DNA of 64,000 bases from Candidatus Promineifilum breve (GTDB taxonomy: Bacteria; Chloroflexota; Anaerolineae; Promineifilales; Promineifilaceae), in assembly GCF_900066015.1 (NCBI RefSeq), contig NZ_LN890655.1, positions 1,900,726-1,964,725 on the forward strand. The letters are read 5' to 3'. The position numbers and the translations under genes were made by a program. Positions 1-64,000 of the stretch are shown here, piece by piece. Numbering within the stretch: position 1 is the first letter of the stretch; each line of letters begins with the position of its first letter. The notes below the pieces were generated by a model, which was given only the letters and a program-made list of their open reading frames with translations, was not told the DNA's origin and searched no databases.

Positions 1-2213
1 AGGGCCGGGCCGGTCATCGTCCCCAGCAGGGCGATGACGCGGTAGGCGGCGCGATCGAGGACGAGCGCCCGCAGCGCCAGCTCCGGCCACATGTTGACCA
101 GCTTCAGCCCGGCCAGCAGGTTGCCCGGCTGCCAGTCGTCGCGCGGCGGGGGCGCGGGTTCGACCAGGGGCACGGGCCGGTCGCGCCGGGCGTTCAGCAG
201 GGCGAACAGTTCAATGGCGTTGCGCGTCGGCGGCACGGCCATATCGGCCGGATGCAGCAGAAACGAATCGGTCTGCTCGCCGCCCAGCCCGCCGTGGTTG
301 CCGATGAGTTCCTCCAGCGCGGCGACCGTGCCATCGGGGTAGAGGGTGCTGATGATGATCAGGTCGCCGGCGCTGGGAAAATCGGCCACGCGCCGCACCT
401 GCCAGGCGCGCAGCTCCACGTCGCCGTAGGGCAGCAGCGGGTCCTCGCCCTCCACGACGTCGCTATGGAGATTGCGGACGCCGCGCTTGCCGAGGACGAC
501 CGGCGTCTGGCCATCGCGGACGACGACGAAGCCCACGCCCTCATGCCCCACGACGGCGGCCGTCATGCCGGGGAAGGCGGCGTCGAGTTCGGCCCGCGTG
601 GCCCGGTGGCCGAAGGCATGGAAATAGACCTGGGCCAGATTGCCGCTGCCGCAGAAGGTGACGTCGGCAACGGCCGCCTGATCGCGCTCGGCCTCTTGCA
701 AGGTGCGCTCGGCCGCTTTTTGCAGTTGCCGGGTGGTGGCCTGGCCGACGCGACCGCCCATGCCCTGGGCATTGATGTTGCCCAATTCGGCCGCCGCCGA
801 GGCCACCGACAGCGAGCCGTCGTCGCCACCGGCGGTCTGGGTGATGATTGTGCCGGCGGGCATGTGGGTCTGGATGAACTCCTTGAGCGTGTAGCCGTAG
901 CGCATCTTGAACGTCGGGCCGAATGATTGGCCGTGGTCGGACAGCAGCAGCAGCTCATAATGGCGCGGCGCTTTGGTGGCGATGACCTCGCGCACCGCGC
1001 CGATGGTGCGGTCGAAGCCGCGCAGGGTGCCGAAGGCGTGGCTCGACCACGGCCCGGAGTGGTGGGCCACCTCGTCGTAGCCCGGCCAGGTGGTATAGAT
1101 GGCCGGCTCGCCGCGGATGATCTGCATGATGGTCAGCGAACCCGACACCTCACGCATGAAGACCGTGGTGGCGGCGCGGATGAATGGGTATAAATGGCCC
1201 AGGCGATTCAGCCGTGGCTGCACGCCGCCGATGACGTCGCGCCCAAATTGCCACACCTCCCTCAGACTCTCGCCCAGAAATTTACCCAACACGCGCATCA
1301 GAAAGTTGGGGTTCAGCAGCAACAGGTAAACGTCGTTGGCGCGGGCGCGCTTCTGTTCGCTCGTGCCGCCGCGCAGGTCGGAAGCCGTCAGCAGCGACAG
1401 CATGGCGTCGCCGTTCACCATATTGTTGACGCTGGCCCCATCGCGCAAAAGTCCCTGGCCATTGGCATAGCGGGCGTTGATCTCGGCCGCGTCATTGCCG
1501 GAGACGAACAGCCGGCCACGGGCCTTGTCGTACCAGCGAAAGGCGGGGATGTCGTAGTTGTCGCCGAAGAGGATGCCGGCCTGGCAGGCCGAGGTCTGCG
1601 AGGGCAGGCCGCAGTCGGTGCGCGACAGGACGTAGCCGTCCTGTTCGATCATCGCCTCCACGTGGGGCATGTAGCCGCCGGCGATGGCTTTCTGGATGTG
1701 GTGGTAGCTCAGGCCGTCGATTTCCAGCATGACCAGCGCCGTCGTGTCGCTTGTGGCCCCGACGGGGCGCTGGCGGGCCAGGCGCCTTTCGATGACCCCC
1801 TCGTAGAAGCTGTTGGTATCCTCGATCCCGATCAGGGCGTTGATCAACATGCCGACCAGGGCCAACACGATGCCGCCGAAGAAGGCCGGCAGCCAGCCGG
1901 TGACGACGAAACCGGGGCCGGTCAGATTGTCTGTGATGCGCAGCATGACCGCGTTGACGAAGAAGCCGGCCACGAACAGGACGATGAAGCCCAGCGGCAG
2001 GGCCAGCAACAGGATAATCGGCCGGATCAGCAGATTGACCAGCCCCAGCAGGAAGGCCACGCCGGCGGCAATGGCCCATTCGGGATAGTCGCCGACGGCA
2101 TAGAGATTGATGCCCGGCGAAATCCAGGCCGTGATGATGAGCGACGCGGCGCTGACGATCCAGTTGATCACGAACTGGATTGAAATTCTCAACAGGCTGC
2201 GGATTGGGTTCAT
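1..2213 (-). CDS. Membrane-anchored alkaline-phosphatase-superfamily phosphodiesterase (3' end outside window)
   Basis: An open frame runs from ATG 2213 to the left edge with no stop, giving about 737 N-terminal residues; the C-terminus is missing. The first ~115 residues (start MNPIRSLLRIS) are a set of hydrophobic helices resembling the phage-holin family 4 membrane domain. After a short linker, an alkaline-phosphatase-like domain begins. ALVMLEIDGLSY supplies the first metal Asp, GLPSQTSACQAG the likely Ser/Thr nucleophile, GYDEVAHHSGP an Asp/His metal cluster, and LLLSDHGQSFGP a second Asp-His pair. This matches type I phosphodiesterase/nucleotide pyrophosphatases. It probably hydrolyses a phosphodiester on the outer membrane face. 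Substrate is unknown. The fusion to a holin-like anchor is established for the superfamily only in my recollection. Confidence 0.85.
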   Translation of the reverse strand, partial: MNPIRSLLRISIQFVINWIVSAASLIITAWISPGINLYAVGDYPEWAIAAGVAFLLGLVNLLIRPIILLLALPLGFIVLFVAGFFVNAVMLRITDNLTGPGFVVTGWLPAFFGGIVLALVGMLINALIGIEDTNSFYEGVIERRLARQRPVGATSDTTALVMLEIDGLSYHHIQKAIAGGYMPHVEAMIEQDGYVLSRTDCGLPSQTSACQAGILFGDNYDIPAFRWYDKARGRLFVSGNDAAEINARYANGQGLLRDGASVNNMVNGDAMLSLLTASDLRGGTSEQKRARANDVYLLLLNPNFLMRVLGKFLGESLREVWQFGRDVIGGVQPRLNRLGHLYPFIRAATTVFMREVSGSLTIMQIIRGEPAIYTTWPGYDEVAHHSGPWSSHAFGTLRGFDRTIGAVREVIATKAPRHYELLLLSDHGQSFGPTFKMRYGYTLKEFIQTHMPAGTIITQTAGGDDGSLSVASAAAELGNINAQGMGGRVGQATTRQLQKAAERTLQEAERDQAAVADVTFCGSGNLAQVYFHAFGHRATRAELDAAFPGMTAAVVGHEGVGFVVVRDGQTPVVLGKRGVRNLHSDVVEGEDPLLPYGDVELRAWQVRRVADFPSAGDLIIISTLYPDGTVAALEELIGNHGGLGGEQTDSFLLHPADMAVPPTRNAIELFALLNARRDRPVPLVEPAPPPRDDWQPGNLLAGLKLVNMWPELALRALVLDRAAYRVIALLGTMTGPA

Positions 2214-2253
2214 CGCTGTTCCCTGAGATGGCCGGCATGACCAGTCGCCTGTA

Positions 2254-2282
2254 ATTGTGACCGAAATATGGGGCTTGTCCAA
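2254..2282 (-). promoter_or_regulatory. Candidate promoter of the phosphodiesterase gene
   Basis: On the minus strand TTGGAC (2282-2277) and CACAAT (2259-2254) are separated by 17 bp, about 40 nt upstream of ATG 2213. The TTGGACAA word recurs upstream of the M42/ATP synthase operon. Sequence match only. Confidence 0.4.
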
Positions 2283-2324
2283 TGGCCTGCCGGGTCAGAG
2301 ATTAGCGGATAAACTAGGCCGCCT

Positions 2325-3170
2325 ATGAGCCAACAATTGCTATCCTCTCTTCTGATCGGTCTGGCGCTCAGCGCCGTCATCGCTTTTCTGGCCTATCGGC
2401 GCGGGTCGTTGTCGCCGTCGGGGGCGGCCGGGGCGCTGCTCGTGGGGACGCTCATCTTCGGCTTTGGCGGCTGGGTGTGGGGCGTGGTCCTGGCCGTCTT
2501 TTTCGTCAGTTCCAGCGCCCTGTCCCATTATAAGGAGCGCGAGAAGGCGGCCACGGCCGAAAAGTTCGAGAAGGGCCACCGGCGCGACATGGGCCAGGTG
2601 CTGGCCAACGGCGGGCTGGGGGCGCTGGTGGCCGTGCTCAGCGTCGTCGTGCCCGGCCGGATCGTGCCCAATATGTTGTGGTTCTATCTGTTCATCGGCG
2701 TCATGGCGACGGTGACGGCCGACACCTGGGCCACGGAACTGGGCACGCTCAGCAAGACCGCGCCGCGCCTCATCACCAACGGCCGGGTGGTCGAGGTGGG
2801 CACGTCGGGCGGGGTGTCACTGTTGGGCACGGCCGTGTCGTTCGTCGGCGGGCTGCTCATCGGCCTGACGGCCGGCTTTCTGGGAGCCGCGGCCGGGCTG
2901 ATCGCCTGGCAGGCCATGGCGGCCACGGCGCTCATCGGCGCGCTGGGCGGCGCGGCCGGTTCGCTGCTCGATAGCCTGCTGGGCGCGACCGTGCAGCAGA
3001 TCTATTACTGCGATACCTGCCGCAAAGAGACGGAGCGCCAGCTCCACCGCTGCGGCACGACGACGCGGCCGTTGCGCGGCTGGTCGTGGATGAACAACGA
3101 TCTGGTGAATTTGATCTCGTCGTTGGGGGGTGGGTTGGTGGCGGTGTTGTTGGCGACGCTATTGACGTAG
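2325..3170 (+). CDS. DUF92 family integral membrane protein
   Basis: 281 residues with hydrophobic segments spread through the length. It matches the DUF92/TIGR00297 family, whose plant relatives VTE5/VTE6 act in phytol phosphorylation; bacterial roles are not settled. Family-like features are the early glycine-rich GGWVWGVVLAVFFVSSSALSH, the conserved DTWATELGTLS, and the C-terminal GWSWMNNDLVN. A CDTC pair plus a later HRC near residues 228-243 could bind a metal. The gene stands alone, divergent from the upstream phosphodiesterase. A TAAACT -10-like hexamer at 2310-2315 lies only 9 nt before the ATG and there is no Shine-Dalgarno sequence, suggesting a nearly leaderless mRNA. Confidence 0.8.
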   Translation: MSQQLLSSLLIGLALSAVIAFLAYRRGSLSPSGAAGALLVGTLIFGFGGWVWGVVLAVFFVSSSALSHYKEREKAATAEKFEKGHRRDMGQVLANGGLGALVAVLSVVVPGRIVPNMLWFYLFIGVMATVTADTWATELGTLSKTAPRLITNGRVVEVGTSGGVSLLGTAVSFVGGLLIGLTAGFLGAAAGLIAWQAMAATALIGALGGAAGSLLDSLLGATVQQIYYCDTCRKETERQLHRCGTTTRPLRGWSWMNNDLVNLISSLGGGLVAVLLATLLT

Positions 3171-3197
3171 CGGCGAGTTTGTTGCGGCTCTAAGAAT

Positions 3198-3262
3198 TGG
3201 CTACGGATTCATACGGAGGAAACGGATAGGCATACTTTTCCTTTGAATCCGTCTGAGCCGTA
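3198..3262. repeat. ACGGAT-family inverted repeat
   Basis: GGCTACGGATTC and ACGGAGGAAACGGAT on the left pair with GAATCCGTCTGAGCC on the right. A fuller copy lies at 23613-23689 and single arms near 19450 and 40350. Confidence 0.6.
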
Positions 3263-3311
3263 TAAAAGTCATTCGTCCTGTAGTCCCCACAAAACCACAA
3301 CTGAATTTCGA

Positions 3312-3351
3312 CTCAGGTGCAACGCACTTCGGAAAGTGCGTCGCACCTGAG
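3312..3351. repeat. GGTGC...GCACC palindrome with CGGA loop
   Basis: Two 18-nt arms with one mismatch flank a CGGA tetraloop. Two further copies lie inside the glycosyltransferase gene at 58840-58931. It sits about 110 bp before the haloperoxidase start, in the long (293 bp) DUF92-haloperoxidase gap, where I see no gene. Confidence 0.85.
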
Positions 3352-3463
3352 TGCATTGACGCTGGATTGATCCCCCATTGACGCGCGCTTGACGACCATC
3401 CGGCACGATGGACAGGTGAACGAGTTCAGAGATGCAACCCTTATGAGCAGACCGGAGGTAATG

Positions 3464-5005
3464 ATGAAGAGACAAACGCGATTCACCTGGATGTTACTCA
3501 CTGTTTTCGCCCTGTTGGCCGCGATGGCGCTGGCCGCCTGCGGCACAACCGCCCCGCCCGCCGAAGTCACCGCGTCGCCGACCGCGTGGGTCACGCCCAG
3601 AGCCACGCCGACCAAGATGGCGACGGCCGTCCCGCCCACAAACGAACCGCCAACCGCCACGCCGACCCAATTCCCCGCACCGACCGAGGTGGCCGAACCA
3701 CCGCCACAATGGGAGCCGAACGCCAGCACGTGGCAAACGTGGGTGCTGGATTCGGGCAGCCAGTTCCGCCCCGCCCCGCCGCCCGACAAGGCGGCCACCA
3801 CAGCCGAGATCGAACAACTGCTGGCGCTGGCCGCCGAACGGGATGAGGCCGATCTGCTCCAGATCGCTTACTGGAACGCCGGGCCGCCGGCCTATCGCTG
3901 GAACCAGATCGCCATGAACGCCCTGAACAAGCGTGGCGTATCGGCGCTGATGGGGCTGCGCGATCTGGCCCTGATCCACGCCGCCATCTACGACGCCACC
4001 GTCGCCGCCTGGGACGGCAAGATCACCTACCTTCCCCTCCGGGTGCGCCCCAGCCATATCGAGCCGGCGCTGGAGACGGCCATCGAGAACCCGCTCATCC
4101 CGTCCTACCCATCCGAATACGCGGCCACGGCCGGGGCGGCGGCGGCGGTGTTGGCCTGGCTCTTCCCCGACGAGGCCGCGGCCTTCGAGGAGCAGGCCCA
4201 GCAGGCGGTGCAGTCGCGGCTGCTGGCCGGCGTCGAATACCCCAGTGACGTGGCGGCGGGGCTGGAATTGGGCCGGCAGGTGGCCGAACTGGTCATCGCC
4301 CGCGGCCTGGCCGACGGCTCGGCTGACCCGTGGACGGGCAGTGTGCCCACCGAACCGGGCCACTGGACGGGCGAGAACCCGTCCCTGCCCACCGGCGGGT
4401 TATGGCAGCCCTGGGTGCTGACGTCGGGCGACCAGTTCCGCCCCGCCCCGCCCCCGGCCTACGATTCGGACGAACTGGCGGCCGAGATGGATGAACTGCG
4501 CGCCTTCGAGCGCACGCCGGTGAGCAACGCCAAGGCTCTGTTCTGGGAGCACGGCGCGGGCGGGCGGCGCAACTACTGGTACTGGGGCGAGATCGCCGAC
4601 CGGCTGGTGCTGGAAAGCAAGCTCATTGCGCCGTGGGCGGCGCGGGCCTACGCCCTGACCAACATCGCCGGCTACGACGCGGGCGTCGCCTGCTGGGATG
4701 CCAAGTACACCTACTGGGCCATTCGCCCGGCGCAACTGGACCCGGAATTCCAGACGGTCTTCCCCACGCCGTCCCACCCCAGCTACCCCTCGGCCCACTC
4801 CTGCTTCTCGGCGGCGCAGGCCGGCGTTCTGGGCCACCTGTTCCCCACGGCCGCCACGCAGGTGACGGCGCTGGCCGACGAGGCGGGCGAGTCGCGCATC
4901 TGGGCCGGCATCCACTTCCGCAGCGACATCGACGCCGGGCTGGCCCTGGGCGAAGAGGTGGCCGGCGCGGTCATCGCCCACGCCATGAACGACGGATCGC
5001 AGTAG
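3464..5005 (+). CDS. Vanadium-dependent haloperoxidase / PAP2-type phosphatase lipoprotein with two tandem halves
   Basis: 513 residues from ATG 3464, chosen because GGAGG sits 5 nt upstream; the neighbouring ATG at 3461 is less well spaced. A signal peptide ends in lipobox LAAC (Cys26), followed by a Thr/Pro-rich linker to ~85. Two similar halves follow, each opening with WVL-SG-QFRPAPPP (residues 93-107 and 317-331). The second half has the complete acid-phosphatase/vanadate pocket: K414, RP at 421, PSAH 442-445, R478, H484 and D488. The first half keeps the fold but has PSEY instead of PSAH and no pocket His, so it is probably structural. The chemistry could be halide oxidation or phosphate ester cleavage; the motif alone does not decide. 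Confidence 0.88.
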   Translation: MKRQTRFTWMLLTVFALLAAMALAACGTTAPPAEVTASPTAWVTPRATPTKMATAVPPTNEPPTATPTQFPAPTEVAEPPPQWEPNASTWQTWVLDSGSQFRPAPPPDKAATTAEIEQLLALAAERDEADLLQIAYWNAGPPAYRWNQIAMNALNKRGVSALMGLRDLALIHAAIYDATVAAWDGKITYLPLRVRPSHIEPALETAIENPLIPSYPSEYAATAGAAAAVLAWLFPDEAAAFEEQAQQAVQSRLLAGVEYPSDVAAGLELGRQVAELVIARGLADGSADPWTGSVPTEPGHWTGENPSLPTGGLWQPWVLTSGDQFRPAPPPAYDSDELAAEMDELRAFERTPVSNAKALFWEHGAGGRRNYWYWGEIADRLVLESKLIAPWAARAYALTNIAGYDAGVACWDAKYTYWAIRPAQLDPEFQTVFPTPSHPSYPSAHSCFSAAQAGVLGHLFPTAATQVTALADEAGESRIWAGIHFRSDIDAGLALGEEVAGAVIAHAMNDGSQ

Positions 5006-5015
5006 GGTGTTCCTG

Positions 5016-5060
5016 ACCCGGCCGGCCGGCGAGTAGTCCATCGCCGGCCGGCCGGGTTTT
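5016..5060 (+). terminator. Rho-independent terminator of the haloperoxidase gene
   Basis: Perfect 17-bp GC-rich arms (5016-5032 and 5041-5057) with an 8-nt loop, followed by T residues, start 10 nt after the stop codon. It may also serve the convergent VOC gene. Confidence 0.85.
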
Positions 5061-5146
5061 GCGGAACTCGTTTCCGGCCGCCATTCCGGTTTGCAGCATG
5101 GCCGGGGTGGCGGCCCACTGGCGGCCGCGAGGGCAAGGGGCAGCCG

Positions 5147-5512
5147 TCAGGCCGAGAAGTGGGGCGCAATCCAACGATAGAGATCGATGACCATCTCTTC
5201 CGGCCCGGCGATGAGTAGCGACTCCGTCCCCCAGTCGGTCAGCGTCGGCTCCATCAGGATGGCCGCCCCATGAGCCACGGCCCGGCGGCGCGCCTCGGCC
5301 ACGTCCTCGACCCGGAAGTGGAGGATGACCCCGGCCGCCGGCTCCACCGGCACCATCGCCCCCGGGCTGAGCATAATCGTCACCGCGCCCGATTCCAGCT
5401 CGGCAAAGTTGGTATCTTTGTAGCGAGTGGTCAGCCCGACGACACGCTCAAAAAACGCGACGGCCGCGGGCACGTTGCGCACAATCAGATCAAGGTTATC
5501 GAAGTTAGGCAT
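5147..5512 (-). CDS. VOC family (glyoxalase/bleomycin-resistance fold) protein
   Basis: 121 residues from ATG 5512; a TTG codon just upstream (5515) is less likely. It has one vicinal-oxygen-chelate module: DNLDLIVRNVPAAVAFFERVVGL at the start, HFRVEDV in the middle and GPEEMVIDLYRW at the end, in the usual beta-alpha-beta-beta-beta order. The GTESLLIAGPEE stretch near the C-terminus is typical of single-domain dioxygenase or antibiotic-binding relatives. The metal ligands are not all conserved, so it could be a binding rather than a catalytic protein. It is not clearly part of an operon: 44 bp separate its start from the stop of the histidine kinase. Substrate unknown. Confidence 0.8.
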   Translation of the reverse strand: MPNFDNLDLIVRNVPAAVAFFERVVGLTTRYKDTNFAELESGAVTIMLSPGAMVPVEPAAGVILHFRVEDVAEARRRAVAHGAAILMEPTLTDWGTESLLIAGPEEMVIDLYRWIAPHFSA

Positions 5513-5556
5513 CAAGGGGGTAGTTTAGCCTGAATGGCCGACCGTAGCACAAATAT

Positions 5557-6660
5557 CTACGATTCGGCCGGCAAGGTCACCGTGAACGCGCTGCCCCGCC
5601 CCAGCCCGGCGCTCTCGGCCCCCACCGCGCCGCCGTGGGTCTCAACGATAGCCTTGGCGATGGCCAGCCCCAGCCCCGCGCCGCCGCTCTCCCGGTCGCG
5701 GGCGCTGTCGGTGCGGAAGAAGCGGTCGAACACCAGCGGCAGGTGTTCGGGGGCGATGCCGCTGCCGCTGTCGGCCACGGTGAGCGCCGCGCGGTCGCCC
5801 TGGCGCGTAACAGTGACGCGGACACGGCCGCCGGCCGGCGTGTGGCGCAGCGCGTTGGCCAGCAAGTTCTGGATGGTCTGACGGATACGGTCGGGGTCAA
5901 CGTTCGCCATAGGCGGCGCGCCGAGCAACTCGACGCGCAAATCGACGTTCTGGGCCGCGGCCAGCGGTTGGAACACGGCCACGGCCTCTTTGGTCAGCGC
6001 GCCCAGGTCGGTCGGCCGGCGGTGGAGCGGCAGCTGGTGGGCCTCGGCTAGCGCCAACTCGTGCAGATCATTGACCAGCCGCGTCAGGTGTTCCGTCTGA
6101 TCCAGCAGCCGCGACAACTCCTCTTCATTCCGGGGATAGACGCCGTCGAGGATGGCCTGCAAATTGCCGCGCAGCACGTGAACCGGATTGCGCAACTCGT
6201 GGGCCACGTCGGCCAGCAGTTGGCGGCGCATGGCCTCGGCCTGCTCCAGCCGGCCGGCCATGTCGTTGAACGACTCGGCCACGGTGCGCATCTCGTCGCT
6301 GCCGCGCACGGGCACACGGTAGGCCAGGTTGCGCCCGGCGATAGCCCGCGCCCCGGTCGCCAGGTCTTGCAGCGGGGCGGACAACATTCGGCTGAGGATG
6401 ACCCCGGCCACCATGCCGGCCGCGCCGACGACGAGCAGCGTGCGAATGATCAGCGACCAGGCCAGGCGCATGAGCTGCTGCTCCAGCGTGGCCTGCACGT
6501 CGGCCGGCATGCTCTGGAAAAAAGCGAGCAGCTGATCATTACCAGACCCCAACTCGGCCGCGGGCGAGAAGATGAGCGGCCCGATGATCAGGGGCAGGAG
6601 GATGACCGCCAGCAGGATGCCGATGATCACCAGCGCCAGGCGAATCCACAGCCGGTTCAC
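5557..6660 (-). CDS. Sensor histidine kinase of a two-component system
   Basis: 367 residues. A membrane segment lies at ~8-30, a short extracytoplasmic loop follows, and a second membrane segment sits at ~68-90. HAMP covers ~92-145. The H-box DVAHELRNPV has the phosphorylated His at 154. The ATPase domain shows an N-box at ~265-272, G1 DSGSGI at 297-302 and G2 GGAGLGL at 326-332. It overlaps the upstream response regulator by 4 bp, so the two are translationally coupled. The pair sits at the end of the MacB-type efflux operon and probably controls it, as BaeSR- or LiaRS-like systems control exporters. The small extracytoplasmic loop suggests sensing within or near the membrane; the signal is unknown. 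Confidence 0.95.
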   Translation of the reverse strand: MNRLWIRLALVIIGILLAVILLPLIIGPLIFSPAAELGSGNDQLLAFFQSMPADVQATLEQQLMRLAWSLIIRTLLVVGAAGMVAGVILSRMLSAPLQDLATGARAIAGRNLAYRVPVRGSDEMRTVAESFNDMAGRLEQAEAMRRQLLADVAHELRNPVHVLRGNLQAILDGVYPRNEEELSRLLDQTEHLTRLVNDLHELALAEAHQLPLHRRPTDLGALTKEAVAVFQPLAAAQNVDLRVELLGAPPMANVDPDRIRQTIQNLLANALRHTPAGGRVRVTVTRQGDRAALTVADSGSGIAPEHLPLVFDRFFRTDSARDRESGGAGLGLAIAKAIVETHGGAVGAESAGLGRGSAFTVTLPAES

Positions 6661-7343
6661 GCGGCGCTCTCCGCCAGCCGGTAGCCGACGCCGTAGACGG
6701 TCTGGATGTAGCTGGGCGCGGCCGGGTCAGGCTCCAGCTTCTGGCGCAGATTGCGGATGTGGCTATCGAGCGTGCGCTCCACGCCCTCGAAGTTCAGCCC
6801 CAGGCCGCGACGCATCAACTCATCGCGGGTCAGCACGTAGCCGGGCTGCTCCATGAAGACAAGCAGCAGGGCGAACTCGGTCGGCGTCAGGTCGATGAGC
6901 CGGCCGGCGGCCCGCACCTCGCGCCGCCGGACGTCCAGTTCCAGATCGCCGGCGCGCAGGACGGGCGGCGCGCCGTCCTGCTGCCGCAGCCGCGCCCGCA
7001 CGCGAGCCACGACCTCGCGCGGGTTATAGGGTTTGGTCACGTAGTCGTCGGCCCCCAGTTCCAGGCCGACGATCTTGTCGGTGTCGTCAACGCGGGCGGT
7101 GAGCATGATGATTGGCGTGTGGGCCAGAGTCGGGTCGGCGCGCACCAGGCGGGTGATGTCCCAGCCGTCGCGGCCGGGCAGCATCAAGTCGAGCAGCAGC
7201 AGGTCGGGGCGCTCGCGGCGCAAGACGTGGACGGCCGTCTCGCCGTCATAGGCCGCCAACACCTCGAAACCGGCCTGCTCCAGATAGGCCCGGATGAGGC
7301 GCACCACTTCTTTGTCGTCGTCTACCACCAGGATGCGGCGCAT
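6657..7343 (-). CDS. OmpR/PhoB-family response regulator
   Basis: 228 residues. The receiver domain has the acidic pocket VVDDD at 7-10, phospho-acceptor Asp52 in LLDLMLPG, a conserved Thr in MLTARVDD and Lys in VTKPYNP. A winged-helix DNA-binding domain follows from ~130 (PTEFALLLVFMEQPGYVLTR; C-terminal IRNLRQKLE and YGVGYRL). It overlaps the kinase gene by 4 bp. It follows the permease gene after a 185-bp repeat-rich gap, so it may be cotranscribed with the exporter or expressed separately. Likely target: the exporter operon itself. Confidence 0.95.
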   Translation of the reverse strand: MRRILVVDDDKEVVRLIRAYLEQAGFEVLAAYDGETAVHVLRRERPDLLLLDLMLPGRDGWDITRLVRADPTLAHTPIIMLTARVDDTDKIVGLELGADDYVTKPYNPREVVARVRARLRQQDGAPPVLRAGDLELDVRRREVRAAGRLIDLTPTEFALLLVFMEQPGYVLTRDELMRRGLGLNFEGVERTLDSHIRNLRQKLEPDPAAPSYIQTVYGVGYRLAESAA

Positions 7344-7380
7344 GTTCTTCGTATTATAGAGGGGTAGGTTTTTTTTGCAT

Positions 7381-7525
7381 GCAGGGGAGCGGGGGAGCAG
7401 GGGAGCAGGGGAGAAAGAGGCGTCCCTCTCCCACCGCGAGGGGTTAGGGGAGGCCGTCCCCCTCCCACCGGGAGGGGTTAGGGGAGGGTCTTCTCCCCTG
7501 CACCCCTGCCCCCCTGCACCCCTGC
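7381..7525. repeat. Nested repeat: GCAGGGGA arms around CCCTC...GAGGG palindromes
   Basis: Tandem 8-nt GCAGGGGA-like units (7381-7413) face their complements TCCCCTGC (7491-7525). Inside them lie two copies of a CCCTCCCACCGGGAGGGG type palindrome. Members of the inner family recur inside the glycosyltransferase gene at 58561-58706 and 59314-59431. It fills the gap between permease and response regulator. Confidence 0.85.
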
Positions 7526-7528
7526 TTC

Positions 7529-8746
7529 TTATTCATACCGCAATGCCTCAATCGGCCGCAACCCCGCCGCCCGCCACGCCGGATACAGCCCGAAGACGAC
7601 GCCCACGCCGATGGCGAAGCCCGTCGCCAGGATGACCGTGCCCGCGTCCACAACCGTCACCAGATCGATGGCGCTGCCGGCCACGCGCGAGATCAGCCAG
7701 CCCAGGACGATGCCGATGAAGCCGCCGGTCAGGCTGAGAACCATCGACTCCAGCAGGAACTGGATCAGGATGTCGCGCCGCAGCGCGCCGACGGCCTTGC
7801 GGATGCCGATCTCACGCGTGCGCTCGGTGACCGACACCAGCATGATATTCATAATGCCGATGCCGCCGACCAGCAGCGAGATGCCGGCGATGGCCCCCAG
7901 AAAGGCGGTCATCAGGCCGGTGATCTGGTTGAAGGTCGCCAGCAGGTCGCTCTGGCTGATGAGGCTGAAATCGTCATCGTCGGCGTAGACGATGCCGTGC
8001 TCCTCGCGCAGCACCTCGGTGATCTGTTCCAAGGCGGCGGCGTTCTGCTCGGCCGTGGCCGAGGTGGCAACGATGCTGCTGACGGCCCGCTCGCCGCTGC
8101 GCGTCCGTTCGTTGCTCAGGCGGCTAGTGGCGGTGGTGATGGGCACGAAGAGGCCGTCGTCGCTGTTGCTGAAGCCGCCGCCCGACGACACCAGCACGCC
8201 GACGACCTCGTAGCTCGTGCCGTCGATCTTGATCGTCTGACCGACCGGGTAGCTATCGGGGAACAAATCTTCGGCCAGGCCCGACCCCAGCACGGCCACC
8301 CGCGCCTGCGTCGCCACGTCGGTCTCGGTCAGGCCGTCGCCCGACTGAAACTCGGTCAGGTTGTTGACGGCGAAGTAGTTGGCCGTGACGCCGGAGATGG
8401 ACGGGCGGGTGCTGTTGCCGCCGGCCGTCACCGGGGCCGAGGTTTGCACACTGGCCGCCACCTGATCGACGTCCGGGGCGCGCAGCCGATCCTGGAGCGC
8501 TTCCACGTCGGCCAGGCTGAGCGCCGGATAGCCGTCGCTGTTGTCGGGGTCGGTGGAGATGAGGATGAGGTTCGTGCCGATGGCCGAGATCTCGCTGTTG
8601 ATCGAGGCGCTGACGCCGTTGCCGATGCTCAGCAGGGCGATGACGGCGGCCACGCCGATGATGACGCCCAGCATGGTCAGGATGGCCCGCAGCTTGTTGG
8701 CCCGTAGGCTGTCGATGGCCGACAGCAGGCTTTCGCTCAGATTCAT
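7529..8746 (-). CDS. MacB/FtsX-type ABC transporter permease
   Basis: 405 residues. An N-terminal membrane helix follows the conserved [27 protein letters not shown] periplasmic-type MacB_PCD domain spans ~50-270. The C-terminal FtsX domain has three helices, including the family hallmark [20 protein letters not shown], and ends [12 protein letters not shown]. It overlaps the ATPase stop by 4 bp (ATGA). MacB-type transporters use mechanotransmission to move peptides, antibiotics or lipids outward together with an adaptor protein. Two adaptor genes lie upstream beyond the IS element. No TolC homologue is in the window, which fits a single-membrane envelope. Confidence 0.93.
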
Positions 8747-9519
8747 AATGCCCTCTCAATTGTAGGGCGGGATGGCATCCCGCCCTCTTCGGCCGTGGCG
8801 CGAACGACGATTCCGCCATCTCCAGCGGCCAGAGGCGGGTTGCCAACCCGCCCTACATGCTCCACTACCAGCCCGTCGCGGATCCAGATGACGCGTCCGG
8901 CGCGCGCGGCCACGTCCGGCTCGTGGGTGATGACGATGACCGTGTTGCCCTGCGCGTGCAGTTCCTCGAAGATGGCCATGATCTCGTCGCCGGTGTGGGT
9001 GTCCAGCGCGCCGGTCGGCTCGTCGGCCAGGATGATGGTCGGGTTGACGGCGATGGCGCGGGCGATGGCGACGCGCTGCTGCTGGCCGCCGGAGAGTTCG
9101 TCCGGCTTGTGGTGTTGCCGGTCGCCCAGGCCGACGCGCTCCAGGGCGGCGGCGGCGCGGCTCAGCCGCTCGGCGCGGTCGTAGCCGGCATACATGAGCG
9201 GCAGGGCCACCTGTTTGAGGGCCGGGGTGCGCGGCAGCAGGTTGAACTGCTGGAAGACGAAGCCGATGCGCTTGTTGCGGATGCGCGCCTGCTCGTCGTC
9301 GCTCAGACGACTCACGTCCTCGCCGCCCAGCAGGTAGTCGCCGCTGTCGGGGATGTCGAGGCAGCCGAGGATGTTCATCAGCGTGCTTTTGCCGCTGCCC
9401 GACGGCCCCATGATGGCGACGAATTCGCCGTCGGCGATGTCCAGGTCGAGGCCGCGCAGGGCATGGACGACGTTCTCGCCCATGTGGTAGGTCTTGGTGA
9501 TGTTTCGCATGTGGATCAT
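8743..9519 (-). CDS. MacB-type ABC transporter ATPase with repeat-derived C-terminal tail
   Basis: 258 residues. Walker [11 protein letters not shown]-loop FQQFNLLPR, signature LSGGQQQR, Walker [12 protein letters not shown] and H-loop ITHEP are all intact. This is the LolD/MacB subfamily that powers the adjacent permease. The family domain ends around residue 220. The last ~36 residues ([16 protein letters not shown] to the end) are encoded by two palindromic repeats at 8764-8784 and 8831-8856, so the tail looks like a late addition. The IS element begins 49 bp upstream of the ATP-binding gene's start and separates it from the adaptor genes. Confidence 0.93.
8764..8856. repeat. Two GGGCGGG-type palindromes inside the 3' end of the ATPase gene
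   Basis: GGGCGGGATG/CATCCCGCCC (8764-8784) and GGCGGGTTG/CAACCCGCC (8834-8852) are each near-perfect palindromes. Relatives occur between genes at 57094-57156 and inside a membrane protein gene at 61616-61636. Confidence 0.85.
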
Positions 9520-9567
9520 GGTTTGTTCTCCACGTTAGTCTCCAGCTTAGAAACCGAGTTTCTCGGA

Positions 9568-11021
9568 ATAATACCTTCGCCAAATCACGAAGGGCAAAGG
9601 GCAGGTTGAGGGGGATGAATCCTGCCCAACCTGGAAATCCGGTCGAAAATTGCTTCCGTAAAAATCGGGTCTGGTTTTTGCGGAAGCAATTTTAGCACTT
9701 CGGCCACGTATTTATGGCCGCGATAATGAGCTTTCAAATCCAGCACGTTGACCGCTGGGTCTTCACGCCGCAGGTCCTGTAACAACACCTGAGAAACGTT
9801 GACCATCAGGAAGGACAGATTGATGGCATTGGTCACCGGGGTCTTTTTGACGTTCATAAAGTCCTCTAAACCCCAGTATTGTTTGGCGTCGCGGAAATTG
9901 AACTCGATTTGAAAACGCAGTTGATAATACTCTAGCACCTGCGACCAGTTCAGGGCCAGGTCGCTGGTGAACAACAACACACGGGCCTGCGCGCCGGTGG
10001 TCGGCCTTGTTTTGAGCAGGATGACCACATTGAGCGGTTGGGCGAACGCCTTGTGGCGCAGGGTAGCCTGATAGATGTCGGTGTGGACGCCGTCGTCGAT
10101 GATCGTCTGCTGCCAGCAGCTGGCCGGGAGGTTGTCATAGGCGACCTTAGCGCCGTACTTACAACGTTTGTTGTCCCCCTGGTAGGGGAAATACAGGGCG
10201 GCATCGTGACGCAATTTGGAAACCAGGTGCAGCCCGCACTGCCGAACCATTTGCAGGGCATTGTTGTTGCCGAAGTGGCCGTCCAAGACCAGATAGGTCA
10301 ATTTGAGTCGTTGGTCAACCACCGCCAAAAACTGCTTGACCATCGTTTGGATGCGGGTCAGTTCGGGCGTTAAGGTCACCTCGGTTTTGATGCTGTTGCG
10401 ACGCCCCGGCGGGCGGCCGGGGCGGCCCGCGCTACTTTGGGCGGCGGCTTTCTTGCGCCGCGTCCGCGGCTTGACCTCTCTGTTTACCCCTTCCTGGCTG
10501 GGCACTTGTTCGCTCATCACCGGATACGACCGCCGTTCCCGCGGGTTGACCAACGACAAGGCAAACAGGGCCACGCTGGACACTGGCCGGCCCCATAACG
10601 GCGCATAGAAGCGTCCCAAGCCGTGCGTCTCCTTGCCCGATTTGCTGACGACACATTCATCCCCCACTAACAGGTACTCGTCCCCGGCCTGGTGCAGATG
10701 GTCACGGAAGAAGGCCCACATGACTTGTGTCCAGGGAATGGTGGTCTGGAAAAAACGTTGTACGCTCCGATAGCTGCCCCCTTTATCCGTCCAGCGCGCC
10801 ATGCCCAACATCGTTACTCGTCCAGTCATGGCTAACATCGCCCCCATGAGTACGCTCATCTGCCGCATGGTCGTTTGGCTAACAATAGGACGCAATGGTT
10901 GTAATAGTGCTAGAATATTCATCGTGGGTGGTTGTGTCGACGGTTCCTTTTCCTTGGTCGGTAAAGTTTCCTATCTTACACGCCCACCCACTTTTTGCTA
11001 TTTTTTTGGCGAAGGTATTAT
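9568..11021 (-). mobile_element. Complete IS element, 1454 bp, IS4 superfamily
   Basis: Perfect 17-bp terminal inverted repeats ATAATACCTTCGCCAAA lie at 9568-9584 and 11005-11021. They are flanked by a 4-bp direct repeat CGGA (9564-9567 and 11022-11025). It carries a single intact transposase gene. The Y(2)R(3)E(6)K signature puts it in the IS4 superfamily. Among IS4-related groups, a 4-bp duplication fits the ISH3 or IS701 offshoots better than classical IS4 (9-13 bp). Intact ends and gene suggest a recent insertion. Confidence 0.95.
9585..10922 (-). CDS. IS4-superfamily DDE transposase
   Basis: 445 residues. The catalytic triad is readable: D88 in LLVGDECVVSK, D214 in TYLVLDGHFGNN and E340 within YYQLRFQIEFNFRDAKQ, the Y(2)R(3)E(6)K signature. 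An N-terminal helical region precedes the RNase H-like core. A basic, proline-rich insertion (~150-178, KPRTRRKKAA to GRPGRPPGRR) sits between the first two Asp residues. The stop codon starts one base inside the left terminal repeat, and the ATG lies 99 bp from the right end. The frame is unbroken, so the enzyme may be active. It catalyses cut-and-paste movement of the surrounding element. Confidence 0.96.
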   Translation of the reverse strand: MNILALLQPLRPIVSQTTMRQMSVLMGAMLAMTGRVTMLGMARWTDKGGSYRSVQRFFQTTIPWTQVMWAFFRDHLHQAGDEYLLVGDECVVSKSGKETHGLGRFYAPLWGRPVSSVALFALSLVNPRERRSYPVMSEQVPSQEGVNREVKPRTRRKKAAAQSSAGRPGRPPGRRNSIKTEVTLTPELTRIQTMVKQFLAVVDQRLKLTYLVLDGHFGNNNALQMVRQCGLHLVSKLRHDAALYFPYQGDNKRCKYGAKVAYDNLPASCWQQTIIDDGVHTDIYQATLRHKAFAQPLNVVILLKTRPTTGAQARVLLFTSDLALNWSQVLEYYQLRFQIEFNFRDAKQYWGLEDFMNVKKTPVTNAINLSFLMVNVSQVLLQDLRREDPAVNVLDLKAHYRGHKYVAEVLKLLPQKPDPIFTEAIFDRISRLGRIHPPQPALCPS

Positions 11022-11048
11022 CGGAAGAAACTCGGTTTCCAGGGGTCG

Positions 11049-12686
11049 CTACGGGCCGGGGATGAAACTCTCCACCGGCAAGCTATCGCCGATAAGCACC
11101 ACGTCGCCCGCCTCCAGGCCACCGGTGATCTGGGTGAAGCCACCGCTGCGTCGGCCGACGGTGACTTCCACCACCTCGGCCGTTTCCGCGCCGTCCGCTC
11201 CGGCCGTCACGCGGCGCACGCTGTAGACGCCGCTGGCGCGGTCGACTTCGATGGCCTCGCTGGGCAGCAGCAGCGCGCCGGCCAGTTCGCCGGTGGTCAG
11301 CGTGGCGTCGGCGGTCATGCCCGCCCGCAGCGCCAACTCCGTCTCGCCCAGCCCCAGGCGCACCTCATAGACCACCAGCTCGCTGCCGGTCACGGGTTGG
11401 GGCACGATGGCCAGTACCTCGGCCGGGAGCGCCGCGTCGGGCCACGTCTCCAGCGTCACCACCGCCGCCTGGCCGGGGCTGACCTGGGCGATGTCCACTT
11501 CATCGACGTGGAGCAGTAGTTCCAGACTGGCGGGATCGATCATCTCGACCACGACGCCGGCGGCCGTCTCGCCCGGCCGGGCGTTGACGGCGGTGATCAC
11601 CCCGTCGAACGGGGCCAGCAGCGTGGCCTCGGCCAGATTGCGCGCGGCCCATTGCTCGCGGAGGCGCGCCTGCTCCACGGCCACCTCGGACGAGACGCGC
11701 GTGGCTTCGTCCGGCCCGGAAACGAGTTGCTCCAGTTGCCGCTCGGCCTGGGCCAGCGAGGAGCGGGCGGCGGCCACGTCGGTCGCCGACGGCCCGGCTT
11801 GCAGCAGGTCGAATTGGGCCTGAGCGGCGTCACGCTGGGCGGCGGCCGAGGCCACCGACGCCTGCGACGCAGCCACCGACGACGGCTGGCCGTTCGCCAG
11901 ATCGTCGTAGGCTTGCTGGGCCGCGGCCAGGTCGGCGTTGGCCTGCTGGGCGGCGGCGCGAGCCTGCTCTTCCATCGTCGCCAGCGTTTCGGCGTCGAGG
12001 AACTGGTTCGGCTCGGTCACCAGGATCGTGCTATGGCGCTCGGCGGCGCTGGTGGCCGCGGCCTGGGCCGTGTCGAGGGCGATCTGCGCCGCGCGCAGGG
12101 CGTTGGCGTCGGCCGGAGCGGTGGCGCTATTGAGGCGAGCCGAGGCCGCGCCCAGGTCGGCCTGGGCGGCGCGCAGATCGGCTTCGGCCGCGGCCAACTC
12201 CGCGGCGCTCGGCCCGTCGAGCAGGTCGTCGAGTTGCACCTGGGCGCTGCGCACGGCGGCCTCGGCCGAGGCCAGTTGGGCGGCCGTCGGCGCGGCGGTC
12301 AGCGTCGCCAGCGCGGCTTCCTGGGCGATGCGGGCCTGTTCGGCCTGGCCCACGGCCCGCTCCAGTTCGGCCGTCTCCAGCCGCAGCAGCACGTCGCCGG
12401 CGCGCACCGCGTCGCCCACTTCGACCGGGATTTCGGCGATTGTGCCGCCGGTCATCAGGGCCAGGGCCGCGGCCCGCCCGGCGACGATCTCGCCACCGGC
12501 CGAAGCCTCGCTGACCAGATCGCCCACGGTCACTTCGGCTCGCGCGGCGGCGGCATCGACTGTCGCCGCCTCAATCGCCGCCGGTTGGTTGATAAACCGG
12601 GGCAGCAGGAATAATCCCAGCGCCAGGGCCAGTAGTACACCCCCGGCGATGATCCACTTTTTGCGTCGTTGCCAGAGTGCTTTCAT
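11049..12686 (-). CDS. HlyD/MacA-type membrane-fusion (adaptor) protein
   Basis: 545 residues from ATG 12686. This start has an ideal GGGAGG ribosome site 6-7 nt upstream and lies one base after the stop of the preceding gene. A longer frame exists upstream but overlaps that gene. An N-terminal membrane anchor (KKWIIAGGVLLALALGLFLLP) is followed by a biotinyl-lipoyl half (VGDAVRAGDVLLRLETAELERAVGQ). A very long Ala-rich coiled-coil hairpin with repeated GPSAAEL/GPSATD turns comes next, then the second lipoyl half (LLAPFDGVITAV) and a beta-barrel. It links the permease to the exterior. The IS now lies between this gene and the ATPase gene. Confidence 0.9.
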   Translation of the reverse strand: MKALWQRRKKWIIAGGVLLALALGLFLLPRFINQPAAIEAATVDAAAARAEVTVGDLVSEASAGGEIVAGRAAALALMTGGTIAEIPVEVGDAVRAGDVLLRLETAELERAVGQAEQARIAQEAALATLTAAPTAAQLASAEAAVRSAQVQLDDLLDGPSAAELAAAEADLRAAQADLGAASARLNSATAPADANALRAAQIALDTAQAAATSAAERHSTILVTEPNQFLDAETLATMEEQARAAAQQANADLAAAQQAYDDLANGQPSSVAASQASVASAAAQRDAAQAQFDLLQAGPSATDVAAARSSLAQAERQLEQLVSGPDEATRVSSEVAVEQARLREQWAARNLAEATLLAPFDGVITAVNARPGETAAGVVVEMIDPASLELLLHVDEVDIAQVSPGQAAVVTLETWPDAALPAEVLAIVPQPVTGSELVVYEVRLGLGETELALRAGMTADATLTTGELAGALLLPSEAIEVDRASGVYSVRRVTAGADGAETAEVVEVTVGRRSGGFTQITGGLEAGDVVLIGDSLPVESFIPGP

Positions 12687-12687
12687 C

Positions 12688-14268
12688 TCAGTTACCTCCC
12701 CCCATGAAACCGGGGCCGCCCTCGAACTGCTCTTGCAGGCCGGAGGGAATCGCCCCGCCGAGCAGCACGCGGTCGCCCGCAACCAGGCCGCTCGTTACTT
12801 CGGTGTTGTCGTCGTCGCGCAGCCCGACGGTGATGCTGACTTCTTCGGTCGCGCCGTCGGCCAGCACGCGCTGCACGCTATACGTGCCGCTGGTGCGGTC
12901 AACCTGCACGGCGGCATTGGGCACGAGCAGCACGTCGCGCTTCTCGGCCGTCACCAGCGCGGCGTCGGCGGTCATGCCGACCAGCAGCGGCAAGTCGGTT
13001 GGAGCCAACTCGAGGCGCACGTCATAGGTGACCGCGCCGCCGGCATTGGTCCCGGCCGCGGCGGCGATGGCGCCGATCTCGGCCGGAATGGTGACCCCGG
13101 GAAAGGCCGTCAGGCTGACCGTGGCCGCCTGACCCACGGCCAGGCTGCCCACATCGACCTCATCGACTTGCAAGACCACCTGCAGGCTGCCCAGATCGAT
13201 CAGCTCGACGGCCGTGCCGCCGGCGATCTCGCCCGGCTGGACGTGGACGGCGGTCACCACGCCGTCGAACGGGGCGACAATGGTCAGGCGGGCCAGCGCG
13301 TCTTCGGCATCGGCCAACGCCAGGCGGGCCGCGGCCAGATCGGCCTCGGCGCCGGCCACCTCGGCGGCGCTGGGGCCTTCGGTCAGGTCGGCCAGCGTGG
13401 CGGCGACGGAAGCCAGTTGCGACTCGGCCGCGGCCAGTTGCGCCGCGCTGGGCGGAGCGGTTTGGCGGTCAAAGTCGGCCTGGGCCGCTTGTTGCCGGGC
13501 CGCGGCCGCGCCCATGCTACCCTGAGCGGCGGCCGTGTCCGGCCCGGCGCGCAGGTCGTCGACGCGGGCCTGGGCCTGGGCCACGGCTTGCTCGGCGGCC
13601 ATCAGCACGGCGTGGGTCGCCTGATTGGTGTTCTCTTCGTTGGCCTCGCGGGCCTGGGTCAGTTGAATTTGAGCGGCGGCCAGCGACGCCTCGGCCGCGG
13701 CCAGATCAGCGGCGGTGACGCTGCTCTGGGCGCTGGTCAGATCGGCGTTGGCCGCGGCCACGGAAGCCGCGGCGGCGCGCAACGATGCCTCGAAGGTGGC
13801 CAATTCGGCGGCCGTCGGCCCGGCTTGCAGGGCGTCGAGCGACGCCTGGGCCGCGGCGACGGCGGCCTCGGCCGCGGCCAGTTCGGCGGCTGTCGGCGCG
13901 GCTTGCAGGCTCGCCAGCTTGGCTTCGGCCAGGCGCACGTCGAGTTGAGCGGCGCTCACGTCGAGAGCCGCGCCGGTCGTGTCGAGGCTGACCAGCGGTT
14001 CGCCGGCGGTCACGGTCTGCCCGGCGCGGACGTGGCGTTCGGTCACTCGGGCGGCGGCCGGCGCTTGCAGCGCGGCCGAGCGGCGGGCGGTCAGCGCGCC
14101 GCCGGCCGTGGCGTTGGCCGACAGATCGCCGACGATGACCTCAACAGTCTCGGCTTCCTGGACGGCCGCGCCCGGCGTCGCGCTACAGGCGGCCAGCAGG
14201 CCGGCGCACAATAGGAGCAGGGCGACCGCGCCGCCCCACCTTGAAGGATAGACTCTGGTTTTCCACAT
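12688..14268 (-). CDS. HlyD/MacA-type membrane-fusion lipoprotein
   Basis: 526 residues from ATG 14268, preceded by AAGGTGG at good spacing; a GTG codon at 14280 is possible but less likely. The signal sequence ends in lipobox LLAAC. Lipoyl halves (HVRAGQTVTAGEPLVSLDT and LTIVAPFDGVVTAVHVQPGE) flank a long coiled coil of near-repeats around AGPTAAELA. Beta-barrel and membrane-proximal domains follow. Its stop codon TGA is one base from the next gene's ATG, so the two adaptors are translationally coupled. Two different adaptors in one operon suggest a mixed adaptor ring or alternative partners. First gene of the operon; promoter probably within 14281-14340. Confidence 0.9.
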   Translation of the reverse strand: MWKTRVYPSRWGGAVALLLLCAGLLAACSATPGAAVQEAETVEVIVGDLSANATAGGALTARRSAALQAPAAARVTERHVRAGQTVTAGEPLVSLDTTGAALDVSAAQLDVRLAEAKLASLQAAPTAAELAAAEAAVAAAQASLDALQAGPTAAELATFEASLRAAAASVAAANADLTSAQSSVTAADLAAAEASLAAAQIQLTQAREANEENTNQATHAVLMAAEQAVAQAQARVDDLRAGPDTAAAQGSMGAAAARQQAAQADFDRQTAPPSAAQLAAAESQLASVAATLADLTEGPSAAEVAGAEADLAAARLALADAEDALARLTIVAPFDGVVTAVHVQPGEIAGGTAVELIDLGSLQVVLQVDEVDVGSLAVGQAATVSLTAFPGVTIPAEIGAIAAAAGTNAGGAVTYDVRLELAPTDLPLLVGMTADAALVTAEKRDVLLVPNAAVQVDRTSGTYSVQRVLADGATEEVSITVGLRDDDNTEVTSGLVAGDRVLLGGAIPSGLQEQFEGGPGFMGGGN

Positions 14269-14374
14269 GGTAGGTTCCACCTTAATCGGTCTGTGTCTAT
14301 AAAACTCTACGCCTTTAGTTTGCAGAAGTTGTGCAGGGCGGGTGGAGATAGTGAGCAGTGGGCAGTCGCCTTCA

Positions 14375-14403
14375 TTTGCGCCGCACCTTGCCTGGGCTAC
14401 ACT
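14375..14403 (+). promoter_or_regulatory. Candidate promoter of the alkyltransferase-like gene
   Basis: TACACT (14398-14403) lies 10 nt before GTG 14414, with a weak -35 (TTTGCG, 14375-14380) 17 bp upstream. There is little room for a leader. Confidence 0.35.
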
Positions 14404-14413
14404 AGGGCGATCG

Positions 14414-14791
14414 GTGAAAGATGTGAAAGCGCCCGACTTCTACCAGCAGGTCTATGCCGTGGCCCGGCGCATCCCGCGCGGCCGGGTCACCAGCTACGGC
14501 CGCATCGCCCAGATGCTCGGCCGGCCCAACGCGGCCCGCGCCGTGGGTTACGCGCTGGCCGCGCTGGCGAACAAGCGCGAATCTGACCCACCCGTACCCT
14601 GGTATCGGATCATCAACCACGCCGGGCGCATCAGCACGCCCGACATGGACGGCGGGGCTAACCAGCAGATGAAACTGTTGCGAGCCGAGGGAGTGGCGGT
14701 CAGCGACGATTTGCGGGTCGATTTGAGCGTTTATCTATGGGAGGGGCTACACCTGGTGGAGATCGACGATATTATCGCCGGACGGGAGTGA
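14414..14791 (+). CDS. Alkyltransferase-like (ATL) protein, Ogt/MGMT DNA-binding fold without the cysteine
   Basis: 125 residues if GTG 14414 is the start; an in-frame ATG at 14342 would add 24 residues unlike the family and partly repeat-derived. FYQQVYAVARRIPRGRVTSYGRIAQMLGRPNAARAVGYAL is split here into the conserved helix-turn-helix (RGRVTSYG) and arginine-finger (NAARAVG) regions of O6-alkylguanine transferases. The active site PCHR is replaced by PWYR (in VPWYRIINHAG), so no alkyl transfer is expected. ATL proteins bind O6-alkylguanine and hand the damage to nucleotide excision repair. The Tyr instead of the more usual His after Trp is a small oddity. Stands alone. Confidence 0.85.
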   Translation: MKDVKAPDFYQQVYAVARRIPRGRVTSYGRIAQMLGRPNAARAVGYALAALANKRESDPPVPWYRIINHAGRISTPDMDGGANQQMKLLRAEGVAVSDDLRVDLSVYLWEGLHLVEIDDIIAGRE

Positions 14792-14835
14792 TCAATCCAT
14801 CTGTTCATTTACTGGGTAATGATCGTACAATCCTT

Positions 14836-14872
14836 TAGAAACCGAGTTTTTCAGAAAAAACTCGGTTTCTAA
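14836..14872. repeat. AGAAACCGAGTTT palindrome
   Basis: Inverted arms TTAGAAACCGAGTTT and AAACTCGGTTTCTAA meet around a short loop. It ends 5 nt before the start codon of the glycosyltransferase and so would place a hairpin over its ribosome-binding region. Confidence 0.9.
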
Positions 14873-14877
14873 GCGCG

Positions 14878-15822
14878 ATGAAACTCATCATCCAGATCCC
14901 CTGCTATAACGAGGCCGAGACGTTGCCGGCGGTGCTGGCCGAGTTGCCGCGGGCGCTGCCGGGCATCGACTGCATCGAGACGCTGATCATCGACGACGGC
15001 AGCGGCGACGACACGGCGGCCGTGGCCGGGCGGTTGGGCGTGACCCACGTCATCCGCCATCCGCGCAATCTGGGGCTGGCCCAGGCGTTTCAGACGGGGA
15101 TCGATGCCTGTCTGCGGCGCGGCGCGGACATCATCGTCAACACCGATGCCGACAACCAGTACCCCGGCCGTTACATCACTGAACTGGTCGCGCCGGTGCT
15201 GGCCGGACAGGCGGACATGGTCATCGGCGACCGGCAGGTACGCACCATCGCCCACTTCTCGCCAATCAAAAAGCGGCTGCTGGCGCTGGGCAGCTGGATG
15301 GTGCGCAACGTCAGCGGCGTGGACGCGCCCGACCCGGTGAGCGGCTTCCGGGCCTACTCGCGCGAGGCAGCGTTGCGCTTCACCATCCTGACCCGCTACA
15401 GCTACACGCTGGAGACGATCATCCAGGCCGGCAAGGGAGGGCTGGGAATCCGCAGCGTGCCGGTGACGACCAACCCACCGACGCGGCCGTCGCGTCTGCA
15501 ACGGAGCATGTGGCACTTCATCAAGGCCCAGGCGGGCACGATCCTGCGCCTCTACGCCTTCTATGAGCCGCTGCGCACGTTCAGCTACATCGCCGTGCCC
15601 TTCCTGTTGGCCGGGGCGGCGTTATGGGGGCGCTTCTTTATCAACTACCTGAGCGGCGAGAGCGGCGTGGGGCGCTTCATCCAGTCGTTGACGTTGGGCA
15701 CGGGGCTGCTGCTGGTCGGCACGCTCATCGTGCTGTTCGGCATCCAGGCCGATATTAGCGGCAAGCATCGGCAGTTGACGCAGGAGATGCTATACCGTTT
15801 GAAGAAGATGGAGTTAGAGTAG
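14878..15822 (+). CDS. Family 2 glycosyltransferase with C-terminal membrane segments
   Basis: 314 residues. The GT-A core is clear: IQIPCYNEAETLPAVLAELP at the N-terminus, IIDDGSGDDTAAVA, and the metal-binding DAD in VNTDADNQYPG. The 'GLAQAFQTGID' and 'SGFRAYSREAAL' stretches resemble polyprenyl-phosphate mannosyl/glucosyl transferases such as DPM1. Two membrane helices lie at ~230-255 and ~270-295. It probably transfers a sugar from a nucleotide donor to a lipid carrier at the cytoplasmic face, feeding GT-C enzymes such as the two near 58-63 kb. No Shine-Dalgarno sequence is visible; the start follows a palindrome directly. Confidence 0.88.
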   Translation: MKLIIQIPCYNEAETLPAVLAELPRALPGIDCIETLIIDDGSGDDTAAVAGRLGVTHVIRHPRNLGLAQAFQTGIDACLRRGADIIVNTDADNQYPGRYITELVAPVLAGQADMVIGDRQVRTIAHFSPIKKRLLALGSWMVRNVSGVDAPDPVSGFRAYSREAALRFTILTRYSYTLETIIQAGKGGLGIRSVPVTTNPPTRPSRLQRSMWHFIKAQAGTILRLYAFYEPLRTFSYIAVPFLLAGAALWGRFFINYLSGESGVGRFIQSLTLGTGLLLVGTLIVLFGIQADISGKHRQLTQEMLYRLKKMELE

Positions 15823-15940
15823 ATAAGAATCCTCTAGCCGTTAGTGACATTCATCACTTGACACCCACACCCCCGCTTCCTAAGCTATTATAGAGGCGAA
15901 TAGATCGGCGCTCATCTCTTTATAGCGGGAGGTCAAGCCC

Positions 15941-17143
15941 ATGCCTACTACCACCGCCGTCCGGCCGCGCCAATACTATCTAGACTGGTTGCGCGTCCTT
16001 TCTATCTTTCTCGTCTTCGTCTACCACACGGCCCGCATCTTCGGCGGCGAGTCGTTTCACATCAATAACGCCCGCAGTTATGCCGGCGTCGACAGCTTCA
16101 CGTCCATTTTAACCATCCTGGGTATGCCCCTCCTCTTCGTGGTAGCCGGAGCCAGCGCCTACCTCAGCCTGGGCAAAACCGCGCCGGGCCGGTACATGAA
16201 GGAGCGCGTCCTGCGCCTGCTCGTGCCGTTCGCCGTTGGTCTGCTGACCCACATCCCCATCCTGGTCTATCTGGAGCGCGTCAATCATGGCGAATTCACC
16301 GGCTCCTTGCTCAACTTTCTGCCCCACTATTTCGACGGCTTCTACGGCTTCGGCGGTAATTTCGCCTGGATGGGGCTGCACCTGTGGTTCCTGGTGATGT
16401 TGTTCCTCTATACCCTGCTGGCGCTGCCCGTCCTGGTGTGGCTGGCGCGGGGCAGAGGCGCGGCCGTTGTGGATCGCGTCGCCGGCTTTCTGGCGCGGCC
16501 CGGGGCGATTTATTGGCTGGCGCTGCCCGTGGTTCTACTGGCCGTGGCCCTCGACCCGGAGACCGTGGGCATCAGCATCTTCGGCGGCTGGAACATATTT
16601 ATCTATATGCTGTATTTCCTGTATGGGGCTATATTGGTCGCCCATGACGGCCTGCGGCAGAGCATCGAACGGCTACGCTGGGTCTCGCTGGCGGCCGCGG
16701 TCATCTTCCTCATCGCCCGCTACGTCTTATGGTTCACCCGGTTCAACGAGGTTGATCCAGCCTTTCAGACAGCCAATTACGCGATGCAGCATTCCGTTCG
16801 CGCCTTCGCTTCCTGGTTCGGACTGCTGGCGATCTGGGGCTTCAGCATCCGCCATCTGAATTTCGGCACGGCCGCGCTCTACCTGGCTAACGAGGCGGTG
16901 CTGCCCTTCTACGTGCTGCACCAGACGGTGCTCATCATCGTGGGCTTCTACGTCATCCAATGGGCCATACCCGACGCGCTCAAATTTGCCATTATCTTCG
17001 TCGCCTCGCTGATCATCATCATCGGGCTGTATTGGTTCCTTATCCGTCCCTACAATATAATGCGCTTCCTGTTTGGTATGCGGCCCAAGCGGGCCATTGA
17101 ACCGGTGCCGGCCTCGCCCGCGGCCGGCATGGCGGGCCATTAG
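15941..17143 (+). CDS. Acyltransferase family 3 membrane protein (OafA/MdoC-like)
   Basis: 400 residues with about ten to eleven membrane helices. The start is supported by GGGAGGTCAAGCCC just before the ATG. The family opening YYLDWLRVLSIFLVFVYH carries the conserved Asp/Arg and His. A second conserved region reads WFLVMLFLYTLLALPVL, and the C-terminal helices include FYVLHQTVLIIVGF. Members move acetyl or succinyl groups from the cytoplasm onto extracellular glycans, lipids or peptidoglycan. The substrate cannot be read from the sequence. It is followed 25 bp later by a small lipoprotein gene, which could be in the same transcript. Confidence 0.88.
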   Translation: MPTTTAVRPRQYYLDWLRVLSIFLVFVYHTARIFGGESFHINNARSYAGVDSFTSILTILGMPLLFVVAGASAYLSLGKTAPGRYMKERVLRLLVPFAVGLLTHIPILVYLERVNHGEFTGSLLNFLPHYFDGFYGFGGNFAWMGLHLWFLVMLFLYTLLALPVLVWLARGRGAAVVDRVAGFLARPGAIYWLALPVVLLAVALDPETVGISIFGGWNIFIYMLYFLYGAILVAHDGLRQSIERLRWVSLAAAVIFLIARYVLWFTRFNEVDPAFQTANYAMQHSVRAFASWFGLLAIWGFSIRHLNFGTAALYLANEAVLPFYVLHQTVLIIVGFYVIQWAIPDALKFAIIFVASLIIIIGLYWFLIRPYNIMRFLFGMRPKRAIEPVPASPAAGMAGH

Positions 17144-17168
17144 CGACAAGGCGTATGGATTTACCAGC

Positions 17169-17756
17169 ATGAACAGAAATCCTTGGCATCGCCCGTTGGT
17201 AATTTTGGCGCTCGTCGCGGGGTTGCTGCTTGGCGCTTGCCAGTTAACCGAGACACAACCTATGATTGAACTCAGCCTCGACCGCCCCGAATATAACTCG
17301 GCCGTAGTGACTATCGAAGACGGCCGGGCCCTCATTGACGTGACCGACCGCCAAGGCATCAACGGCCTGAATGCCCGGCTGACCCAGGGTGAATGGCCGG
17401 CGGAGATCGTCGTCCGCCTGCCGTTGCGCGGGCTGGAGCAACTGTGGATTCACTACGGCGATCTGGCTATCTCGACCGGCGTCTCCAGCACCGGCGCGCC
17501 GACGCCACTCACTATCACAGTAGTGGACGAGGCCGGCAACACACAGAGCGCGTCACCGTCGGCCGACATCTATTACCCCAGCATTCGGGCCATTACGCCC
17601 GACGACACATTTGCCATCGGCCCATTGGCCGCCGGGGAGCGGCCGGCGATCCCCCTGCCCGAAGGCAGCACGATCGAGATCACCCTGCCGCCCGACTTCT
17701 TCCGCGAGAGCCACGACGCGTTCTCGATGCAGTGGATCGACTTCTTCAGAAATTAG
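17169..17756 (+). CDS. Small lipoprotein, function unknown
   Basis: 195 residues from ATG 17169. A positively charged start, a hydrophobic stretch (LVILALVAGLLL) and lipobox LLGAC mark it as a lipoprotein. The remainder is predicted beta-rich with no family I recognise; DRPEYNSAVVTIEDGRALIDVTD could be an immunoglobulin-like strand pair. Its stop codon TAG lies inside the first AATTAGG unit of the adjacent repeat, so the repeat has set the exact C-terminus (ends DFFRN). The ORF is open further upstream to 17073, but that part overlaps the acyltransferase gene. Confidence 0.65.
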   Translation: MNRNPWHRPLVILALVAGLLLGACQLTETQPMIELSLDRPEYNSAVVTIEDGRALIDVTDRQGINGLNARLTQGEWPAEIVVRLPLRGLEQLWIHYGDLAISTGVSSTGAPTPLTITVVDEAGNTQSASPSADIYYPSIRAITPDDTFAIGPLAAGERPAIPLPEGSTIEITLPPDFFRESHDAFSMQWIDFFRN

Positions 17757-17828
17757 GAATTACGAATTAGGAATTAGGAATCAAGAGCGCGTTCTCCATT
17801 CCTAATTCGTAATTCCTAATTCCTAATT
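17751..17828. repeat. TAGGAAT-type heptamer inverted repeat, possible bidirectional terminator
   Basis: About four 7-nt AATTAGG/AATTACG units (17751-17781) face complementary CCTAATT/CGTAATT units (17798-17828) across a short loop. It lies between two convergent genes and could form a hairpin terminator. Same family at 51611-51692, and inside both ABC exporter genes. Confidence 0.9.
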
Positions 17829-17831
17829 TTC

Positions 17832-18686
17832 TTACCGTCCCTGCCACCAATCATTGCGCGAGCGGGGGTCGAGGAAGCCGCCCCAGTCGCGGATGCCGAT
17901 CTGCACTTCCTCGGTCAGGGCCACGCCGAACGGCTGGTGGCCGCGCAGGGCCGGCAGTTGGTCGCGCCCGCCGGCATGGAGTTGGCGATAGAGGGCCAGC
18001 AGTTCCGGGTCGGTGCAGACGCCGTCGATGTGGAGCACGTAGCCGAAGAACTCATCCTCGCGGCCGATGTGGAGCGTCAGGTCTGACTCCCCGGCATAGA
18101 GCACCAGATATTCGTAGTCGCCCCCGATGTCGTAGCCGGAATCGGGGGTGTAGATCGTCTCGCCGCGCTGGACGCCCATGCCCAGCACGGTCACGCCCCA
18201 GGGGGAGTTGTTATCGACCGGGCAGTTGCAATCCTCCGACCAGTTATAGGCGCGGTAGGCGGTGGTGAAGGCCGGCGTGCGCAGGTCGCCGAACATGCCG
18301 GCGAATTGCGGCGCGCGGCTGTCATGCACCGGCCCCAGTTGCACCAGGTCGAGCGTCTCATCCACCTCGCCGTAACCGCGCACCCCCATATTGAGGTTGT
18401 GGTTGGTCTCCGGGTCCTCGGTTAGGGGCGGGCCGGACACGCTGAGCGCGCTATAGCCGCCGGGCAGGTTGCAATCCAGCGGCGGCGGCGGCTTCGACGC
18501 GGTGACGGCCGGCAGATAGAGGCGGCGGTCTTGGGCCTGCTCATCGGCCGCCAACGGCGATACTGAGCCGAACGCCGCCACCAGCGCCATGAGCAGGATT
18601 ACGAAACACGCGGTTGCCGGCCAAGAACCGGCAGTAACAAACGCCATCGCCCAGACGGGGCGACAGCGGTCAAGAATTCTTCTCAT
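17832..18686 (-). CDS. Secreted protein of unknown function with N-terminal RLYLPAV motif
   Basis: 284 residues from ATG 18686; GGAG lies upstream. A signal sequence is followed by the mature start, which includes RRLYLPAVTASKPPPPLDC. No family is recognised in the rest. It contains CNLPGGYSALSV, several Cys residues (SEDCNCPVDN, HIDGVCTD) that could form disulfides, and many Gly/Asp turns. RLYLPAV resembles the short YLP-type motif found in surface proteins of Chloroflexota in my recollection. The metallophosphoesterase at 46-47 kb ends in the related LFLPGVVSD. The gene is divergent from the HD-domain gene. Confidence 0.6.
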   Translation of the reverse strand: MRRILDRCRPVWAMAFVTAGSWPATACFVILLMALVAAFGSVSPLAADEQAQDRRLYLPAVTASKPPPPLDCNLPGGYSALSVSGPPLTEDPETNHNLNMGVRGYGEVDETLDLVQLGPVHDSRAPQFAGMFGDLRTPAFTTAYRAYNWSEDCNCPVDNNSPWGVTVLGMGVQRGETIYTPDSGYDIGGDYEYLVLYAGESDLTLHIGREDEFFGYVLHIDGVCTDPELLALYRQLHAGGRDQLPALRGHQPFGVALTEEVQIGIRDWGGFLDPRSRNDWWQGR

Positions 18687-18756
18687 GCTCAATACTTCTC
18701 CATGAGTGGTTTATGGCCGGCGACCCAAAACGCCGCTATTGGGGCGGCGCAGTCGC

Positions 18757-18784
18757 TTGAGTCGCGGCCGGGTCGGAGTATAAT
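18757..18784 (+). promoter_or_regulatory. Promoter of the HD-domain gene
   Basis: TTGAGT (18757-18762), a 16-bp spacer and a perfect TATAAT (18779-18784), about 57 nt before ATG 18842. Confidence 0.6.
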
Positions 18785-18841
18785 CCCCCAACCAATCACG
18801 GCAACACGCCCCCTGACAGAGGACAGGCGATTATTTACGAA

Positions 18842-19441
18842 ATGCTCACCAACAACGCGCGTCTGGCGCAACAACTGGCCTTTATCGTGGAAATCGACCG
18901 GCTCAAGAGTATCATCCGCCGCGCGCCGCTGATCGATGGCTCGCGCCGCGAGAATTCGGCCGAGCATAGCTGGCATCTGGCACTGATGGCGATGGTGCTG
19001 GCCGAGCACATCGATGAGCCGGTCGATGTGGGCCGAACCATTCGCCTGGTGCTGGTGCATGACATCATCGAAATCGACGCCGGCGACACCTTCGCCTATG
19101 ACCTGACCGGCTATCTGGACAAGGCCGAGCGCGAGGAGCGGGCCGCCGGGCGCATCTTCGGCCTGTTGCCGGGCGACCAGGCGGCCGAGTTCCGCGCCCT
19201 GTGGGACGAGTTCGAGGCGGGCCGGACGGCTGAGGCCCGCTTCGCCAACGCCCTCGACCGGCTGATGCCGCTGTTCCATAACTACTTGAACGAAGGCGGC
19301 GTCTGGCGCGACAACAGCATCGGCGCCGACAAGGTGCGGCGGCGCATGGCCCCGGTGGGCGAGGTGTCGGCCGCGTTGGGCGACCTGGTGGAGGCGTTCG
19401 TCATGGCCGCCCTGGAACGCGGCTATATCGAAGCGGAATGA
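18842..19441 (+). CDS. HD-domain phosphohydrolase (YfbR/HDDC2-like 5'-nucleotidase)
   Basis: 199 residues, close to the family's usual size. The metal ligands of the HD fold are readable: the first His in ENSAEHSWHLA, the HD pair in LVHDIIEIDAGD, and a later Asp in FANALDRLMPLFHN. The N-terminal FIVEIDRLKSIIRRAPLIDGSRRENSAEHSW is very typical of HDDC2-type proteins (here quoted only to show the run of the conserved region in pieces: RLKSIIRRAPL, then SRRENSAEHSW). These enzymes remove phosphate from deoxynucleoside monophosphates in nucleotide salvage. It precedes trpD by 39 bp and might share its transcript, although the functions are unrelated. Confidence 0.87.
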   Translation: MLTNNARLAQQLAFIVEIDRLKSIIRRAPLIDGSRRENSAEHSWHLALMAMVLAEHIDEPVDVGRTIRLVLVHDIIEIDAGDTFAYDLTGYLDKAEREERAAGRIFGLLPGDQAAEFRALWDEFEAGRTAEARFANALDRLMPLFHNYLNEGGVWRDNSIGADKVRRRMAPVGEVSAALGDLVEAFVMAALERGYIEAE

Positions 19442-19480
19442 ATTCAATACGGAAGGACACGGATTCCACGGAACAACCCT

Positions 19481-20512
<1,032 letters not shown>

Positions 20513-20524
20513 AAATGCTAACTA

Positions 20525-20533
20525 TGATATAAT
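20525..20533 (+). promoter_or_regulatory. Extended -10 promoter before the Uma2-family gene
   Basis: TGATATAAT is a perfect extended -10 element 86 nt upstream of ATG 20619, just after the trpD stop. No convincing -35. It could drive both the Uma2 gene and trpC. Confidence 0.5.
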
Positions 20534-20618
20534 GGAGCCTGATAGCCGGTACATTCACGACGTTACCATCGATGAGCGGATAGCGGCAATTTATACAGAC
20601 TACTAAAATTGAGGATAT

Positions 20619-21212
20619 ATGGCCACTCCAACACTCGTCAAACAGAGTACAACCACAGCGTGGCCCGAACAAGGTCAATGGACCTATGACGACTGGCTAC
20701 GTCTGCCGACCGACACCTTTCGTTACGAGATCATTGAGGGGGAGTTATTCGTGAGTCCGTCACCCGGCACGAACCATCAAATTGCCGTCTCCAGCCTCCT
20801 GGCCGCGATGCACTACCACGCCCGGCACAACAATCTGGGCCTGGTACTGACCTCGCCTATTAGCGTCCGGCTGCCATTACGGGATAGCATCGTCCAACCT
20901 GACATTCTTTTCGTTCGGCGCGAACGTATAGCCATTGTGAAAGACGACGTTATTGACGGCGCGCCCGATCTGGTCGTCGAAATCCTGTCGCCCAGCAACT
21001 GGGTCTACGACCGCAGCCACAAGCAGGAAGCCTATTTGCAGGCCGGGGTGCGGGAATACTGGATCGTGGATTATCGCGCGCGAACGGTTGACGTGCTGGT
21101 GCTGGAGGATGATGAGTACGTCCAGCGCGGCCAGTATGGCGATGGGAGCATGGTCGCGTCCGAAACGCTTACCGGGTTCTCTATCGCCGTAGCCGAGATT
21201 TTTGCCCGATGA
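20619..21212 (+). CDS. Uma2 family (DUF820) putative endonuclease
   Basis: 197 residues. The restriction-endonuclease-like fold of DUF820 is recognisable: RYEIIEGELFVSPSPGTNH, then IVQPDILFV, the acidic PDLVVEILSPSN and KQEAYLQAGVREYWIVD, which together form a PD-(D/E)XK active site. These genes are very numerous in Cyanobacteria and Chloroflexota; function is unproven and may involve mobile-element or defence activity. Its stop overlaps the trpC start (ATGA), so trpC translation is coupled to it. It has its own extended -10 element. It looks like an insertion between trpD and trpC that became part of the operon. Confidence 0.88.
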   Translation: MATPTLVKQSTTTAWPEQGQWTYDDWLRLPTDTFRYEIIEGELFVSPSPGTNHQIAVSSLLAAMHYHARHNNLGLVLTSPISVRLPLRDSIVQPDILFVRRERIAIVKDDVIDGAPDLVVEILSPSNWVYDRSHKQEAYLQAGVREYWIVDYRARTVDVLVLEDDEYVQRGQYGDGSMVASETLTGFSIAVAEIFAR

Positions 21213-22021
21213 GCGTTACAAACTTAGCCAAACGTCGCGGCGAAATGCTCGACGATATCATGACCTTCCACCGCGACAACCTGCCCAAGATCATGGCCGG
21301 CGTGCCGCTGGCCGACTTGCGGGCGCTGGCCGGCGTGGCCCCGCCGCCGCGCGATTTCGAGGCGGCCATCCGCGCCCCCGGCGTGTCGCTCATCGCCGAG
21401 TGCAAGAAGGCCTCGCCCAGCAAGGGGCTGCTGGTGCACAACTATGATGCGGTGCGGCTGGCAAAGCTGTATGAAAAGGCCGGGGCGCGGGCCATCTCCG
21501 TGCTGACCGACACGCGCCACTTCCAGGGCACGCTGGCCGACCTGCGCGACGCGCGCGAGGCGGTGCGCGTGCCGGTGCTGCGCAAGGATTTCATGTTTCA
21601 TCCCTACCAGTTGTACGAGGCGCGGGCGGCCGGGGCCGACGCCGTGCTACTCATCGCCGCCGTGCTGAGCGACACGGAACTGCGCGAGCTACTGGCCTTG
21701 GCCGGCAAACTGGGCATGGCCGCGCTGGTCGAGGTGCACGACGAGGCCGAGCTGACCCGCGCGTTGGCTATTGGGCCGCGTATCATCGGCGTCAACAACC
21801 GCGACCTGCAAACGTTCGAGGTCGATTTCGACGCCACGGCCCGGCTGCGGGCGCTCATCCCGCCGGGCATCGCCGTAGTGGGCGAGAGCGGCCTGAAGTC
21901 GCCCGACGACGTGCGGGCGATGAAAGCCGCCGGGGTCGATGGGGTGCTGGTGGGCGAGGCGCTGGTGCGGAGTAAGGATATTGGGGGGTTGGTTAGGGCG
22001 TTGGTTAATGCGGGTCAGTAA
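21209..22021 (+). CDS. trpC: Indole-3-glycerol-phosphate synthase
   Basis: 270 residues. It closes the indole ring from CdRP in tryptophan synthesis. TIM-barrel motifs are intact: SLIAECKKASPSKGLL with the substrate Lys, the ISVLTDTRHFQG loop, VPVLRKDFMFHPYQLYEARAAGADAVLL split as VLRKDFMFHPYQ and the catalytic Glu in LVEVHDEAEL, GVNNRDLQTFEVD, and the phosphate-binding VGESGLKSPDD and GVLVGEALVR. It starts inside the stop of the Uma2 gene. An AACGCAAAGGCGC-type repeat arm follows the stop. Confidence 0.97.
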   Translation: MSVTNLAKRRGEMLDDIMTFHRDNLPKIMAGVPLADLRALAGVAPPPRDFEAAIRAPGVSLIAECKKASPSKGLLVHNYDAVRLAKLYEKAGARAISVLTDTRHFQGTLADLRDAREAVRVPVLRKDFMFHPYQLYEARAAGADAVLLIAAVLSDTELRELLALAGKLGMAALVEVHDEAELTRALAIGPRIIGVNNRDLQTFEVDFDATARLRALIPPGIAVVGESGLKSPDDVRAMKAAGVDGVLVGEALVRSKDIGGLVRALVNAGQ

Positions 22022-22221
22022 CAGAAGAGTTAACGCAAAGGCGCTAAGGGCGCAAAGATAAAGAGGGAGATTTAGGTTGCGTCACTTGGCACGGCCAGTC
22101 AGGGGAGCGCTTCTGCGGTCAGATAGCCGGCCAGTTGCAGCCTGGTTAGGTGTTGTAAGTGCTCCAATTGCAGGCGTTCGTTGCGGGCTCCGTCATTGCG
22201 CGGGGCCGCGGCCCAGGAAGA
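22022..22221. other. Gene-poor stretch after trpC
   Basis: It begins with an AACGCAAAGGCGC repeat arm (22033-22058), also seen near 35278 and 50996. On the minus strand a short open stretch reads NERLQLEHLQHLTRLQL, without start or ribosome site, perhaps a gene remnant. No intact gene is visible. Confidence 0.4.
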
Positions 22222-22440
22222 TCATGTATAGTGGCGGGCGAACTGGCAGCGGGCGGCCATAACTTCGGGGATAGGGGTAGGGATGGTAGCCAGTAGTTCG
22301 TTAATGTCTATGTTATCTAACGGGGTAGATGTTTTCTGTGCGAAAGGGGTCGGATAGGCGGTGTCTGCTATCGTGCCCCAGTGGCCTTCTACCAAACATC
22401 GTTCGTTTATGCGGTACTCTTTTATCCTGGCCACGAGCAT
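22222..22440 (-). CDS. Small ORF downstream of the HEPN-like gene
   Basis: About 72 residues from ATG 22440 (a GTG at 22443 also fits). It begins 7 nt after the stop of the HEPN-like gene, so it would be cotranscribed. The sequence (MLVARIKEYRINERCLVEG to MAARCQFARHYT) matches no family I know. No Shine-Dalgarno sequence. The position would suit a toxin-antitoxin partner, but nothing in the sequence proves it is translated. The region is lower in GC than its neighbours. Confidence 0.35.
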   Translation of the reverse strand: MLVARIKEYRINERCLVEGHWGTIADTAYPTPFAQKTSTPLDNIDINELLATIPTPIPEVMAARCQFARHYT

Positions 22441-22447
22441 CACTCTG

Positions 22448-23119
22448 TTACATCTCAAGTTTCCAAAAATTCATCATTTTGTTTGAATCGAGATTCGCTC
22501 TATTATGAAACTCGCGCATGAATGATAGAGTGGTGGAAACTGCCCACTCAGCACATCCACCGCTCATACATTTCATTGATACAAAATCTGCACCGGTATC
22601 TGGAAAAGGACTTAGTGGGAATCGACCAAACAAGACTTCAATAAGTTCAACCTTTCGTTGTCGGTCTGGGTCCCACGTTGGTTTATAATGAACCAGGGCA
22701 TTCCGTAATTCGATAAGTGCCCATGTCTCCTGGTATGGTGAAGTTTGATCATCTAGTTGTTGGACATTAAGCATTTTTAAAGCAAGTTGATACTTAGCAA
22801 GAATTTGCCTGCGCTCAATGCCCTGTTTTCCCCAAAACTCTTCATCAAAATCCTTCAGCTGAGATCGTAATTCCCCATTATGTGCAATAAAAAGCTCGTT
22901 GATTAAAGCCTCGAGTGACGCTGCCGAAGACATAAGACAGGCACTAACATATGATCGAATTTCCTCAAAAAATGCTCCGAACGGCTCGTTTTTATGTTCA
23001 TCTTCAAGGATTAATACACGATCTCGAAAAATCGTTGCAGCTTTCAGATGCTGCCACGCAAAGTTCGCAATCAAATGCGCTTCAGCTTTCATTTCAGCAT
23101 TTTCAACAGAGCTGGTCAC
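22448..23119 (-). CDS. HEPN-like protein, possible RNA-targeting defence or toxin component
   Basis: 223 residues from GTG 23119; an ATG at 23092 is an alternative. It is almost entirely helical. The pattern SSAASLEALINELF followed about 75 residues later by LIELRNALVHYKP contains R-N-x3-H, the RxxxxH motif of HEPN RNases, in the arrangement seen in abortive-infection-type HEPN proteins. The C-terminal third (SPFPDTGADFVSMKCMSGGCAEWAV) is unassigned. Codon use and base composition are clearly AT-richer than the flanking housekeeping genes, which suggests transfer. HEPN function is inference from one motif. Confidence 0.6.
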   Translation of the reverse strand: MTSSVENAEMKAEAHLIANFAWQHLKAATIFRDRVLILEDEHKNEPFGAFFEEIRSYVSACLMSSAASLEALINELFIAHNGELRSQLKDFDEEFWGKQGIERRQILAKYQLALKMLNVQQLDDQTSPYQETWALIELRNALVHYKPTWDPDRQRKVELIEVLFGRFPLSPFPDTGADFVSMKCMSGGCAEWAVSTTLSFMREFHNRANLDSNKMMNFWKLEM

Positions 23120-23403
23120 TCGATAATTCTCAAACTTAAGTAATGGGAGGGTTGCAACCTAAAAGCACAATCTTGCTTTATTCATGTTTGATACTTTAAA
23201 GCTTATCCCCAATTTTCAAACCAACAATGTGCTAAGGCATTATGTAAAAGAAGCAAAACAGAAATGGCAAACCCTTCGATGACGAAGGGGAAGGTCAAGC
23301 GGTCGCTTAGCTTGGGTTGCATGTTGGGATTAGTGTAGGGCGGCACGAAGATGGGCATCTGGAATTCATATCAACCGTGGACCGGGGCAAAAAGGCAGGC
23401 GCT

Positions 23404-23601
23404 TCATTGGCGCGGAAAGAGGATGGTGTCTATCAACACCTTACCCATGTAAACGACAAAGAAAAAGATCGTCGCCGGCACCTGCCAATAGAGAAACGTC
23501 GCCGGCGTCCAGCCCGGCAGCGGGACGACGGCGATGAAAAAGGCCACCGCCGCGGCGAGGATCAACCGCCGGAAAAACTTGCCCCACGCGCGTTGTTTCA
23601 T
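23404..23601 (-). CDS. Small two-helix membrane protein
   Basis: 65 residues. A basic start (MKQRAWGKFFRRL) is followed by two hydrophobic helices (LILAAAVAFFIAVVPL and FYWQVPATIFFFVVYMGKVLI). The positive-inside pattern supports a real membrane protein. No family recognised. It is followed on the same strand by a long inverted repeat and the permease gene. The 284 bp before it (23120-23403) hold no gene that I can see. Confidence 0.55.
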   Translation of the reverse strand: MKQRAWGKFFRRLILAAAVAFFIAVVPLPGWTPATFLYWQVPATIFFFVVYMGKVLIDTILFPRQ

Positions 23602-23612
23602 TGGATTAAGAA

Positions 23613-23689
23613 TGGCTACGGATTCAACGGAAGAAACGGATAATTACGGATAGGAATAAAATCCGTTTCTTCCGTCTAAATCCGTAGCC
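23613..23689. repeat. ACGGAT-family long inverted repeat
   Basis: Arms of about 28 nt starting GGCTACGGATT and ending AATCCGTAGCC pair with one or two mismatches across an ACGGATAGG-containing loop. It ends 8 bp from the stop codon of the downstream permease gene. Related to 3198-3262. Confidence 0.85.
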
Positions 23690-23697
23690 AACTCTTC

Positions 23698-24945
23698 CTA
23701 CTCAAACCTTAGTGCCTCAATCGGATGCAACCCAGCCGCCCGCGAGGCCGGATAGATGCCGAAGAACAACCCCACGGCCACGGAGAAGCCCACGGCCAGA
23801 GCCACCGAGTCGAGCGTCACCGTCGTGTCCAGTTCCGGCACGGCCACATGGATGGCCCAGGCCCCCAGCGCGCCGATGACGATGCCCAGCAGCCCGCCCA
23901 GCACGGCCAGCACCACCGCCTCGGTCAGGAATTGCCCCAGGATGTCGCGCCGCTTGGCCCCCACGGCCTTGCGCAGACCGATCTCCCGCGTGCGTTCGGT
24001 GACGCTGACGAGCATGATGTTCATAATGCCGATGCCGCCGACCAGCAGCGAGATGCCGGCGATAGCCCCCAGGAAGAGGGTCAGCACGCCGGTCACCGCG
24101 CCGAAGGCCTGGATGAAATCGCTCTGGGTCAATATCTGGAAGTCGTCGTCGTCGCGGAAGGCGACGTCGTGGCTCTGGCGCAGGACGTTGGAGGCGTCGA
24201 TGATGACGCCGTCGATGGCCTCGTCGTCGGCAGCCTGGACGATGACGGCGTCGACCAATAATTCACCCGTCGCGCTACGGGCGTCGAAGAGGCGCTCCTG
24301 GGCCGTGGTCAGGGGGATGAGGGCGATGTCGTCCTGGCTGCCGCCGATGCCCGCCGCCCCTTTCACGGTCAGCAGGCCGATGACGCGGAAGTTGATGCCG
24401 TTGACGCGCACGTCCTGATCGAGCGGATCGACGTCGTCGGGAAAGAGGGCCTGGGCCGTATCGGGGCCGAGGACGATGACCCGCGAGCGGGCGTTGAAAT
24501 CGTTGTCGTCGATGTCGCGGCCGCGGGCGATGGTCAGGTTGTTGATGGCCGTATAGTTCGGCGTGGAGGCCCGCGCCAGGACGCTATGGGTTGTGCCGCT
24601 GAATTGCAGATCGACCTGACGGAACATGACCGGGGCCACGGCCGCCGCGCCGGGCACCAGACTGGCGTCGCCCAGCAGTTCGGCGTCGCGCAGCGTCATG
24701 GCCGATTCGCGCAGCGGGTCGCTGCCCGGCGGCCCCGGCTCGTCCTGTTCGGGCAGGATGAAGACCAGATTCGTGCCCAGGCCGGAGAACTGCTCGGCCA
24801 CGAAGCGAGTCACGCCATTGCCGATGGACAGCAGGGTGATGACCGCGGCCACGCCGATGAGGATGCCCAGCATAGTCAACCCGGCGCGCAACTTGTTGGC
24901 CGCCAGACCGCGCAGGGCGATGCGGATGTTTTCGAGAAATTTCAC
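23698..24945 (-). CDS. MacB/FtsX-type ABC permease, last gene of the second efflux operon
   Basis: 415 residues. The layout is the same as the preceding permease: an N-terminal helix after IRIALRGLAANKLRAGLTMLGILIGVAAVITLLS, here cited as ALRGLAANKLRAGLTMLG; a large external domain; and three C-terminal helices with [20 protein letters not shown] and the terminal AAGLHPIEALRFE. It diverges from the neighbouring permease mainly in the external domain, so the two likely form a heterodimer or handle different substrates with one shared ATPase. A 97-bp repeat-filled gap separates them. Confidence 0.92.
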   Translation of the reverse strand: MKFLENIRIALRGLAANKLRAGLTMLGILIGVAAVITLLSIGNGVTRFVAEQFSGLGTNLVFILPEQDEPGPPGSDPLRESAMTLRDAELLGDASLVPGAAAVAPVMFRQVDLQFSGTTHSVLARASTPNYTAINNLTIARGRDIDDNDFNARSRVIVLGPDTAQALFPDDVDPLDQDVRVNGINFRVIGLLTVKGAAGIGGSQDDIALIPLTTAQERLFDARSATGELLVDAVIVQAADDEAIDGVIIDASNVLRQSHDVAFRDDDDFQILTQSDFIQAFGAVTGVLTLFLGAIAGISLLVGGIGIMNIMLVSVTERTREIGLRKAVGAKRRDILGQFLTEAVVLAVLGGLLGIVIGALGAWAIHVAVPELDTTVTLDSVALAVGFSVAVGLFFGIYPASRAAGLHPIEALRFE

Positions 24946-24959
24946 GCGATAACCTCTAG

Positions 24960-25038
24960 CAGGGGAGCAGGGGGGCAGGGGTGCAGGGGAGAACGATCAC
25001 CCCTGCTCCCCTGCCCCCCTGCACCCCTGCTCCTCTGC
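24960..25038. repeat. GCAGGGGA-type inverted repeat between the two permease genes
   Basis: Octamer units GCAGGGGA/GCAGGGGG (24960-24991) face TCCCCTGC-type units (24999-25038). The hairpin lies between cotranscribed genes and could act as a partial terminator or mRNA stabiliser. Confidence 0.88.
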
Positions 25039-25041
25039 TTC

Positions 25042-26283
25042 TTATTCATACCGCAGCGCATCAATAGGATTCAGCCCGGCGGCGCGCGTGGCCGGGTAGA
25101 TGCCGAAGAACAGGCCCACAGCGGCCGAGAACAGGATCGCCAACGCCACCGAGTTCCAGGCCACCGTGGCGTCCAGCGTGTCGGACAGGGCGCTGATGAG
25201 ATAGGCCCCGGCCGCGCCCAGCAGCAGGCCGATCAGCCCGCCGATGGTGGACAGGATGATGGCCTCGGTCAGGAATTGCCACAGGATGTCGCGCCGCTTG
25301 GCCCCCACGGCCTTGCGCAGGCCGATCTCGCGCGTCCGTTCGGTGACGCTGACGAGCATGATGTTCATAATGCCGATGCCGCCGACCAGCAAGGAGATGC
25401 CGGCGATGACCCCCAGAAAGACGGTCAGCACGCCGGTGATCTGCCCCAGCGCGCCGACGACCTCGTCCTGGCTCAGGATGGTGAAGTCGTCCTCGTCGCG
25501 GAAGGTGACGCCGCGCGACTGGCGCAGGGCCAGCGTCATCTCGGCGATGGCCGCGTCCTGGCGCTCCTCGCTGATGACCTCGGCCAATATCTGATCGACG
25601 CGGAAGGAGCCATCCGGGCGACGGGCGGGGAAGAGGCGGCGCTGGGCCGTGTTGAGGGGCACGAGCACCAGGTCGTCCTGATCGTTGAAACCGGAGCCGC
25701 CCTTCTCTTCCATCAGGCCGATGACGCGGAAGTTGACGTTGTTGATGCGAATGGTCTGGCCGATGGGCAGTTCGCCGTCGGGAAAGAGTTGCTCGTAGAC
25801 GCGCTGGCCCAGCACGGCCACGCGAGCGGCCGAGGTGACGTCCTGCTCGGTGAAGAAGTCGCCCAGCACGGGCTGGAAGTCGCGGATGATGGTGAAATCG
25901 GGCGTCGTGCCGCTGATGGTCGTGCGCGCCTCCTCGCCACCGCGGGTGACGATGGCCGGCCGGTCATAGGTCGGCACGACGCGCAATAGGTCGGGCACGT
26001 TGAACGGATCGGCCAGCGCCTCGTAATCGTCGTTGGTCAGTTCGGCGCTGCTGCGGCCGGGCATGAACTGGTTGGCGTCAGGCTGGCCGGGGATGACGAA
26101 GAGCAGATTATTGCCCAGCCCCTCGAACTCGCTGACGACGACCTGCTGCACGCCCTCGCCCACCGACACCAGCGTGATGACCGCGGCCACGCCGATGATG
26201 ATGCCCAGCATGGTCAGGATGGCCCTGAGCTTGTTGGCGATCAGGCTACGGAGGGCGAGGCGGATGCTTTCGATCAGGTTCAT
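25042..26283 (-). CDS. MacB/FtsX-type ABC permease
   Basis: 413 residues. The MacB fold is intact: an N-terminal helix ([21 protein letters not shown]), an external domain with SGTTPDFTIIRDFQPVLGDFFTEQD, and a C-terminal FtsX domain with [20 protein letters not shown] and the ending AAGLNPIDALRYE. It sits between the ATPase gene and a second permease gene of the same family. Expected role: export of a peptide, drug or lipid, driven by the ATPase at 26389-27150 and the adaptor at 27159-28733. Confidence 0.93.
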   Translation of the reverse strand: MNLIESIRLALRSLIANKLRAILTMLGIIIGVAAVITLVSVGEGVQQVVVSEFEGLGNNLLFVIPGQPDANQFMPGRSSAELTNDDYEALADPFNVPDLLRVVPTYDRPAIVTRGGEEARTTISGTTPDFTIIRDFQPVLGDFFTEQDVTSAARVAVLGQRVYEQLFPDGELPIGQTIRINNVNFRVIGLMEEKGGSGFNDQDDLVLVPLNTAQRRLFPARRPDGSFRVDQILAEVISEERQDAAIAEMTLALRQSRGVTFRDEDDFTILSQDEVVGALGQITGVLTVFLGVIAGISLLVGGIGIMNIMLVSVTERTREIGLRKAVGAKRRDILWQFLTEAIILSTIGGLIGLLLGAAGAYLISALSDTLDATVAWNSVALAILFSAAVGLFFGIYPATRAAGLNPIDALRYE

Positions 26284-26294
26284 AATAATCCAGC

Positions 26295-26388
26295 GCAGGG
26301 GGGCAGGGGAGCGGGGGAGCAGGGGAGCGCCGGCGTCCCGCCGGCTCTTCTTCTCCCCTGCATCCCTGCACCCCTGCTCCCCTGCCTC
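26295..26388. repeat. Nested repeat: GCAGGGGA arms around a GCCGGCG palindrome
   Basis: GCAGGGGA-type units at 26295-26329 and their complements at 26352-26388 enclose GCCGGCGTCCCGCCGGC. The right edge touches the ATPase stop codon (26389-26391). Confidence 0.85.
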
Positions 26389-27150
26389 CTAAACATGCAA
26401 CGCCTCATCCGACGGCCGCGCGCTCTGCCCGGCCACCAACGGTTGCGGCACGATTTCGTCGCGGACGATCACGCCATCGGCCAGGGTGATGATGCGCCGC
26501 GTGTGGCGGGCGATCCACGGGTCGTGGGTGACGAACAGGATGGTGATGCCCTGCTCGCCGTTGAGCCGCTGGAAGATCGCCATCACTTCCGTGCCCGACT
26601 TGCTGTCCAGATTGCCGGTCGGCTCGTCGGCCAGGATGATGGCCGGCTCGTTGACCAGGGCGCGGGCGATGGCGACGCGCTGCTGCTGGCCGCCGGAGAG
26701 TTCGCTGGGCCGGTGGTCGATGCGGTCGCCCAGGCCGACCATCTCCAGGGCGCGGCGGGCGCGTTCGTGGCGCTGGCCCTGGGCGGCGTAGATGAGCGGC
26801 AGTTCGACCTGTTGCACGGCGGGCATCCGCGGCAACAGGTTGAAATTCTGGAAGACGAAGCCGATCTTGCGGTTACGGATGTCGGCCAGATCGTCGTCGC
26901 TGAGGGCGCTGACGTCGGTGCCGTCCAGCAGATAGCTGCCGGTGCTCGGCTGGTCGAGCGCGCCGAGCATGTTCATCATCGTCGACTTGCCGGAGCCGGA
27001 CGGCCCCATGATAGCCACGAATTCGCCCGCGCCGATCTCGACCGAGACGCCGTTCAGCGCGCGGACTTCGTGCTCGCCCATCTGGTAGACCTTGGTCATC
27101 TCGCGGATGACGATGACCGGCGGCCGGCCGTTGGATGCAATATCGCTCAT
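26389..27150 (-). CDS. MacB-type ABC transporter ATPase
   Basis: 253 residues. All motifs are intact: Walker [11 protein letters not shown]-loop FQNFNLLPRM, signature LSGGQQQR, Walker [12 protein letters not shown] and H-loop VTHDPWIARHT. The Y-aromatic A-loop is in TKVYQMGEHEV. The gene starts 8 bp after the adaptor's stop, in the same transcript, and is followed by two permeases. In the LolD/MacB subfamily the ATPase usually works as a homodimer beneath a permease dimer; here it may serve a heterodimer. Confidence 0.95.
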   Translation of the reverse strand: MSDIASNGRPPVIVIREMTKVYQMGEHEVRALNGVSVEIGAGEFVAIMGPSGSGKSTMMNMLGALDQPSTGSYLLDGTDVSALSDDDLADIRNRKIGFVFQNFNLLPRMPAVQQVELPLIYAAQGQRHERARRALEMVGLGDRIDHRPSELSGGQQQRVAIARALVNEPAIILADEPTGNLDSKSGTEVMAIFQRLNGEQGITILFVTHDPWIARHTRRIITLADGVIVRDEIVPQPLVAGQSARPSDEALHV

Positions 27151-27158
27151 CTTGCCTC

Positions 27159-28733
27159 TTATTCCGACGCGCCGAAGAAGCCGCCCAGGCCCTCGCGCTC
27201 GTTGGTCAGGACGACCACGTCCCCTGCGCTCAGGCCGCTGAGCACCTCGCTAAATTGCTCGTTGCGCAGCCCGGTCTCGACGACGACCTCTTCAATCGTC
27301 CCGTCGGCGCGGCGGATGAGGACGAATGCCTCGCCCGTTTCGCGGTTCAGGCGCACGGCCCAGTTGGGCACGACGAGCACGCCGTCCAGCTCATCGACGG
27401 TGATGGCCGCGCTGGCGCTCATGCCGGGGCGCAAATCGAAGGCGGTGTCGTTATCGATGTTGATCGTCACCAGATAGGTGACCACGCCCGACGTGGCGGT
27501 CGAGGTCGGGGCGATCTCGCTGACGATGCCCTCCACCGGCGTATCGGGCAGAGCATCGAGGGTGATGCTGACCGGCTGGCCCACGTCCACGCGGTCGATG
27601 TCGATCTCATCAACGTTGACCGTGATGTGGTAGGCGGCCTCATCCAGGATGGTGATGGCCGGCGCGCCGGGCGCGGCTTGTTCCCCTTCGCGCACCAGGA
27701 CGGAGGCGACACGGCCGTCGATCGGGGCGATGATTTGACCCTGCCGCAGGCGCAATTGGGCCAGTTCCAGATTGGTGCGGGCCGAGGCCACCTGGGCCTC
27801 CAGAATAGCCGTCTCCTGATCCGAAGGTTTCTCCAATTGCAGGTCGGCGGCGGCGCGGGCGCGGGCCAATTGGGCCTCGGCCGCGGCCACGTTGCCCTCG
27901 GCGGCGGCCACACCGGCGGTGGCCCCGGCGATAGTCGCGTCAACGACCTGAATGTCGGCCGGGCCGGCGGGGTTGTTCACGTCGGACAGCGCCGCCTCGG
28001 CCGCTTGCAGGTTCAGCGTGGCCGCTTCCAGCGCGGCGCGGGCCTGCTCCTCCGGCACGCCCAGGCCGGGGCAGACCTCATCTTGCTGGTTCGTGCCCGG
28101 CACGGTGAAGGTGATGCATTCAATGGTCTTGTTATATGTCTCCTGGGCCTGCTTCTGCTGCTGGCGGGCGGCCGAGACCTGGGCTTCGGCCTGGGCGATC
28201 TGGCCCGGCGTGGCCCCGGCCAGCAGTTGCGCCCGCTGGGCCTGGGCCTGCTGAACGGAAGCCTGGGCCGAAGCCAGGTTGGCCTGGGCCACCTGGACGT
28301 TGGCCTCGGCCGCCTGCACGTCGGCCTGCGATGAGGCCAGTTGGGCCGGGCTGGGGTCGCTCTCCAGCCGCTGGGCCATCGTCAACTCCTGGATGCGCAG
28401 CGCGTCTTCGGCCTGCTGCACGGCCAGAATGAGTTCGGCCGTGTCCAGTTGGGCCAGCACGTCGCCGGCGGTCACTTGCTGGCCGCGCACGGCGTCCAGC
28501 GCGAGGATGGTTCCGTTGAGGCCAAAGGTAAGCGTCACCAGCGACTCCGGCTCAATGGCCCCGGTGGCGTTGACGGTCGAGGCGATGCGGTCGAGGGTCA
28601 CCTCGGCCTCACGCAGGATTTCAAATTCTTGTTCGGCGGCGGCCTGTTGGCGGCGGGTCAGAAAGAAGATACCCGCGCCGACGAGGGCCACCACCAGGAT
28701 GACGAGGAGGATGTTCCTGAGATTACGAGACAT
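27159..28733 (-). CDS. HlyD/MacA-type membrane-fusion (adaptor) protein
   Basis: 524 residues. An N-terminal membrane anchor (RNILLVILVVALVGAGIFFLT) is followed by the first lipoyl half (VRGQQVTAGDVLAQLDTAEL). A long helical hairpin (~100-320) then runs on with Ala/Gln-rich heptads. The second lipoyl half (IIAPIDGRVASVLVREGEQ) and beta-barrel/membrane-proximal domains close the protein. A short non-helical insertion with two Cys (TIECITFTVPGTNQQDEVCPGLG) interrupts the hairpin, perhaps a disulfide-tied tip. First gene of the operon, with a good promoter about 110 bp upstream. Confidence 0.92.
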   Translation of the reverse strand: MSRNLRNILLVILVVALVGAGIFFLTRRQQAAAEQEFEILREAEVTLDRIASTVNATGAIEPESLVTLTFGLNGTILALDAVRGQQVTAGDVLAQLDTAELILAVQQAEDALRIQELTMAQRLESDPSPAQLASSQADVQAAEANVQVAQANLASAQASVQQAQAQRAQLLAGATPGQIAQAEAQVSAARQQQKQAQETYNKTIECITFTVPGTNQQDEVCPGLGVPEEQARAALEAATLNLQAAEAALSDVNNPAGPADIQVVDATIAGATAGVAAAEGNVAAAEAQLARARAAADLQLEKPSDQETAILEAQVASARTNLELAQLRLRQGQIIAPIDGRVASVLVREGEQAAPGAPAITILDEAAYHITVNVDEIDIDRVDVGQPVSITLDALPDTPVEGIVSEIAPTSTATSGVVTYLVTINIDNDTAFDLRPGMSASAAITVDELDGVLVVPNWAVRLNRETGEAFVLIRRADGTIEEVVVETGLRNEQFSEVLSGLSAGDVVVLTNEREGLGGFFGASE

Positions 28734-28842
28734 AGATTATTCCACACCGCACTTGAAGCAGGCTCCGGCGAATGACCGGGGACGGCCGAATGGCGATTGC
28801 TCCTATTTGTTGAAGACCGGCGCACCGTGACGCCAATCCATG

Positions 28843-28871
28843 ATTATAGGATAAATGGGGGAAAGTGACAG
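28843..28871 (-). promoter_or_regulatory. Promoter of the second MacB-type operon
   Basis: On the minus strand CTGTCA (28871-28866), a 17-bp spacer and a perfect TATAAT (28848-28843) lie about 110 nt before ATG 28733. Confidence 0.55.
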
Positions 28872-28980
28872 TAGAATTATTAGCGGGCGATCATACTGTG
28901 TGCTACCTGACAACGCCCACGGTAGAGATGAGACTAGCGCAACTCGTTTCCCAAGACCAAAGGCGATTGGTAGACCTCGC

Positions 28981-29009
28981 TTTACGGAGGCAAGTATCTC
29001 GCGTACAAT
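28981..29009 (+). promoter_or_regulatory. Promoter giving a leaderless transcript
   Basis: TTTACG (28981-28986), a 17-bp spacer and TACAAT (29004-29009). The expected start site is the A of ATG 29016 itself. Confidence 0.45.
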
Positions 29010-29015
29010 AAATAC

Positions 29016-29327
29016 ATGGTTCCCAATGCTGAAGCCATCCTCGCCGACAGCGCCAAACGCCTCTTCCCCAGTTTGTCGAAAGACGAGGCACTGGCCGCCC
29101 TGCTCTTGGAACGCGCCCAACGCAACCTGATCAAGTATCAGAGCCAGGCGCGGCAGTATGAGGCGAAGTATCAACGTCCGTTCGACGAGTTCCGCCAGAC
29201 GATTGTCGATGGCGAACCGGCCGAGGGCGAAGAGCAGGATTACTTCGACTGGGAGTTGGCCGTCACCGGCGCGGCCGATATGACGCTGGAGATCGGAGGC
29301 CTGAGCGAAATTCTCGAACCGAATTGA
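29016..29327 (+). CDS. Small hypothetical protein, possible orphan toxin-antitoxin component
   Basis: 103 residues, mostly helical in the first 60 (DEALAALLLERAQRNLIKYQSQARQYEAKY in pieces: ALAALLLERAQRN and YQSQARQYEAKY), then an acidic stretch and EQDYFDWELAVTGAADMTLEI. I recall similar short proteins in Cyanobacteria and Chloroflexota beside toxin-like genes, but no toxin follows here; the next gene is a VOC protein starting 5 bp after the stop. The mRNA is probably leaderless, since the -10 hexamer ends 6 nt before the ATG. Function unknown. Confidence 0.6.
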   Translation: MVPNAEAILADSAKRLFPSLSKDEALAALLLERAQRNLIKYQSQARQYEAKYQRPFDEFRQTIVDGEPAEGEEQDYFDWELAVTGAADMTLEIGGLSEILEPN

Positions 29328-29332
29328 ATAAG

Positions 29333-29740
29333 ATGGATTGGAAACTAGAAGTAGTGGTCGTACCCGTAGCCGACATCGACACGGCCAAGCATTTCTATGC
29401 CGAGCAAGTTGGCTTCGTCGTTGACCACGATACCCGTATCGGCGACAGTGTGCGCGTGGTGCAATTGACGCCGCCCGGCTCGGGTTGCTCCATCGTCATC
29501 GGCATGGGCCTGGGCAACGACATGCCGCCCGGGTCGATCAAAGGGCTGCAAGTGGTCGTGGATGACGTCGATGCCGCCCACGCCCAACTGGTCGCCGGGG
29601 GTGTCCTTGTCAGCCCGGTCAGCCACTTCGAGGGAGCGACGCTGGTCGAGGGGCGCGGTGGGCCGTGGAATTCGTTTATCTTCTTTGATGACCCGGATGG
29701 GAATTCGTGGGCGGTGCAGGAGCGGGCGAAAGACGATTGA
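29333..29740 (+). CDS. VOC family protein (glyoxalase/dioxygenase fold)
   Basis: 135 residues from ATG 29333; a TTG at 29324 overlapping the previous stop is less likely. It has one VOC module: LEVVVVPVADIDTAKHFYAEQVGF, then VRVVQLTPPGSGCSIVIG, LQVVVDDVDAAHAQLVAGG, and FDDPDGNSWAVQE. The DPDGN turn before the last metal-ligand strand is typical of the glyoxalase-like group. Substrate unknown. It is probably cotranscribed with the preceding small gene. Confidence 0.85.
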   Translation: MDWKLEVVVVPVADIDTAKHFYAEQVGFVVDHDTRIGDSVRVVQLTPPGSGCSIVIGMGLGNDMPPGSIKGLQVVVDDVDAAHAQLVAGGVLVSPVSHFEGATLVEGRGGPWNSFIFFDDPDGNSWAVQERAKDD

Positions 29741-29792
29741 GGCAGGAACCGAACGCTACCTCATCGTGCGTCAGTATTTTCTCTTTAAATCA

Positions 29793-29801
29793 TGGTATAA
29801 T
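29793..29801 (+). promoter_or_regulatory. Extended -10 promoter of the VapBC-like operon
   Basis: TGGTATAAT, in the word CATGGTATAAT, which also precedes the DUF433/DUF5615 pair at 57301-57311. It lies 17 nt before ATG 29819. Confidence 0.6.
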
Positions 29802-29818
29802 TTCGACTGGGTGTACTG

Positions 29819-30049
29819 ATGATTACCTATCAGGATATTGTTGTTGCTGTTAGGCAACTGCCGAATGAAAAACGGCTCACATTAATGGAAGAACTGGTCC
29901 ATTTGCTGGCCGCGGAATGGCGGCCGCCGCGAACCGGCGAATCGTCGCTGCCTCGTGTGCGAGGCATGCTTAAGCCGGCCGGCCCTATCCCTTCAGATCG
30001 CGAATTACGCGACTCGCACACCGATTACCTGATTGAAAAATACAATTGA
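29819..30049 (+). CDS. Antitoxin-like protein upstream of a PIN-domain toxin
   Basis: 76 residues. The N-terminal half (MITYQDIVVAVRQLPNEKRLTLMEEL in pieces: VVAVRQLPNEKRL) is helical, and the C-terminal half is Pro/Arg-rich and probably disordered until it wraps the toxin. There is no clear ribbon-helix-helix or AbrB motif, so its family is not assigned. Role inferred from position: the toxin ATG overlaps its stop codon by one base. Typically such antitoxins neutralise the toxin and repress the promoter. Confidence 0.7.
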   Translation: MITYQDIVVAVRQLPNEKRLTLMEELVHLLAAEWRPPRTGESSLPRVRGMLKPAGPIPSDRELRDSHTDYLIEKYN

Positions 30050-30471
30050 TGCGCGTTTTGCTGGACACGAATGTCATTCTCGATCTGTTCCTGGACCGAG
30101 CACCGTTTGCCGATGCGGCGGCGACACTGTGGCTGGCCCACGAACGAGAACAACTCAGCGCCTACGTCGCCGCCATCACACCGATTAACCTTTTCTACAT
30201 CGCTCGCAAACTGAAAGGCGAGGAAACAGCCAGAAAGGCAGTTGTTGAGTTACTGGCTGCGTTAAATGTTTGCGCGCTAGACCACGGCGCTTTGAAGTCT
30301 GCTCTGTCACTTCCCTTTCGTGACTACGAAGACGCTGTGCAGCATGCGGCTGCCAGCGCCGCGGGGTTAGATGCAATAATCACCCGGAACGAAAAAGACT
30401 TCTCCGCCGCGACCCTACCCGTATTCACTCCAATCGAGTTCATTGAACAATACTTACCCACACAGGAATAG
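30049..30471 (+). CDS. PIN-domain (VapC-like) toxin ribonuclease
   Basis: 140 residues from ATG 30049, which shares its A with the stop of the antitoxin gene. PIN motifs are present: the N-terminal LLDTNVILD with the first catalytic Asp, then a helical core, FRDYEDAVQHAAA with acidic residues, and ITRNEKDFSAATLPVFTP at the C-terminus. VapC enzymes cleave tRNA or rRNA when freed from the antitoxin. The target is unknown. Part of a run of accessory genes. Confidence 0.88.
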   Translation: MRVLLDTNVILDLFLDRAPFADAAATLWLAHEREQLSAYVAAITPINLFYIARKLKGEETARKAVVELLAALNVCALDHGALKSALSLPFRDYEDAVQHAAASAAGLDAIITRNEKDFSAATLPVFTPIEFIEQYLPTQE

Positions 30472-30648
30472 GTGGCTAACTGTCAAGTCCAAGGCTCTGT
30501 TGAGCGTCGCGCGTGGTTGCTCGACGTGATTGCCGACTTTCGGCCGCAATAATCCAGAAAGCCCACGCCGCTGCCTAGCTGTCCGTCAACGCGGCTGCCC
30601 AGTCATCGTGATACAGTGTCACTATCCGGTCGGTCATACAAAATTCCT

Positions 30649-30924
30649 CTATGTTATTGAGCGTTTGAGAGTGTAGACGTATTCCCCGCCCGATGTTCCT
30701 CCTGCTATAGCGACCAATTCCCAACCCTCATCCCCTCGCTCGTTTAGGTAGTCCCAGATTTTTCTTGCACGCTCTGGCGAGAATACTTCCAGATCTTTTG
30801 CCTGTATCAGAACCTTATCAATAAGGCTGGCCCTTTGTGTGGTTGTGCTTCCTGTCGGTTTTCCATTTACGGCCACAACCCCTCCGGACGAGGTTACTAC
30901 GACTAGATATTCAAATCTTTGCAC
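30649..30924 (-). CDS. DUF4177-like small protein
   Basis: 91 residues from GTG 30924, supported by AGAGGAGG just upstream. The pattern FEYLVVVTSS at the start and LNERGDEGWELVAIAGG near the end with a final YVYTLKR matches the DUF4177 family, small beta-alpha proteins of unknown role. The 177 bp between its stop and the PIN toxin gene hold only a possible short remnant on the minus strand (MTDRIVTLYHDDW). Confidence 0.65.
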   Translation of the reverse strand: MQRFEYLVVVTSSGGVVAVNGKPTGSTTTQRASLIDKVLIQAKDLEVFSPERARKIWDYLNERGDEGWELVAIAGGTSGGEYVYTLKRSIT

Positions 30925-31085
30925 ACTGCCCTCCTCTATTCTTCTGAAAAGTATAAATTATCAGCACTTACGAAACGGAATATAGCGTAAAGCAAAATGG
31001 GCAACACACTATCAAATGTGTGTTACCCACCAGGAATACAAATCAACAGCCCGCTAGCCAGAGGCATTTACTCAAATATGTACTA

Positions 31086-31154
31086 CCACCGCTCCAACCC
31101 ATGTGCCGCCTCCATGATCGCCTCACTCGGCGTCATTTGGTCGTAGACGTTGCC
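31086..31154 (-). pseudogene. Decayed fragment of an lpdA 3' end
   Basis: On the minus strand this reads NVYDQMTPSEAIMEAAHGLE, very close to the true LpdA end (NVHAHPTLSEALMEAAHGVE) about 1 kb away. Over roughly 56 bp, about 80% of bases match. A stop follows two codons later. The antirepressor gene lies between fragment and intact gene. Confidence 0.6.
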
Positions 31155-31223
31155 CTCAAACAAACACTGCTAGCAAAACCCCAAACCGCCCCGCCAGCGC
31201 CCGAATCTGCCGCGCAATGAATC

Positions 31224-32012
31224 TCAGAATGGCAAATCTCCTTCAATATTCTCCCGCCACTCGTTGAGCCAATTCATCGCAACTTGGAACTTAGAACCCG
31301 GTAGCTGCTTATAACCTGTAATCCCAAACTTGCGATACAACTCCCCATAAACCGCGCCATATTCGTTGCGACCACTACTCTTCCCTAGCTTCAACGCCAC
31401 GGTCTTGACTGCCTGGCTGATTTGGCTGGCTTGGTCGGGCGTAACATAGCGGCCCGGATCGCCAATTGTTGATTCCAGTTGTTCCAGCCGCACCTCGTGC
31501 TGATCCAATCGAGACTCAAGGATGAGTTGATGCCGAGCCAATTTCGCCAAGGCTTGGAAGGTTTTATAAGCCTGAGCGGCCGGGGAGTCAGTTTGTAGTA
31601 GCGCCTCAAAGTCCGTGTCGGGGTTCAACCGGCCTTCGTGGAACGCCTCGGCCAGGACTTGGTAGCATTCCTTCTTATATCGGATGATCTTGTCCTTGAT
31701 ATCCTCTCTCACCCGACCGGCGCTTAGCCCAAAGAGAAACCCGCTGATATAGTCGAGAGGGAGGCAGAGCATCGTGCGACGCTGATCCTGACCCTGCGTG
31801 TTCGTAACGAACACGGAGATATTCTCCACTACTTCGGACAGGACTTCATCACGGTTGATCCGGTTTTGTTGAGAAGACCAGGATACTCCCAACAAATCAC
31901 AAATAGGGCGGACGGGAACGTAAACGGTGCCGTCTTTGGACCGAACGGCCACGATCTCATCACCGTAGAACTCAACCGTCTTTTGCTCGACAACAGAGAG
32001 TGATTTGTCCAT
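31224..32012 (-). CDS. P22-type phage antirepressor-like protein
   Basis: 262 residues. The N-terminal ~120 match the P22_AR_N antirepressor domain: VEFYGDEIVAVRSKDGTVYVPVRPICDLLG, seen here as IVAVRSKDGTVYVPV, then SWSSQQNRINRDEVL and MLCLPLDYISGFLFGLSAGRV. The rest is helical, with a C-terminal region (GRNEYGAVYGELYRKFGITGY) like those of other antirepressor C-domains. In phages such proteins inactivate repressors to trigger lysis. No other phage genes are nearby, so it is a solitary or relic gene. AT-richer than its neighbours. Confidence 0.82.
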   Translation of the reverse strand: MDKSLSVVEQKTVEFYGDEIVAVRSKDGTVYVPVRPICDLLGVSWSSQQNRINRDEVLSEVVENISVFVTNTQGQDQRRTMLCLPLDYISGFLFGLSAGRVREDIKDKIIRYKKECYQVLAEAFHEGRLNPDTDFEALLQTDSPAAQAYKTFQALAKLARHQLILESRLDQHEVRLEQLESTIGDPGRYVTPDQASQISQAVKTVALKLGKSSGRNEYGAVYGELYRKFGITGYKQLPGSKFQVAMNWLNEWRENIEGDLPF

Positions 32013-32043
32013 TTGTCGTATGTCGTTGACGAAGCATAAAACC

Positions 32044-32078
32044 TAGAAACCGAGTTTCCGGCAGAAACTCGGTTTCTT
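32044..32078. repeat. AGAAACCGAGTTT palindrome
   Basis: TAGAAACCGAGTTTC and GAAACTCGGTTTCTT surround a short loop; the run of T after it could terminate the lpdA transcript. Confidence 0.85.
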
Positions 32079-32087
32079 TTATTCTAG

Positions 32088-33479
32088 CTAAATATGGATC
32101 GGCATCCCCTCCACCCCATGTGCCGCCTCCATCAACGCCTCGCTCAGCGTCGGGTGGGCGTGGACGTTGCGGGCGATCTCCTCGGCCGTCAGTTCGTTGT
32201 TGCGGGCCAGGGTCAGCTCCGGCAGTAGCTCGGTCACGTCCGGGCCGACCAGGTGCGCGCCCAGGATTTCGCCGTACTTGGCGTCGGCGATGATCTTCAC
32301 GAAGCCGTCGCGCTCGCCCAGCCCCAGCGCCTTGCCGTTGGGCTGGAACGGGAACTGGCCGACGCGCACCTCGTAGCCCGCTTCCTTGGCCGCGGCCTCG
32401 GTGTAGCCGAAGCTGGCGACCTGCGGCTGGCCGTAGGTGCAGCGCGGCATCATGCGGAACTCCAGCGGGTGGGTCGGATGCCCGGCGATGCTCTCGGCGG
32501 CGACGATGCCCATCGCCGAAGCCACATGGGCCAGGCGGTAATCGGTGGCGACGTCGCCGATGGCGTAGATGTTGGGCACGTTGGTGCGCATGTTGCCGTC
32601 GATGGCGATATTCTTGCGCTCGGTCAGCTTGACCCCGGCCGCCTCCAGGCCGATGCCCTCGCTGTTGGGCATGAAGTTGATCGCCACCAGGCAGACCTCG
32701 GCCGCCAGCGGCTCGCTCCCCTCGACGTTGATCCGCACGCCATCGTCGGTCTTCTCGATGTCGGTGACCTTGGCGTTGGTCTGGAACTTGACGCCCAGCT
32801 TCTTGTACGACTTCTCCAGCACGTCGCTGACTTCCGGCTCCTCGTTGGGCAGCAGGTGGGGCATCATCTCCAGGATGGTCACGTCCACGCCGTAGTTGAC
32901 CCACATGTAGGCGAACTCGACGCCAATGGCCCCGCCGCCGATGATGACCACCGACTTGGGCGGGTTCTCGGCCAGGATGGCCGGGATATAGGAGATGATC
33001 TTTTTATCATCGAAATCGACGCCGGGGAACGGCCGCGGCCGGGCGCCGGTGGCGATGATGATGTTCTTGGCCGTCAGCGCGGCTTCCTTGCCGTCGTTGA
33101 GCTTGACCGCCACGCCATTCGGCCCGGTCAGTGTCCCCGCGCCGTCGTAGACGTCGATCTTGTTCTTCTTCATCAGGAAGCCGACGCCCTTCACCAGCCG
33201 GTCGGACACCTGGCGGCTGCGCTTGAAGGCGGCGTTGTAGTCGAGCTTCAGGTTGTCGAAGCTGAAGCCGAACTCCTTGGCCCGGTGTTGCAGCGTGTGG
33301 GCCACCTCGGCGTTCTTCAGCAGGGCCTTGGTGGGGATGCAGCCGATGTTGAGGCAGACGCCACCCATGTATTGCTTCTCGACGACGGCCACCTTCAATC
33401 CCAACTGCGCCGAGCGAATGGCGGCCACATAGCCGCCCGGCCCCGCCCCCAGGACTACGACATCGTATTGATCTGCCAT
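32088..33479 (-). CDS. lpdA: Dihydrolipoyl dehydrogenase (E3)
   Basis: 463 residues from ATG 33479, chosen because GGAGAAACC lies just upstream. E3 reoxidises dihydrolipoamide in pyruvate, 2-oxoglutarate or glycine-cleavage complexes, passing electrons to NAD. Visible motifs: FAD site VVLGAGPGGYVAA, redox disulfide C42/C47 in GGVCLNIGCIPTK, NAD site VIIGGGAIGVEFAY, second FAD site IYAIGDV, and C-terminal H442/E447 in HAHPTLSE. The E2/E1 genes are not in the window. A decayed copy of the gene's end lies at 31086-31154. Confidence 0.97.
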   Translation of the reverse strand: MADQYDVVVLGAGPGGYVAAIRSAQLGLKVAVVEKQYMGGVCLNIGCIPTKALLKNAEVAHTLQHRAKEFGFSFDNLKLDYNAAFKRSRQVSDRLVKGVGFLMKKNKIDVYDGAGTLTGPNGVAVKLNDGKEAALTAKNIIIATGARPRPFPGVDFDDKKIISYIPAILAENPPKSVVIIGGGAIGVEFAYMWVNYGVDVTILEMMPHLLPNEEPEVSDVLEKSYKKLGVKFQTNAKVTDIEKTDDGVRINVEGSEPLAAEVCLVAINFMPNSEGIGLEAAGVKLTERKNIAIDGNMRTNVPNIYAIGDVATDYRLAHVASAMGIVAAESIAGHPTHPLEFRMMPRCTYGQPQVASFGYTEAAAKEAGYEVRVGQFPFQPNGKALGLGERDGFVKIIADAKYGEILGAHLVGPDVTELLPELTLARNNELTAEEIARNVHAHPTLSEALMEAAHGVEGMPIHI

Positions 33480-33491
33480 TGGTTTCTCCAT

Positions 33492-33547
33492 TTAGTGGTC
33501 AGTGGACAGTGGACAGTGGTTAGTGAACAGTGGACAGTGATCAGTAG
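33492..33547. repeat. CAGTGGA-type heptamer repeat
   Basis: Tandem 7-nt units CAGTGGA/CAGTGGT fill the gap upstream of lpdA; a weak partial right arm (TTACTGGTCACT) lies near 33593-33604. Same family at 49857-49916 and 53105-53171. Confidence 0.8.
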
Positions 33548-33592
33548 GCCGGAAGTGAATTGGGTTACTGAATAACGACCTACTGCATCCTG

Positions 33593-34000
33593 TTACTGGT
33601 CACTCAGTTGATATAGCTCCACCAGGACGCCGCCCGTGCTCTTGGGATGGACGAAGGCGTATTGGCGGCCGCCGTGGCCGGCCTGGGGCTGTTCGTTGAT
33701 GAGTTGGATGTTGTGCTCACGCAGGCGGGCCATTGTGGCCTCGATGTCATCCACTTCCAGGCACAGGTGATGGATGCCGGGGCCGCGTTTCTCCAGGAAG
33801 CGCGCCACGCCGCTGTCGGTCGTCGTCGGCTTCATCAGTTCCAGATTGCTGTCGCCGACGGGCAGGAAGCCCACCTCGACGCCCTCGCTGGGCACGGACT
33901 CGGTGCGAGCCAGCTTTAGCCCCAGCGCCCCCTCCCAGAAATCCAGCGCGCCCTCCAGTTCGGGCACAATGATGGCGATGTGATTGATGCTCTTGATCAT
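33593..34000 (-). CDS. mce: Methylmalonyl-CoA epimerase
   Basis: 135 residues, the family's normal size. It interconverts (2R)- and (2S)-methylmalonyl-CoA between propionyl-CoA carboxylase and the B12 mutase. VOC fold with metal ligands in INHIAIIV (His7), GIHHLCLEVDDI and GGVLVELYQ; FVHPKSTGGVLVEL is diagnostic of this enzyme. GAGGAACTGCC precedes the ATG. It sits between lpdA and mdh, so the three likely serve central metabolism around pyruvate/propionate and the TCA cycle. Confidence 0.93.
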   Translation of the reverse strand: MIKSINHIAIIVPELEGALDFWEGALGLKLARTESVPSEGVEVGFLPVGDSNLELMKPTTTDSGVARFLEKRGPGIHHLCLEVDDIEATMARLREHNIQLINEQPQAGHGGRQYAFVHPKSTGGVLVELYQLSDQ

Positions 34001-34022
34001 GGCAGTTCCTCAAGAAGAGAAA

Positions 34023-34130
34023 CCACAGATTACACAGATTTCACAGATTTTATGCCTCTAGAAACCGAGTTTCTTCCGAGAAACTCGGTTTCTAAGAGAA
34101 AAGAATCTGTGAAATCTGTGTAATCTGTGG
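34023..34130. repeat. Nested repeat: CACAGATTT arms around an AGAAACCGAGTTT palindrome
   Basis: Perfect 27-nt outer arms (34023-34049 and 34104-34130) of CACAGATTN nonamers enclose a complete second palindrome at 34059-34094. Together they fill almost the whole mdh-mce gap. Confidence 0.93.
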
Positions 34131-34131
34131 A

Positions 34132-35121
34132 TTAGCTCTTTAACAGATCGGCGACGACGGCGCGTTCTTCGCGCAGTTCGTCCTGGGTAAGGGCGACCTT
34201 CTCTTTGGCGAAGTCGCTCCAGCTCAGCCCCTGGACGATGCTCCAGCCGCCGTGGCCGTCGCTGACGAGGGGGAAGGAGAACATCAGCCCCTTGTCGATG
34301 CCGTAGCTGCCATCGGACGGCACGACGGCCGAGAACCAGTCGCCGTCGGGCGTGGCGTGCAGGAAGCTGCGCACGTGGTCGAGGGCCGCGTTGGCCGCCG
34401 ACATGGCCGACGACAGCCCGCGGGCGGCGATGATGGCCGCGCCGCGCTTCTGCACGGTGTCGATGAACGGCCCGCGCAGCCAGTCGTGGTCGCTGATGAC
34501 GTCCATCGCCGGGCGGCCGTTGATCCGCGCGTTCTCGAAGTCGGGGTATTGCGTGGCACTGTGGTTGCCCCAGATGGCGACGTTGCTGACGTCGGTGACG
34601 CGCACGCCGGCTTTCTGGGCCAGTTGGGCGTAGGCGCGGTTCTGGTCGAGGCGGGTCAGGGCGCTGAAGCGGTCAGCGGGGATGTCGCCGGCGTTGTTCA
34701 TGGCGATCAGGGCGTTGGTGTTGGCCGGGTTGCCGACCACGGCCACGCGCACGTCATCGGCGGCCACTTCGCTGAGCGCCTGGCCCTGGCCGACGAAGAT
34801 GGGGCCGTTGACCTTGATCAGGTCGCCGCGCTCCATGCCCTTTGAGCGCGGCCGGGAGCCGATGAGCAGCGCCCAGTTGACACCGTCGAAGGCCACCTTG
34901 GGATCGTCGGTGGCGACGATGCTATCGAGCAGGGGGAAGGCGCAGTCGTCGAGTTCCATGACGACGCCCTCCAGGGCTTGCAGGGCCGGGGTGATCTCCA
35001 GCAGATGCAGGGCGACGCGGGTGTCGGGGCCGAAGACCTCGCCACTCGCCAGGCGGGGCAGGATGGAGTAGCCGATCTGGCCGGCCGCTCCGGTGACAGC
35101 AACTTTAACGAGCTTGGTCAT
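34132..35121 (-). CDS. mdh: Malate dehydrogenase
   Basis: 329 residues. It oxidises malate to oxaloacetate with NAD in the TCA cycle. The NAD loop [17 protein letters not shown], substrate arginines in [26 protein letters not shown], and the active-site His in [12 protein letters not shown] identify the cytosolic/peroxisome-like type 1 group rather than the LDH-like group. AAGGAGAAGTTTCCC precedes the ATG. The stop lies 2 bp from the nested repeat, which could protect or terminate the mRNA before mce. Confidence 0.97.
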
Positions 35122-35333
35122 GGGAAACTTCTCCTTGGCTGGCCGGCGGTGCCGGCCTGGGTTTGAACTGTTAAGCGCGCCCGTGCTCCCGGCGCGAGTT
35201 GTTTGGGTGGATGACAGCGTCTATTATCGGTCGTTTCGGGCCGGGGGGCAATGCAATTAGGGCAGAACCAAAGATTTAACGCAAAGGCGCAAAGACGGAA
35301 AGAGAGGAGACTGGGGCATGTTTCCAGATGAGG

Positions 35334-36197
35334 CTACGAATCGATCTCCCCTGCCCCCCTGCCCCCCTGCTCCCCCGCCCCCCCGCGCTGCCGCACCACT
35401 TCGTACATGAGCAGCGCCGCCGAGGCCGACAAATTGAGGCTATCCACCTGCCCGCTCATGGGGATGCGCACGCGCACGTCGGCCGCGGCCAGCCAGGCCT
35501 CGCCCAGCCCCCACGCCTCGCTGCCCACGGCCACGGCCACGCGGCCGGACAGGTCGGCGGCGGTGTAGAGCGTCTCGGCCGCGGGCGTGGCGGCGACGAT
35601 GGCGATGTCGTGGGCGCGCAGCCAGGCGATGGCCTCGTCGCTCGGCGCGGCCACGGCCGGCACGGTGAAGTAGGCCCCCAGGCTGGCGCGAATGACGTTG
35701 GGGTTATGGAGGTCGGTGCCCCGGCTGCCGGGCGGGATGGGCACGATGACGGCATCGACCCCGGCGGCGTCGGCCGTGCGCAAGACCGCGCCCAGATTTC
35801 CCGGCTTCTCCGCCTCCTCGACAATGACCAGGAAGGGCACGCCGCGAATTTGAATGTCGTCCAGCCGCGCCGGGCGGTAGGCCACAACCAGCAGCAAGCC
35901 GCCGCTGCCGCCGCGATAGGCCATCTTGGCGAAGACCTCCGGCGAGACGTAGAAGACCTCGCTCATGCCCGTCTGGCCGATGGTCACCAGATGGCGGGCG
36001 GCCGTCTCCGCCGCCGGGCCGTCGATGAGTTCGGGGCAGATAAACGCCTCGACCGGCACGACGCCGCGGCCGAGGGCCAGCCCCACCTCGCGCGCGCCTT
36101 CCACGACTGTTCGCCGCGCCTCGTCGCGCGCCCGCCGGTCGTTGAGCTTGATGACGTTCTTGACGTGGGGGTTTTGTGTGCTGGTGATAGTAATCAT
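35334..36197 (-). CDS. TrmH/SpoU family RNA 2'-O-methyltransferase with repeat-derived tail
   Basis: 287 residues. An N-terminal L30e-like substrate-binding domain (VVEGAREVGLALGRG) precedes the SPOUT knot: VEEAEKPGNLGAVLRTADAAG (motif 1, cited as EEAEKPGNLGAVLRT), VAVGSEAWGLG (motif 2) and IPMSGQVDSLNLSASAALL (motif 3). It uses SAM to methylate a ribose in rRNA or tRNA. The domain normally ends near YEVVRQR. The last ~17 residues (GGAGEQGGRGAGEIDS) are encoded by a GCAGGGG-type repeat at 35346-35388 and look like an accidental extension. Confidence 0.92.
   Translation of the reverse strand: MITITSTQNPHVKNVIKLNDRRARDEARRTVVEGAREVGLALGRGVVPVEAFICPELIDGPAAETAARHLVTIGQTGMSEVFYVSPEVFAKMAYRGGSGGLLLVVAYRPARLDDIQIRGVPFLVIVEEAEKPGNLGAVLRTADAAGVDAVIVPIPPGSRGTDLHNPNVIRASLGAYFTVPAVAAPSDEAIAWLRAHDIAIVAATPAAETLYTAADLSGRVAVAVGSEAWGLGEAWLAAADVRVRIPMSGQVDSLNLSASAALLMYEVVRQRGGAGEQGGRGAGEIDS
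35346..35388. repeat. GCAGGGG-type repeat inside the trmH-like 3' end
   Basis: Tandem CCCCCTGC units run through the last codons of the methyltransferase gene without creating a stop until residue 287. Confidence 0.8.
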
Positions 36198-36209
36198 GGG
36201 AATTGGGAA

Positions 36210-36713
36210 TTAGTATTGCTCCTGCCGATACGCCTCTTTGCGGGCCAAATAGTTGTCCACGGCGCGCGGGCCGGCCGAGCGCTGGGCATCGCTGAGCGGG
36301 CCGACGATCTTGGCCGGGACGCCGAGGGCCAGCATCCCCGGCGGCACGTGCATGGCGGGCGGCACAACGGCCCCGGCCCCCACCACCGCCCCCGCGCCGA
36401 TGACCGCCCCGTCGAGCACCGTGGCCCGGATGCCGATGAGCGCGCCGTCTTCCACCGTGCAGCCGTGGACGACCGCGCCGTGACCGATGGTCACCTCGCG
36501 GCCGACGACGCACGGGAACCCGGCCGAGACGTGGAGCACCGCTCCGTCCTGGATATTGGTGCGCTCGCCGACGGTGATGGGCGCTTCGTCGCCACGCAGC
36601 ACGGCGGCGAACCAGACGCTGACGTCGGCGCCCAGCGTCACGTCGCCGCGCACGGTGGCGGTGTCGGCGATCCAGACGCCGGGATGCAGGGTGGGGCGAA
36701 CGGTATTGGTCAT
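36210..36713 (-). CDS. Gamma-class carbonic anhydrase-like hexapeptide-repeat protein
   Basis: 167 residues from ATG 36713. The frame is open further upstream, but that part overlaps ctaG in another frame and is composed of unlikely residues. The left-handed beta-helix shows repeated hexapeptides (GVWIADTATVRGDVTLGADVSVW, cited in part as GVWIADTATVRGDV). Three metal His candidates occur in QDGAVLHVS, TIGHGAVVHG. Members are carbonic anhydrases or YrdA/PaaY-like acyl-CoA-linked proteins. Start overlaps the ctaG stop by 4 bp (coupled). The pairing with cytochrome oxidase assembly is worth noting. Confidence 0.87.
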   Translation of the reverse strand: MTNTVRPTLHPGVWIADTATVRGDVTLGADVSVWFAAVLRGDEAPITVGERTNIQDGAVLHVSAGFPCVVGREVTIGHGAVVHGCTVEDGALIGIRATVLDGAVIGAGAVVGAGAVVPPAMHVPPGMLALGVPAKIVGPLSDAQRSAGPRAVDNYLARKEAYRQEQY

Positions 36714-37642
36714 GGCCGGCGCTTGATGTGGGGGGCGATCATGGCCTCGTCGGTGGCCCAGTTGGCTTCGGGCAGGGCCGGCTTGTCCACCTCGCGGGCC
36801 AGCCACTCGTTGACCAGACCGACGGCGGCCACGGCATAGGCCAGGCCGCTGACGATCCAGGCGATCATCGCCCCAAAAACGGCGTCGTCGATGTCCAGGC
36901 CGCTGAACTGGAAGGTCTGGGGATAGGGGTAGGGCGAATCGGCCAAGAACAGCAGGATTAGACCAACGACCTTGACCGGCCAGACGCTGATGAAGGCATA
37001 GAGGATGCGGACGATGGGGGCCATGCGGCCGTGGACATGGGGCCAGGCGGCGGTGATATGCCACCAGTTGAGCAGGCCGACGGTTAACAGGCTGAGCAGC
37101 TCCAGGGCGTGGACGAAGCCGAAGCGCAGCGTCGCCGCGTGGACCAGCGGGTCATACCAGAACCAGCAGATGCACAGGAAGGCCAGCAGGGTGACGCCGG
37201 GGGCCGTGACCCAGCGCAGAAAACGGCGGCCGGGGCCGGGCGGGCCATCGTTCCAGCGCGCCAGCAAGGCCACACGGTTGCGCTCCGGCAGGCCGTGGAG
37301 CAGGGCCGGCAGCGGATTGGACAGCATGAGCAGGCTGGGGATGGAGGCCACGAGCAGCATGTGCTGGATGATGCGCGCGCTGAAGTATTGTGTGGCGAGA
37401 TAGCCCAGCGGCGAGACGAACGCCACGGCCAACAGGGCCAGCCCGGCGATGAACAGCGTGAACGAGCGGACCGAGGCCGGGGCAGTCCTGGGCGGCGGCT
37501 CGTCGTGGAAAGCCTGTAAGCGCCGCCAGCCGCGCACATAGACCAGCCCGACGAGGAAAATCCCCGCCGCGGCCAGCGCCCGCCAGAATGTCGCTTCGCT
37601 CAAGCCATTCATCGCTTGGATGCCCATCGCTTCGATGCCCAT
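36710..37642 (-). CDS. ctaG: Cytochrome c oxidase assembly protein CtaG
   Basis: 310 residues from ATG 37642. Upstream in-frame codons (TTG 37669) lie before or within the predicted -10 box, so they are not used. Seven or so membrane helices carry the caa3-type CtaG features: RIIQHMLLVASIPSLLMLSNP, LCICWFWYDP, FVHALELLSLLTVGLLNWWHI and the late DD in GLDIDDAVFGAMIAW. In Bacillus CtaG is needed for caa3 oxidase assembly, probably through copper insertion. No oxidase subunit genes are in the window. It overlaps the carbonic-anhydrase-like gene. Confidence 0.87.
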   Translation of the reverse strand: MGIEAMGIQAMNGLSEATFWRALAAAGIFLVGLVYVRGWRRLQAFHDEPPPRTAPASVRSFTLFIAGLALLAVAFVSPLGYLATQYFSARIIQHMLLVASIPSLLMLSNPLPALLHGLPERNRVALLARWNDGPPGPGRRFLRWVTAPGVTLLAFLCICWFWYDPLVHAATLRFGFVHALELLSLLTVGLLNWWHITAAWPHVHGRMAPIVRILYAFISVWPVKVVGLILLFLADSPYPYPQTFQFSGLDIDDAVFGAMIAWIVSGLAYAVAAVGLVNEWLAREVDKPALPEANWATDEAMIAPHIKRRP

Positions 37643-37652
37643 TGCGTTGGAG

Positions 37653-37682
37653 ATTGTAGCAAGCGCCAAGGGGAATGGGCAA
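37653..37682 (-). promoter_or_regulatory. Promoter of ctaG, nearly leaderless
   Basis: TTGCCC (37682-37677), an 18-bp spacer and TACAAT (37658-37653) on the minus strand; the start codon 37642 is 10 nt downstream of the -10 box and has no Shine-Dalgarno sequence. Confidence 0.45.
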
Positions 37683-37724
37683 AGGGTTCAGCGCGCGTTC
37701 ATGGGCCGACGCAGCAGTCAGCCA

Positions 37725-37753
37725 TTGCCCCATTTATCGGTCAATCCTATAAT
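37725..37753 (+). promoter_or_regulatory. Promoter of the methyltransferase gene
   Basis: TTGCCC (37725-37730), a 17-bp spacer and a perfect TATAAT (37748-37753). It lies about 60 nt before ATG 37812 and excludes the upstream in-frame starts. Confidence 0.6.
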
Positions 37754-37811
37754 GTATCGATTGGGGATAGCCGCCATTTGGCGCTTGCAAAAACCCAACC
37801 CTGTGACCCTT

Positions 37812-38528
37812 ATGCTTAAACCGCTAAAACAATTCATTGGCCTCCACTTTCCATTCCTGGTTCGCAACTGGCGGCGAATCAAGTTCCATCCGAAGCTGGT
37901 CGGCTCGCGCGAGGAGGTGTTCAATGACATCTACCGTAAACGCATCTGGGGCGATCCCGAATCGATTTCCGGGACCGGCTCCAACCTGGCGCAGACCGCG
38001 GAAATCCGTCGGCTCATGCCGCCGCTCCTGGATGAGCTGGGTTGTCGCTCGTTGCTGGACGTGCCCTGCGGCGATTTTTATTGGATGCGGCTGCTCGATC
38101 TGGATCAGGCGTACACCGGCGGCGATATCGTGGCCGATCTGATTGAGCGCAACCAGCGAGAATACGGCAATGAGCACCGGCGCTTTATCCACGTCGATCT
38201 GGTACAGGACCAACTGCCCACGGCCGATCTGCTGCTGTGCCGTGACTGTCTGGTTCACCTCTGCTATGCCGACATCTTCCGCGCCCTGGTCAATATCAAG
38301 TCGTCGGGCTGTGAATATCTCTTGACAACAACTTATCCCTCCCACGAACGCAACCACGACACACCGACCGGCTCCTGGCGCGCGCTGGCGTTGCACCTGC
38401 CACCGTTCAACTTTCCCTCACCGTTGCGTCTTATCGATGAGAAATGCCCTGACCTGGGGTACGAAGACAAGCACCTGGGTTTGTGGCGGGTGGCCGACCT
38501 GCCCCATTACCCCATCGACCATTCATAA
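37812..38528 (+). CDS. SAM-dependent methyltransferase
   Basis: 238 residues from ATG 37812, the first in-frame ATG after the predicted transcription start. The class I methyltransferase core is present: motif I RSLLDVPCGDFYWM, an acidic end of strand 2 in YTGGDIVADLIERN, and motif IV in ADLLLCRDCLVHL. The GDF/DCLVHL pattern resembles a family of stand-alone methyltransferases often found near glycan genes. The C-terminal HLGLWRVADLP closes the fold. Substrate unknown. Confidence 0.8.
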   Translation: MLKPLKQFIGLHFPFLVRNWRRIKFHPKLVGSREEVFNDIYRKRIWGDPESISGTGSNLAQTAEIRRLMPPLLDELGCRSLLDVPCGDFYWMRLLDLDQAYTGGDIVADLIERNQREYGNEHRRFIHVDLVQDQLPTADLLLCRDCLVHLCYADIFRALVNIKSSGCEYLLTTTYPSHERNHDTPTGSWRALALHLPPFNFPSPLRLIDEKCPDLGYEDKHLGLWRVADLPHYPIDHS

Positions 38529-38599
38529 GCTCGCCGGTCGAACGCCCATGCCCGAACTTCCCCAGGCGGACTACATATCGACCATCACCGGGTAGTGGT

Positions 38600-39505
38600 T
38601 TAACCCATCGCCTCATACAGTTCGGCCAAGGCCAGCGCCGGCTCCCAGCCCGCGCCATGATCCTCGTAGCTCCAACAGGCCGACAGCACGGCGTGGGCCT
38701 CGGCCCAGGTCAGGATGGCGGCGCGCGGTTCGTCCAGCGCCTGGGCCAGTAGGGCCACGCGGCGCTGCTGCCGGCGGCGCGTCTCGGCCGGGGCGGCCGG
38801 GGGCGGGTCATTGAGATAGGTCGCCACGTCCCATAGCGGCTGCCCGGCGTACCCCTTGGGGTCGATAGCCAGCCAGCCGTCGCGGGCGCTACGCAGCACG
38901 TTGCCGGGGTTGGCGTCGCCGTGGATGAGCACCGGCGGGGCGGCGTCGCTCGTCAATTCGCGGAAGAGCGCCGCCGCCCGATCCACCCGTCGCGGTGGGA
39001 ACGGGCCATAGCCGCCACCGAATGCATCGCGCAGCCGGTCGAGGCCGCGGGCCAGATCGGGGATGGTGCGGAACGGGTGCTCGTTGGGCAGGGGCCGCCA
39101 CAGGCGGCGCAGAACATTTGCCAGCGCGATTATTTGCTCGGCGTCCGGCAAGCCATGCAACGAATCGCCGGGCCTGACGCGCTCCAGCAGCAACACGCCC
39201 CGCTCCCGGTCGACATCCAGCAGGCGCGCCACGCCGCGGCCGTCGAATAGCCGCAAGGCGTCGATCTCGCTCCACAACTCGCTATGGAGCAAGCCGGCCT
39301 TGAGCACCAGCGCTTCGCCGTCCGGCCCGATCACCGGGGCGACGTAGTTAAACGATTGGACAGGAAAAGGAGGCAGCACAACCAGTGACCAGCGAGCGGC
39401 GAACTCATCGAGCAAGTCCGGCAACCGGGCCAGCCAGGCCGCGCCGCGCGGGCCGTGGATGTCCATTATTCTTCGGGTGCAGTAGGTGGTATCGACGATG
39501 ATCAT
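38600..39505 (-). CDS. Aminoglycoside/hydroxyurea-type phosphotransferase
   Basis: 301 residues. The protein-kinase-like fold of small-molecule kinases is evident: EALVLKAGL with the ATP-binding Lys, catalytic VLIHGDANPGNVL (HGDxxxxN) and the metal Asp in WLAIDPKGYAGQPLWDVA. These and the size match the APH(6)/hydroxyurea phosphotransferase family that inactivates streptomycin-like drugs. Resistance is not proven; many chromosomal members act on unknown metabolites. A TATAAT lies on the minus strand at 39527-39522, 16 nt before the ATG. Divergent from the MOSC gene. Confidence 0.87.
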   Translation of the reverse strand: MIIVDTTYCTRRIMDIHGPRGAAWLARLPDLLDEFAARWSLVVLPPFPVQSFNYVAPVIGPDGEALVLKAGLLHSELWSEIDALRLFDGRGVARLLDVDRERGVLLLERVRPGDSLHGLPDAEQIIALANVLRRLWRPLPNEHPFRTIPDLARGLDRLRDAFGGGYGPFPPRRVDRAAALFRELTSDAAPPVLIHGDANPGNVLRSARDGWLAIDPKGYAGQPLWDVATYLNDPPPAAPAETRRRQQRRVALLAQALDEPRAAILTWAEAHAVLSACWSYEDHGAGWEPALALAELYEAMG

Positions 39506-39685
39506 GTGTCCTCGGTTGGAAATTATAGCCGATCCATTCCATTGGGCGGCCTTTGCCGGTACAATCCCGAAGCTTTTCCGTACTCACGATTAGCCTTTGA
39601 AGATTTGACAGAATTTACAAGATTGACAGGATTGATTGGATTCCAGGGTGCATGGAATTTCCTACGCAGCGACCGGAGGCAAGAA

Positions 39686-40348
39686 ATGAACGTCATCAGT
39701 GTCAACGTCGGCCGTGCCCAACGCATTGAGAACGCCAAATCCATCGGCGTGACGGGTATCTACAAGATGCCGGCCGCCGCGCCGGTGCGCATCGCCGCCC
39801 TGGGGCTGGCCGGCGACGCCATCTGCGACGTGAAGCATCACGGCGGGGTCGATCAGGCGGTCTACGTCTACGGCCAGGCGGATTACGATTGGTGGTCGGC
39901 CGAACTCGGCCGCGAACTTGAGCCGGGCACGTTCGGCGAGAACCTGACCATTAGCGAGCTGGCGAGCGCAATGCTGTCGATCGGCGACCGGCTGCACCTG
40001 GCCGAAGTGGTGCTCGAAGTCACGTCGCCGCGCATCCCCTGCGTCACGCTGGCGGCGCGCATGGGCGAACCGACCTTCGCCAAGCGGTTCCGGCAGGCGG
40101 CGCGGCCCGGCGTCTATTGCCGGGTGATCCGCGAGGGGGACGTGAGCGCCGGGGAGCCGGTGTGGCTGGAGCCGTATACCGGGGCCACGCTGGGCGTCGT
40201 CGAAAACTTTAACGACCATTACGTCCGCGAATGGGACGAGGCCATGCTGCGCCGCCATCTGGCCGCGCCCATCGCCATCCGCGAGCGGGTCGAACTGGAG
40301 GAGCGGCTGGCCCGGCTAACCGGGGATCAAGAATTTAACCACGGCTAG
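39686..40348 (+). CDS. MOSC domain protein (YiiM-like)
   Basis: 220 residues from ATG 39686, with GGAGG 6 nt upstream. The MOSC core is complete: GLAGDAICDVKHHGGVDQAVYVY (cited in part as DVKHHGGVDQAVYVY), GTFGENLTISEL and the conserved Cys in RIPCVTLAARMG with the final RPGVYCRVIREGDV. The YiiM branch reduces N-hydroxylated bases using the molybdenum cofactor; others carry sulfur. A C-terminal helical 3-alpha extension (from ~170) agrees with YiiM. A TACAAT hexamer at 39560-39565 could be its promoter. Confidence 0.88.
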   Translation: MNVISVNVGRAQRIENAKSIGVTGIYKMPAAAPVRIAALGLAGDAICDVKHHGGVDQAVYVYGQADYDWWSAELGRELEPGTFGENLTISELASAMLSIGDRLHLAEVVLEVTSPRIPCVTLAARMGEPTFAKRFRQAARPGVYCRVIREGDVSAGEPVWLEPYTGATLGVVENFNDHYVREWDEAMLRRHLAAPIAIRERVELEERLARLTGDQEFNHG

Positions 40349-40390
40349 GCACGGATTAAACGGATCAGACGGATTGAAGGAAGGTGAAAC

Positions 40391-41044
40391 GTGGACGAAC
40401 AAACTCCTTTACCGGCAACGCTGATTCCCCTGCTGACGACCGAGCATTTCACCCTGCAAAGCGCCCGCGCCATTGTCATGGCCGAGATTGGCACGCGGGC
40501 CACGATCTACCTGACGGCCGTATCGAGCACCGTTGTCGCCCTGGCCTTCGTGACGACGCTCTCCGGCGACGAGCGGATCATCCGCGGTTTCGCGCTGGTA
40601 CTGCTGCCCGTGCTGTGCTTCATGGGCACTGTCACGCGGACGCGCCTGTCGCAGTTGGCCTACACCGATCTGCACTACCAGCGGGCCATCAACCGCATCC
40701 GCCATTACTATCTCGACGTTGCGCCGCAGGCGGCCCGCTATCTCACGCTCTCGGCCCACGATGACTTGCAGGGCATTAGCGAGTCGGGCGTCTATCCCCG
40801 CAACTGGATCATGGGGCTGCTGCCGGCGGCCATGATGGTGGCCGTGGTCAACTACGTCATCACCGGCTTGCTGGCCGGCTTGCTCCTGGCCTGGATCACG
40901 CGGGCCAACGCGCCCACGGCCATCCTGTTCGGCGTGGCCGTGGGCCTATTGTTGGCCGTGTTCGATTTCGTGCGTGGCGGGCGGCGGTTCACGCAGCAGA
41001 TGAGCGGGCTGGAGGTGCGCTTTCCGTCGCCGCCCGGCCCATGA
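40391..41044 (+). CDS. Membrane protein of unknown function
   Basis: 217 residues from GTG 40391, with AAGGAAGG upstream. Four membrane helices are predicted: two near 38-80 (YLTAVSSTVVALAFV and GFALVLLPVLCFMGTV) and two near 142-190 (WIMGLLPAAMMVAVVNYVITGL and ILFGVAVGLLLAVF). A ~55-residue cytoplasmic stretch with YTDLHYQRAINRIRHYYLDV lies between the pairs. No family I can name. It follows the MOSC gene by 42 bp, which include ACGGATT-type repeat units. Confidence 0.65.
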   Translation: MDEQTPLPATLIPLLTTEHFTLQSARAIVMAEIGTRATIYLTAVSSTVVALAFVTTLSGDERIIRGFALVLLPVLCFMGTVTRTRLSQLAYTDLHYQRAINRIRHYYLDVAPQAARYLTLSAHDDLQGISESGVYPRNWIMGLLPAAMMVAVVNYVITGLLAGLLLAWITRANAPTAILFGVAVGLLLAVFDFVRGGRRFTQQMSGLEVRFPSPPGP

Positions 41045-41079
41045 GCGCCGATCCTGCTTGCGGTCGATACGCCAGCAGA

Positions 41080-41985
41080 TCAGCGGTCGTTTAGCTCGCC
41101 CAAATCGAATTCCGCGTGAAGATTCTCCGGCGTGATACCGGCCAGCAGTTCCTCAAGCTTATACTCAGCCTTTGTCACCTCATCTTCTCCTTTTACTAGC
41201 TCCAATAGCGCCCCTAAAGCTTCCCTGGGCGCGGGCTGTAACGCAATGCCCAACGTGCCCGCGATCGCCATCTGCGCCTCCATCTTGTCACCAAGGCTGA
41301 CGAGCACGTCCCTTACCTCTTCCAGCGACGGACATACTGACCATGAAAGGTTAAGACCACGATGGTACACGTATTCCCGGCCATTTAGCGAGCATTCGAC
41401 GTACCTGACCAGCGGCCACAACTCATCGAGGCGACAGCGGGCGAAGCCCAGGTCGCCGCGGACGAGATACTTGGCGACCACGGCGCTCATCATCCAGAAG
41501 AAAGCGACTTGTTCGGCTACCTGGACGGCGAAACGCCCTGGTTCCGGCGGCGCGAGCGGCTGCCTGCGGGGTATGGGAACACGCTCGAACAGGAGCAGCG
41601 AAGTGTCCGGCCGTTGGGCTTGGGAACTTGGGACAAGAATCCAGTCGACAATGTGCGCCGACCGGTACAGGATAGACGTAAATGTCCCGCCCGGCGGTGC
41701 GTTGTGGTTGTTTTCATGCACATTGACCGGCTCGCCAAACTGACTGAACAGCGCCAGGCGTTCATCCGCCGGCCGCGCCGTGACCATCTCCTCTCGTCGG
41801 CACAGCGTCTGGCTATGGGCATCGACGATCGCCACGCTGAGATCGATGTCACTAACGGCGTCGGACTCACCCCGCGCATCGCTGCCAAGCAACCAGGCGG
41901 CGACGACACGTTCATCTTGGAACAACCCTTGGGTAATGGTTGTCAGAAGCATCTCTCGACTCTTTTGAAAAGCTTTCAGATTCAT
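41080..41985 (-). CDS. Nucleotidyltransferase-fold protein, possible drug-modifying enzyme
   Basis: 301 residues from ATG 41985, with GGGGAG 5 nt upstream; an ATG 18 bp earlier is less well placed. The polymerase-beta-like nucleotidyltransferase signature [20 protein letters not shown] gives GS and the catalytic DxD (SDIDLSV). The C-terminal half is helical with [17 protein letters not shown], as in aminoglycoside/lincosamide adenylyltransferases. It overlaps the stop of the ABC exporter subunit by 4 bp, so drug modification plus export in one operon is a reasonable inference, but the substrate is not known. Confidence 0.8.
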
Positions 41986-43835
41986 GCAATCTCCCCATGC
42001 CAAATCCGCTGCATCTCCGGCGAAGACGCCAGCAATTCATCCAGCGTCCCCTGCGCGGCGACGCGGCCGTTCTCCATGACGATAATGTGATCGGCGCGAC
42101 GCAGGGCCGGGCGGCGGTGGCTGACCACCAGGCAAGTCGGCCGCGCCGCGCCGGCCTCGTCCACCAGTCGTTCCCACAGCAGTTGCTCCGTCTCCACGTC
42201 GAGGGCGCTGGACAGGTCGTCGAAGACCAGCAGTTCGGCGTCGCGCACCAACATGCGGGCCGCCGCCGCCCGCTGCACCTGGCCGCCGGACAGGCGCACG
42301 CCGCGCGGCCCGACAAGCGTCTCCAGCCCGGCCTCCAGCGTGGCGATGTCCGGCGCCAGCACGGCCGCCCGTAGCGCCTCGCCCAGGTGGTCGTCGGGCA
42401 GGCCCAGCAGGATGTTGTCGCGCAACGTCTCGCTGAACAGGCGCGGCACTTGCGGCGTGTAGGCCGCGCGCGGCGGCGTGAAGTGGCTGGCCGGATCGAC
42501 CACCGGCGTGCCGTTCCAGCACATCCGGCCGCCGGATGGCGGCAGCAGCCCCAGCAGCGCCCGCAGCAACGTCGTCTTGCCGCTACCCACCCGGCCGGTG
42601 ATGACGGTGAAAGAGCCGCGCGGCAGCGTGAACGAGACATCGGCGATGCCGGTGGTGGGTGGCGAAGGAGCGTCCCGCTCTTCATTCGTCATTCGTAATT
42701 CGTCATTCGTCATTTCCCCCTGCGCTTCGTGCCGGTACATTAGCCCCTCCACTTCCAACCGCTCCAACCGGTCGGCGGCCGTTTTGCTTGGCAAAGACAG
42801 CGGCGGGACGTTGCCCTTCTCATAGATCGGCCGGTGGGCGACAATGCTCTCCGGTGGCGCGTCGGGGTGCATCTCTTGCAGGCGGTCGAGCACCACCCGC
42901 TGCTGGGCGATCTCCGACATGAAGCTGCCCAGGTTGGCCGGGAAGCTGACGGCGATGGTCAGATAGCTGACGAACAGGGTGAAGTCGCCGATGGTCATGG
43001 CCCCCGATTGCAGCGATTGCCCGGCCAGCAGCACGACCAGGGCGACGGCGATGTCGCCCATACTCTGCCCGGCGGAGAAGGAGAGCGTGACGAAGGTGTT
43101 CTGGCGCACGCCGGCGTGGCGGCGCGCTTCGCTCAGGGTATTGAAGTAACGCAGCACACCACCCTCGGCGTCGGCGATCTTGACCGCCTGCACGCCGCCC
43201 AGGATTTCGCCCAGGAAGCCGGTGACGCGGCTGCCGGCGACGCGGGTGGCCCGGTCGTAGAGCAGGAAGCGCCGCCAGGCAAAGCGGTTGATGAAGAAGA
43301 CGGCCAGCAGCGGCAGGGCAGCCACCAGGGTGATCCACGGGTTGACGCGGGCCATGATGGCGATGGCGAAGACGAAGAAGATGGCCTCGCCGATCTCCTG
43401 CGGCAGCCAGGTGGGGAAGTCGGCGAAGTCGCCCACGTCGCGCTCCAGGCGGTGGATGGCGTCGCCCGACTCGACGGGCATGGGCCGGGCGGCCGGCTTG
43501 GCCAGAATGTTGTGCATGAAGTTGACGCGCATGAGCACGCCGTTGATGCTGCGCACCATCCAGCCGCCCCACTCGTAGCCGACGCCCAAAATGCCCCGGC
43601 TAAGTTCTACAGCGACGAACAGGGCCAACAGGGTGACAATGCCGAAGGTGGCCGGGGCCGCGCCGGTCAGCTCGTCGAAGAAGCGCCGGGTGATGAGGCC
43701 GGGGAGCAGTTCGCTGACGATGAGCACGACGCCGAAGATCATATTGGCGGCGAAGGGCCACGGCCGGTAGCGGATGAGCGCCCACGTGCCGCGCCAGACG
43801 GGAAGCGTGTTGTTGGTAGTTTGTATTGTATTCAT
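41982..43835 (-). CDS. ABC exporter subunit with degenerate catalytic site
   Basis: 617 residues from ATG 43835; the frame is open far upstream but this overlaps the partner gene. Six membrane helices (1-320) precede the nucleotide-binding domain. Walker A GRVGSGKT is at ~414-421, signature LSGGQ at ~515-519, and Walker B LLVFDD at ~535-540, with Asp instead of the catalytic Glu. H-loop VVSHRRP is intact. Residues ~373-390 ([17 protein letters not shown]) come from a CGTCATT-type heptamer repeat inserted in the first beta hairpin. It pairs with the next gene as a heterodimer of the TM287/288 type. Confidence 0.93.
42680..42715. repeat. CGTCATT/CGTAATT heptamers inside an ABC exporter gene
   Basis: Five heptamers encode [11 protein letters not shown]-type residues without breaking the frame. 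Confidence 0.85.
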
Positions 43836-43853
43836 AGTATGTTTTCCTGCCGT

Positions 43854-43930
43854 GCGGGGGAGCGGGGGTGCAGGGGAGCAGGGGAGAAAAACTCTTTCCC
43901 CCCTGCTCCCTTTCTCCCCTGCTCCCCTGC
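43854..43930. repeat. GCAGGGGA-type inverted repeat between exporter subunits
   Basis: Octamer arms at 43854-43888 and 43899-43930 with a short A-rich loop separate the two subunit genes. Confidence 0.85.
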
Positions 43931-43941
43931 ATCTTCGCTCC

Positions 43942-45918
43942 TCATGCCAACACCTCCTCCAGACCCGTCTGGAGCAACCGGTAGAAGCGCGACGCGGGGT
44001 CGGCAGCCAGGGCGGCGCGGGGGCCGTGCTCGATGACCCGGCCGTTTTCCAGAATGAGGATGTCGTCGGCGCGCAGCACCGTGCGCAGGCGGTGGGCGAT
44101 GATGATGCCCGTGCGCCCCTCCAGCAGGCGGTCGATGGCCCGCTCCAGCCGTTGTTCCGTGCCGGGGTCGAGGCGCGACGAGGCTTCATCGAGCACCACC
44201 AGCCGCGGGTCGCGCAGGAAGACGCGGGCCAGGGCCAGCAGTTGCCCCTCCCCGGCCGACAGCCCCTTGCCGCCGCCCTCCAGCACCGTATCCAGTCCGG
44301 CGGGCAGGCCGCGCAACCAGTCGTCCAGGCCGAGGGTCGCCAACGCGGCCAGGATGCGGCCGTCGTCGATGGCCGGCCGATCGGGGTCGTAGTTGTTGAA
44401 CAGGGTCAGGTTGTCGCGCACGGTGGCAGCGAAGAGTTGCACGTCCTGGGTCACCAGCCCGACGTGGCGGCGCAGTTCGCCCAGGGGGACGGTGCGGATG
44501 TCGGCGGAGACGACAGACGACGGACGACGGACGGCGGATGGGGCATTGCTATCCGTTGTCTGTGGGCCGTGGTCCGTCGTCTCGCCGGCTACCAGTCGAA
44601 TCGCGCCCGCGTCCACGTCATAGAGACGAAATAACAGCCGCGTCAGGGTCGTCTTGCCGCTGCCGGTGCGGCCGAGCACGCCCAGCACGCGGCCGGGGGC
44701 GAGGGTGAAGGTGACGTCGTGGAGAACGGTGGGGGTGGCGGGTCGCGGGTCGCGGGTGGCGGGTGGCGCGCCTAGTGGCGTGCCCTCTTCATTCGTAATT
44801 CCTAATTCGTAATTCGTAATTTGCCGGTCCTTATAAGCGAACGATACCCCATCGAAGGCCACGCCCGGCGCGCCCGGCGGCAGGACGGCCGCCGCGCCGG
44901 ACGCATCGACTACCTCCGGCCGCAAATCGAAAAACTCGCGGGTGCGGTTGACGCTCGCCAGGGCGCGCTGGATGCCGGCCAGTTCGCGGCGAATGGAATC
45001 GAGCGGCGACTCCAGCAAGCCGACGTAGAAGACCAGCAGGAAGACCGTGCCGATGGTCATCGTCCCGGCGCGATAGGCCAGGGCGGCGATGCCCATCGTG
45101 GCCGCCACCGCCACGGCGAAGAGCACCCAACTGGTGGAGCTGATCGCCGTGCCGAGCGTGTGGGTGCGGGTGCGCAGCGTGGCGTAGCTATTCAGCAGCG
45201 GGTAGAGGCGCTGCATGACGTAGCCCGCGCCGCCGTTGGGCAGCACGTCTTCGGTGCCGGTCACGTGCTCCTCCAGGAAGCCAAGCAGTTCGGCCGAAGC
45301 CTGGCTGATACGGATGTAGAGGCGCACCATGCGCTGCTGGATGACGCGAAAGAGGGTCAGCATCAGCAGCGCATAGACCAGGGCCACCAGGCCGACGCGC
45401 CACTCCTCCACGAACAGCAGCACGAGGATGCCGGCCACCAGCAGGCCGTTGCCGATGAGGCTGACGACGATCTCCGAAAAGTACTCGGCCAACTGGCCCA
45501 CGTCGCTATCGATGCGCTCGATGAGTTCACCGGGGGTGCGCAGCTTGTGGAAGCCCATGTCGAGACGCAGCACGTGGGCCGTCAGGTCGCCGCGCAGGGC
45601 GTTGGTCGTGGCCCAGCCCAGGTCTTCGGTCAGGTAGACGGTGATGAGATAGAGGATCTTCTGGGCCAGCACGGCGGCAAAGAACAGCCCGGCGATCAGG
45701 TAGAGACGGTTCGCTGAACCGTCTCCTCCGCCTGAACCGTCTATGGCCGCGCCCCCGCCGGACACGGTATCGACAAAGCGGCCGAGCAGTTGCGGCCCCA
45801 GGAGTTGCAGGCCAATGCCGGCCAGCAGCAGGACGACCAGCAGCGCCACGCGACCGCGATAGGGCCGCAGATAGTGGCGCAGCATGGCGATGGGTTGAGT
45901 TGGGATCGATTGATTCAT
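43942..45918 (-). CDS. ABC exporter subunit with canonical Walker B
   Basis: 658 residues, longer than the usual ~580-600. Six membrane helices precede the ATPase domain ([22 protein letters not shown] at the start, cited as [17 protein letters not shown]). The A-loop Tyr is in FAYKD, Walker A is GRTGSGKTT, the signature is altered (GLSAGEGQ instead of LSGGQ) and Walker [14 protein letters not shown] keeps the Glu. Two loops (residues ~366-396 and ~446-471) are made of heptamer repeats. With the partner it forms one working and one degenerate ATP site. First structural gene after the long leader. Confidence 0.94.
44507..44582. repeat. GGACGAC-type heptamers inside the ABC exporter gene
   Basis: GACGACGGACGACGGACGG and its partial complement CCGTGGTCCGTCGTC flank a short spacer and encode residues ~446-471. 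Single arms of the same family lie upstream at 45951-45990. Confidence 0.85.
44733..44823. repeat. GGCGGGT and GAATTAC heptamers side by side inside the ABC exporter gene
   Basis: GGCGGGT-type units (44733-44770) and ATTCGTA/ATTCCTA units (44786-44823) both lie in the open frame and encode the loop [15 protein letters not shown] plus [13 protein letters not shown]. Confidence 0.85.
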
Positions 45919-46166
45919 AAACTGTATTGCGTTACTCAGACTGCATGGGTTGGACGACGGACGACAGACCGCGGGCGACGGACGGCGATCAGGCGGCCGT
46001 CATTAGTCAGCGGTCGTTCCCACCGGGGGCGGCTAACGTATGGGTCTGTGTTCGCGGGGAGCAGGTAAGGCGAAACCACAGGGCTGGTGTCCCTGCGGCC
46101 GGGCAGATGCGGGGCTATGAGCACGGCCGCGCCGGGGGGCGGGCCGGGTTGTCGAAAGGGCCGAAT
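45919..46166 (-). promoter_or_regulatory. Long untranslated leader between leader ORF and exporter genes
   Basis: Within the 518-bp gap 45919-46436, this part holds GGACGAC-type repeat arms (45951-45990), GC-rich palindromic stretches (GGCCCGCC/GGCGCGGCC around 46120-46150) and the start of the exporter. A 62-codon frame (46124-45936) has no ribosome site and is partly repeat; I do not call it a gene. Attenuation is inference. Confidence 0.4.
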
Positions 46167-46232
46167 CTACCAGGCGGCGGGATAGATAGCGCGCCGGGTG
46201 GGAGAAGGATATGTGGTGGTGGTTAGTTGCAT
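46167..46232 (-). CDS. 21-codon leader peptide upstream of the ABC exporter operon
   Basis: ATG 46232 follows a textbook AGGAGG (46246-46241) with 8-nt spacing, and the frame ends at TAG 46169-46167. The peptide begins MQLTTTTYPSPT and ends IYPAAW, with four Thr codons in a row and several Pro residues that can slow ribosomes. It lies just after a strong promoter and about 250 nt before the exporter start. Small peptides in this position control drug exporter or resistance genes in other bacteria by stalling-dependent attenuation. That role here is inference; the ORF and its ribosome site are directly visible. Confidence 0.6.
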   Translation of the reverse strand: MQLTTTTYPSPTRRAIYPAAW

Positions 46233-46277
46233 GTTAGGTTCCTCCTGTCGTCTCGTTCAAGTTGTCCAACGTGGGGC

Positions 46278-46307
46278 AGGATAGCATGAAAAATGGGGTG
46301 GTGTCAA
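46278..46307 (-). promoter_or_regulatory. Promoter of the leader-peptide/ABC exporter operon
   Basis: Perfect TTGACA (46307-46302), 18-bp spacer and TATCCT (46283-46278) on the minus strand. The expected transcription start near 46271 lies about 40 nt before the leader ATG. Confidence 0.6.
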
Positions 46308-46380
46308 GGCGAGGCCGGGTTGTCTCTAAAACTTCATGCGACTTTAGAGTTGATCAAACATGACTACCCTCATTTCACAT

Positions 46381-46409
46381 TTGGGTTTATCCTACCATCG
46401 TAGCATTAT
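46381..46409 (+). promoter_or_regulatory. Candidate promoter of the metallophosphoesterase gene
   Basis: TTGGGT (46381-46386), 17 bp, CATTAT (46404-46409), ending 27 nt before ATG 46437. Confidence 0.35.
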
Positions 46410-46436
46410 CGGACGGGCTAGGATAAGAAGATAGCC

Positions 46437-47735
46437 ATGAAATCCCGCAGCGTGGCGGCCGTTCTACTCATTGCCTTATTGGCCTGGCCTCTGGTCAACC
46501 AATGGGCCAAACAGGCCCGGACGACGCCGCTTGTGCCCCTGACCCCCGTCCCCCAGCCGGCCGACACCCTCTACCGCTTCGCCGTTATCGGCGACTACGG
46601 CGACAACTCGGCCGGTGAGGCGGCCGTGGCCGCCCTGGTGGCCGGCTGGAACCCCGATTTCGTCATCACCACCGGCGATAACAACTACCCCAACGGCGGG
46701 GCCGCGACTATCGACCGCAACATCGGCCAATTTTACAGCGCCTTCATCGGCAACTATCATGGGCAATACGGCCTAGGCAGCCCGACCAATCGCTTCTGGC
46801 CCAGCCTGGGCAACCATGACTGGCATTCCATCGGCTGCGGCGCGGCCGGCTGCAACGGCCCCTATTTCGATTACTTCACCCTGCCCGGCAACGAACGCTA
46901 CTATCAGGTCGATTACGGGCCGCTGCGCCTCTACGCGCTGGACAGCGCCGGCACCGAACCCGACGGCGAGACCTTCGACTCGGTGCAGGGCAACTGGCTG
47001 CAAGGCGCGTTGGCCGCTTCCGATGCCTGCTACGACGTGGTCTACTTCCATCACCCGCCCTACTCCTCCGGCAAGCACGGTTCCAATGAAAAGATGCGCT
47101 GGCCCTTCGCCGCGTGGGGGGCCGACGTGGTGCTGTCGGGCCACGAGCACAGCTACGAACGGCTCGACGTGGCCGGAATGCCCTATTTCGTCAACGGCAT
47201 CGGCGGCAAGAGCAAGTACCCCTTCAGCCACATCGGCGACCTGCCGGAAGGGGTCACCTCGGTGGTACGCTACAATGAGAATTACGGGGCCATGCTGGTC
47301 ACCCTGAGCCAGACGGGTATCGTCGCCCAGTTATTCGATGCCGACGGCAACCTGATCGATCAATACACCCAGGCCAAGGATTGCGGCGGCGCAACCACGC
47401 CGACGGCGACGCCGACCCCCACGCCCTCGCCAACGCCGACCGCGACGCCCACCATCACCAGCACATCGACGCCCACCGCGACCGGCACGCCAACCGCGTC
47501 ACCGACCACCACATCGACGCCAACCGCGTCGCCGACGCCGACCATCACCACCACGCCAACCGCCACACCGACCGGCACGCTAACCATCACCGCCACGCCG
47601 ACGATGACGGCCACAACCACGCCGACGCCGACCATGCCACCGGTATCGACCGCCACGGCCACGGCGACGGGCACAGTCGAGCCGACCCCGGCGTTCCGTT
47701 GGTCCCTGTTCTTGCCGGGGGTTGTCAGCGATTAG
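46437..47735 (+). CDS. Secreted metallophosphoesterase with Thr/Pro-rich linker and C-terminal FLP motif
   Basis: 432 residues. A signal/anchor segment (VAAVLLIALLAWPLV) precedes a calcineurin-like domain resembling purple acid phosphatases: FAVIGDYGDNS, ITTGDNNYPNG, SLGNHDWHS, VVYFHHPPYSSG and LSGHEHSYERL hold the metal and catalytic residues. From ~325 a ~95-residue run of TPTATPT-type repeats forms a stiff, probably glycosylated stalk. The protein ends FRWSLFLPGVVSD, a short hydrophobic motif that may anchor or sort it at the surface. Substrate unknown; a phosphate-scavenging role is plausible. Confidence 0.9.
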   Translation: MKSRSVAAVLLIALLAWPLVNQWAKQARTTPLVPLTPVPQPADTLYRFAVIGDYGDNSAGEAAVAALVAGWNPDFVITTGDNNYPNGGAATIDRNIGQFYSAFIGNYHGQYGLGSPTNRFWPSLGNHDWHSIGCGAAGCNGPYFDYFTLPGNERYYQVDYGPLRLYALDSAGTEPDGETFDSVQGNWLQGALAASDACYDVVYFHHPPYSSGKHGSNEKMRWPFAAWGADVVLSGHEHSYERLDVAGMPYFVNGIGGKSKYPFSHIGDLPEGVTSVVRYNENYGAMLVTLSQTGIVAQLFDADGNLIDQYTQAKDCGGATTPTATPTPTPSPTPTATPTITSTSTPTATGTPTASPTTTSTPTASPTPTITTTPTATPTGTLTITATPTMTATTTPTPTMPPVSTATATATGTVEPTPAFRWSLFLPGVVSD

Positions 47736-47756
47736 GCCAATGGTATCGGGGGTATA

Positions 47757-47784
47757 TTGCCGCAAGCTCCACTTCTGCTAAAAT
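47757..47784 (+). promoter_or_regulatory. Promoter of rex
   Basis: TTGCCG (47757-47762), a 16-bp spacer and TAAAAT (47779-47784) lie 38 nt before the GTG start. Confidence 0.6.
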
Positions 47785-47786
47785 GA

Positions 47787-47804
47787 TCGTGAAACTTTGC
47801 ACGA
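47787..47804 (+). promoter_or_regulatory. Rex operator-like palindrome (autoregulation)
   Basis: TCGTGAAACTTTGCACGA resembles the Rex consensus TTGTGAANNNNTTCACAA. It lies just after the -10 box, over the expected transcription start, where binding would block rex itself. Confidence 0.65.
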
Positions 47805-47822
47805 TTAGCAGGGACTCAGATT

Positions 47823-48455
47823 GTGGACCATACCATCCCGGAAATTGTCATCGGCCGCCTACCGCTCTATTTGCGCGAACTCAGCCGCATGGCCGGCGAG
47901 TCGGGCAAGATCAAGACCTCTTCGCATGAATTGGCCCAGCGCCTCGGCATCAGCCCCGCGCAAATCCGCAAAGACCTGTCCCACTTCGGCGAATTCGGCA
48001 AGCAGGGCACCGGCTACCATATCTCCTACCTCATCGAACGGCTGACGGATATTTTGCATCTGAACGATGAGTGGCCGGTGGCGCTGGTGGGGGCGGGCTT
48101 TCTGGGCCAGGCGTTAGCCAGCTATCGCGGCTTCCAGCGCCGGGGGTTCGCCATCACCTGTGTGTTCGACAGCGACCCAGCCAAAGTCGGGGTGAAGGCC
48201 GGTGGGCTGGTGGTGCAGGACGCGGCCACGATGGCAACCCGGCTGCGCGAGGCGGGCATTCGCATCGCTATCCTGGCCGTGCCCGCCGACGCGGCCCAGG
48301 CCACGGCCGACGCGCTGGTGGCCGCCGGCGTGGGGGCCATCCTCAGCTACGCGCCCGTCTCGCTGACCGTGCCGCCCGGCGTGTCCGTCAGCTATAGCGA
48401 CCCCGTGGTGCAGTTGCAGCAGATGACGTATCACCTCAGTATTGAGAACGAGTAA
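47823..48455 (+). CDS. rex: Redox-sensing transcriptional repressor Rex
   Basis: 210 residues from GTG 47823. Rex measures the NADH/NAD ratio and releases fermentative and respiratory genes when NADH rises. The winged helix opens with IPEIVIGRLPLYLREL and contains SSHELAQRLGISPAQIRKDLSHFGEFG, cited in part as AQIRKDLSHFGEFGKQGTGY, which is highly conserved. The Rossmann domain shows VALVGAGFLGQALASY and a late YAPVSLTVPPGV. The C-terminal domain-swap helix (VVQLQQMTYHLSIENE) is present. Operator-like palindromes stand before its own start and possibly before the M42/ATP synthase operon. Confidence 0.96.
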   Translation: MDHTIPEIVIGRLPLYLRELSRMAGESGKIKTSSHELAQRLGISPAQIRKDLSHFGEFGKQGTGYHISYLIERLTDILHLNDEWPVALVGAGFLGQALASYRGFQRRGFAITCVFDSDPAKVGVKAGGLVVQDAATMATRLREAGIRIAILAVPADAAQATADALVAAGVGAILSYAPVSLTVPPGVSVSYSDPVVQLQQMTYHLSIENE

Positions 48456-48585
48456 TTCTGCACAATTTTTATTCCCTTCCGCCCATTATTATTGATACTA
48501 GCCGTTAAGGCTCGGCAAGCACGGTCGATGCCCTTTTGCCTTGGTAACCAATGACCTGTAAACTAACTATCTAAGGTAGCAACGG

Positions 48586-48978
48586 ATGGCAGGCAAAGGA
48601 ACAGCAGTCAAGAATGGCAATGAATTGAAGCGGGTTGTCGTCGAGACCGGTGAATCTCTTGGTCTGGTGGCGTCAACCGAAGTTAAAGTGGGTCGTCGCA
48701 TTTGGGGTGCGGTTAGAAATATCGATGTTGTGTTGACCGATCCTTTGACCCGACAGCGAATCGGGCTGGAATGCAAGTATCAGGGCAGTACGGGGTCAGC
48801 AGAAGAGAAGGTACAGGCGACATTAGAGGATATCCGCGCTTGGCCGATCCGAGGATTAGTTGTGATTGCCGGCCCTGGATTCTCACAAAATATGCGCGGT
48901 TATCTGATTTCAACAGGCAGTGTGATTGATATCCAGGACTTATCAGACTGGTTAAGACTCTATTTTGGGCTTCCATGA
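48586..48978 (+). CDS. Small PD-(D/E)XK nuclease, putative restriction endonuclease
   Basis: 130 residues. The active site can be read as D47 in AVRNIDVVLTD and E62-C-K64 in GLECKYQGS, the spacing of PD-(D/E)XK enzymes; E13 in GNELKR may add a metal ligand. It lies directly before and overlaps a D12-class DNA adenine methyltransferase by 4 bp, so it is most likely the cutting partner of a type II restriction-modification pair. It is much shorter than DpnII-type enzymes (~290), so it may need dimerisation or be a relative with another role. Confidence 0.72.
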   Translation: MAGKGTAVKNGNELKRVVVETGESLGLVASTEVKVGRRIWGAVRNIDVVLTDPLTRQRIGLECKYQGSTGSAEEKVQATLEDIRAWPIRGLVVIAGPGFSQNMRGYLISTGSVIDIQDLSDWLRLYFGLP

Positions 48979-49817
48979 CCCACACCGTGTCAACTTCCTC
49001 ACCTGTTCGCGCCCGGCCAGTACTTAAATGGGCAGGTGGCAAAGGACAGTTACTTCCCGACCTGCTGAAGCGTTTACCCGACTCATTTGAAGCATATCAC
49101 GAACCCTTCGTTGGCGGCGGAGCGCTATTCTTTGAGCTTGCTACACAAGGGCAAATCACCACGACGTTTTTATCTGACATAAACGACTCACTCATCGACG
49201 TTTACCTGGCCTTGCGCGATTGTGTAGAAGACGTTATCGTGCAATTACGGCAACACAAACACGACCACGATTACTATTACCAAGTTCGCGCCGTGCGGCC
49301 CGAGACGTTGACATTGCCGGAGCGGGCAGCCCGCATCATTTTCCTAAACAAGACCTGCTACAACGGCCTCTATCGCGAGAACCGGCGGGGGGAGTTCAAT
49401 GTGCCCTTCGGCCGCTACAAGAATCCGACCATCTGCGACGAGGCCAACCTGCGCGCGGCGGCGCGGGTGCTGCAAGGGGTGGACATTACCCGCCGTCCAT
49501 TCGCAACCACGCTAGACTATGCGAAGGCGGGCGATTTCGTCTACTTCGATCCCCCCTACCATCCCCTCTCGGCCACGGCCAACTTCACCGCCTACGACCG
49601 CGCCGGCTTCGGCCCCGACGACCAGCGCCGGCTGCGCGACGTGTTCGCCGCGCTGGCCGAGCGCGGCGTGATGGCGATGCTGTCCAACTCCGACACGCCG
49701 TTCATCCGCGAGCTATATGCGGGGTTCACAATCGATCAGGTGTTCGTGGCGCGGGCGGTCAACTCGAAGGCCAATGGGCGTGGCAAAGTGGCCGAAGTGA
49801 TTGTGCGGAATTATTAA
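48975..49817 (+). CDS. D12-class (Dam-like) DNA N6-adenine methyltransferase
   Basis: 280 residues. Motif X/I: VLKWAGGKGQLLPDLLKRLP with the EPFVGGGALFFE SAM loop, then LSDINDSLIDVY, and catalytic DPPY (192-195) in FVYFDPPYHPLS. FLNKTCYNGLYRENRRGEFNVPFGRYKNP, seen here as NKTCYNGLYRENRRG, is the target-recognition segment typical of Dam/DpnM enzymes that modify GATC. It overlaps the nuclease gene by 4 bp. GC content rises sharply inside the gene (from ~49.3 kb), unlike the AT-richer nuclease gene. Confidence 0.93.
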   Translation: MTHTVSTSSPVRARPVLKWAGGKGQLLPDLLKRLPDSFEAYHEPFVGGGALFFELATQGQITTTFLSDINDSLIDVYLALRDCVEDVIVQLRQHKHDHDYYYQVRAVRPETLTLPERAARIIFLNKTCYNGLYRENRRGEFNVPFGRYKNPTICDEANLRAAARVLQGVDITRRPFATTLDYAKAGDFVYFDPPYHPLSATANFTAYDRAGFGPDDQRRLRDVFAALAERGVMAMLSNSDTPFIRELYAGFTIDQVFVARAVNSKANGRGKVAEVIVRNY

Positions 49818-49828
49818 GAGGGGAGAAT

Positions 49829-49950
49829 CCACAGATTACACAGATTTCACAGATTAGTGGATAGTGGTCAGTGGTCAGTGGTCAGTGGTCAGTGGTCAGC
49901 CTTGATACTGATCACTATTCTTAAATCTGTGAAATCTGTGGTTTTCCCCT
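49829..49950. repeat. Nested repeat between convergent genes: CACAGATTT arms around CAGTGGT heptamers
   Basis: AGGGGA plus CACAGATTN units (49829-49857) pair with AAATCTGTG units plus TCCCCTCT (49920-49950). Between them is a run of GTCAGTG heptamers with a partial complement. It fills the dam-mreB gap and likely acts as a two-way terminator. Confidence 0.88.
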
Positions 49951-49951
49951 C

Positions 49952-50968
49952 TTACATATCGGGGATACTGCGCTGGAGGACGGGCAACTCAGCCAGCGCC
50001 TTACCCGCGCCCAGGGCGGTACAGGCGATGGGGTTATCGGCCACGTAGGCGGGGACGCCCGTTTCCTTGGTCAGTAGCGTATCCAGCTCGCGCAGCAGCG
50101 CGCCGCCGCCGGTCAGGGCCATGCCGCGGTCGATGATGTCGGACGACAGTTCGGGCGGCGTCTTGGCCAGCACGGCGCGGGTGACGTTGATGATGGCTTG
50201 CAACTGCTCGGTGATGGCCTCGGTCACTTCGCTGGAGGTCATGGTGATAGTGCGTGGCAGGCCGGCCACCTGGTCGCGCCCCTGCACCTGCATCTCCAGC
50301 CGCTCGTCCAGTTCCACCGCCGCGCCGATCTTGATCTTGATCGCCTCGGCCGTCGGCTCGCCAATCGCCAGATTAAACTTCTTGCGGACGTAGCTGATGA
50401 TGGCTTCGTCCAGATGGACGCCGCCGACGCGCACCGACTCGGCGCAGACGATGCCGTTCATGGCGACGACGGCCGCCTCGGTGGAGCCGCCGCCCAGATC
50501 GACGACCAGATTGCCGGTGGGCGTGCCCACGGGCAGCCCGGCGCCGATGGCCGCGGCCAATGGTTCGGGGATAAGGTTGACCTCGCGCGCGCCGGCGGCC
50601 AGGGCGGCCTCGCGCACGGCGCGGCGCTCGACGCTGGTGACGCCATAGGGCACGCTGATCATCACCGACGGCTTACGCATGGGGAAGCGGCCGGCGACCT
50701 TGGTGATGAAGTATTCCAGCATCCCCTGAGTGACAAAGTAGTCGGCGATGACGCCGTCGCGCAGGGGGCGCATGACTTCGATCTCGCCCGGCGTGCGGCC
50801 GTACATTTCCTTGGCCGCCCGGCCGACCTCAACGATGATCGTCCGGTTGCCGTCCTCGCGAATGGCGACGACCGACGGCTCTTGCAGGATGACCCCGCGC
50901 CCCTGCACGTGGACGAGGACGTTGACCGTCCCCAGGTCGATGGCAATTTGTGGTGTGAATAGAGACAC
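49952..50968 (-). CDS. mreB: Rod-shape protein MreB/Mbl
   Basis: 338 residues from GTG 50968, with AAGGA upstream. MreB is the bacterial actin that guides side-wall peptidoglycan synthesis. The actin-fold nucleotide motifs are present: phosphate 1 [13 protein letters not shown], connect 1 and phosphate 2 [16 protein letters not shown], and adenosine [26 protein letters not shown] and the conserved [15 protein letters not shown] complete it. It lies 165 bp after atpC on the same strand, separated by a GGCGGGT repeat and an AACGCAAAGG arm. Confidence 0.95.
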
Positions 50969-51054
50969 TGGCTGTTATTTCCTTGGGGGGAATTTAACGC
51001 AAAGGCCCAAAGACGCAAGGATTCTTATGTAGGGGGAAGAAATCAACACAAAAG

Positions 51055-51136
51055 GTGGCGGGTAGCGGGTGGCGGGTGGCGATAATGAATCGCCACTCGC
51101 TACGCGCTACCCGCCACCTGCTACCCGCCACCCGCT
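51055..51136. repeat. GGCGGGT-type heptamer inverted repeat between atpC and mreB
   Basis: GGCGGGT/AGCGGGT units (51055-51083) face complementary ACCCGCC/ACCCGCT units (51091-51136). The last CTAG of the repeat supplies the atpC stop codon. Confidence 0.9.
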
Positions 51137-51593
51137 AGTTATTCTCGCGGCGCTCGCTCATCGGCGGGCCGCCCATGGCCGTGGCGCGGCGGCGGCGGCG
51201 GCCGACTTCGACGCGCGCCTGGGCTTTCAGCAGCGAGGCGCGCACGGCGGCGATGCGGTCGGGGTCGTCCTTCACGCCGGTGCGCATGATCTCTTCGGCC
51301 ATCACGCGGGCGCGCTCGGCCCGTTCCAGGTCGATCTCGTCGGCCTGCTCGGCCGAGTCGGCCAGGATGGTCACGTGATCGGGCTGAATCTCCACGAAGC
51401 CGCCACCGATAGCGAAGTAATCCTCGTGGCCGGCGGTACGCACCATGACCTCGCCGAAGTCGAGCGTCGACAGCAGCGGGCTGTGGTTGGGCAGGATGCC
51501 CATGCGCCCCTCGGTGCCGGGCAGGTTGACGGCGTCCACCTGGCCGCTGAAGACGATGCGTTCCTGGGTGATGATGTCACATTGGATCGGCAT
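51135..51593 (-). CDS. atpC: ATP synthase F1 subunit epsilon
   Basis: 152 residues from ATG 51593, with TGGAGGTG at good spacing. The N-terminal beta sandwich (CDIITQERIVFSGQVDAVNLPGTEG, cited as ITQERIVFSGQVDAVNLPG) and GILPNHSPLLSTLDFG are typical; the C-terminal helical hairpin (ERAERARVMAEE) follows. The last ~20 residues (GRRRRRATAMGGPPMSERRENN) are basic and not family-like. Its stop codon lies in the adjacent repeat. Epsilon couples rotation to catalysis and inhibits ATP hydrolysis. Confidence 0.95.
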   Translation of the reverse strand: MPIQCDIITQERIVFSGQVDAVNLPGTEGRMGILPNHSPLLSTLDFGEVMVRTAGHEDYFAIGGGFVEIQPDHVTILADSAEQADEIDLERAERARVMAEEIMRTGVKDDPDRIAAVRASLLKAQARVEVGRRRRRATAMGGPPMSERRENN

Positions 51594-51610
51594 TCTTGCA
51601 CCTCCAGAAT

Positions 51611-51692
51611 AACGAATTAGGAATTAGGAATTAGGAATTAGGAATGAAGAACGCTCTCCATTCGTAATTCGTAATTCCTAATTCGTAATTCT
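51611..51692. repeat. TAGGAAT-type heptamer inverted repeat between atpD and atpC
   Basis: Five AATTAGG units (51611-51645) pair with CGTAATT/CCTAATT units (51660-51692); the right edge touches the atpD stop codon. Confidence 0.92.
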
Positions 51693-53171
<1,479 letters not shown>

Positions 53172-53172
53172 T

Positions 53173-54081
53173 TTACATATTCTTAAGCGCCTCGGCGCCG
53201 CCGACGATGTCGAGAATTTCGCTGGTAATGCTGGCCTGGCGCGCCTTGTTGCGCTCCAGAATCAGGATGTCCACCAGTTCGGCGGCGTTGTCGGTGGCGT
53301 TGTTCATGGCGACCATGCGAGCGCTGTGCTCGCTGGCGAAGGCCTCCAGCAACGACTGGTAGATCTGAAGCCGGGTGAAGCGGGGCACAATGTCGTTGAG
53401 CAGCGCTTCGGCGTTCGGCTCGTAGGTGTAGGATTGCTCCGACGCCTTGGCCGCATCGACGCCGCTGACGTATTCGGCCCCGGGCATACCGGCCAGTTCG
53501 GCCGGGCGCAGCGGCAACAGTTGGCGGATGACCGGCTGGCGCGTCACCAGATTGACGAACTCGCTATAGCCGATGAACACCTGATCAACGTCCTCGCTGA
53601 GCATGGCGTCAATGGCGACGCGGGCGATGGCGGTGATGTCGAGAAACGACGGCGGGTCGGGGATGCGGTCGAAGGTGGCGACGACGTTACGGCCGCGGCG
53701 TACCATGGCGTCGCGCCCCTTGCGGCCGACGGTGATGACCTTGGTCGGTTTGTCGGACGCGGCCAGGAAGCGGTCGGCCAGCGTGATCATGTTGACGTTG
53801 TAGGAGCCGGCCAATCCGCGGTCGCTGGTCATCAGGATGAGGCCAACGTTCCGAACGTTGTCGCGGGCGGTCATCAGCGGGTGGGTGGTGGCCGACGCGC
53901 CGGGTTGGGCGGCCAGGTTCTGGATGATCTCGAACGCCTTGCGGGCATAGTTGCGCGTGGCCTCGGCCTGGCGCTGCGCCCGGCTGGCCTTCGACGCCGA
54001 CACGGCCGCCAGCGCGCTCGTCACCTGGGAGATGTTCTTGACGCTCTTGATGCGTTTGTTTAGTTCGCGTTCCGTTGCCAA
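53173..54081 (-). CDS. atpG: ATP synthase F1 subunit gamma
   Basis: 302 residues from a TTG codon at 54081, supported by AAGGAGG only 5 nt upstream; no ATG is near. The rotor shaft helices are recognisable at both ends: ELNKRIKSVKNISQVTSALAAVSASK at the start (cited as NISQVTSALAAVSASK) and LLEAFASEHSARMVAMNNATDNA near the end. LILMTSDRGLAGSYN is the central signature. TTG as the start of an ATP synthase gene suggests that its translation is deliberately weak relative to alpha and beta, since one copy is needed for three of each. Confidence 0.96.
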   Translation of the reverse strand: MATERELNKRIKSVKNISQVTSALAAVSASKASRAQRQAEATRNYARKAFEIIQNLAAQPGASATTHPLMTARDNVRNVGLILMTSDRGLAGSYNVNMITLADRFLAASDKPTKVITVGRKGRDAMVRRGRNVVATFDRIPDPPSFLDITAIARVAIDAMLSEDVDQVFIGYSEFVNLVTRQPVIRQLLPLRPAELAGMPGAEYVSGVDAAKASEQSYTYEPNAEALLNDIVPRFTRLQIYQSLLEAFASEHSARMVAMNNATDNAAELVDILILERNKARQASITSEILDIVGGAEALKNM

Positions 54082-54107
54082 CGGTGCCTCCTTGGAAGAG
54101 AAGAGAA

Positions 54108-54181
54108 ACCACAGATTACACAGATTTCACAGATTGAAGAGCATGGTTCTGTTAATCTGTGAAATCTGTGTAATCTGTGGT
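54108..54181. repeat. CACAGATTT-type inverted repeat between atpA and atpG
   Basis: Three CACAGATTN nonamers at 54108-54136 face AATCTGTG units at 54154-54181 around a 17-nt loop; it ends about 10 bp from the atpA stop. Confidence 0.92.
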
Positions 54182-54191
54182 TTTCCCCTTC

Positions 54192-55865
<1,674 letters not shown>

Positions 55866-55908
55866 GCGTTCAACCTCCTAGGGTGTCATGGGAATGTGAT
55901 TGTCTGAG

Positions 55909-55982
55909 CGCAGGGGAGCAGGGGAGCAGGGGAGCGGGGGTGATCTTTCGCCCCTGCTCCCTTTCTCCCCTGCACCCCTGCG
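55909..55982. repeat. GCAGGGGA-type inverted repeat between the M42 peptidase gene and atpA
   Basis: Octamer arms at 55909-55941 and 55950-55982 with a short loop fill the gap; the ends are about 25 bp from the upstream of atpA's ribosome site. Confidence 0.9.
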
Positions 55983-55996
55983 TCGTGTTTTTCATG

Positions 55997-57073
55997 TTAA
56001 TTCGTGAGGCCGGCGACCGTGGCGGCATCGAGCCGCGACACCAGCGCCGCCACTAATTTTACCGCATTGTCGTAATCGTCGCGATGAATAATTGAGCCGT
56101 GGCTATGAATGTGGCGCGACGGCACGCCGATAACGACGGTGGGCACGCCCAGGTTGTGCAGATGGATGGCCCCGCCGTCGGTGGCCCCGCCGGGCATGTT
56201 GGAGAGTTGCAGCGGCAGGCCCAGCTCGGCGGCGGTGTCGATGACCAGGTGGCGCAGGGTCACGTTGGGGATCATCCGCGCGTCGAAGACGGACAGGGCC
56301 GGGCCGCCGCCCAGCCGCACGCTCGATTGCTCTTTCTTGATGCCGGGCACGTCGCCGGCGATGTCGGCCTCCAGGATGATCGCCACGTCGGGATCGACGG
56401 CGCGGACGCTGGTAGTGGCCCCGCGCAGGCCGACCTCTTCCATGACCGTCTGCACGGCGTAGAGGTCGTTGGGGTGGGCTTCGTTCTGGAAATGGCGCAG
56501 CACGTCGATAGCCACGGCGCAGCCGACGCGGTTGTCGAACGCTTTGGACAGGTAGGTTTTGCCGCCGGCCATGACGGCGAAGCGGCTATCGGGCACGACG
56601 GGGTCGCCCACGCGGACGCCGGCGGCCTCGGTCTCGGCCTTGCTCGTCGCGCCGATGTCGATGTACATGTCCTTCTTCTCGACCATCTTGTTGCGCTCGT
56701 CGCCGGAGAGCATGTGGGGCGGCTTGGCCCCCACGACGCCGACAACATCGCCCTGGTGGGTCTTGACGATGACCCGCTGCGACAAAATGGTCTGGTCCCA
56801 CCAGCCGCCCAGTTGCAGGAACTTGAGAAAGCCGTTGTCGTCGATGTAGGTGACGATCAGGCCAATCTCGTCCATGTGGCCGGCCAGCATGACGCGCGGG
56901 CCTTCGGCGGACGGGAGTCCGCTCTTTCGGCAAATGAGGCTGCCCAACTTATCCTGGGAGAGGTCGCCCAGGGGGGCCATGTAGTTGCGCAGGACGGCGC
57001 GCACCTCGGTCTCATAGCCGGGCACGCCGTGGGCTTCGGTCAGGCTCTGCAAGAATTGTTCGGTTTGGTCCAC
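55997..57073 (-). CDS. M42 family metallo-aminopeptidase/glucanase-like protein
   Basis: 358 residues, the usual size for glutamyl aminopeptidase/FrvX/TET proteins. Two-metal-site motifs are present: AGHMDEIGLIV (first His and Asp), KAFDNRVGCAVAI (bridging Asp), catalytic Glu pair in VMEEVGLRG, EADIAGD and the final His in VVIGVPSRHIHSHGSI. TET-type aminopeptidases form large dodecamers that finish intracellular protein breakdown. It starts the minus-strand operon with the ATP synthase genes, but the gap to atpA includes a hairpin. A palindrome and promoter lie upstream. Confidence 0.92.
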   Translation of the reverse strand: MDQTEQFLQSLTEAHGVPGYETEVRAVLRNYMAPLGDLSQDKLGSLICRKSGLPSAEGPRVMLAGHMDEIGLIVTYIDDNGFLKFLQLGGWWDQTILSQRVIVKTHQGDVVGVVGAKPPHMLSGDERNKMVEKKDMYIDIGATSKAETEAAGVRVGDPVVPDSRFAVMAGGKTYLSKAFDNRVGCAVAIDVLRHFQNEAHPNDLYAVQTVMEEVGLRGATTSVRAVDPDVAIILEADIAGDVPGIKKEQSSVRLGGGPALSVFDARMIPNVTLRHLVIDTAAELGLPLQLSNMPGGATDGGAIHLHNLGVPTVVIGVPSRHIHSHGSIIHRDDYDNAVKLVAALVSRLDAATVAGLTN

Positions 57074-57093
57074 GCGGTTTGTTATCCCTAAAT

Positions 57094-57156
57094 TGTAGGG
57101 CGGGATGGTATCCCGCCGTTTTTATCGGGGCGGGATACCATCCCGCCCTACATTGT
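57094..57156. repeat. Double GGGCGGGAT palindrome with ribosome-binding-region location
   Basis: TGTAGGGCGGGATGG and CCATCCCGCCCTACA form outer arms; each arm contains a further GGCGGGAT/ATCCCGCC pair. It lies in the untranslated leader of the M42 gene, 20-80 nt before its ATG. Confidence 0.9.
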
Positions 57157-57180
57157 ATAAGACCCAGTGCCGGATAGCAG

Positions 57181-57210
57181 ATCGTAGCGCACCCGGTGGG
57201 AATTGTCCAA
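57181..57210 (-). promoter_or_regulatory. Candidate promoter of the M42/ATP synthase operon
   Basis: TTGGAC (57210-57205), 18-bp spacer and TACGAT (57186-57181) on the minus strand; the expected start site is near 57174. Confidence 0.45.
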
Positions 57211-57227
57211 CTTGGGGCGCTGTTGTT

Positions 57228-57245
57228 TTGTGAAGTGTGTCACAA
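57228..57245. promoter_or_regulatory. CRP/FNR- or Rex-like palindrome
   Basis: TTGTGAAGTGTGTCACAA has perfect TTGTGA/TCACAA arms. TGTGA-N6-TCACA is a perfect CRP-type site, and the match to the Rex consensus has one mismatch in the seven-base arms. Its centre is about 62 bp upstream of the predicted M42 transcription start, a class I activator position, and about 60 bp upstream of the DUF433 promoter on the other side. Confidence 0.6.
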
Positions 57246-57302
57246 ATTGGAATAGATTTTAATAGACAAACCACTGATATGCCAATTGAAGCTGACAGCA
57301 CA

Positions 57303-57311
57303 TGGTATAAT
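57303..57311 (+). promoter_or_regulatory. Extended -10 promoter of the DUF433/DUF5615 pair
   Basis: TGGTATAAT in the word CATGGTATAAT, 22 nt before ATG 57334. The identical word precedes the VapBC-like pair at 29791-29801. Confidence 0.6.
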
Positions 57312-57333
57312 CAGGAACAGAGGTGGCGAACCA

Positions 57334-57696
57334 ATGGAAGAAGAAACAATAAATCAGTATATCGAGCGCACTCCTTTGCCCGGCGAAGAGTCAGGCTTTC
57401 CACGTATTAAAGGGCGACGCATTTCGGTTGTGGATATCGTCCTATGGCGGCAAGACGGATTATCGGTGGCGGAGATTGCCCAAGAGTATGATCTCTTAGA
57501 AGAGGCCATTACAGCGGCGCTGGCTTTCTATGGCCAAAACAAAGAGGAGATCGACCGCTATATTGAGGAAGGAGAGGCGTTCTTCGAGGCCGGGCTACGG
57601 TCACAGGAACACGATCCGATTTATCTGGGCATGAGAGCCAGGCGACAAGCGATTTTGCTACGAGAGACAAATAATAGTAATCGGTACGGACAATAA
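57334..57696 (+). CDS. DUF433 family antitoxin
   Basis: 120 residues from ATG 57334, with AGAGGTGG upstream; an ATG-like start at 57286 would lie upstream of the predicted -10 box. The DUF433 winged-helix pattern is seen as GFPRIKGRRISVVDIVLWRQDGLSVAEIAQEYDLLEEAI, cited in parts: PRIKGRRISVVDIV and GLSVAEIAQEYDL. The C-terminal helix (ITAALAFYGQNKEEIDRYIEEGE) is acidic. DUF433 proteins commonly pair with DUF5615 PIN-like proteins, as here, and are thought to be DNA-binding antitoxins. The toxin starts 6 bp after its stop. Confidence 0.85.
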   Translation: MEEETINQYIERTPLPGEESGFPRIKGRRISVVDIVLWRQDGLSVAEIAQEYDLLEEAITAALAFYGQNKEEIDRYIEEGEAFFEAGLRSQEHDPIYLGMRARRQAILLRETNNSNRYGQ

Positions 57697-57702
57697 TTTA
57701 AA

Positions 57703-58059
57703 ATGAAGCCCCGCTTTCTCCTTGATGAGAACGTCAGCCTAAATGTCCAAACCCAACTCAAAAGACTTGGTAACGAAATCGTTGTCCTGGCTGTTGGCGA
57801 TCCTGATGCGCCAAGCAAAGGGACACAAGATCCCGAAATCCTACTTTGGCTGGAAGCTAATGATTTTATTCTCGTGACCGAGAACCGCCGGACGATGCCG
57901 GATCATTTGACACGGCACTATGAGGAAGGTCATTTTGTTCCCGGCATTCTATGGATTCGGCCGCGTACTTCGCTGGGTAGAATTGTTGAGACACTGTTCC
58001 AACTTTGGCTAAGCTCGGAGCATGAACAGTTTCTTCATCGGAATGAGTTTATTCCATGA
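57703..58059 (+). CDS. DUF5615 PIN-like toxin
   Basis: 118 residues. The family opens with FLLDENVSLNVQTQLKRLGNE, cited as FLLDENVSLNV, where D/E begin the PIN-like acidic centre. TQDPEILLWLEANDFILVTENRR gives the second acidic cluster and the conserved TENRR/T-D position, and PGILWIRP ends the core. The protein is a probable RNase, held inactive by the DUF433 partner. The ribosome site is poor but the two genes are nearly adjacent. Confidence 0.85.
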   Translation: MKPRFLLDENVSLNVQTQLKRLGNEIVVLAVGDPDAPSKGTQDPEILLWLEANDFILVTENRRTMPDHLTRHYEEGHFVPGILWIRPRTSLGRIVETLFQLWLSSEHEQFLHRNEFIP

Positions 58060-58206
58060 ACTAGAGTGGCAGTCACCGTAGCTTAGCCTCTTCTAAAAAG
58101 TCGTTAGGTGATAGAAGTCATCTATCTGGTCACCAAACGACACTTTGCCACCGCTTGCCCCACGGCCACGTGTCTATCGCGCCCCACCGCGCTACAATTC
58201 CCCCAT

Positions 58207-60972
58207 ATGGCTGCCCACGGCGGGGAACCCAACCGGCGGCGTCTCGTCGCTGTGCTCATCTTGTTGCCGGCGCTCATCCTGCTGGGCTTCGCTCTGCGCG
58301 TCCATAACCTCGACGCCTTCAGCTTCTGGACCGACGAGGGGCTGACGCCGGAGCGCTCCGGCTATGCCATCGGCCAGATTTTGCGCAATGAGATTCTCAT
58401 CCAGGGTGTCGTGACCACCGACACCCACCCGCCACTCTACTACCTGATCATCCACGTCACCCGGCAACTGTTCGGCACGAGTGATTTCGCCTTTCGCTAC
58501 CCGTCGGTGCTGTTCGGCGTGTTGCTCATCCCGCTCATGTATCAACTGGCGCGGCGGATGCCCTCCCCTAACCCCTCCCTTCGGGAGGGGGATCAGACCC
58601 CCGCCCTCTCCGGGAGAGGGCATCCGGCTCCCTCTCCCAAGGGGAGAGGGCTGGGGAGAGGGCATCTGGCTCCCTCTCCCCTTGGGAGAGGGTTGGGGAG
58701 AGGGTCTTCCGCCGGCCTCATCATCGCCCTCCTCGCCGCCGTCAACCCCCTACAAATCTACTACAGCCAGGAAGCGCGGATGTACACCCTGCTCGTGCTG
58801 CTGGTCACGGCCATGAGCTACACCCTCTGGCGCGCCCTGGGTGCGATGCACTTTCCGAAGTGCGTCGCACCTTCCGGCACTCCCCGGCGAGGTGGTGAGG
58901 TGCAACCCACTTCGGAAAGTGGGTCGCACCTGTGGCGACGGTTTCTCTTGTATAGTGTCCTGGCCGCGTTGGCCGTCTACACCCACTATACGGCCGCCTT
59001 TCTCATCGCTGCCCAAGCCTTTTTTTGGGGTTGGATTCTATGGCGGGCCGGGATGCGGCGGCTCATCCTCGGCGCGGCCGTCGTCGCCGCGCTGGTCGCC
59101 ATCCCGCTCATCCCCTACACCATCCCCCGCCTGCTGACCGGGGCCGAGGCCAACTACTACGCCGTTTCGCCGCTGACCATGCTGCTCGACGTGGTGCGCT
59201 TCTTCCACCTCGGCCTGACAGTCGATTTCGCCCAACCCCTCATACGCGTCCTGAACCTGTTGGCGTTTGGGCTGCTGTTGCTCGGCCTGTGGGCGGTTGG
59301 CTCGGCCCAACAAAGACCCTCCCCTAACCCCTCCCGGAGGGAGGGGGATCAGACTCCCTCTCCCCCCGGGAGAGGGTTGGGGAGAGGGCGTCCGGCTCCC
59401 TCTCCCTCCGGGAGAGGGTTGGGGAGAGGGCTTCTTCCCCGCCTCTTCCTACTAACCTGGCTCCTCTCCCCCGTCCTCGGCCTCATGCTCGGCTCCCTAC
59501 TCTTCAAACCGATGTACCAGGGCGTCCGCCACATCATGGCCGCCAGCCCGGCCTTCCTGTTGCTGCTGGGTTTCGGCGTGTGGGCCATCTGGAACTGGCT
59601 GCCCCGTAGTTGGCGCGAACCCCGCCCGGAACCGGACGAGGAACTAACCGGCTGGACGGCCTGGGTGGCCGAGGCCCCGCGCGCCAATCCGCTGGCCCTC
59701 ATCCCGTTGAGCCTGTTACTCATCGGCGCGGCCGTGGCCCTGGTCAACCTCTACACCGACCCGGCCTACGTCAAGGACGATTTTCGAGCCATCATTCGCT
59801 TTATCGAGACACGGGCGGGCGATCGCGACGTAATCGTCTACAATAATGCCGTGTTGCTGCCTCTGCACGACCACTACCGCCGGCGGCCCGACATCGCCGT
59901 CACCGCCCTGCCGGCCTACCCCCAAGTTGCCACCGGCCGCGAGCCGGAACTGGCCGCGCTGGCCGCCGAATTCGACCGCGTGTGGTTCATCACCGACCCC
60001 CCGGCCGACGGCCGCGACGACGACCGTCTCATCCAGGGCTGGCTCGATGCCAATCTGATCGAGGCCCTCAACCGCATCTTCCCGGCGCGCACGACGGTGG
60101 CGCGGGTAATCGGCTATGCGACGCCGACCGACGGCCTGTCAACGACCGCCGTCAATGGCGAGTGGGACGGGCTACCGGCGCTCACCGGCGCGGCCTTTGA
60201 CCCGGAGCTGGCCCTGCCAACCTTGTGGGTCGATCTGGTCTGGGAAGGCCAACCGCCGCCGGCCGCGGCCGTCCTGGTCTTCTCCCTGACCGATCCGGCG
60301 GGCGTGGAGCAGTTTCGCGAAGCCCAGCAATTGCTGCGCGATGACGCCTACCCCTGGGACACGGCCGCGCCCAACCGCCTGAGCTATGCCCTGCCGCTGC
60401 CGCCCGGCCTGCCGCCGGGAACCTATACCCTGGCCGTGGCCCCCGATGGCGGCGATCCACTCGCCCTCGGCCCGGTGACCATCGCTCCCACGACGGCCTG
60501 GCCCATTCCCCCCGAACAACTCTTTCCCGAGGAGTTGATGGCCCGCGGCCGGCCGGTGGCCGTGGGCGGCCAACCCCCGGCCGGCGGCCTCGCCCTGGCC
60601 GCCGTCATCCCCTGGGACGACAGCGTAATCGCCGGCAACAACCTGCCGCTGACGGTCTACTGGCGCGCCGGCGACGCTGGGGCCGACTTGCGCGACATGC
60701 GCTACCTGCTGGAAGTCGTCGGGACGGACGGCGCGGTGCTGCGCGCCCAGGAAGCCCGGCCCGGCGCGGCCTGGCTGGACGCCGCCCCGCCCGGCGCGCT
60801 GCTGCGCGAGATCGTCGCCCTCTACTATCGCCCGGAGACGCCGCCCGGTCGCTACCGGCTGCGCTGGACGCTGCTCGACGGCGACGCGCCTATCGGGGAA
60901 CCGGTCTGGGCCGGAGAGATCGCTGTCGAAGCCCCGGAGGCCGCGCCCGCACCGGGGGAGGCCGGGCCATGA
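58207..60972 (+). CDS. GT-C (family 39/ArnT-like) membrane glycosyltransferase with repeat-encoded loops
   Basis: 921 residues from ATG 58207, long for the family because of a C-terminal soluble region (~470-920) and three loops made of DNA repeats. The N-terminal domain has many membrane helices and the family acidic site in FSFWTDEGLTPERSG, with HPPLYYLIIHVTRQ. It would move a sugar from a polyprenyl phosphate to an acceptor outside the cell. The repeat loops lie at residues ~119-167 (PSPKGRGLGRG-type), ~211-242 and ~370-409, all between membrane helices. A soluble beta-rich part follows VKDDFRAIIRFIETRAGDRD. It overlaps the next gene by 4 bp. Confidence 0.88.
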   Translation: MAAHGGEPNRRRLVAVLILLPALILLGFALRVHNLDAFSFWTDEGLTPERSGYAIGQILRNEILIQGVVTTDTHPPLYYLIIHVTRQLFGTSDFAFRYPSVLFGVLLIPLMYQLARRMPSPNPSLREGDQTPALSGRGHPAPSPKGRGLGRGHLAPSPLGRGLGRGSSAGLIIALLAAVNPLQIYYSQEARMYTLLVLLVTAMSYTLWRALGAMHFPKCVAPSGTPRRGGEVQPTSESGSHLWRRFLLYSVLAALAVYTHYTAAFLIAAQAFFWGWILWRAGMRRLILGAAVVAALVAIPLIPYTIPRLLTGAEANYYAVSPLTMLLDVVRFFHLGLTVDFAQPLIRVLNLLAFGLLLLGLWAVGSAQQRPSPNPSRREGDQTPSPPGRGLGRGRPAPSPSGRGLGRGLLPRLFLLTWLLSPVLGLMLGSLLFKPMYQGVRHIMAASPAFLLLLGFGVWAIWNWLPRSWREPRPEPDEELTGWTAWVAEAPRANPLALIPLSLLLIGAAVALVNLYTDPAYVKDDFRAIIRFIETRAGDRDVIVYNNAVLLPLHDHYRRRPDIAVTALPAYPQVATGREPELAALAAEFDRVWFITDPPADGRDDDRLIQGWLDANLIEALNRIFPARTTVARVIGYATPTDGLSTTAVNGEWDGLPALTGAAFDPELALPTLWVDLVWEGQPPPAAAVLVFSLTDPAGVEQFREAQQLLRDDAYPWDTAAPNRLSYALPLPPGLPPGTYTLAVAPDGGDPLALGPVTIAPTTAWPIPPEQLFPEELMARGRPVAVGGQPPAGGLALAAVIPWDDSVIAGNNLPLTVYWRAGDAGADLRDMRYLLEVVGTDGAVLRAQEARPGAAWLDAAPPGALLREIVALYYRPETPPGRYRLRWTLLDGDAPIGEPVWAGEIAVEAPEAAPAPGEAGP
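58561..58706. repeat. Tandem CCCTCTCC-type palindromes inside the glycosyltransferase gene
   Basis: At least four GAGAGGG/CCCTCTC palindromes in tandem, in frame, encoding repeated PSP-GRGLGRG peptides. Same family as the inner part of 7381-7525. Confidence 0.92.
58840..58931. repeat. Two GGTGC...GCACC palindromes inside the glycosyltransferase gene
   Basis: Palindromes at 58840-58871 (loop TCCG) and 58898-58931 (loop CGGA), each with ~15-nt arms, separated by 26 bp; the frame stays open. Related to 3312-3351. Confidence 0.92.
59314..59431. repeat. Second block of CCCTCTCC-type palindromes in the same gene
   Basis: Three palindromes in tandem encode PSPPGRGLGRG and PSPSGRGLGRG loops, nearly the same peptide as the first block. 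Confidence 0.92.
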
Positions 60973-63269
60973 GCCGCCGCCGCGCCTTGCTGGCGCTCAT
61001 CCTGCTGGGCTATCTGGCGATCACGCTGGCCTATGGGGTGCTCAACCCGCTCTTCGAAGCGCCCGACGAGCATTGGCACTTTTTCACCGCCGTGTCCATC
61101 GCCGAAACCGGCCGCCTGCCGCGGGTAGAGGAGCCACCTGACCCATTGCTGGGCCAGGAAGCGGCCCAACCACCGCTCTATTACGCCCTCGGCGCGGCGC
61201 TGCTGGCCCCGTTCGACACCACCGGCTGGCGCGAGGCCATCTGGGAGAACCCCTACGCCTGGATTGGCGACGCCTCGGCCCTGGCGAACGTCAACCGCAT
61301 GGTGCATACCCCGGCCGAGGCGTGGCCGTGGCAGGGCTGGGCGCTGGCCGCTCATTTTTTGCGTGTCCTCTCGACCCTGTTCGGATTGGGCACGCTGCTG
61401 TGTATCTACGGCAGCGCCCGCCTGATATGGCCGGAGAGCACCACCCGGCCGCTGATGGCGACGGCGCTGGTGGCTTTTCTGCCGCAATTCAATTTCGTCC
61501 ATGCCGCCGTCAGTAACGACGCGCTCATTACCTTCCTGTGTAGTCTGGCGCTGTATCAATTGATCTGGTTGTGGAATGGGTTGGGAACCCGTCCGTCGTC
61601 AGGCAAGGGCGAAGCGGGCGGGTTGCCAACCCGCCCTACAATGGTGCGGTTGGTGTTGTTGGGCATCACCATCGGACTGGCGGCGCTGAGCAAGAACGCC
61701 GGTGTGTTGCTGCTGCTCTATAGCCTGGGGTTCCTGGCGGTCGTGGCCTGGCGCGCCGGCCGCCCGCGGGCGATCATTCCGGCCGGGTTGCTGGTGGCCG
61801 CGCCGGCGCTGCTCATCGCCGGGTGGCTGTGGGCGCGCAATCAGGCCCTCTACGGCGATTGGACGGCCACCGCGCCGTTCATCGCCATCGCCGGCGGCGA
61901 CCGGGGCTACACGCTGTGGCAGGCGTTGGGCGAATGGCGCGGGCTGTTGGCCTCGTTCGTCGGCGTGTTCGGCTGGTTCAATCTGCGCCCGCCGGGATGG
62001 GTGTATTGGGTGTGGCTGGCAATCACCGGGTTGGCCGTAGCCGGTGGGCTGGTCTGCGCAGCGCAGGCTTACCGGCGGCAGCGTAGGACGGCCGCCCGCC
62101 GCTTACCGCTGAACGCCGACTGGCTCCTGGCCGCTCTGCTGGCCGTCTGGCCGCTGCTGGTGCTGGCCGGGCTGCTGGCCTTCATGCTGCGCACCGAGGC
62201 GGCCCAGGGGCGGCTGCTCTTCCCCGCCATTTTGCCCCTTTCGCTGGGGACGGCCTGGGGATTGGCCGGCTGGAGCCGCTGCGCACCGCAGGCTCTGGGC
62301 AAGTTCAATCGCCGCCTGGCCCCGCTATTGGCCCTGCTGGCCCTGGCGACCAGCGTCTACAGCCTACTCTACGTCATCGAACCCGCCTACCGGCCGCCGC
62401 CGACCATCGCCGCCATTCCGGCCGGGGCGCGGCGCGTGTTGCCCGAATTAGTCGAGCGCGGCCAGGGTATTGCGCTGCTGGCGGCCGAGGTCGATACCGA
62501 CACCGCCCGGCCGGGCGACGTCATCTGGCTGACGCTCTATTGGCAGGCCGACGAGCCGCCGGCCGAACCGCCGGAATTCGTGCTGGAGCTGTTCGGGCGG
62601 GAGGTGGAGCGCATCGCCAACCTGCACAGCTATCACGGCCGCGGCCTCTACCCGGCCACGCTGTGGCCGCCGGGGGCGGTCATCGCCGACCGCTTCGCCG
62701 TGCGCATCGACCCGGCGGCCGAAGCGCCGGTGATGGGGCGCGTCTTCGCTCGGGTCGAAGGCGGCGCGCCGGGCATCGAGGTCGCCACGGTGAAAATCGA
62801 GCCACTGGAGCCGCCGCCCGTGCCCGATAGCTGGGCAGCCGAACTGGGCGACCACATCGCCCTGGTCAACGCCACCATCCGCCCGGCCCAAACCACGGCC
62901 GGCCAGCGCGTCCAGGTGCTGGTGCGCTGGTACGTGCCCGTCGGCGCGCCTGACCGCGATTACACCACGCTCATCCACCTCGGCCCGCCCGACGCGCCGC
63001 CGCTGAGCACCGGCGATAGCCCGCCACTGGGTGGCGCCTATCCCACCAGCGCCTGGCGCAACGGCGAGACGATCGACGACCGCTACTTCCTGCTCATTCC
63101 GGGCGGTCTGGCCCCCGGCCCCTATCCGGTGTGGATCGGCCTCTATGACCCGGCCACCGGCCAGCGCCTGCCGGTGGTGGTCGAGGGCGAATTGCAGCCC
63201 AACGGCGTCTATCTGGCGGGCTGGGTCGAGGTGGTCTGCGCCGGCGAGGATGCCGATTGTGCGCCCTGA
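60969..63269 (+). CDS. DUF2142-like membrane protein, probable GT-C glycosyltransferase
   Basis: 766 residues, beginning 4 bp inside the previous stop (ATGA). About eleven membrane helices occupy the first ~500 residues. The acidic EAPDEHWHFFTAVSIAETG motif after the first helix and QPPLYYALGA resemble DUF2142 and ArnT-like proteins. A soluble beta-rich domain (from ~505, ELVERGQGIALLAAEVDTD) resembles the C-terminal region of its neighbour (DLVWEGQPPPAAAVLVF / TLYWQADEPP patterns), suggesting the two arose by duplication. Residues ~203-224 derive from a repeat. The pair may form a complex in surface glycan synthesis. Confidence 0.82.
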   Translation: MSRRRALLALILLGYLAITLAYGVLNPLFEAPDEHWHFFTAVSIAETGRLPRVEEPPDPLLGQEAAQPPLYYALGAALLAPFDTTGWREAIWENPYAWIGDASALANVNRMVHTPAEAWPWQGWALAAHFLRVLSTLFGLGTLLCIYGSARLIWPESTTRPLMATALVAFLPQFNFVHAAVSNDALITFLCSLALYQLIWLWNGLGTRPSSGKGEAGGLPTRPTMVRLVLLGITIGLAALSKNAGVLLLLYSLGFLAVVAWRAGRPRAIIPAGLLVAAPALLIAGWLWARNQALYGDWTATAPFIAIAGGDRGYTLWQALGEWRGLLASFVGVFGWFNLRPPGWVYWVWLAITGLAVAGGLVCAAQAYRRQRRTAARRLPLNADWLLAALLAVWPLLVLAGLLAFMLRTEAAQGRLLFPAILPLSLGTAWGLAGWSRCAPQALGKFNRRLAPLLALLALATSVYSLLYVIEPAYRPPPTIAAIPAGARRVLPELVERGQGIALLAAEVDTDTARPGDVIWLTLYWQADEPPAEPPEFVLELFGREVERIANLHSYHGRGLYPATLWPPGAVIADRFAVRIDPAAEAPVMGRVFARVEGGAPGIEVATVKIEPLEPPPVPDSWAAELGDHIALVNATIRPAQTTAGQRVQVLVRWYVPVGAPDRDYTTLIHLGPPDAPPLSTGDSPPLGGAYPTSAWRNGETIDDRYFLLIPGGLAPGPYPVWIGLYDPATGQRLPVVVEGELQPNGVYLAGWVEVVCAGEDADCAP
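61577..61640. repeat. GGGCGGGTTG palindromes inside the DUF2142-like gene
   Basis: GGGCGGGTTGCCAACCCGCCC (21 nt; arms 61616-61625 and 61627-61636) with an upstream GGGTTGGGAACCC, in frame between two membrane helices. Same family as 8764-8856 and 57094-57156. Confidence 0.9.
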
Positions 63270-64000
63270 TGACATCCCCCTCTTCACCGGCCCCAGAGCT
63301 GACAACACGGCCAATCCCTTCCTGACCACCGGCGACGCCCTGATTCGCTCGCTGAACCGCGCGCGGCTGATGGCGGTGCCGGGCGTGGGGGAAACGGACG
63401 GGGTGCTAGGCCACACGGCGTTTGAGTTGCTCTCGGCCGCGGCCGTCGCCAATTTGATCCGGGATGCGGCCGGGGCGCTGGGACTTGATCCGGCCGATCC
63501 ACAACTCCTGCGGGCCTTCAATCGCTGCTTCGATGACCCGCGCCGCCAACCGGCGGCGGCGGCCGTGGCCGGGGTCGTTGGCCGGCGGCTGGGCGCGCTG
63601 CTGCTGGTGCTGTGGCGCGGCGACCCGGCCAACCGCGCCGCCCGGCCGGAGTGGGACGATGCCCACTGGGCTTACTGGCGCGGGGTGCGGCGGGTGGTCA
63701 TCGGCGGCGGGCTGTTCGCCGGGCAGCTGGGGGCGGCGGCCGTGCCGGTGGCGGCGGCGTTTCTGCGCGGGGCCGGCTGCCCCATCACGGTCGAGCGCTC
63801 CCCCTGGGGCGAGGCCCTGCCGCTGGTCGGGCTGGCCCGCCACACCCCGCCCGACACGGCGCGGATGCTGCTGTTCGACTTCGGCCAGACGTCGGTCAAG
63901 CGGGGCCTGGCGATCTATCGCGCCGGCGCTCTGGTTGATATCAGCCGCCGGCCGTCGCTGCCCGCCCCCGACCGCGGGACGTTGGATGAGCCACCGGCGG
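63250..64000 (+). CDS. Unknown protein, possible actin-like ATPase fold (3' end outside window)
   Basis: About 250 residues from ATG 63250 to the right edge without a stop; a GTG at 63259 is another start. The start overlaps the previous gene by 20 bp, so they are probably coupled. The N-terminal ~140 residues are helical (HTAFELLSAAAVANLIRDAAGALGLDP, cited as HTAFELLSAAAVANLI). Then come VVIGGGLFAGQLGAAAVPVA and, near the end, MLLFDFGQTSVKRGLAIY, which looks like a phosphate 1 motif of actin-like kinases such as ROK proteins. Function unknown; the decisive C-terminal half is missing. Confidence 0.65.
   Translation, partial: MPIVRPDDIPLFTGPRADNTANPFLTTGDALIRSLNRARLMAVPGVGETDGVLGHTAFELLSAAAVANLIRDAAGALGLDPADPQLLRAFNRCFDDPRRQPAAAAVAGVVGRRLGALLLVLWRGDPANRAARPEWDDAHWAYWRGVRRVVIGGGLFAGQLGAAAVPVAAAFLRGAGCPITVERSPWGEALPLVGLARHTPPDTARMLLFDFGQTSVKRGLAIYRAGALVDISRRPSLPAPDRGTLDEPPA

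Follow-up and report, generated by a model that had tools for sequence, protein, structure and literature searches.

Why are two neighbouring transporter genes interrupted, in frame and at the same loop of both proteins, by short tandem repeats of a kind that otherwise fills the junctions between genes? We addressed this question in the window, a 64,000-nucleotide stretch of the genome of the filamentous Chloroflexota bacterium Candidatus Promineifilum breve (a 5.03 Mb assembly of three contigs, completeness 99.96%), in which an earlier note had placed heptamer repeats within both genes.

The exporter genes and their inserts

Each of the two proteins, called here subunits A and B, contains an ABC_membrane and an ABC_tran domain, and TmrAB was the top Foldseek match for the AlphaFold2 model of A, with TM287/288 likewise scoring high. 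Two adjacent half transporters, both domains in each and a TmrAB-like modelled fold indicate that the pair is a predicted heterodimeric ABC exporter of the TmrAB/TM287-288 type. The two genes also stand side by side in relatives across phyla. The genes and the palindrome between them are as follows.

41982-43835, minus strand: subunit B of the predicted exporter, 617 aa, one insert (open frame, ABC_membrane and ABC_tran)
43852-43930, no strand: intergenic octamer palindrome, AGCAGGGG/CCCCTGCT, between the A and B genes, of the same element class as in the loops (TRF; DNA folding z = -6.4)
43942-45918, minus strand: subunit A of the predicted heterodimeric exporter, 658 aa, two inserts (open frame, ABC_membrane and ABC_tran, Foldseek)

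Upstream of the B start the reading frame continues without a stop through the octamer palindrome and into the gene of subunit A (41982-44189), which a unit that is open in either orientation would lead one to expect, so the translation start of B is uncertain.

TRF detected arrays at 42682-42714 (TCATTCG), 44509-44538 (GACGACG), 44728-44768 (GGTGGCG) and 44791-44821 (ATTCGTA). The exporter genes hold three inserts, all in frame, and their parts are listed below.

42648-42734, minus strand: A-loop (S1-S2) hairpin insert of B, residues ~368-396 (pLDDT ~40)
~42651-42664, no strand: remnant of a GGTGGCG arm in B, GGTGGTGGGTGGCG, beside the AATTACG/AATGACG half (sequence)
42682-42714, minus strand: AATGACG/AATTACG heptamer arm in B (TRF)
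44507-44589, minus strand: second insert of A (loop 2), residues ~444-470, a full ACGACGG heptamer palindrome (TRF, pLDDT ~59, folding)
44725-44838, minus strand: A-loop (S1-S2) hairpin insert of A (loop 1), residues ~361-398 (pLDDT blocks 49-76)
44728-44768, minus strand: GGTGGCG (ACCCGCC-family) heptamer arm of the chimeric A insert (TRF)
44769-44790, no strand: junction or core joining the two half elements of the A insert, ending in CTCTTC, half of a GAAGAGCGCTCTTC-like core
44791-44821, minus strand: AATTACG-family heptamer arm of the A insert, whose coding strand reads NYELGIT and whose reverse would bear a stop (TRF)

TRF thus placed the arrays where the earlier note had seen them, in frame in both subunits, with no stop or frameshift in either open frame. 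The insertion site that the note described as common to both proteins was found as well: loop 1 of A and the loop of B both lie in the S1-S2 hairpin, between the strand of the A-loop Tyr and the strand preceding Walker A (flanking strands 352-360 and 399-406 in A, 359-367 and 397-405 in B in the AlphaFold2 models), and loop 2 of A lies between strands 437-443 and 471-473. The models were built from 60-row alignments and had mean pLDDT values of 85 (A) and 87 (B), with low pLDDT restricted to loops and termini; the structure prediction proposed in the note as a check therefore returned the loops of both subunits as low-confidence segments. DNA folding identified the element at 44507-44586 as a complete palindrome (z = -5.1). 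At 44724-44824 the insert joins one half of an AATTACG element to one half of an ACCCGCC element, and no single hairpin was found in this chimera (z = -0.9).

Occurrence of the elements in the genome

Tandem units of 7 bases occur far above chance, and the density of arrays is much higher between genes. In 864 kb of the genome TRF found 102, 58 and 46 arrays of period 7, 8 and 9, whereas an order-2 Markov null of equal size gave 0 of each, and a run comparable at lag 7 or lag 8 was never seen in 1,300 codon shuffles of 26 orthologous genes. A chance origin of the arrays is excluded.

We then counted 425 arms of 7- or 8-base units in 289 elements across 2.064 Mb (41% of the genome), 48 of the arms belonging to the ACCCGCC family. 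The commonest two-armed form was a palindrome consisting of a tandem arm, a short core that is often GAAGAGCGCTCTTC-like, and an inverted tandem arm; such palindromes, built of tandem units and ~57-180 bp long, are dispersed. Halves of differing repeat families share a GAAGAG/CTCTTC core. Since spacers and unit numbers vary from element to element, exact copying of whole elements is not demonstrated.

Seventy elements lay within genes (49 called genes, by a home-made gene caller on which the in-gene counts rest), and their hosts include DNA polymerase III alpha, TrpE, PreP and a Mur ligase. Pfam families were matched by 18 of 20 scanned host proteins, with elements inside the matched domains of PreP (two), TrpE, a PLP decarboxylase, an aminotransferase, an ISP restriction enzyme and DNA polymerase III alpha.

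Several individual loci were also recorded. The DNA polymerase III alpha gene (L200:9153-13331, G000:C1:2189153-2193331; G000 is the window species) carries three separate in-frame 7/8-mer elements, one of them inside the HHH_6 domain. Clusters of large genes at G000:C2:118483-137858 and C1:2044199-2057021 have up to four in-frame elements per gene; the one scanned gene of these clusters, C1:2044199-2046682, matches PMT-type mannosyltransferases, and its product probably spans the membrane several times. An exact 26-base AATTACG array was present in 22 stretches of putative viral contigs (IMG/VR contigs L069-L090).

Reading frame and bias against stops

Because a unit of 7 or 8 bases is coprime with 3, an array of such units encodes the same cyclic peptide whichever frame is read, so the array is open or closed as a whole and only its strand and its net length matter for the frame. 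AATTACG, for example, is translated as NYELRIT in each of the three frames and its complement runs into a stop in each, while AGCAGGGG yields SRGAGEQG in one direction and PLLPCSPA in the other. Nonamer palindromes of the same two-arm design (CACAGATTA/AATCTGTGA, window 34024-34129 and 54110-54179) are not frame-neutral, because 9 is divisible by 3.

The share of arms located in genes followed this rule: 84 of 258 (33%) for units open on both strands, 17 of 114 (15%) for units open on one strand, and 4 of 53 (7.5%) for units open on neither (Fisher p = 2e-6, both-strand-open units against the rest). Arrays in genes whose consensus is closed hold variant units that dodge the stop; subunit B, for instance, has a single AATTACG in a run of AATGACG units and reads NDELRMT, where the consensus would place TGA in frame between NDE and RMT. 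AT-rich arms paired with their own inverse made up 20 of 30 multi-arm elements outside genes and none of 9 inside, and chimeric arm pairs were enriched in genes (13 of 21, against 19 of 94 between genes; p = 3e-4). Elements in genes are therefore biased to stop-free units, orientations and arm pairings. This bias is partly a consequence of looking only at open frames; it gains independent support because the frames that host elements belong to conserved genes, in which orthologues match on either side of the insert.

Empty and filled sites in PreP and Mur ligase

The sites in PreP and in the Mur ligase are empty in most congeners, where the flanking residues are joined and the inserts are missing as a block. 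One congener each carries a differing octamer insert at the same place (G007 at PreP site 2, G005 at the Mur site). The flanks of filled and empty sites were too diverged for a target-site duplication, such as accompanies a MITE, to be read, the nearest relatives compared being only 75-80% identical. The Mur ligase gene (L200:15449-17362, G000:C1:2195449-2197362) also holds an in-frame insert of ~150 bp composed of several REP-like palindromes (GCGGTGGGTTGAAACCCACCGC and others); most congeners are without it, and its relatives elsewhere in the survey are mostly intergenic.

The exporter hairpin in related species

Orthologues from Paenibacillus, Poribacteria, Latescibacterota and most Chloroflexota have a short S1-S2 hairpin; the span between Tyr and Walker A is ~23 residues in A, and the B hairpin reads YRYPETGRGIEG. 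The hairpin is long in every orthologue of the window family that was recovered in one piece across the site, and none of these was empty. The DNA that fills it differs: AATTACG/ACCCGCC in the window species; the octamers AGAAAGGG, AGCAGAGG or AGCAGGGG, or ACCGCCG, in congeners; and the heptamers GGTTATC/ATTACCG, AACAGTG or CCAATCT-type units in other genera of the family. Three element types occupy the B site among the sister species G000, G007 and G002 in the tree of B. The B loop of G009 had no clear repeat, and the loops of G002 A, G006 and G003 A, in which no array was detectable, are probably degenerate. Across the family neither the residues of the loops nor their length or composition are conserved. 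Outside the family, L125 and L152 fill the hairpin in both subunits with heptamers of their own, and long hairpins also occur in L146 and in some cyanobacterial orthologues.

Two repeat types searched across 59 genomes matched the genomes that bear them: AGCAGGGG arrays were confined to G000, G002, G004 and G005, which are same-genus genomes, and TTACCGA arrays to G016, G028 and G030, whose loops carry this repeat (PITD-type). Among the 22 arrays detected in orthologous genes, 17 sit in the hairpin, which is ~5% of the protein; of the remainder, two precede the start, one is in loop 2 and two are at other places. The binomial value for this hotspot (7e-18) treats the orthologues as independent and ignores shared ancestry, and the conservative evidence is the difference among sister species together with the separate lineages L125 and L152. 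Loop 2 of A holds an ACGACGG palindrome in G000 and AATTACG units in G003, and it is absent in G002 and more distant orthologues, where the flanks join as LDGxD.

In both subunits the S1-S2 hairpin is very probably a permissive site. The remaining ABC exporters of the surveyed DNA had short hairpins, bar one long hairpin without detected repeats, so a repeat-filled hairpin is not common to all exporters of the genome. That one exporter, at G000:C1:457222-459213, has a long extension in its S1-S2 hairpin, in which no 7/8-mer array was detected.

With respect to the earlier note, its expectation that close relatives would lack the loop fails for the A-loop hairpin, which was long in every congener and family member recovered; its expectation that the flanks would join directly holds for loop 2 of A in G002 and more distant orthologues, and not for the A-loop hairpin. 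Conserved loops of this kind in repeat-free homologues, which would have spoken against its reading, were not encountered, because the hairpins of relatives mostly hold other repeats and have no conserved residues. Its broader suggestion that repeats enter genes and survive where the protein tolerates a loop is borne out by the short hairpins of distant orthologues, the empty PreP and Mur sites, the in-gene elements of the survey and the low-confidence loops of the models.

Origin of the loops

We consider it very probable that the exporter loops are in-frame copies, mostly decayed or chimeric, of the dispersed palindromic element class. Such elements would have the form of a 7- or 8-base unit repeated n times, a short core that is often GAAGAGCGCTCTTC-like, and the inverted units repeated n times, and they would pile up mainly between genes; those surviving in genes would be stop-free, have a length divisible by 3 and stand at a site of the fold that tolerates a disordered loop. 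Units open on both strands (AGCAGGGG, ACCCGCC) could enter genes as whole palindromes, and units open on one strand (AATTACG) would occur in genes only as halves paired with a compatible half of another family, the half elements probably being exchanged at the shared core. The hairpin would be filled in every family member recovered across the site, and its content repeatedly replaced by other repeats, apparently drawn from each genome's own stock. We infer that the elements are mobile, having been copied from other loci and inserted, not grown in place. The exporter loops are presumably neutral, and the presence of the hairpin loop throughout the family could reflect selection to keep a loop.

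No transposase or other copying factor linked to the elements was found in the surveyed DNA. A RAYT as the mobiliser is not supported, as 7/8-mer arrays did not flank any of the three Y1_Tnp loci read; at one locus flanking repeats were present, REP-like and different in kind from the 7/8-mers. That locus, with a RAYT-like Y1 gene (L331, G000:C2 ~284376-284717), has the tandem REP-like repeats CCGTGGGATGAATCCCACG and GCGGCGGATTTGAATCCGCC.

A rival reading is that the hairpin extension entered once, in the ancestor of the family, and was then overwritten by recombination or template switching with genomic repeats, with no repeated fresh insertion; we place it somewhat short of even. It accounts for the presence of the extension in all family orthologues recovered across the site, for the varying repeat type among sister species, and for the shared GAAGAG/CTCTTC core at which arms of different families could swap, but lineages outside the family (L125, L152, L146) were filled independently, and gain within the genus is seen at PreP and Mur. 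From sequence alone, overwriting and insertion plus deletion would be inseparable at the hairpin. Growth in place by replication slippage on short coding microrepeats (SSRs), with no insertion of dispersed elements, is unlikely: slippage has been proposed for heptamers, which in many genomes are the most frequent class of long SSR (Mrazek 2007, as cited in PMC4679880), whereas whole palindromes with their core recur here at many loci, the two searched repeat families match the genomes bearing them, codon shuffles yield no seeds, and congeners lack the PreP and Mur inserts as whole blocks.

A function for the loops, as a regulatory or tethering segment kept by selection like the regulatory insertion of CFTR, appears quite unlikely to us. 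The S1-S2 position is that of the 32-residue CFTR insertion (PMC7350234), and the loops are shared by the two subunits and by every family member recovered across the site; however, their residues, length and composition are not conserved, their pLDDT is low, and their content is whichever repeat family is at hand. That the inserts are errors of assembly or annotation, or that the genes have decayed, is scarcely credible: repeats commonly cause assembly error, but independent assemblies of many species stay open through inserts that differ in length and type, and conserved motifs are intact on both sides of the inserts.

Beyond the origin of these loops as copies of dispersed palindromes, we tentatively raise a wider reading, which we regard as possible and would not bet on: frame-neutral palindromic elements may form a distinct mobile class, spread by hairpin copying or template switching, which continually rewrites loops of Chloroflexota proteins, essential ones included, and which independently colonised the exporter hairpin in several lineages.

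A loop common to both exporter halves, into which many related species have taken differing elements, serves as a natural trap for repeats of the genome. Such elements offer a natural form of insertion scanning, in which known repeats in many species mark the loops that tolerate ~10-50 extra residues. The rule behind it is simple, since a unit length coprime with 3 allows selfish or simple-sequence DNA to enter genes in any frame. Moreover, filled, empty and re-filled sites in sister species make it testable whether mobile repeats create new protein segments.

Comparison with known systems

In-frame palindromes (in Rickettsia) and heptamer repeats are already known, and their combination as found here was not met in the literature searched. 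Literature coverage was partial; within it we found no description of in-frame palindromic heptamer elements as a class, a weak negative, or of the re-use of one protein loop by repeats across species.

The CFTR regulatory insertion comprises residues 404-435 in the S1-S2 loop of NBD1, a dynamic insert of ~32 residues at the same loop as in subunits A and B (PMC7350234). It is phosphorylated and regulatory, whereas the exporter inserts are repeat-derived and turn over. REP/RAYT systems likewise involve short dispersed palindromes that are mostly extragenic, but REPs are palindromes of 20-40 bp (PMC3733652), in contrast to the tandem-armed elements described here, and the link to a cognate Y1 transposase gene that is typical of REP/RAYT was not seen for our elements at the three Y1_Tnp genes.

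The heptamer LSSRs of Cyanobacteria, Beggiatoaceae and Xanthomonas (PMC4679880, PMC4692102) resemble the Promineifilum repeats in being tandem heptamers, mostly intergenic and sometimes of mixed units, with occasional reverse-oriented, stop-free copies in ORFs. In these accounts heptamer repeats are few and peripheral in ORFs (PMC4679880) or under-represented in coding regions (PMC4692102), whereas the Promineifilum repeats are numerous inside core-protein domains and form two-armed palindromes with a core.

For in-frame palindromic DNA the nearest precedent is the Rickettsia palindromic elements (RPEs; Ogata et al., as summarised in PMC10969869), which are described in that summary as dispersed palindromic DNA standing in frame in unrelated protein genes and encoding a recurring peptide. 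The earlier note had likened its tandem heptamers to RPEs; the likeness stands, although many of the inserts proved to be whole two-armed elements and not simple arrays. In-frame insertion in many unrelated protein genes, a trait of RPEs, is shared by the Promineifilum elements. RPEs are dispersed palindromes of ~100-150 bp; the dispersed two-armed palindromes here span ~57-180 bp and are made of tandem units. The hosts are Chloroflexota here and obligate intracellular bacteria for RPEs. Unlike RPEs, the Promineifilum elements have arms of tandem 7/8-mers of many families, which are frame-neutral by arithmetic, and they form half-element chimeras in genes and turn over repeatedly at one site across species.

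Follow-up and report, generated by a model that had tools for sequence, protein, structure and literature searches.

In-frame palindromic repeat insertions between the membrane helices of two adjacent glycosyltransferase-type genes of Candidatus Promineifilum breve

The Rickettsia palindromic elements (RPE) are short selfish repeats that sit within the reading frames of numerous unrelated genes and leave these intact (Ogata et al. 2000, 2002). PMC10969869 and PMC4316617 describe several RPE families in one genome, each element encoding, in the words of the review, a conserved peptide. A comparable behaviour has been described for GTAG/CGTC REP sequences, which occur as singles, dimers and clusters in frame in genes, including those of a DNA polymerase and a tRNA synthetase; the carriers of GTAG repeats include Chloroflexi, and the recB genes of two Xanthomonas species hold unlike REPs in approximately the same position (PMC3733652). 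Both the Rickettsia and the REP-rich genomes raise the question of whether it is the peptide or the position that is tolerated, and the case described here, one gene followed through five sister species, points to position. Dispersed repeats of another kind, the STRR sequences of filamentous cyanobacteria, are short tandemly repeated heptanucleotides. Heptanucleotide repeats of the TAACTGA type are also described for the Beggiatoaceae (PMC4679880).

The window, that is the whole stretch of 64,000 nucleotides analysed here (C1:1900726-1964725), belongs to a genome of 5.03 Mb in three contigs, which is 99.96% complete. Host gene 1 (58207..60972, plus strand) encodes a GT-C type membrane glycosyltransferase (PMT_2) of about 920 aa from the ATG at 58207 and bears three insertions. 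It scores 29.2 bits against the PMT_2 profile, above the curated cut-off of 26.1, and matches PF13231 in the profile search with E=1.3e-6, while a sequence profile search for a solved (PDB) relative returned none, the best E being 0.36. Its orthologues or homologues were found in all of the 59 genomes searched, and eleven proteins make up the alignment used below, in which the DEG of the W.DEGLTP motif, whose catalytic role is putative, is invariant across the 11 orthologues. The last ~100 aa of the orthologues are missing from gene 1. Its divergence from the G004 orthologue by codon position is 0.255/0.195/0.402, which indicates a gene under constraint. Host gene 2 (60969..63269, plus strand) encodes a membrane glycosyltransferase-like protein of 766 aa with weak matches to DUF2142 and PMT, each under its own curated cut-off.

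The initial annotation had reported four repeat insertions in these adjacent genes, and all four blocks are indeed present, their limits being refined here from the family matches. Insertion 1 (58561..58704, plus strand, 144 nt) is a family A composite in the TM2-TM3 loop, formed by an inverted A2 half, a GATCAGA spacer and then A units spaced by 42 nt. Insertion 2 (58840..58931, plus strand, 92 nt), in the loop after TM4, is a family B hairpin in two inverted copies, and insertion 3 (59317..59430, plus strand), in the TM7-TM8 loop, is again a family A composite of exactly 114 nt, or 38 codons. Insertion 4 (61577..61640, plus strand, 64 nt) lies in a short inter-helix loop of gene 2 and contains two family C hairpins, the second of which is GGCGGGTTGCCAACCCGCC followed by CTAC, the GTAG foot on the other strand. 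Family A consists of GGGAGAGGGYTRGGGAGAGGG, its hairpin partner CCCTCTCCC and A2, a related half in inverted orientation (GGGAGGGGTTAGGGGAGGG); families B and C have the sequences GTGCGACGCACTTTCCGAAGTGCGTTGCACC and GTAG-GGCGGGTTGGCAACCCGCC, respectively. Insertion 4 reads as the latter on the minus strand and so shows the 20-40 bp palindrome with GTAG at one end that is typical of GTAG REPs. Family A is organised as a BIME-like composite, since the 114-nt arrangement of inverted units and a GATCAGA-type spacer is found in several places. Both ORFs run uninterrupted through the four blocks, which are read in frame, as had been claimed.

It had further been proposed that the blocks belong to palindromic families also found between genes, and this is borne out by three dispersed families with counts beyond the chance controls. 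In the sampled part of the genome (about 516 kb of stretches around repeat matches), BLAST found 135, 115, 153 and 54 matching stretches outside the host genes for insertions 1 to 4, at ~52, 60, 55 and 33 places respectively. Genome-wide, the 21-mer of family A with at most one mismatch has 78 matches compared to 0-1 for its reversed control, a search that gives the usable control for this family because its motif nearly equals its own reverse, which made the first reversed-pattern control uninformative. Family B has 61 matches against 0 and family C 129/123 against 12/8. Within the window, two tandem A2 units lie at 7421..7492 (plus strand) and a family B copy at 3315..3347 (minus strand), both outside the host genes. 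Family C copies at 8766..8852 (C1:1909491-1909577, with no strand assigned) have coding flanks on one strand in different frames, hence they do not represent an in-frame insertion.

Comparison with the orthologues shows the host loops without these blocks. At site 1, between LARR and GLIIALLAAVNPLQ, the window has 79 aa and G003, G004 and G005 have 33 aa; the segment of site 2 measures 75 aa compared to 49 aa in the repeat-free orthologue of G022, from another genus; at site 3 there are 113 residues against 75 in G004, whose loop is empty. The loop of gene 2 that holds insertion 4 is short in other genera and contains a different palindrome in G005. The exact insert peptide of the window was found in none of the aligned orthologues; at site 1, G002, which itself carries family A, has a short related peptide, TPSPLGRG. 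Given that the orthologue loops are short or differently filled, the four blocks are insertions, and their described location between membrane helices is upheld. Hydropathy averaged over the alignment of gene 1, single-sequence hydropathy being too strict, places sites 1 to 3 and a fourth site of this gene, which is filled in congeners, all between helices. In GT-C enzymes the long first loop, here the one with the W.DEG motif, lies outside. Taken with the hydropathy, the positive-inside rule and an inner N-terminus, this suggests that these four sites face the cytosol with no insert in the outer loops, and that the inserts of the membrane domain are probably clear of the extracytoplasmic GT-C catalytic loop.

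The frame on each flank of the fetched matches was then called by a codon model trained on the genome itself. Among 61 family A blocks, 22 lie in an open frame running through both sides, 8 have same-strand flanks in different frames (a frame shift or a gene border), one keeps the frame with a stop, and the remainder have one coding flank or none. The frame is kept in 23 of the 31 blocks with same-strand coding flanks, where one third is expected (p=4e-6). In-frame blocks number 3/54 for family B and 3/37 for family C, the latter partly sampled. Tandem units are spaced by a multiple of three in 13/13 cases inside genes and in 10/24 others (p=3.5e-4), or by block in 9/9 and 4/10 (p=0.011); the classification is biased toward in-frame blocks, yet it does not force the unit spacing. 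The proposed test for a preference of genic copies for multiples of three thus has a positive outcome. Furthermore, in line with a stop filter, genes are enriched in the stop-free TTG/CTG variant, with 24:7 by unit in genes versus 12:36 elsewhere (p=7e-6) and 15:3 versus 10:14 by block (p=0.011). A separate gene-seeking subfamily defined by this variant was also considered and rejected, its excess being unclear by block and in the frames open to both variants. A composite with TTG can be read without a stop in three of the six frames (S0, S1 and AS0), one with TTA in S0 only. The copy at C2:197395, whose antisense reading uses frame AS1, has CGA where the consensus has TGA. As judged from the sequences, the usable frames are set by stops; the notion of an "only stop-free frame" is right in that stops limit the choice but too strict, three of the six frames being open to the composite with TTG.

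Within gene 1 the two family A blocks do encode nearly the same peptide, as was first noticed, but this does not extend to other genes, in which other frames are used. Indeed, the genic family A copies elsewhere in the genome use all six element frames, and at block level the use in 19 cases (5/4/1/1/6/2) does not differ from uniform (chi-square p=0.21), so the frame is not the same each time and genic copies show no preference for one. By type, 9 genic units read GRGLGRG, 10 GEGxGEG, 10 PLPNPLP and 4 others. The most direct evidence comes from insertion 3, which aligns over all of its 114 nt with C2:912953 (91%) and C2:197395 (89%): this composite spells PSPNPS..GRGLGRG in gene 1, PPPTPP..GEGWGEG at C2:912953 and, on the antisense strand, DPLPNPLP at C2:197395. 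The reading frame of one and the same element therefore differs between all three genes and its peptide is not conserved, which speaks against the selection for the peptide that had been envisaged. Searches of the literature for the peptides or the DNA motif found nothing relevant.

In the sister species, the same loops of gene 1 are filled by unrelated repeats. Site 2, which holds family B in the window, contains AATTACG heptamers (LRITNYELRIGNG) in G004, ATACGAR heptamers (IRNTKYEIRNT type) in G003 and G005, and GACCACG/GTCGTCC heptamers (TADGRRRTTDHG) in G002. Site 3 has family A in the window, an A-like hairpin with CCCCTGC units in G002, ATACGAR with an inverted partner in G003 and G005, and nothing in G004. 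Site 4 is empty in the window and G004 and is occupied by a hairpin in G005, by GAGAGGC units in G003 and by another palindrome with CCTGGAA units in G002. In the soluble part, site 5 bears GGTCAGT units in G002 and CCCCTGC-type units in G003 and G005, and site 6 is filled in G005 only. The repeats track genome content, and the three families for which genus-wide counts were made are abundant where they are inserted: family A has 78 matches in the genome of the window, 24 in G007, 15 in G002 and 0 in the other five; ATACGAR 137 in G003, 64 in G005 and 0-5 in the others; AATTACG 206 in the genome of the window, 121 in G004 and 4-52 in the others, all congener counts being lower bounds given their fragmented assemblies.

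The gene tree within the genus supports the grouping of G003 with G005 (100) and little else, and events common to a shared family were consequently counted once. An approximate hand parsimony count gives a minimum of 13 insertion events at 6 sites. Under random placement over at least 16 loops, 6 or fewer distinct sites would be expected with p<=0.013, and over 12 loops with p=0.06. Not every event needs to be independent, since G000 and G002 may have inherited one family A insert at site 1. Judged by the unrelated repeats of the sister species, these loops behave as recurrent safe landing spots and not as sites of a selected peptide. A wider proposition, for and against which we see the chances as balanced, is that cytosolic glycosyltransferase loops throughout the genus, together with linkers of other enzymes, change in length mainly through mobile repeats, the same few loops capturing whichever family is active in the lineage, so that unrelated repeats converge there as in a natural random-insertion scan.

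The best explanation, in which we have high confidence, is that mobile REP/BIME-like palindromic repeats of families A, B and C are subject to a filter of frame, stops and structure. Selfish hairpin repeats would disperse over the genome, for the most part into intergenic positions, and would occasionally land in a gene, where they could persist only if their net length were a multiple of three, if the frame entered were free of stops and if the site were a structurally free loop or linker; any later gain or loss of units inside genes would go on in threes. The insert peptides would then be translated and functionally neutral. Alternatively, these Pro/Gly/Arg peptides may be under selection because they do something useful themselves, for example as flexible or membrane-near cytosolic linkers, with the DNA repeat as their source only. 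The shared frame of the two family A blocks in gene 1 and the fit of Arg-rich peptides to cytosolic loops agree with such a function, but we consider it highly improbable given the reading of the same element in three frames elsewhere, a frame use not different from uniform, and the congeners' loops, which are empty or hold unrelated peptides. Clearly more probable than this, though still unlikely, is an ancestral repeat in the loops, into which later repeats were inserted or by which it was replaced, so that the shared position would reflect inheritance and not a repeated independent choice. Different families do often lie side by side, as at 7364-7533 of the window and in the combined hairpin and CCCCTGC units of G002 at site 3, and the family A inserts of G000 and G002 at site 1 begin with similar letters. 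However, sites 1 and 3 in G004 and site 1 in G003 and G005 are empty, their loops resembling what other genera have, and the four unrelated families at site 2 show no remnants of a common one.

Two further readings were considered. The host genes might be decaying and collect inserts without constraint, to which the missing C-terminal ~100 aa of gene 1 would correspond; yet the frames stay open across four inserts, the divergence excess falls on third codon positions, the orthologues are conserved across the genus, and inserts also occur in the only full-length alaS, which makes decay a shade less credible again than selection for the peptide. The inserts might also be removed or skipped by RNA excision, ribosome bypass or protein splicing and so be absent from the protein, and hairpin-rich inserts in essential genes may resemble bypassed elements. 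This we hold to be the least probable of all, as frame, stops and multiples of three would not matter under removal, yet all are kept.

Against this background, the mobile repeats favoured here resemble RPE in that they are inserted in frame in genes and also lie between genes, their hosts being unbroken, a likeness that concerns their behaviour. They differ in that the genome is of 5 Mb, high in GC and from another phylum, that the units are shorter and in tandem, and that the frame in which one element is read varies, unlike the conserved peptide per element stated for RPE. Family C shares the GTAG foot with the GTAG REPs, whereas no GTAG/CGTC foot was found beside the family A and B hairpins in the copies inspected, which sets these two apart from REPs with a foot. 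Moreover, here a single gene presents several re-used loops with unrelated families, heptamer arrays included, across five congeners. As in REPtron/RAYT systems, a REP-associated tyrosine transposase gene (REP_Tyr_transpos, NF047646 over cut-off; L163:1079-1968, C1:556 kb) is flanked by the GTAG-tagged palindromes GTAGGTGGAACTTCCAGTTCCACC, and an IS200-type Y1 transposase gene (L161:908-2150, C2:284 kb) lies in a REPtron-like array made up of a dozen palindromes that fall into three kinds (GTGGGATAAATCCCAC, AACCGGCTGAAGCCGGTT and GGCGGGTTTGAACCCGCC). The GTAG palindromes or GGCGGGTTTGAACCCGCC hairpins flanking these RAYT/IS200-like genes have arms alike to those of family C and a different loop, and it is plausible that family C is moved by the RAYT/IS200-type Y1 transposases of the genome. 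Unlike in those systems, family A or B flanks the Y1 transposase at none of the three loci in the genome. The repeats of the congeners recall STRR and the TAACTGA repeats of Beggiatoaceae by their seven-base tandem units in many dispersed copies, but their arrays are often inverted pairs, lie also inside genes and consist of different heptamers. In-frame palindromic repeats as such are already known; what is new is how many loops of a single gene have been re-used across a genus, that hairpin and heptamer families occur together in them, and that one element is shown to be read in three frames.

Tolerance of such inserts reaches other enzymes, including the essential alaS, dnaE and purH products. 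Family A lies in frame in alaS, a match to TIGR00344 with 850 bits that is the sole one over cut-off genome-wide, two others being partial; that an insert persists in the one full-length alanyl-tRNA synthetase is a strong argument for the tolerance of such peptides and illustrates its extent. Other in-frame hosts include DNA polymerase III alpha (dnaE) in its C-terminal half, PurH, a MoaD-MoaE fusion (at the linker), HyuA, methylmalonyl-CoA mutase, a TPP enzyme, a ROK kinase, an amidase, a creatininase and one further PMT_2 membrane enzyme. The paralogous AAA/TPR proteins of L140 (C2:161242) and C2:912953 have a pair of family A inserts in common, identically placed but with different unit numbers, which indicates that insert-bearing genes were duplicated and that units were gained or lost in frame. 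Genes that take up unrelated repeats in the same inner loops constitute natural insertion scans that mark permissive protein sites, and repeat-derived peptides mislead annotation and homology searches.

Several minor observations concern repeats at other places. The C-terminal part of dnaE (L167:1457-4000, C1:2189156-2191699) has in-frame peptides of several repeat types, namely a family A2-type copy, GCAGGGG units, NYELRITNEE (AATTACG type) and TTDERR repeats. In the phylum, family A is patchy, being present in 15/301 sampled genomes. Its hairpin-plus-tail motif was also met in exact form in Pseudomonas, Bradyrhizobium, Cupriavidus, Myxococcota, Verrucomicrobia and others (contig scan, L237-L354), and 3/112 classified copies of the motif in other bacteria lie in frame in genes according to locus-trained codon models, a low number that speaks against the favoured explanation, although these models are less sensitive. 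In the window, inverted pairs of AATTCGT/AATTACG heptamer arrays occupy 17750-17832, 42676-42718, 44783-44839 and 51601-51697, a family with ~206 genome-wide matches that is found inside genes of the congeners too. Inverted pairs of GCAGGGGA and TCCCCTGC 8-mer arrays are located at 7364-7533, 24951-25046, 26278-26393, 43837-43946 and 55885-55989, partly beside family A copies, which suggests a nesting of different repeat families.
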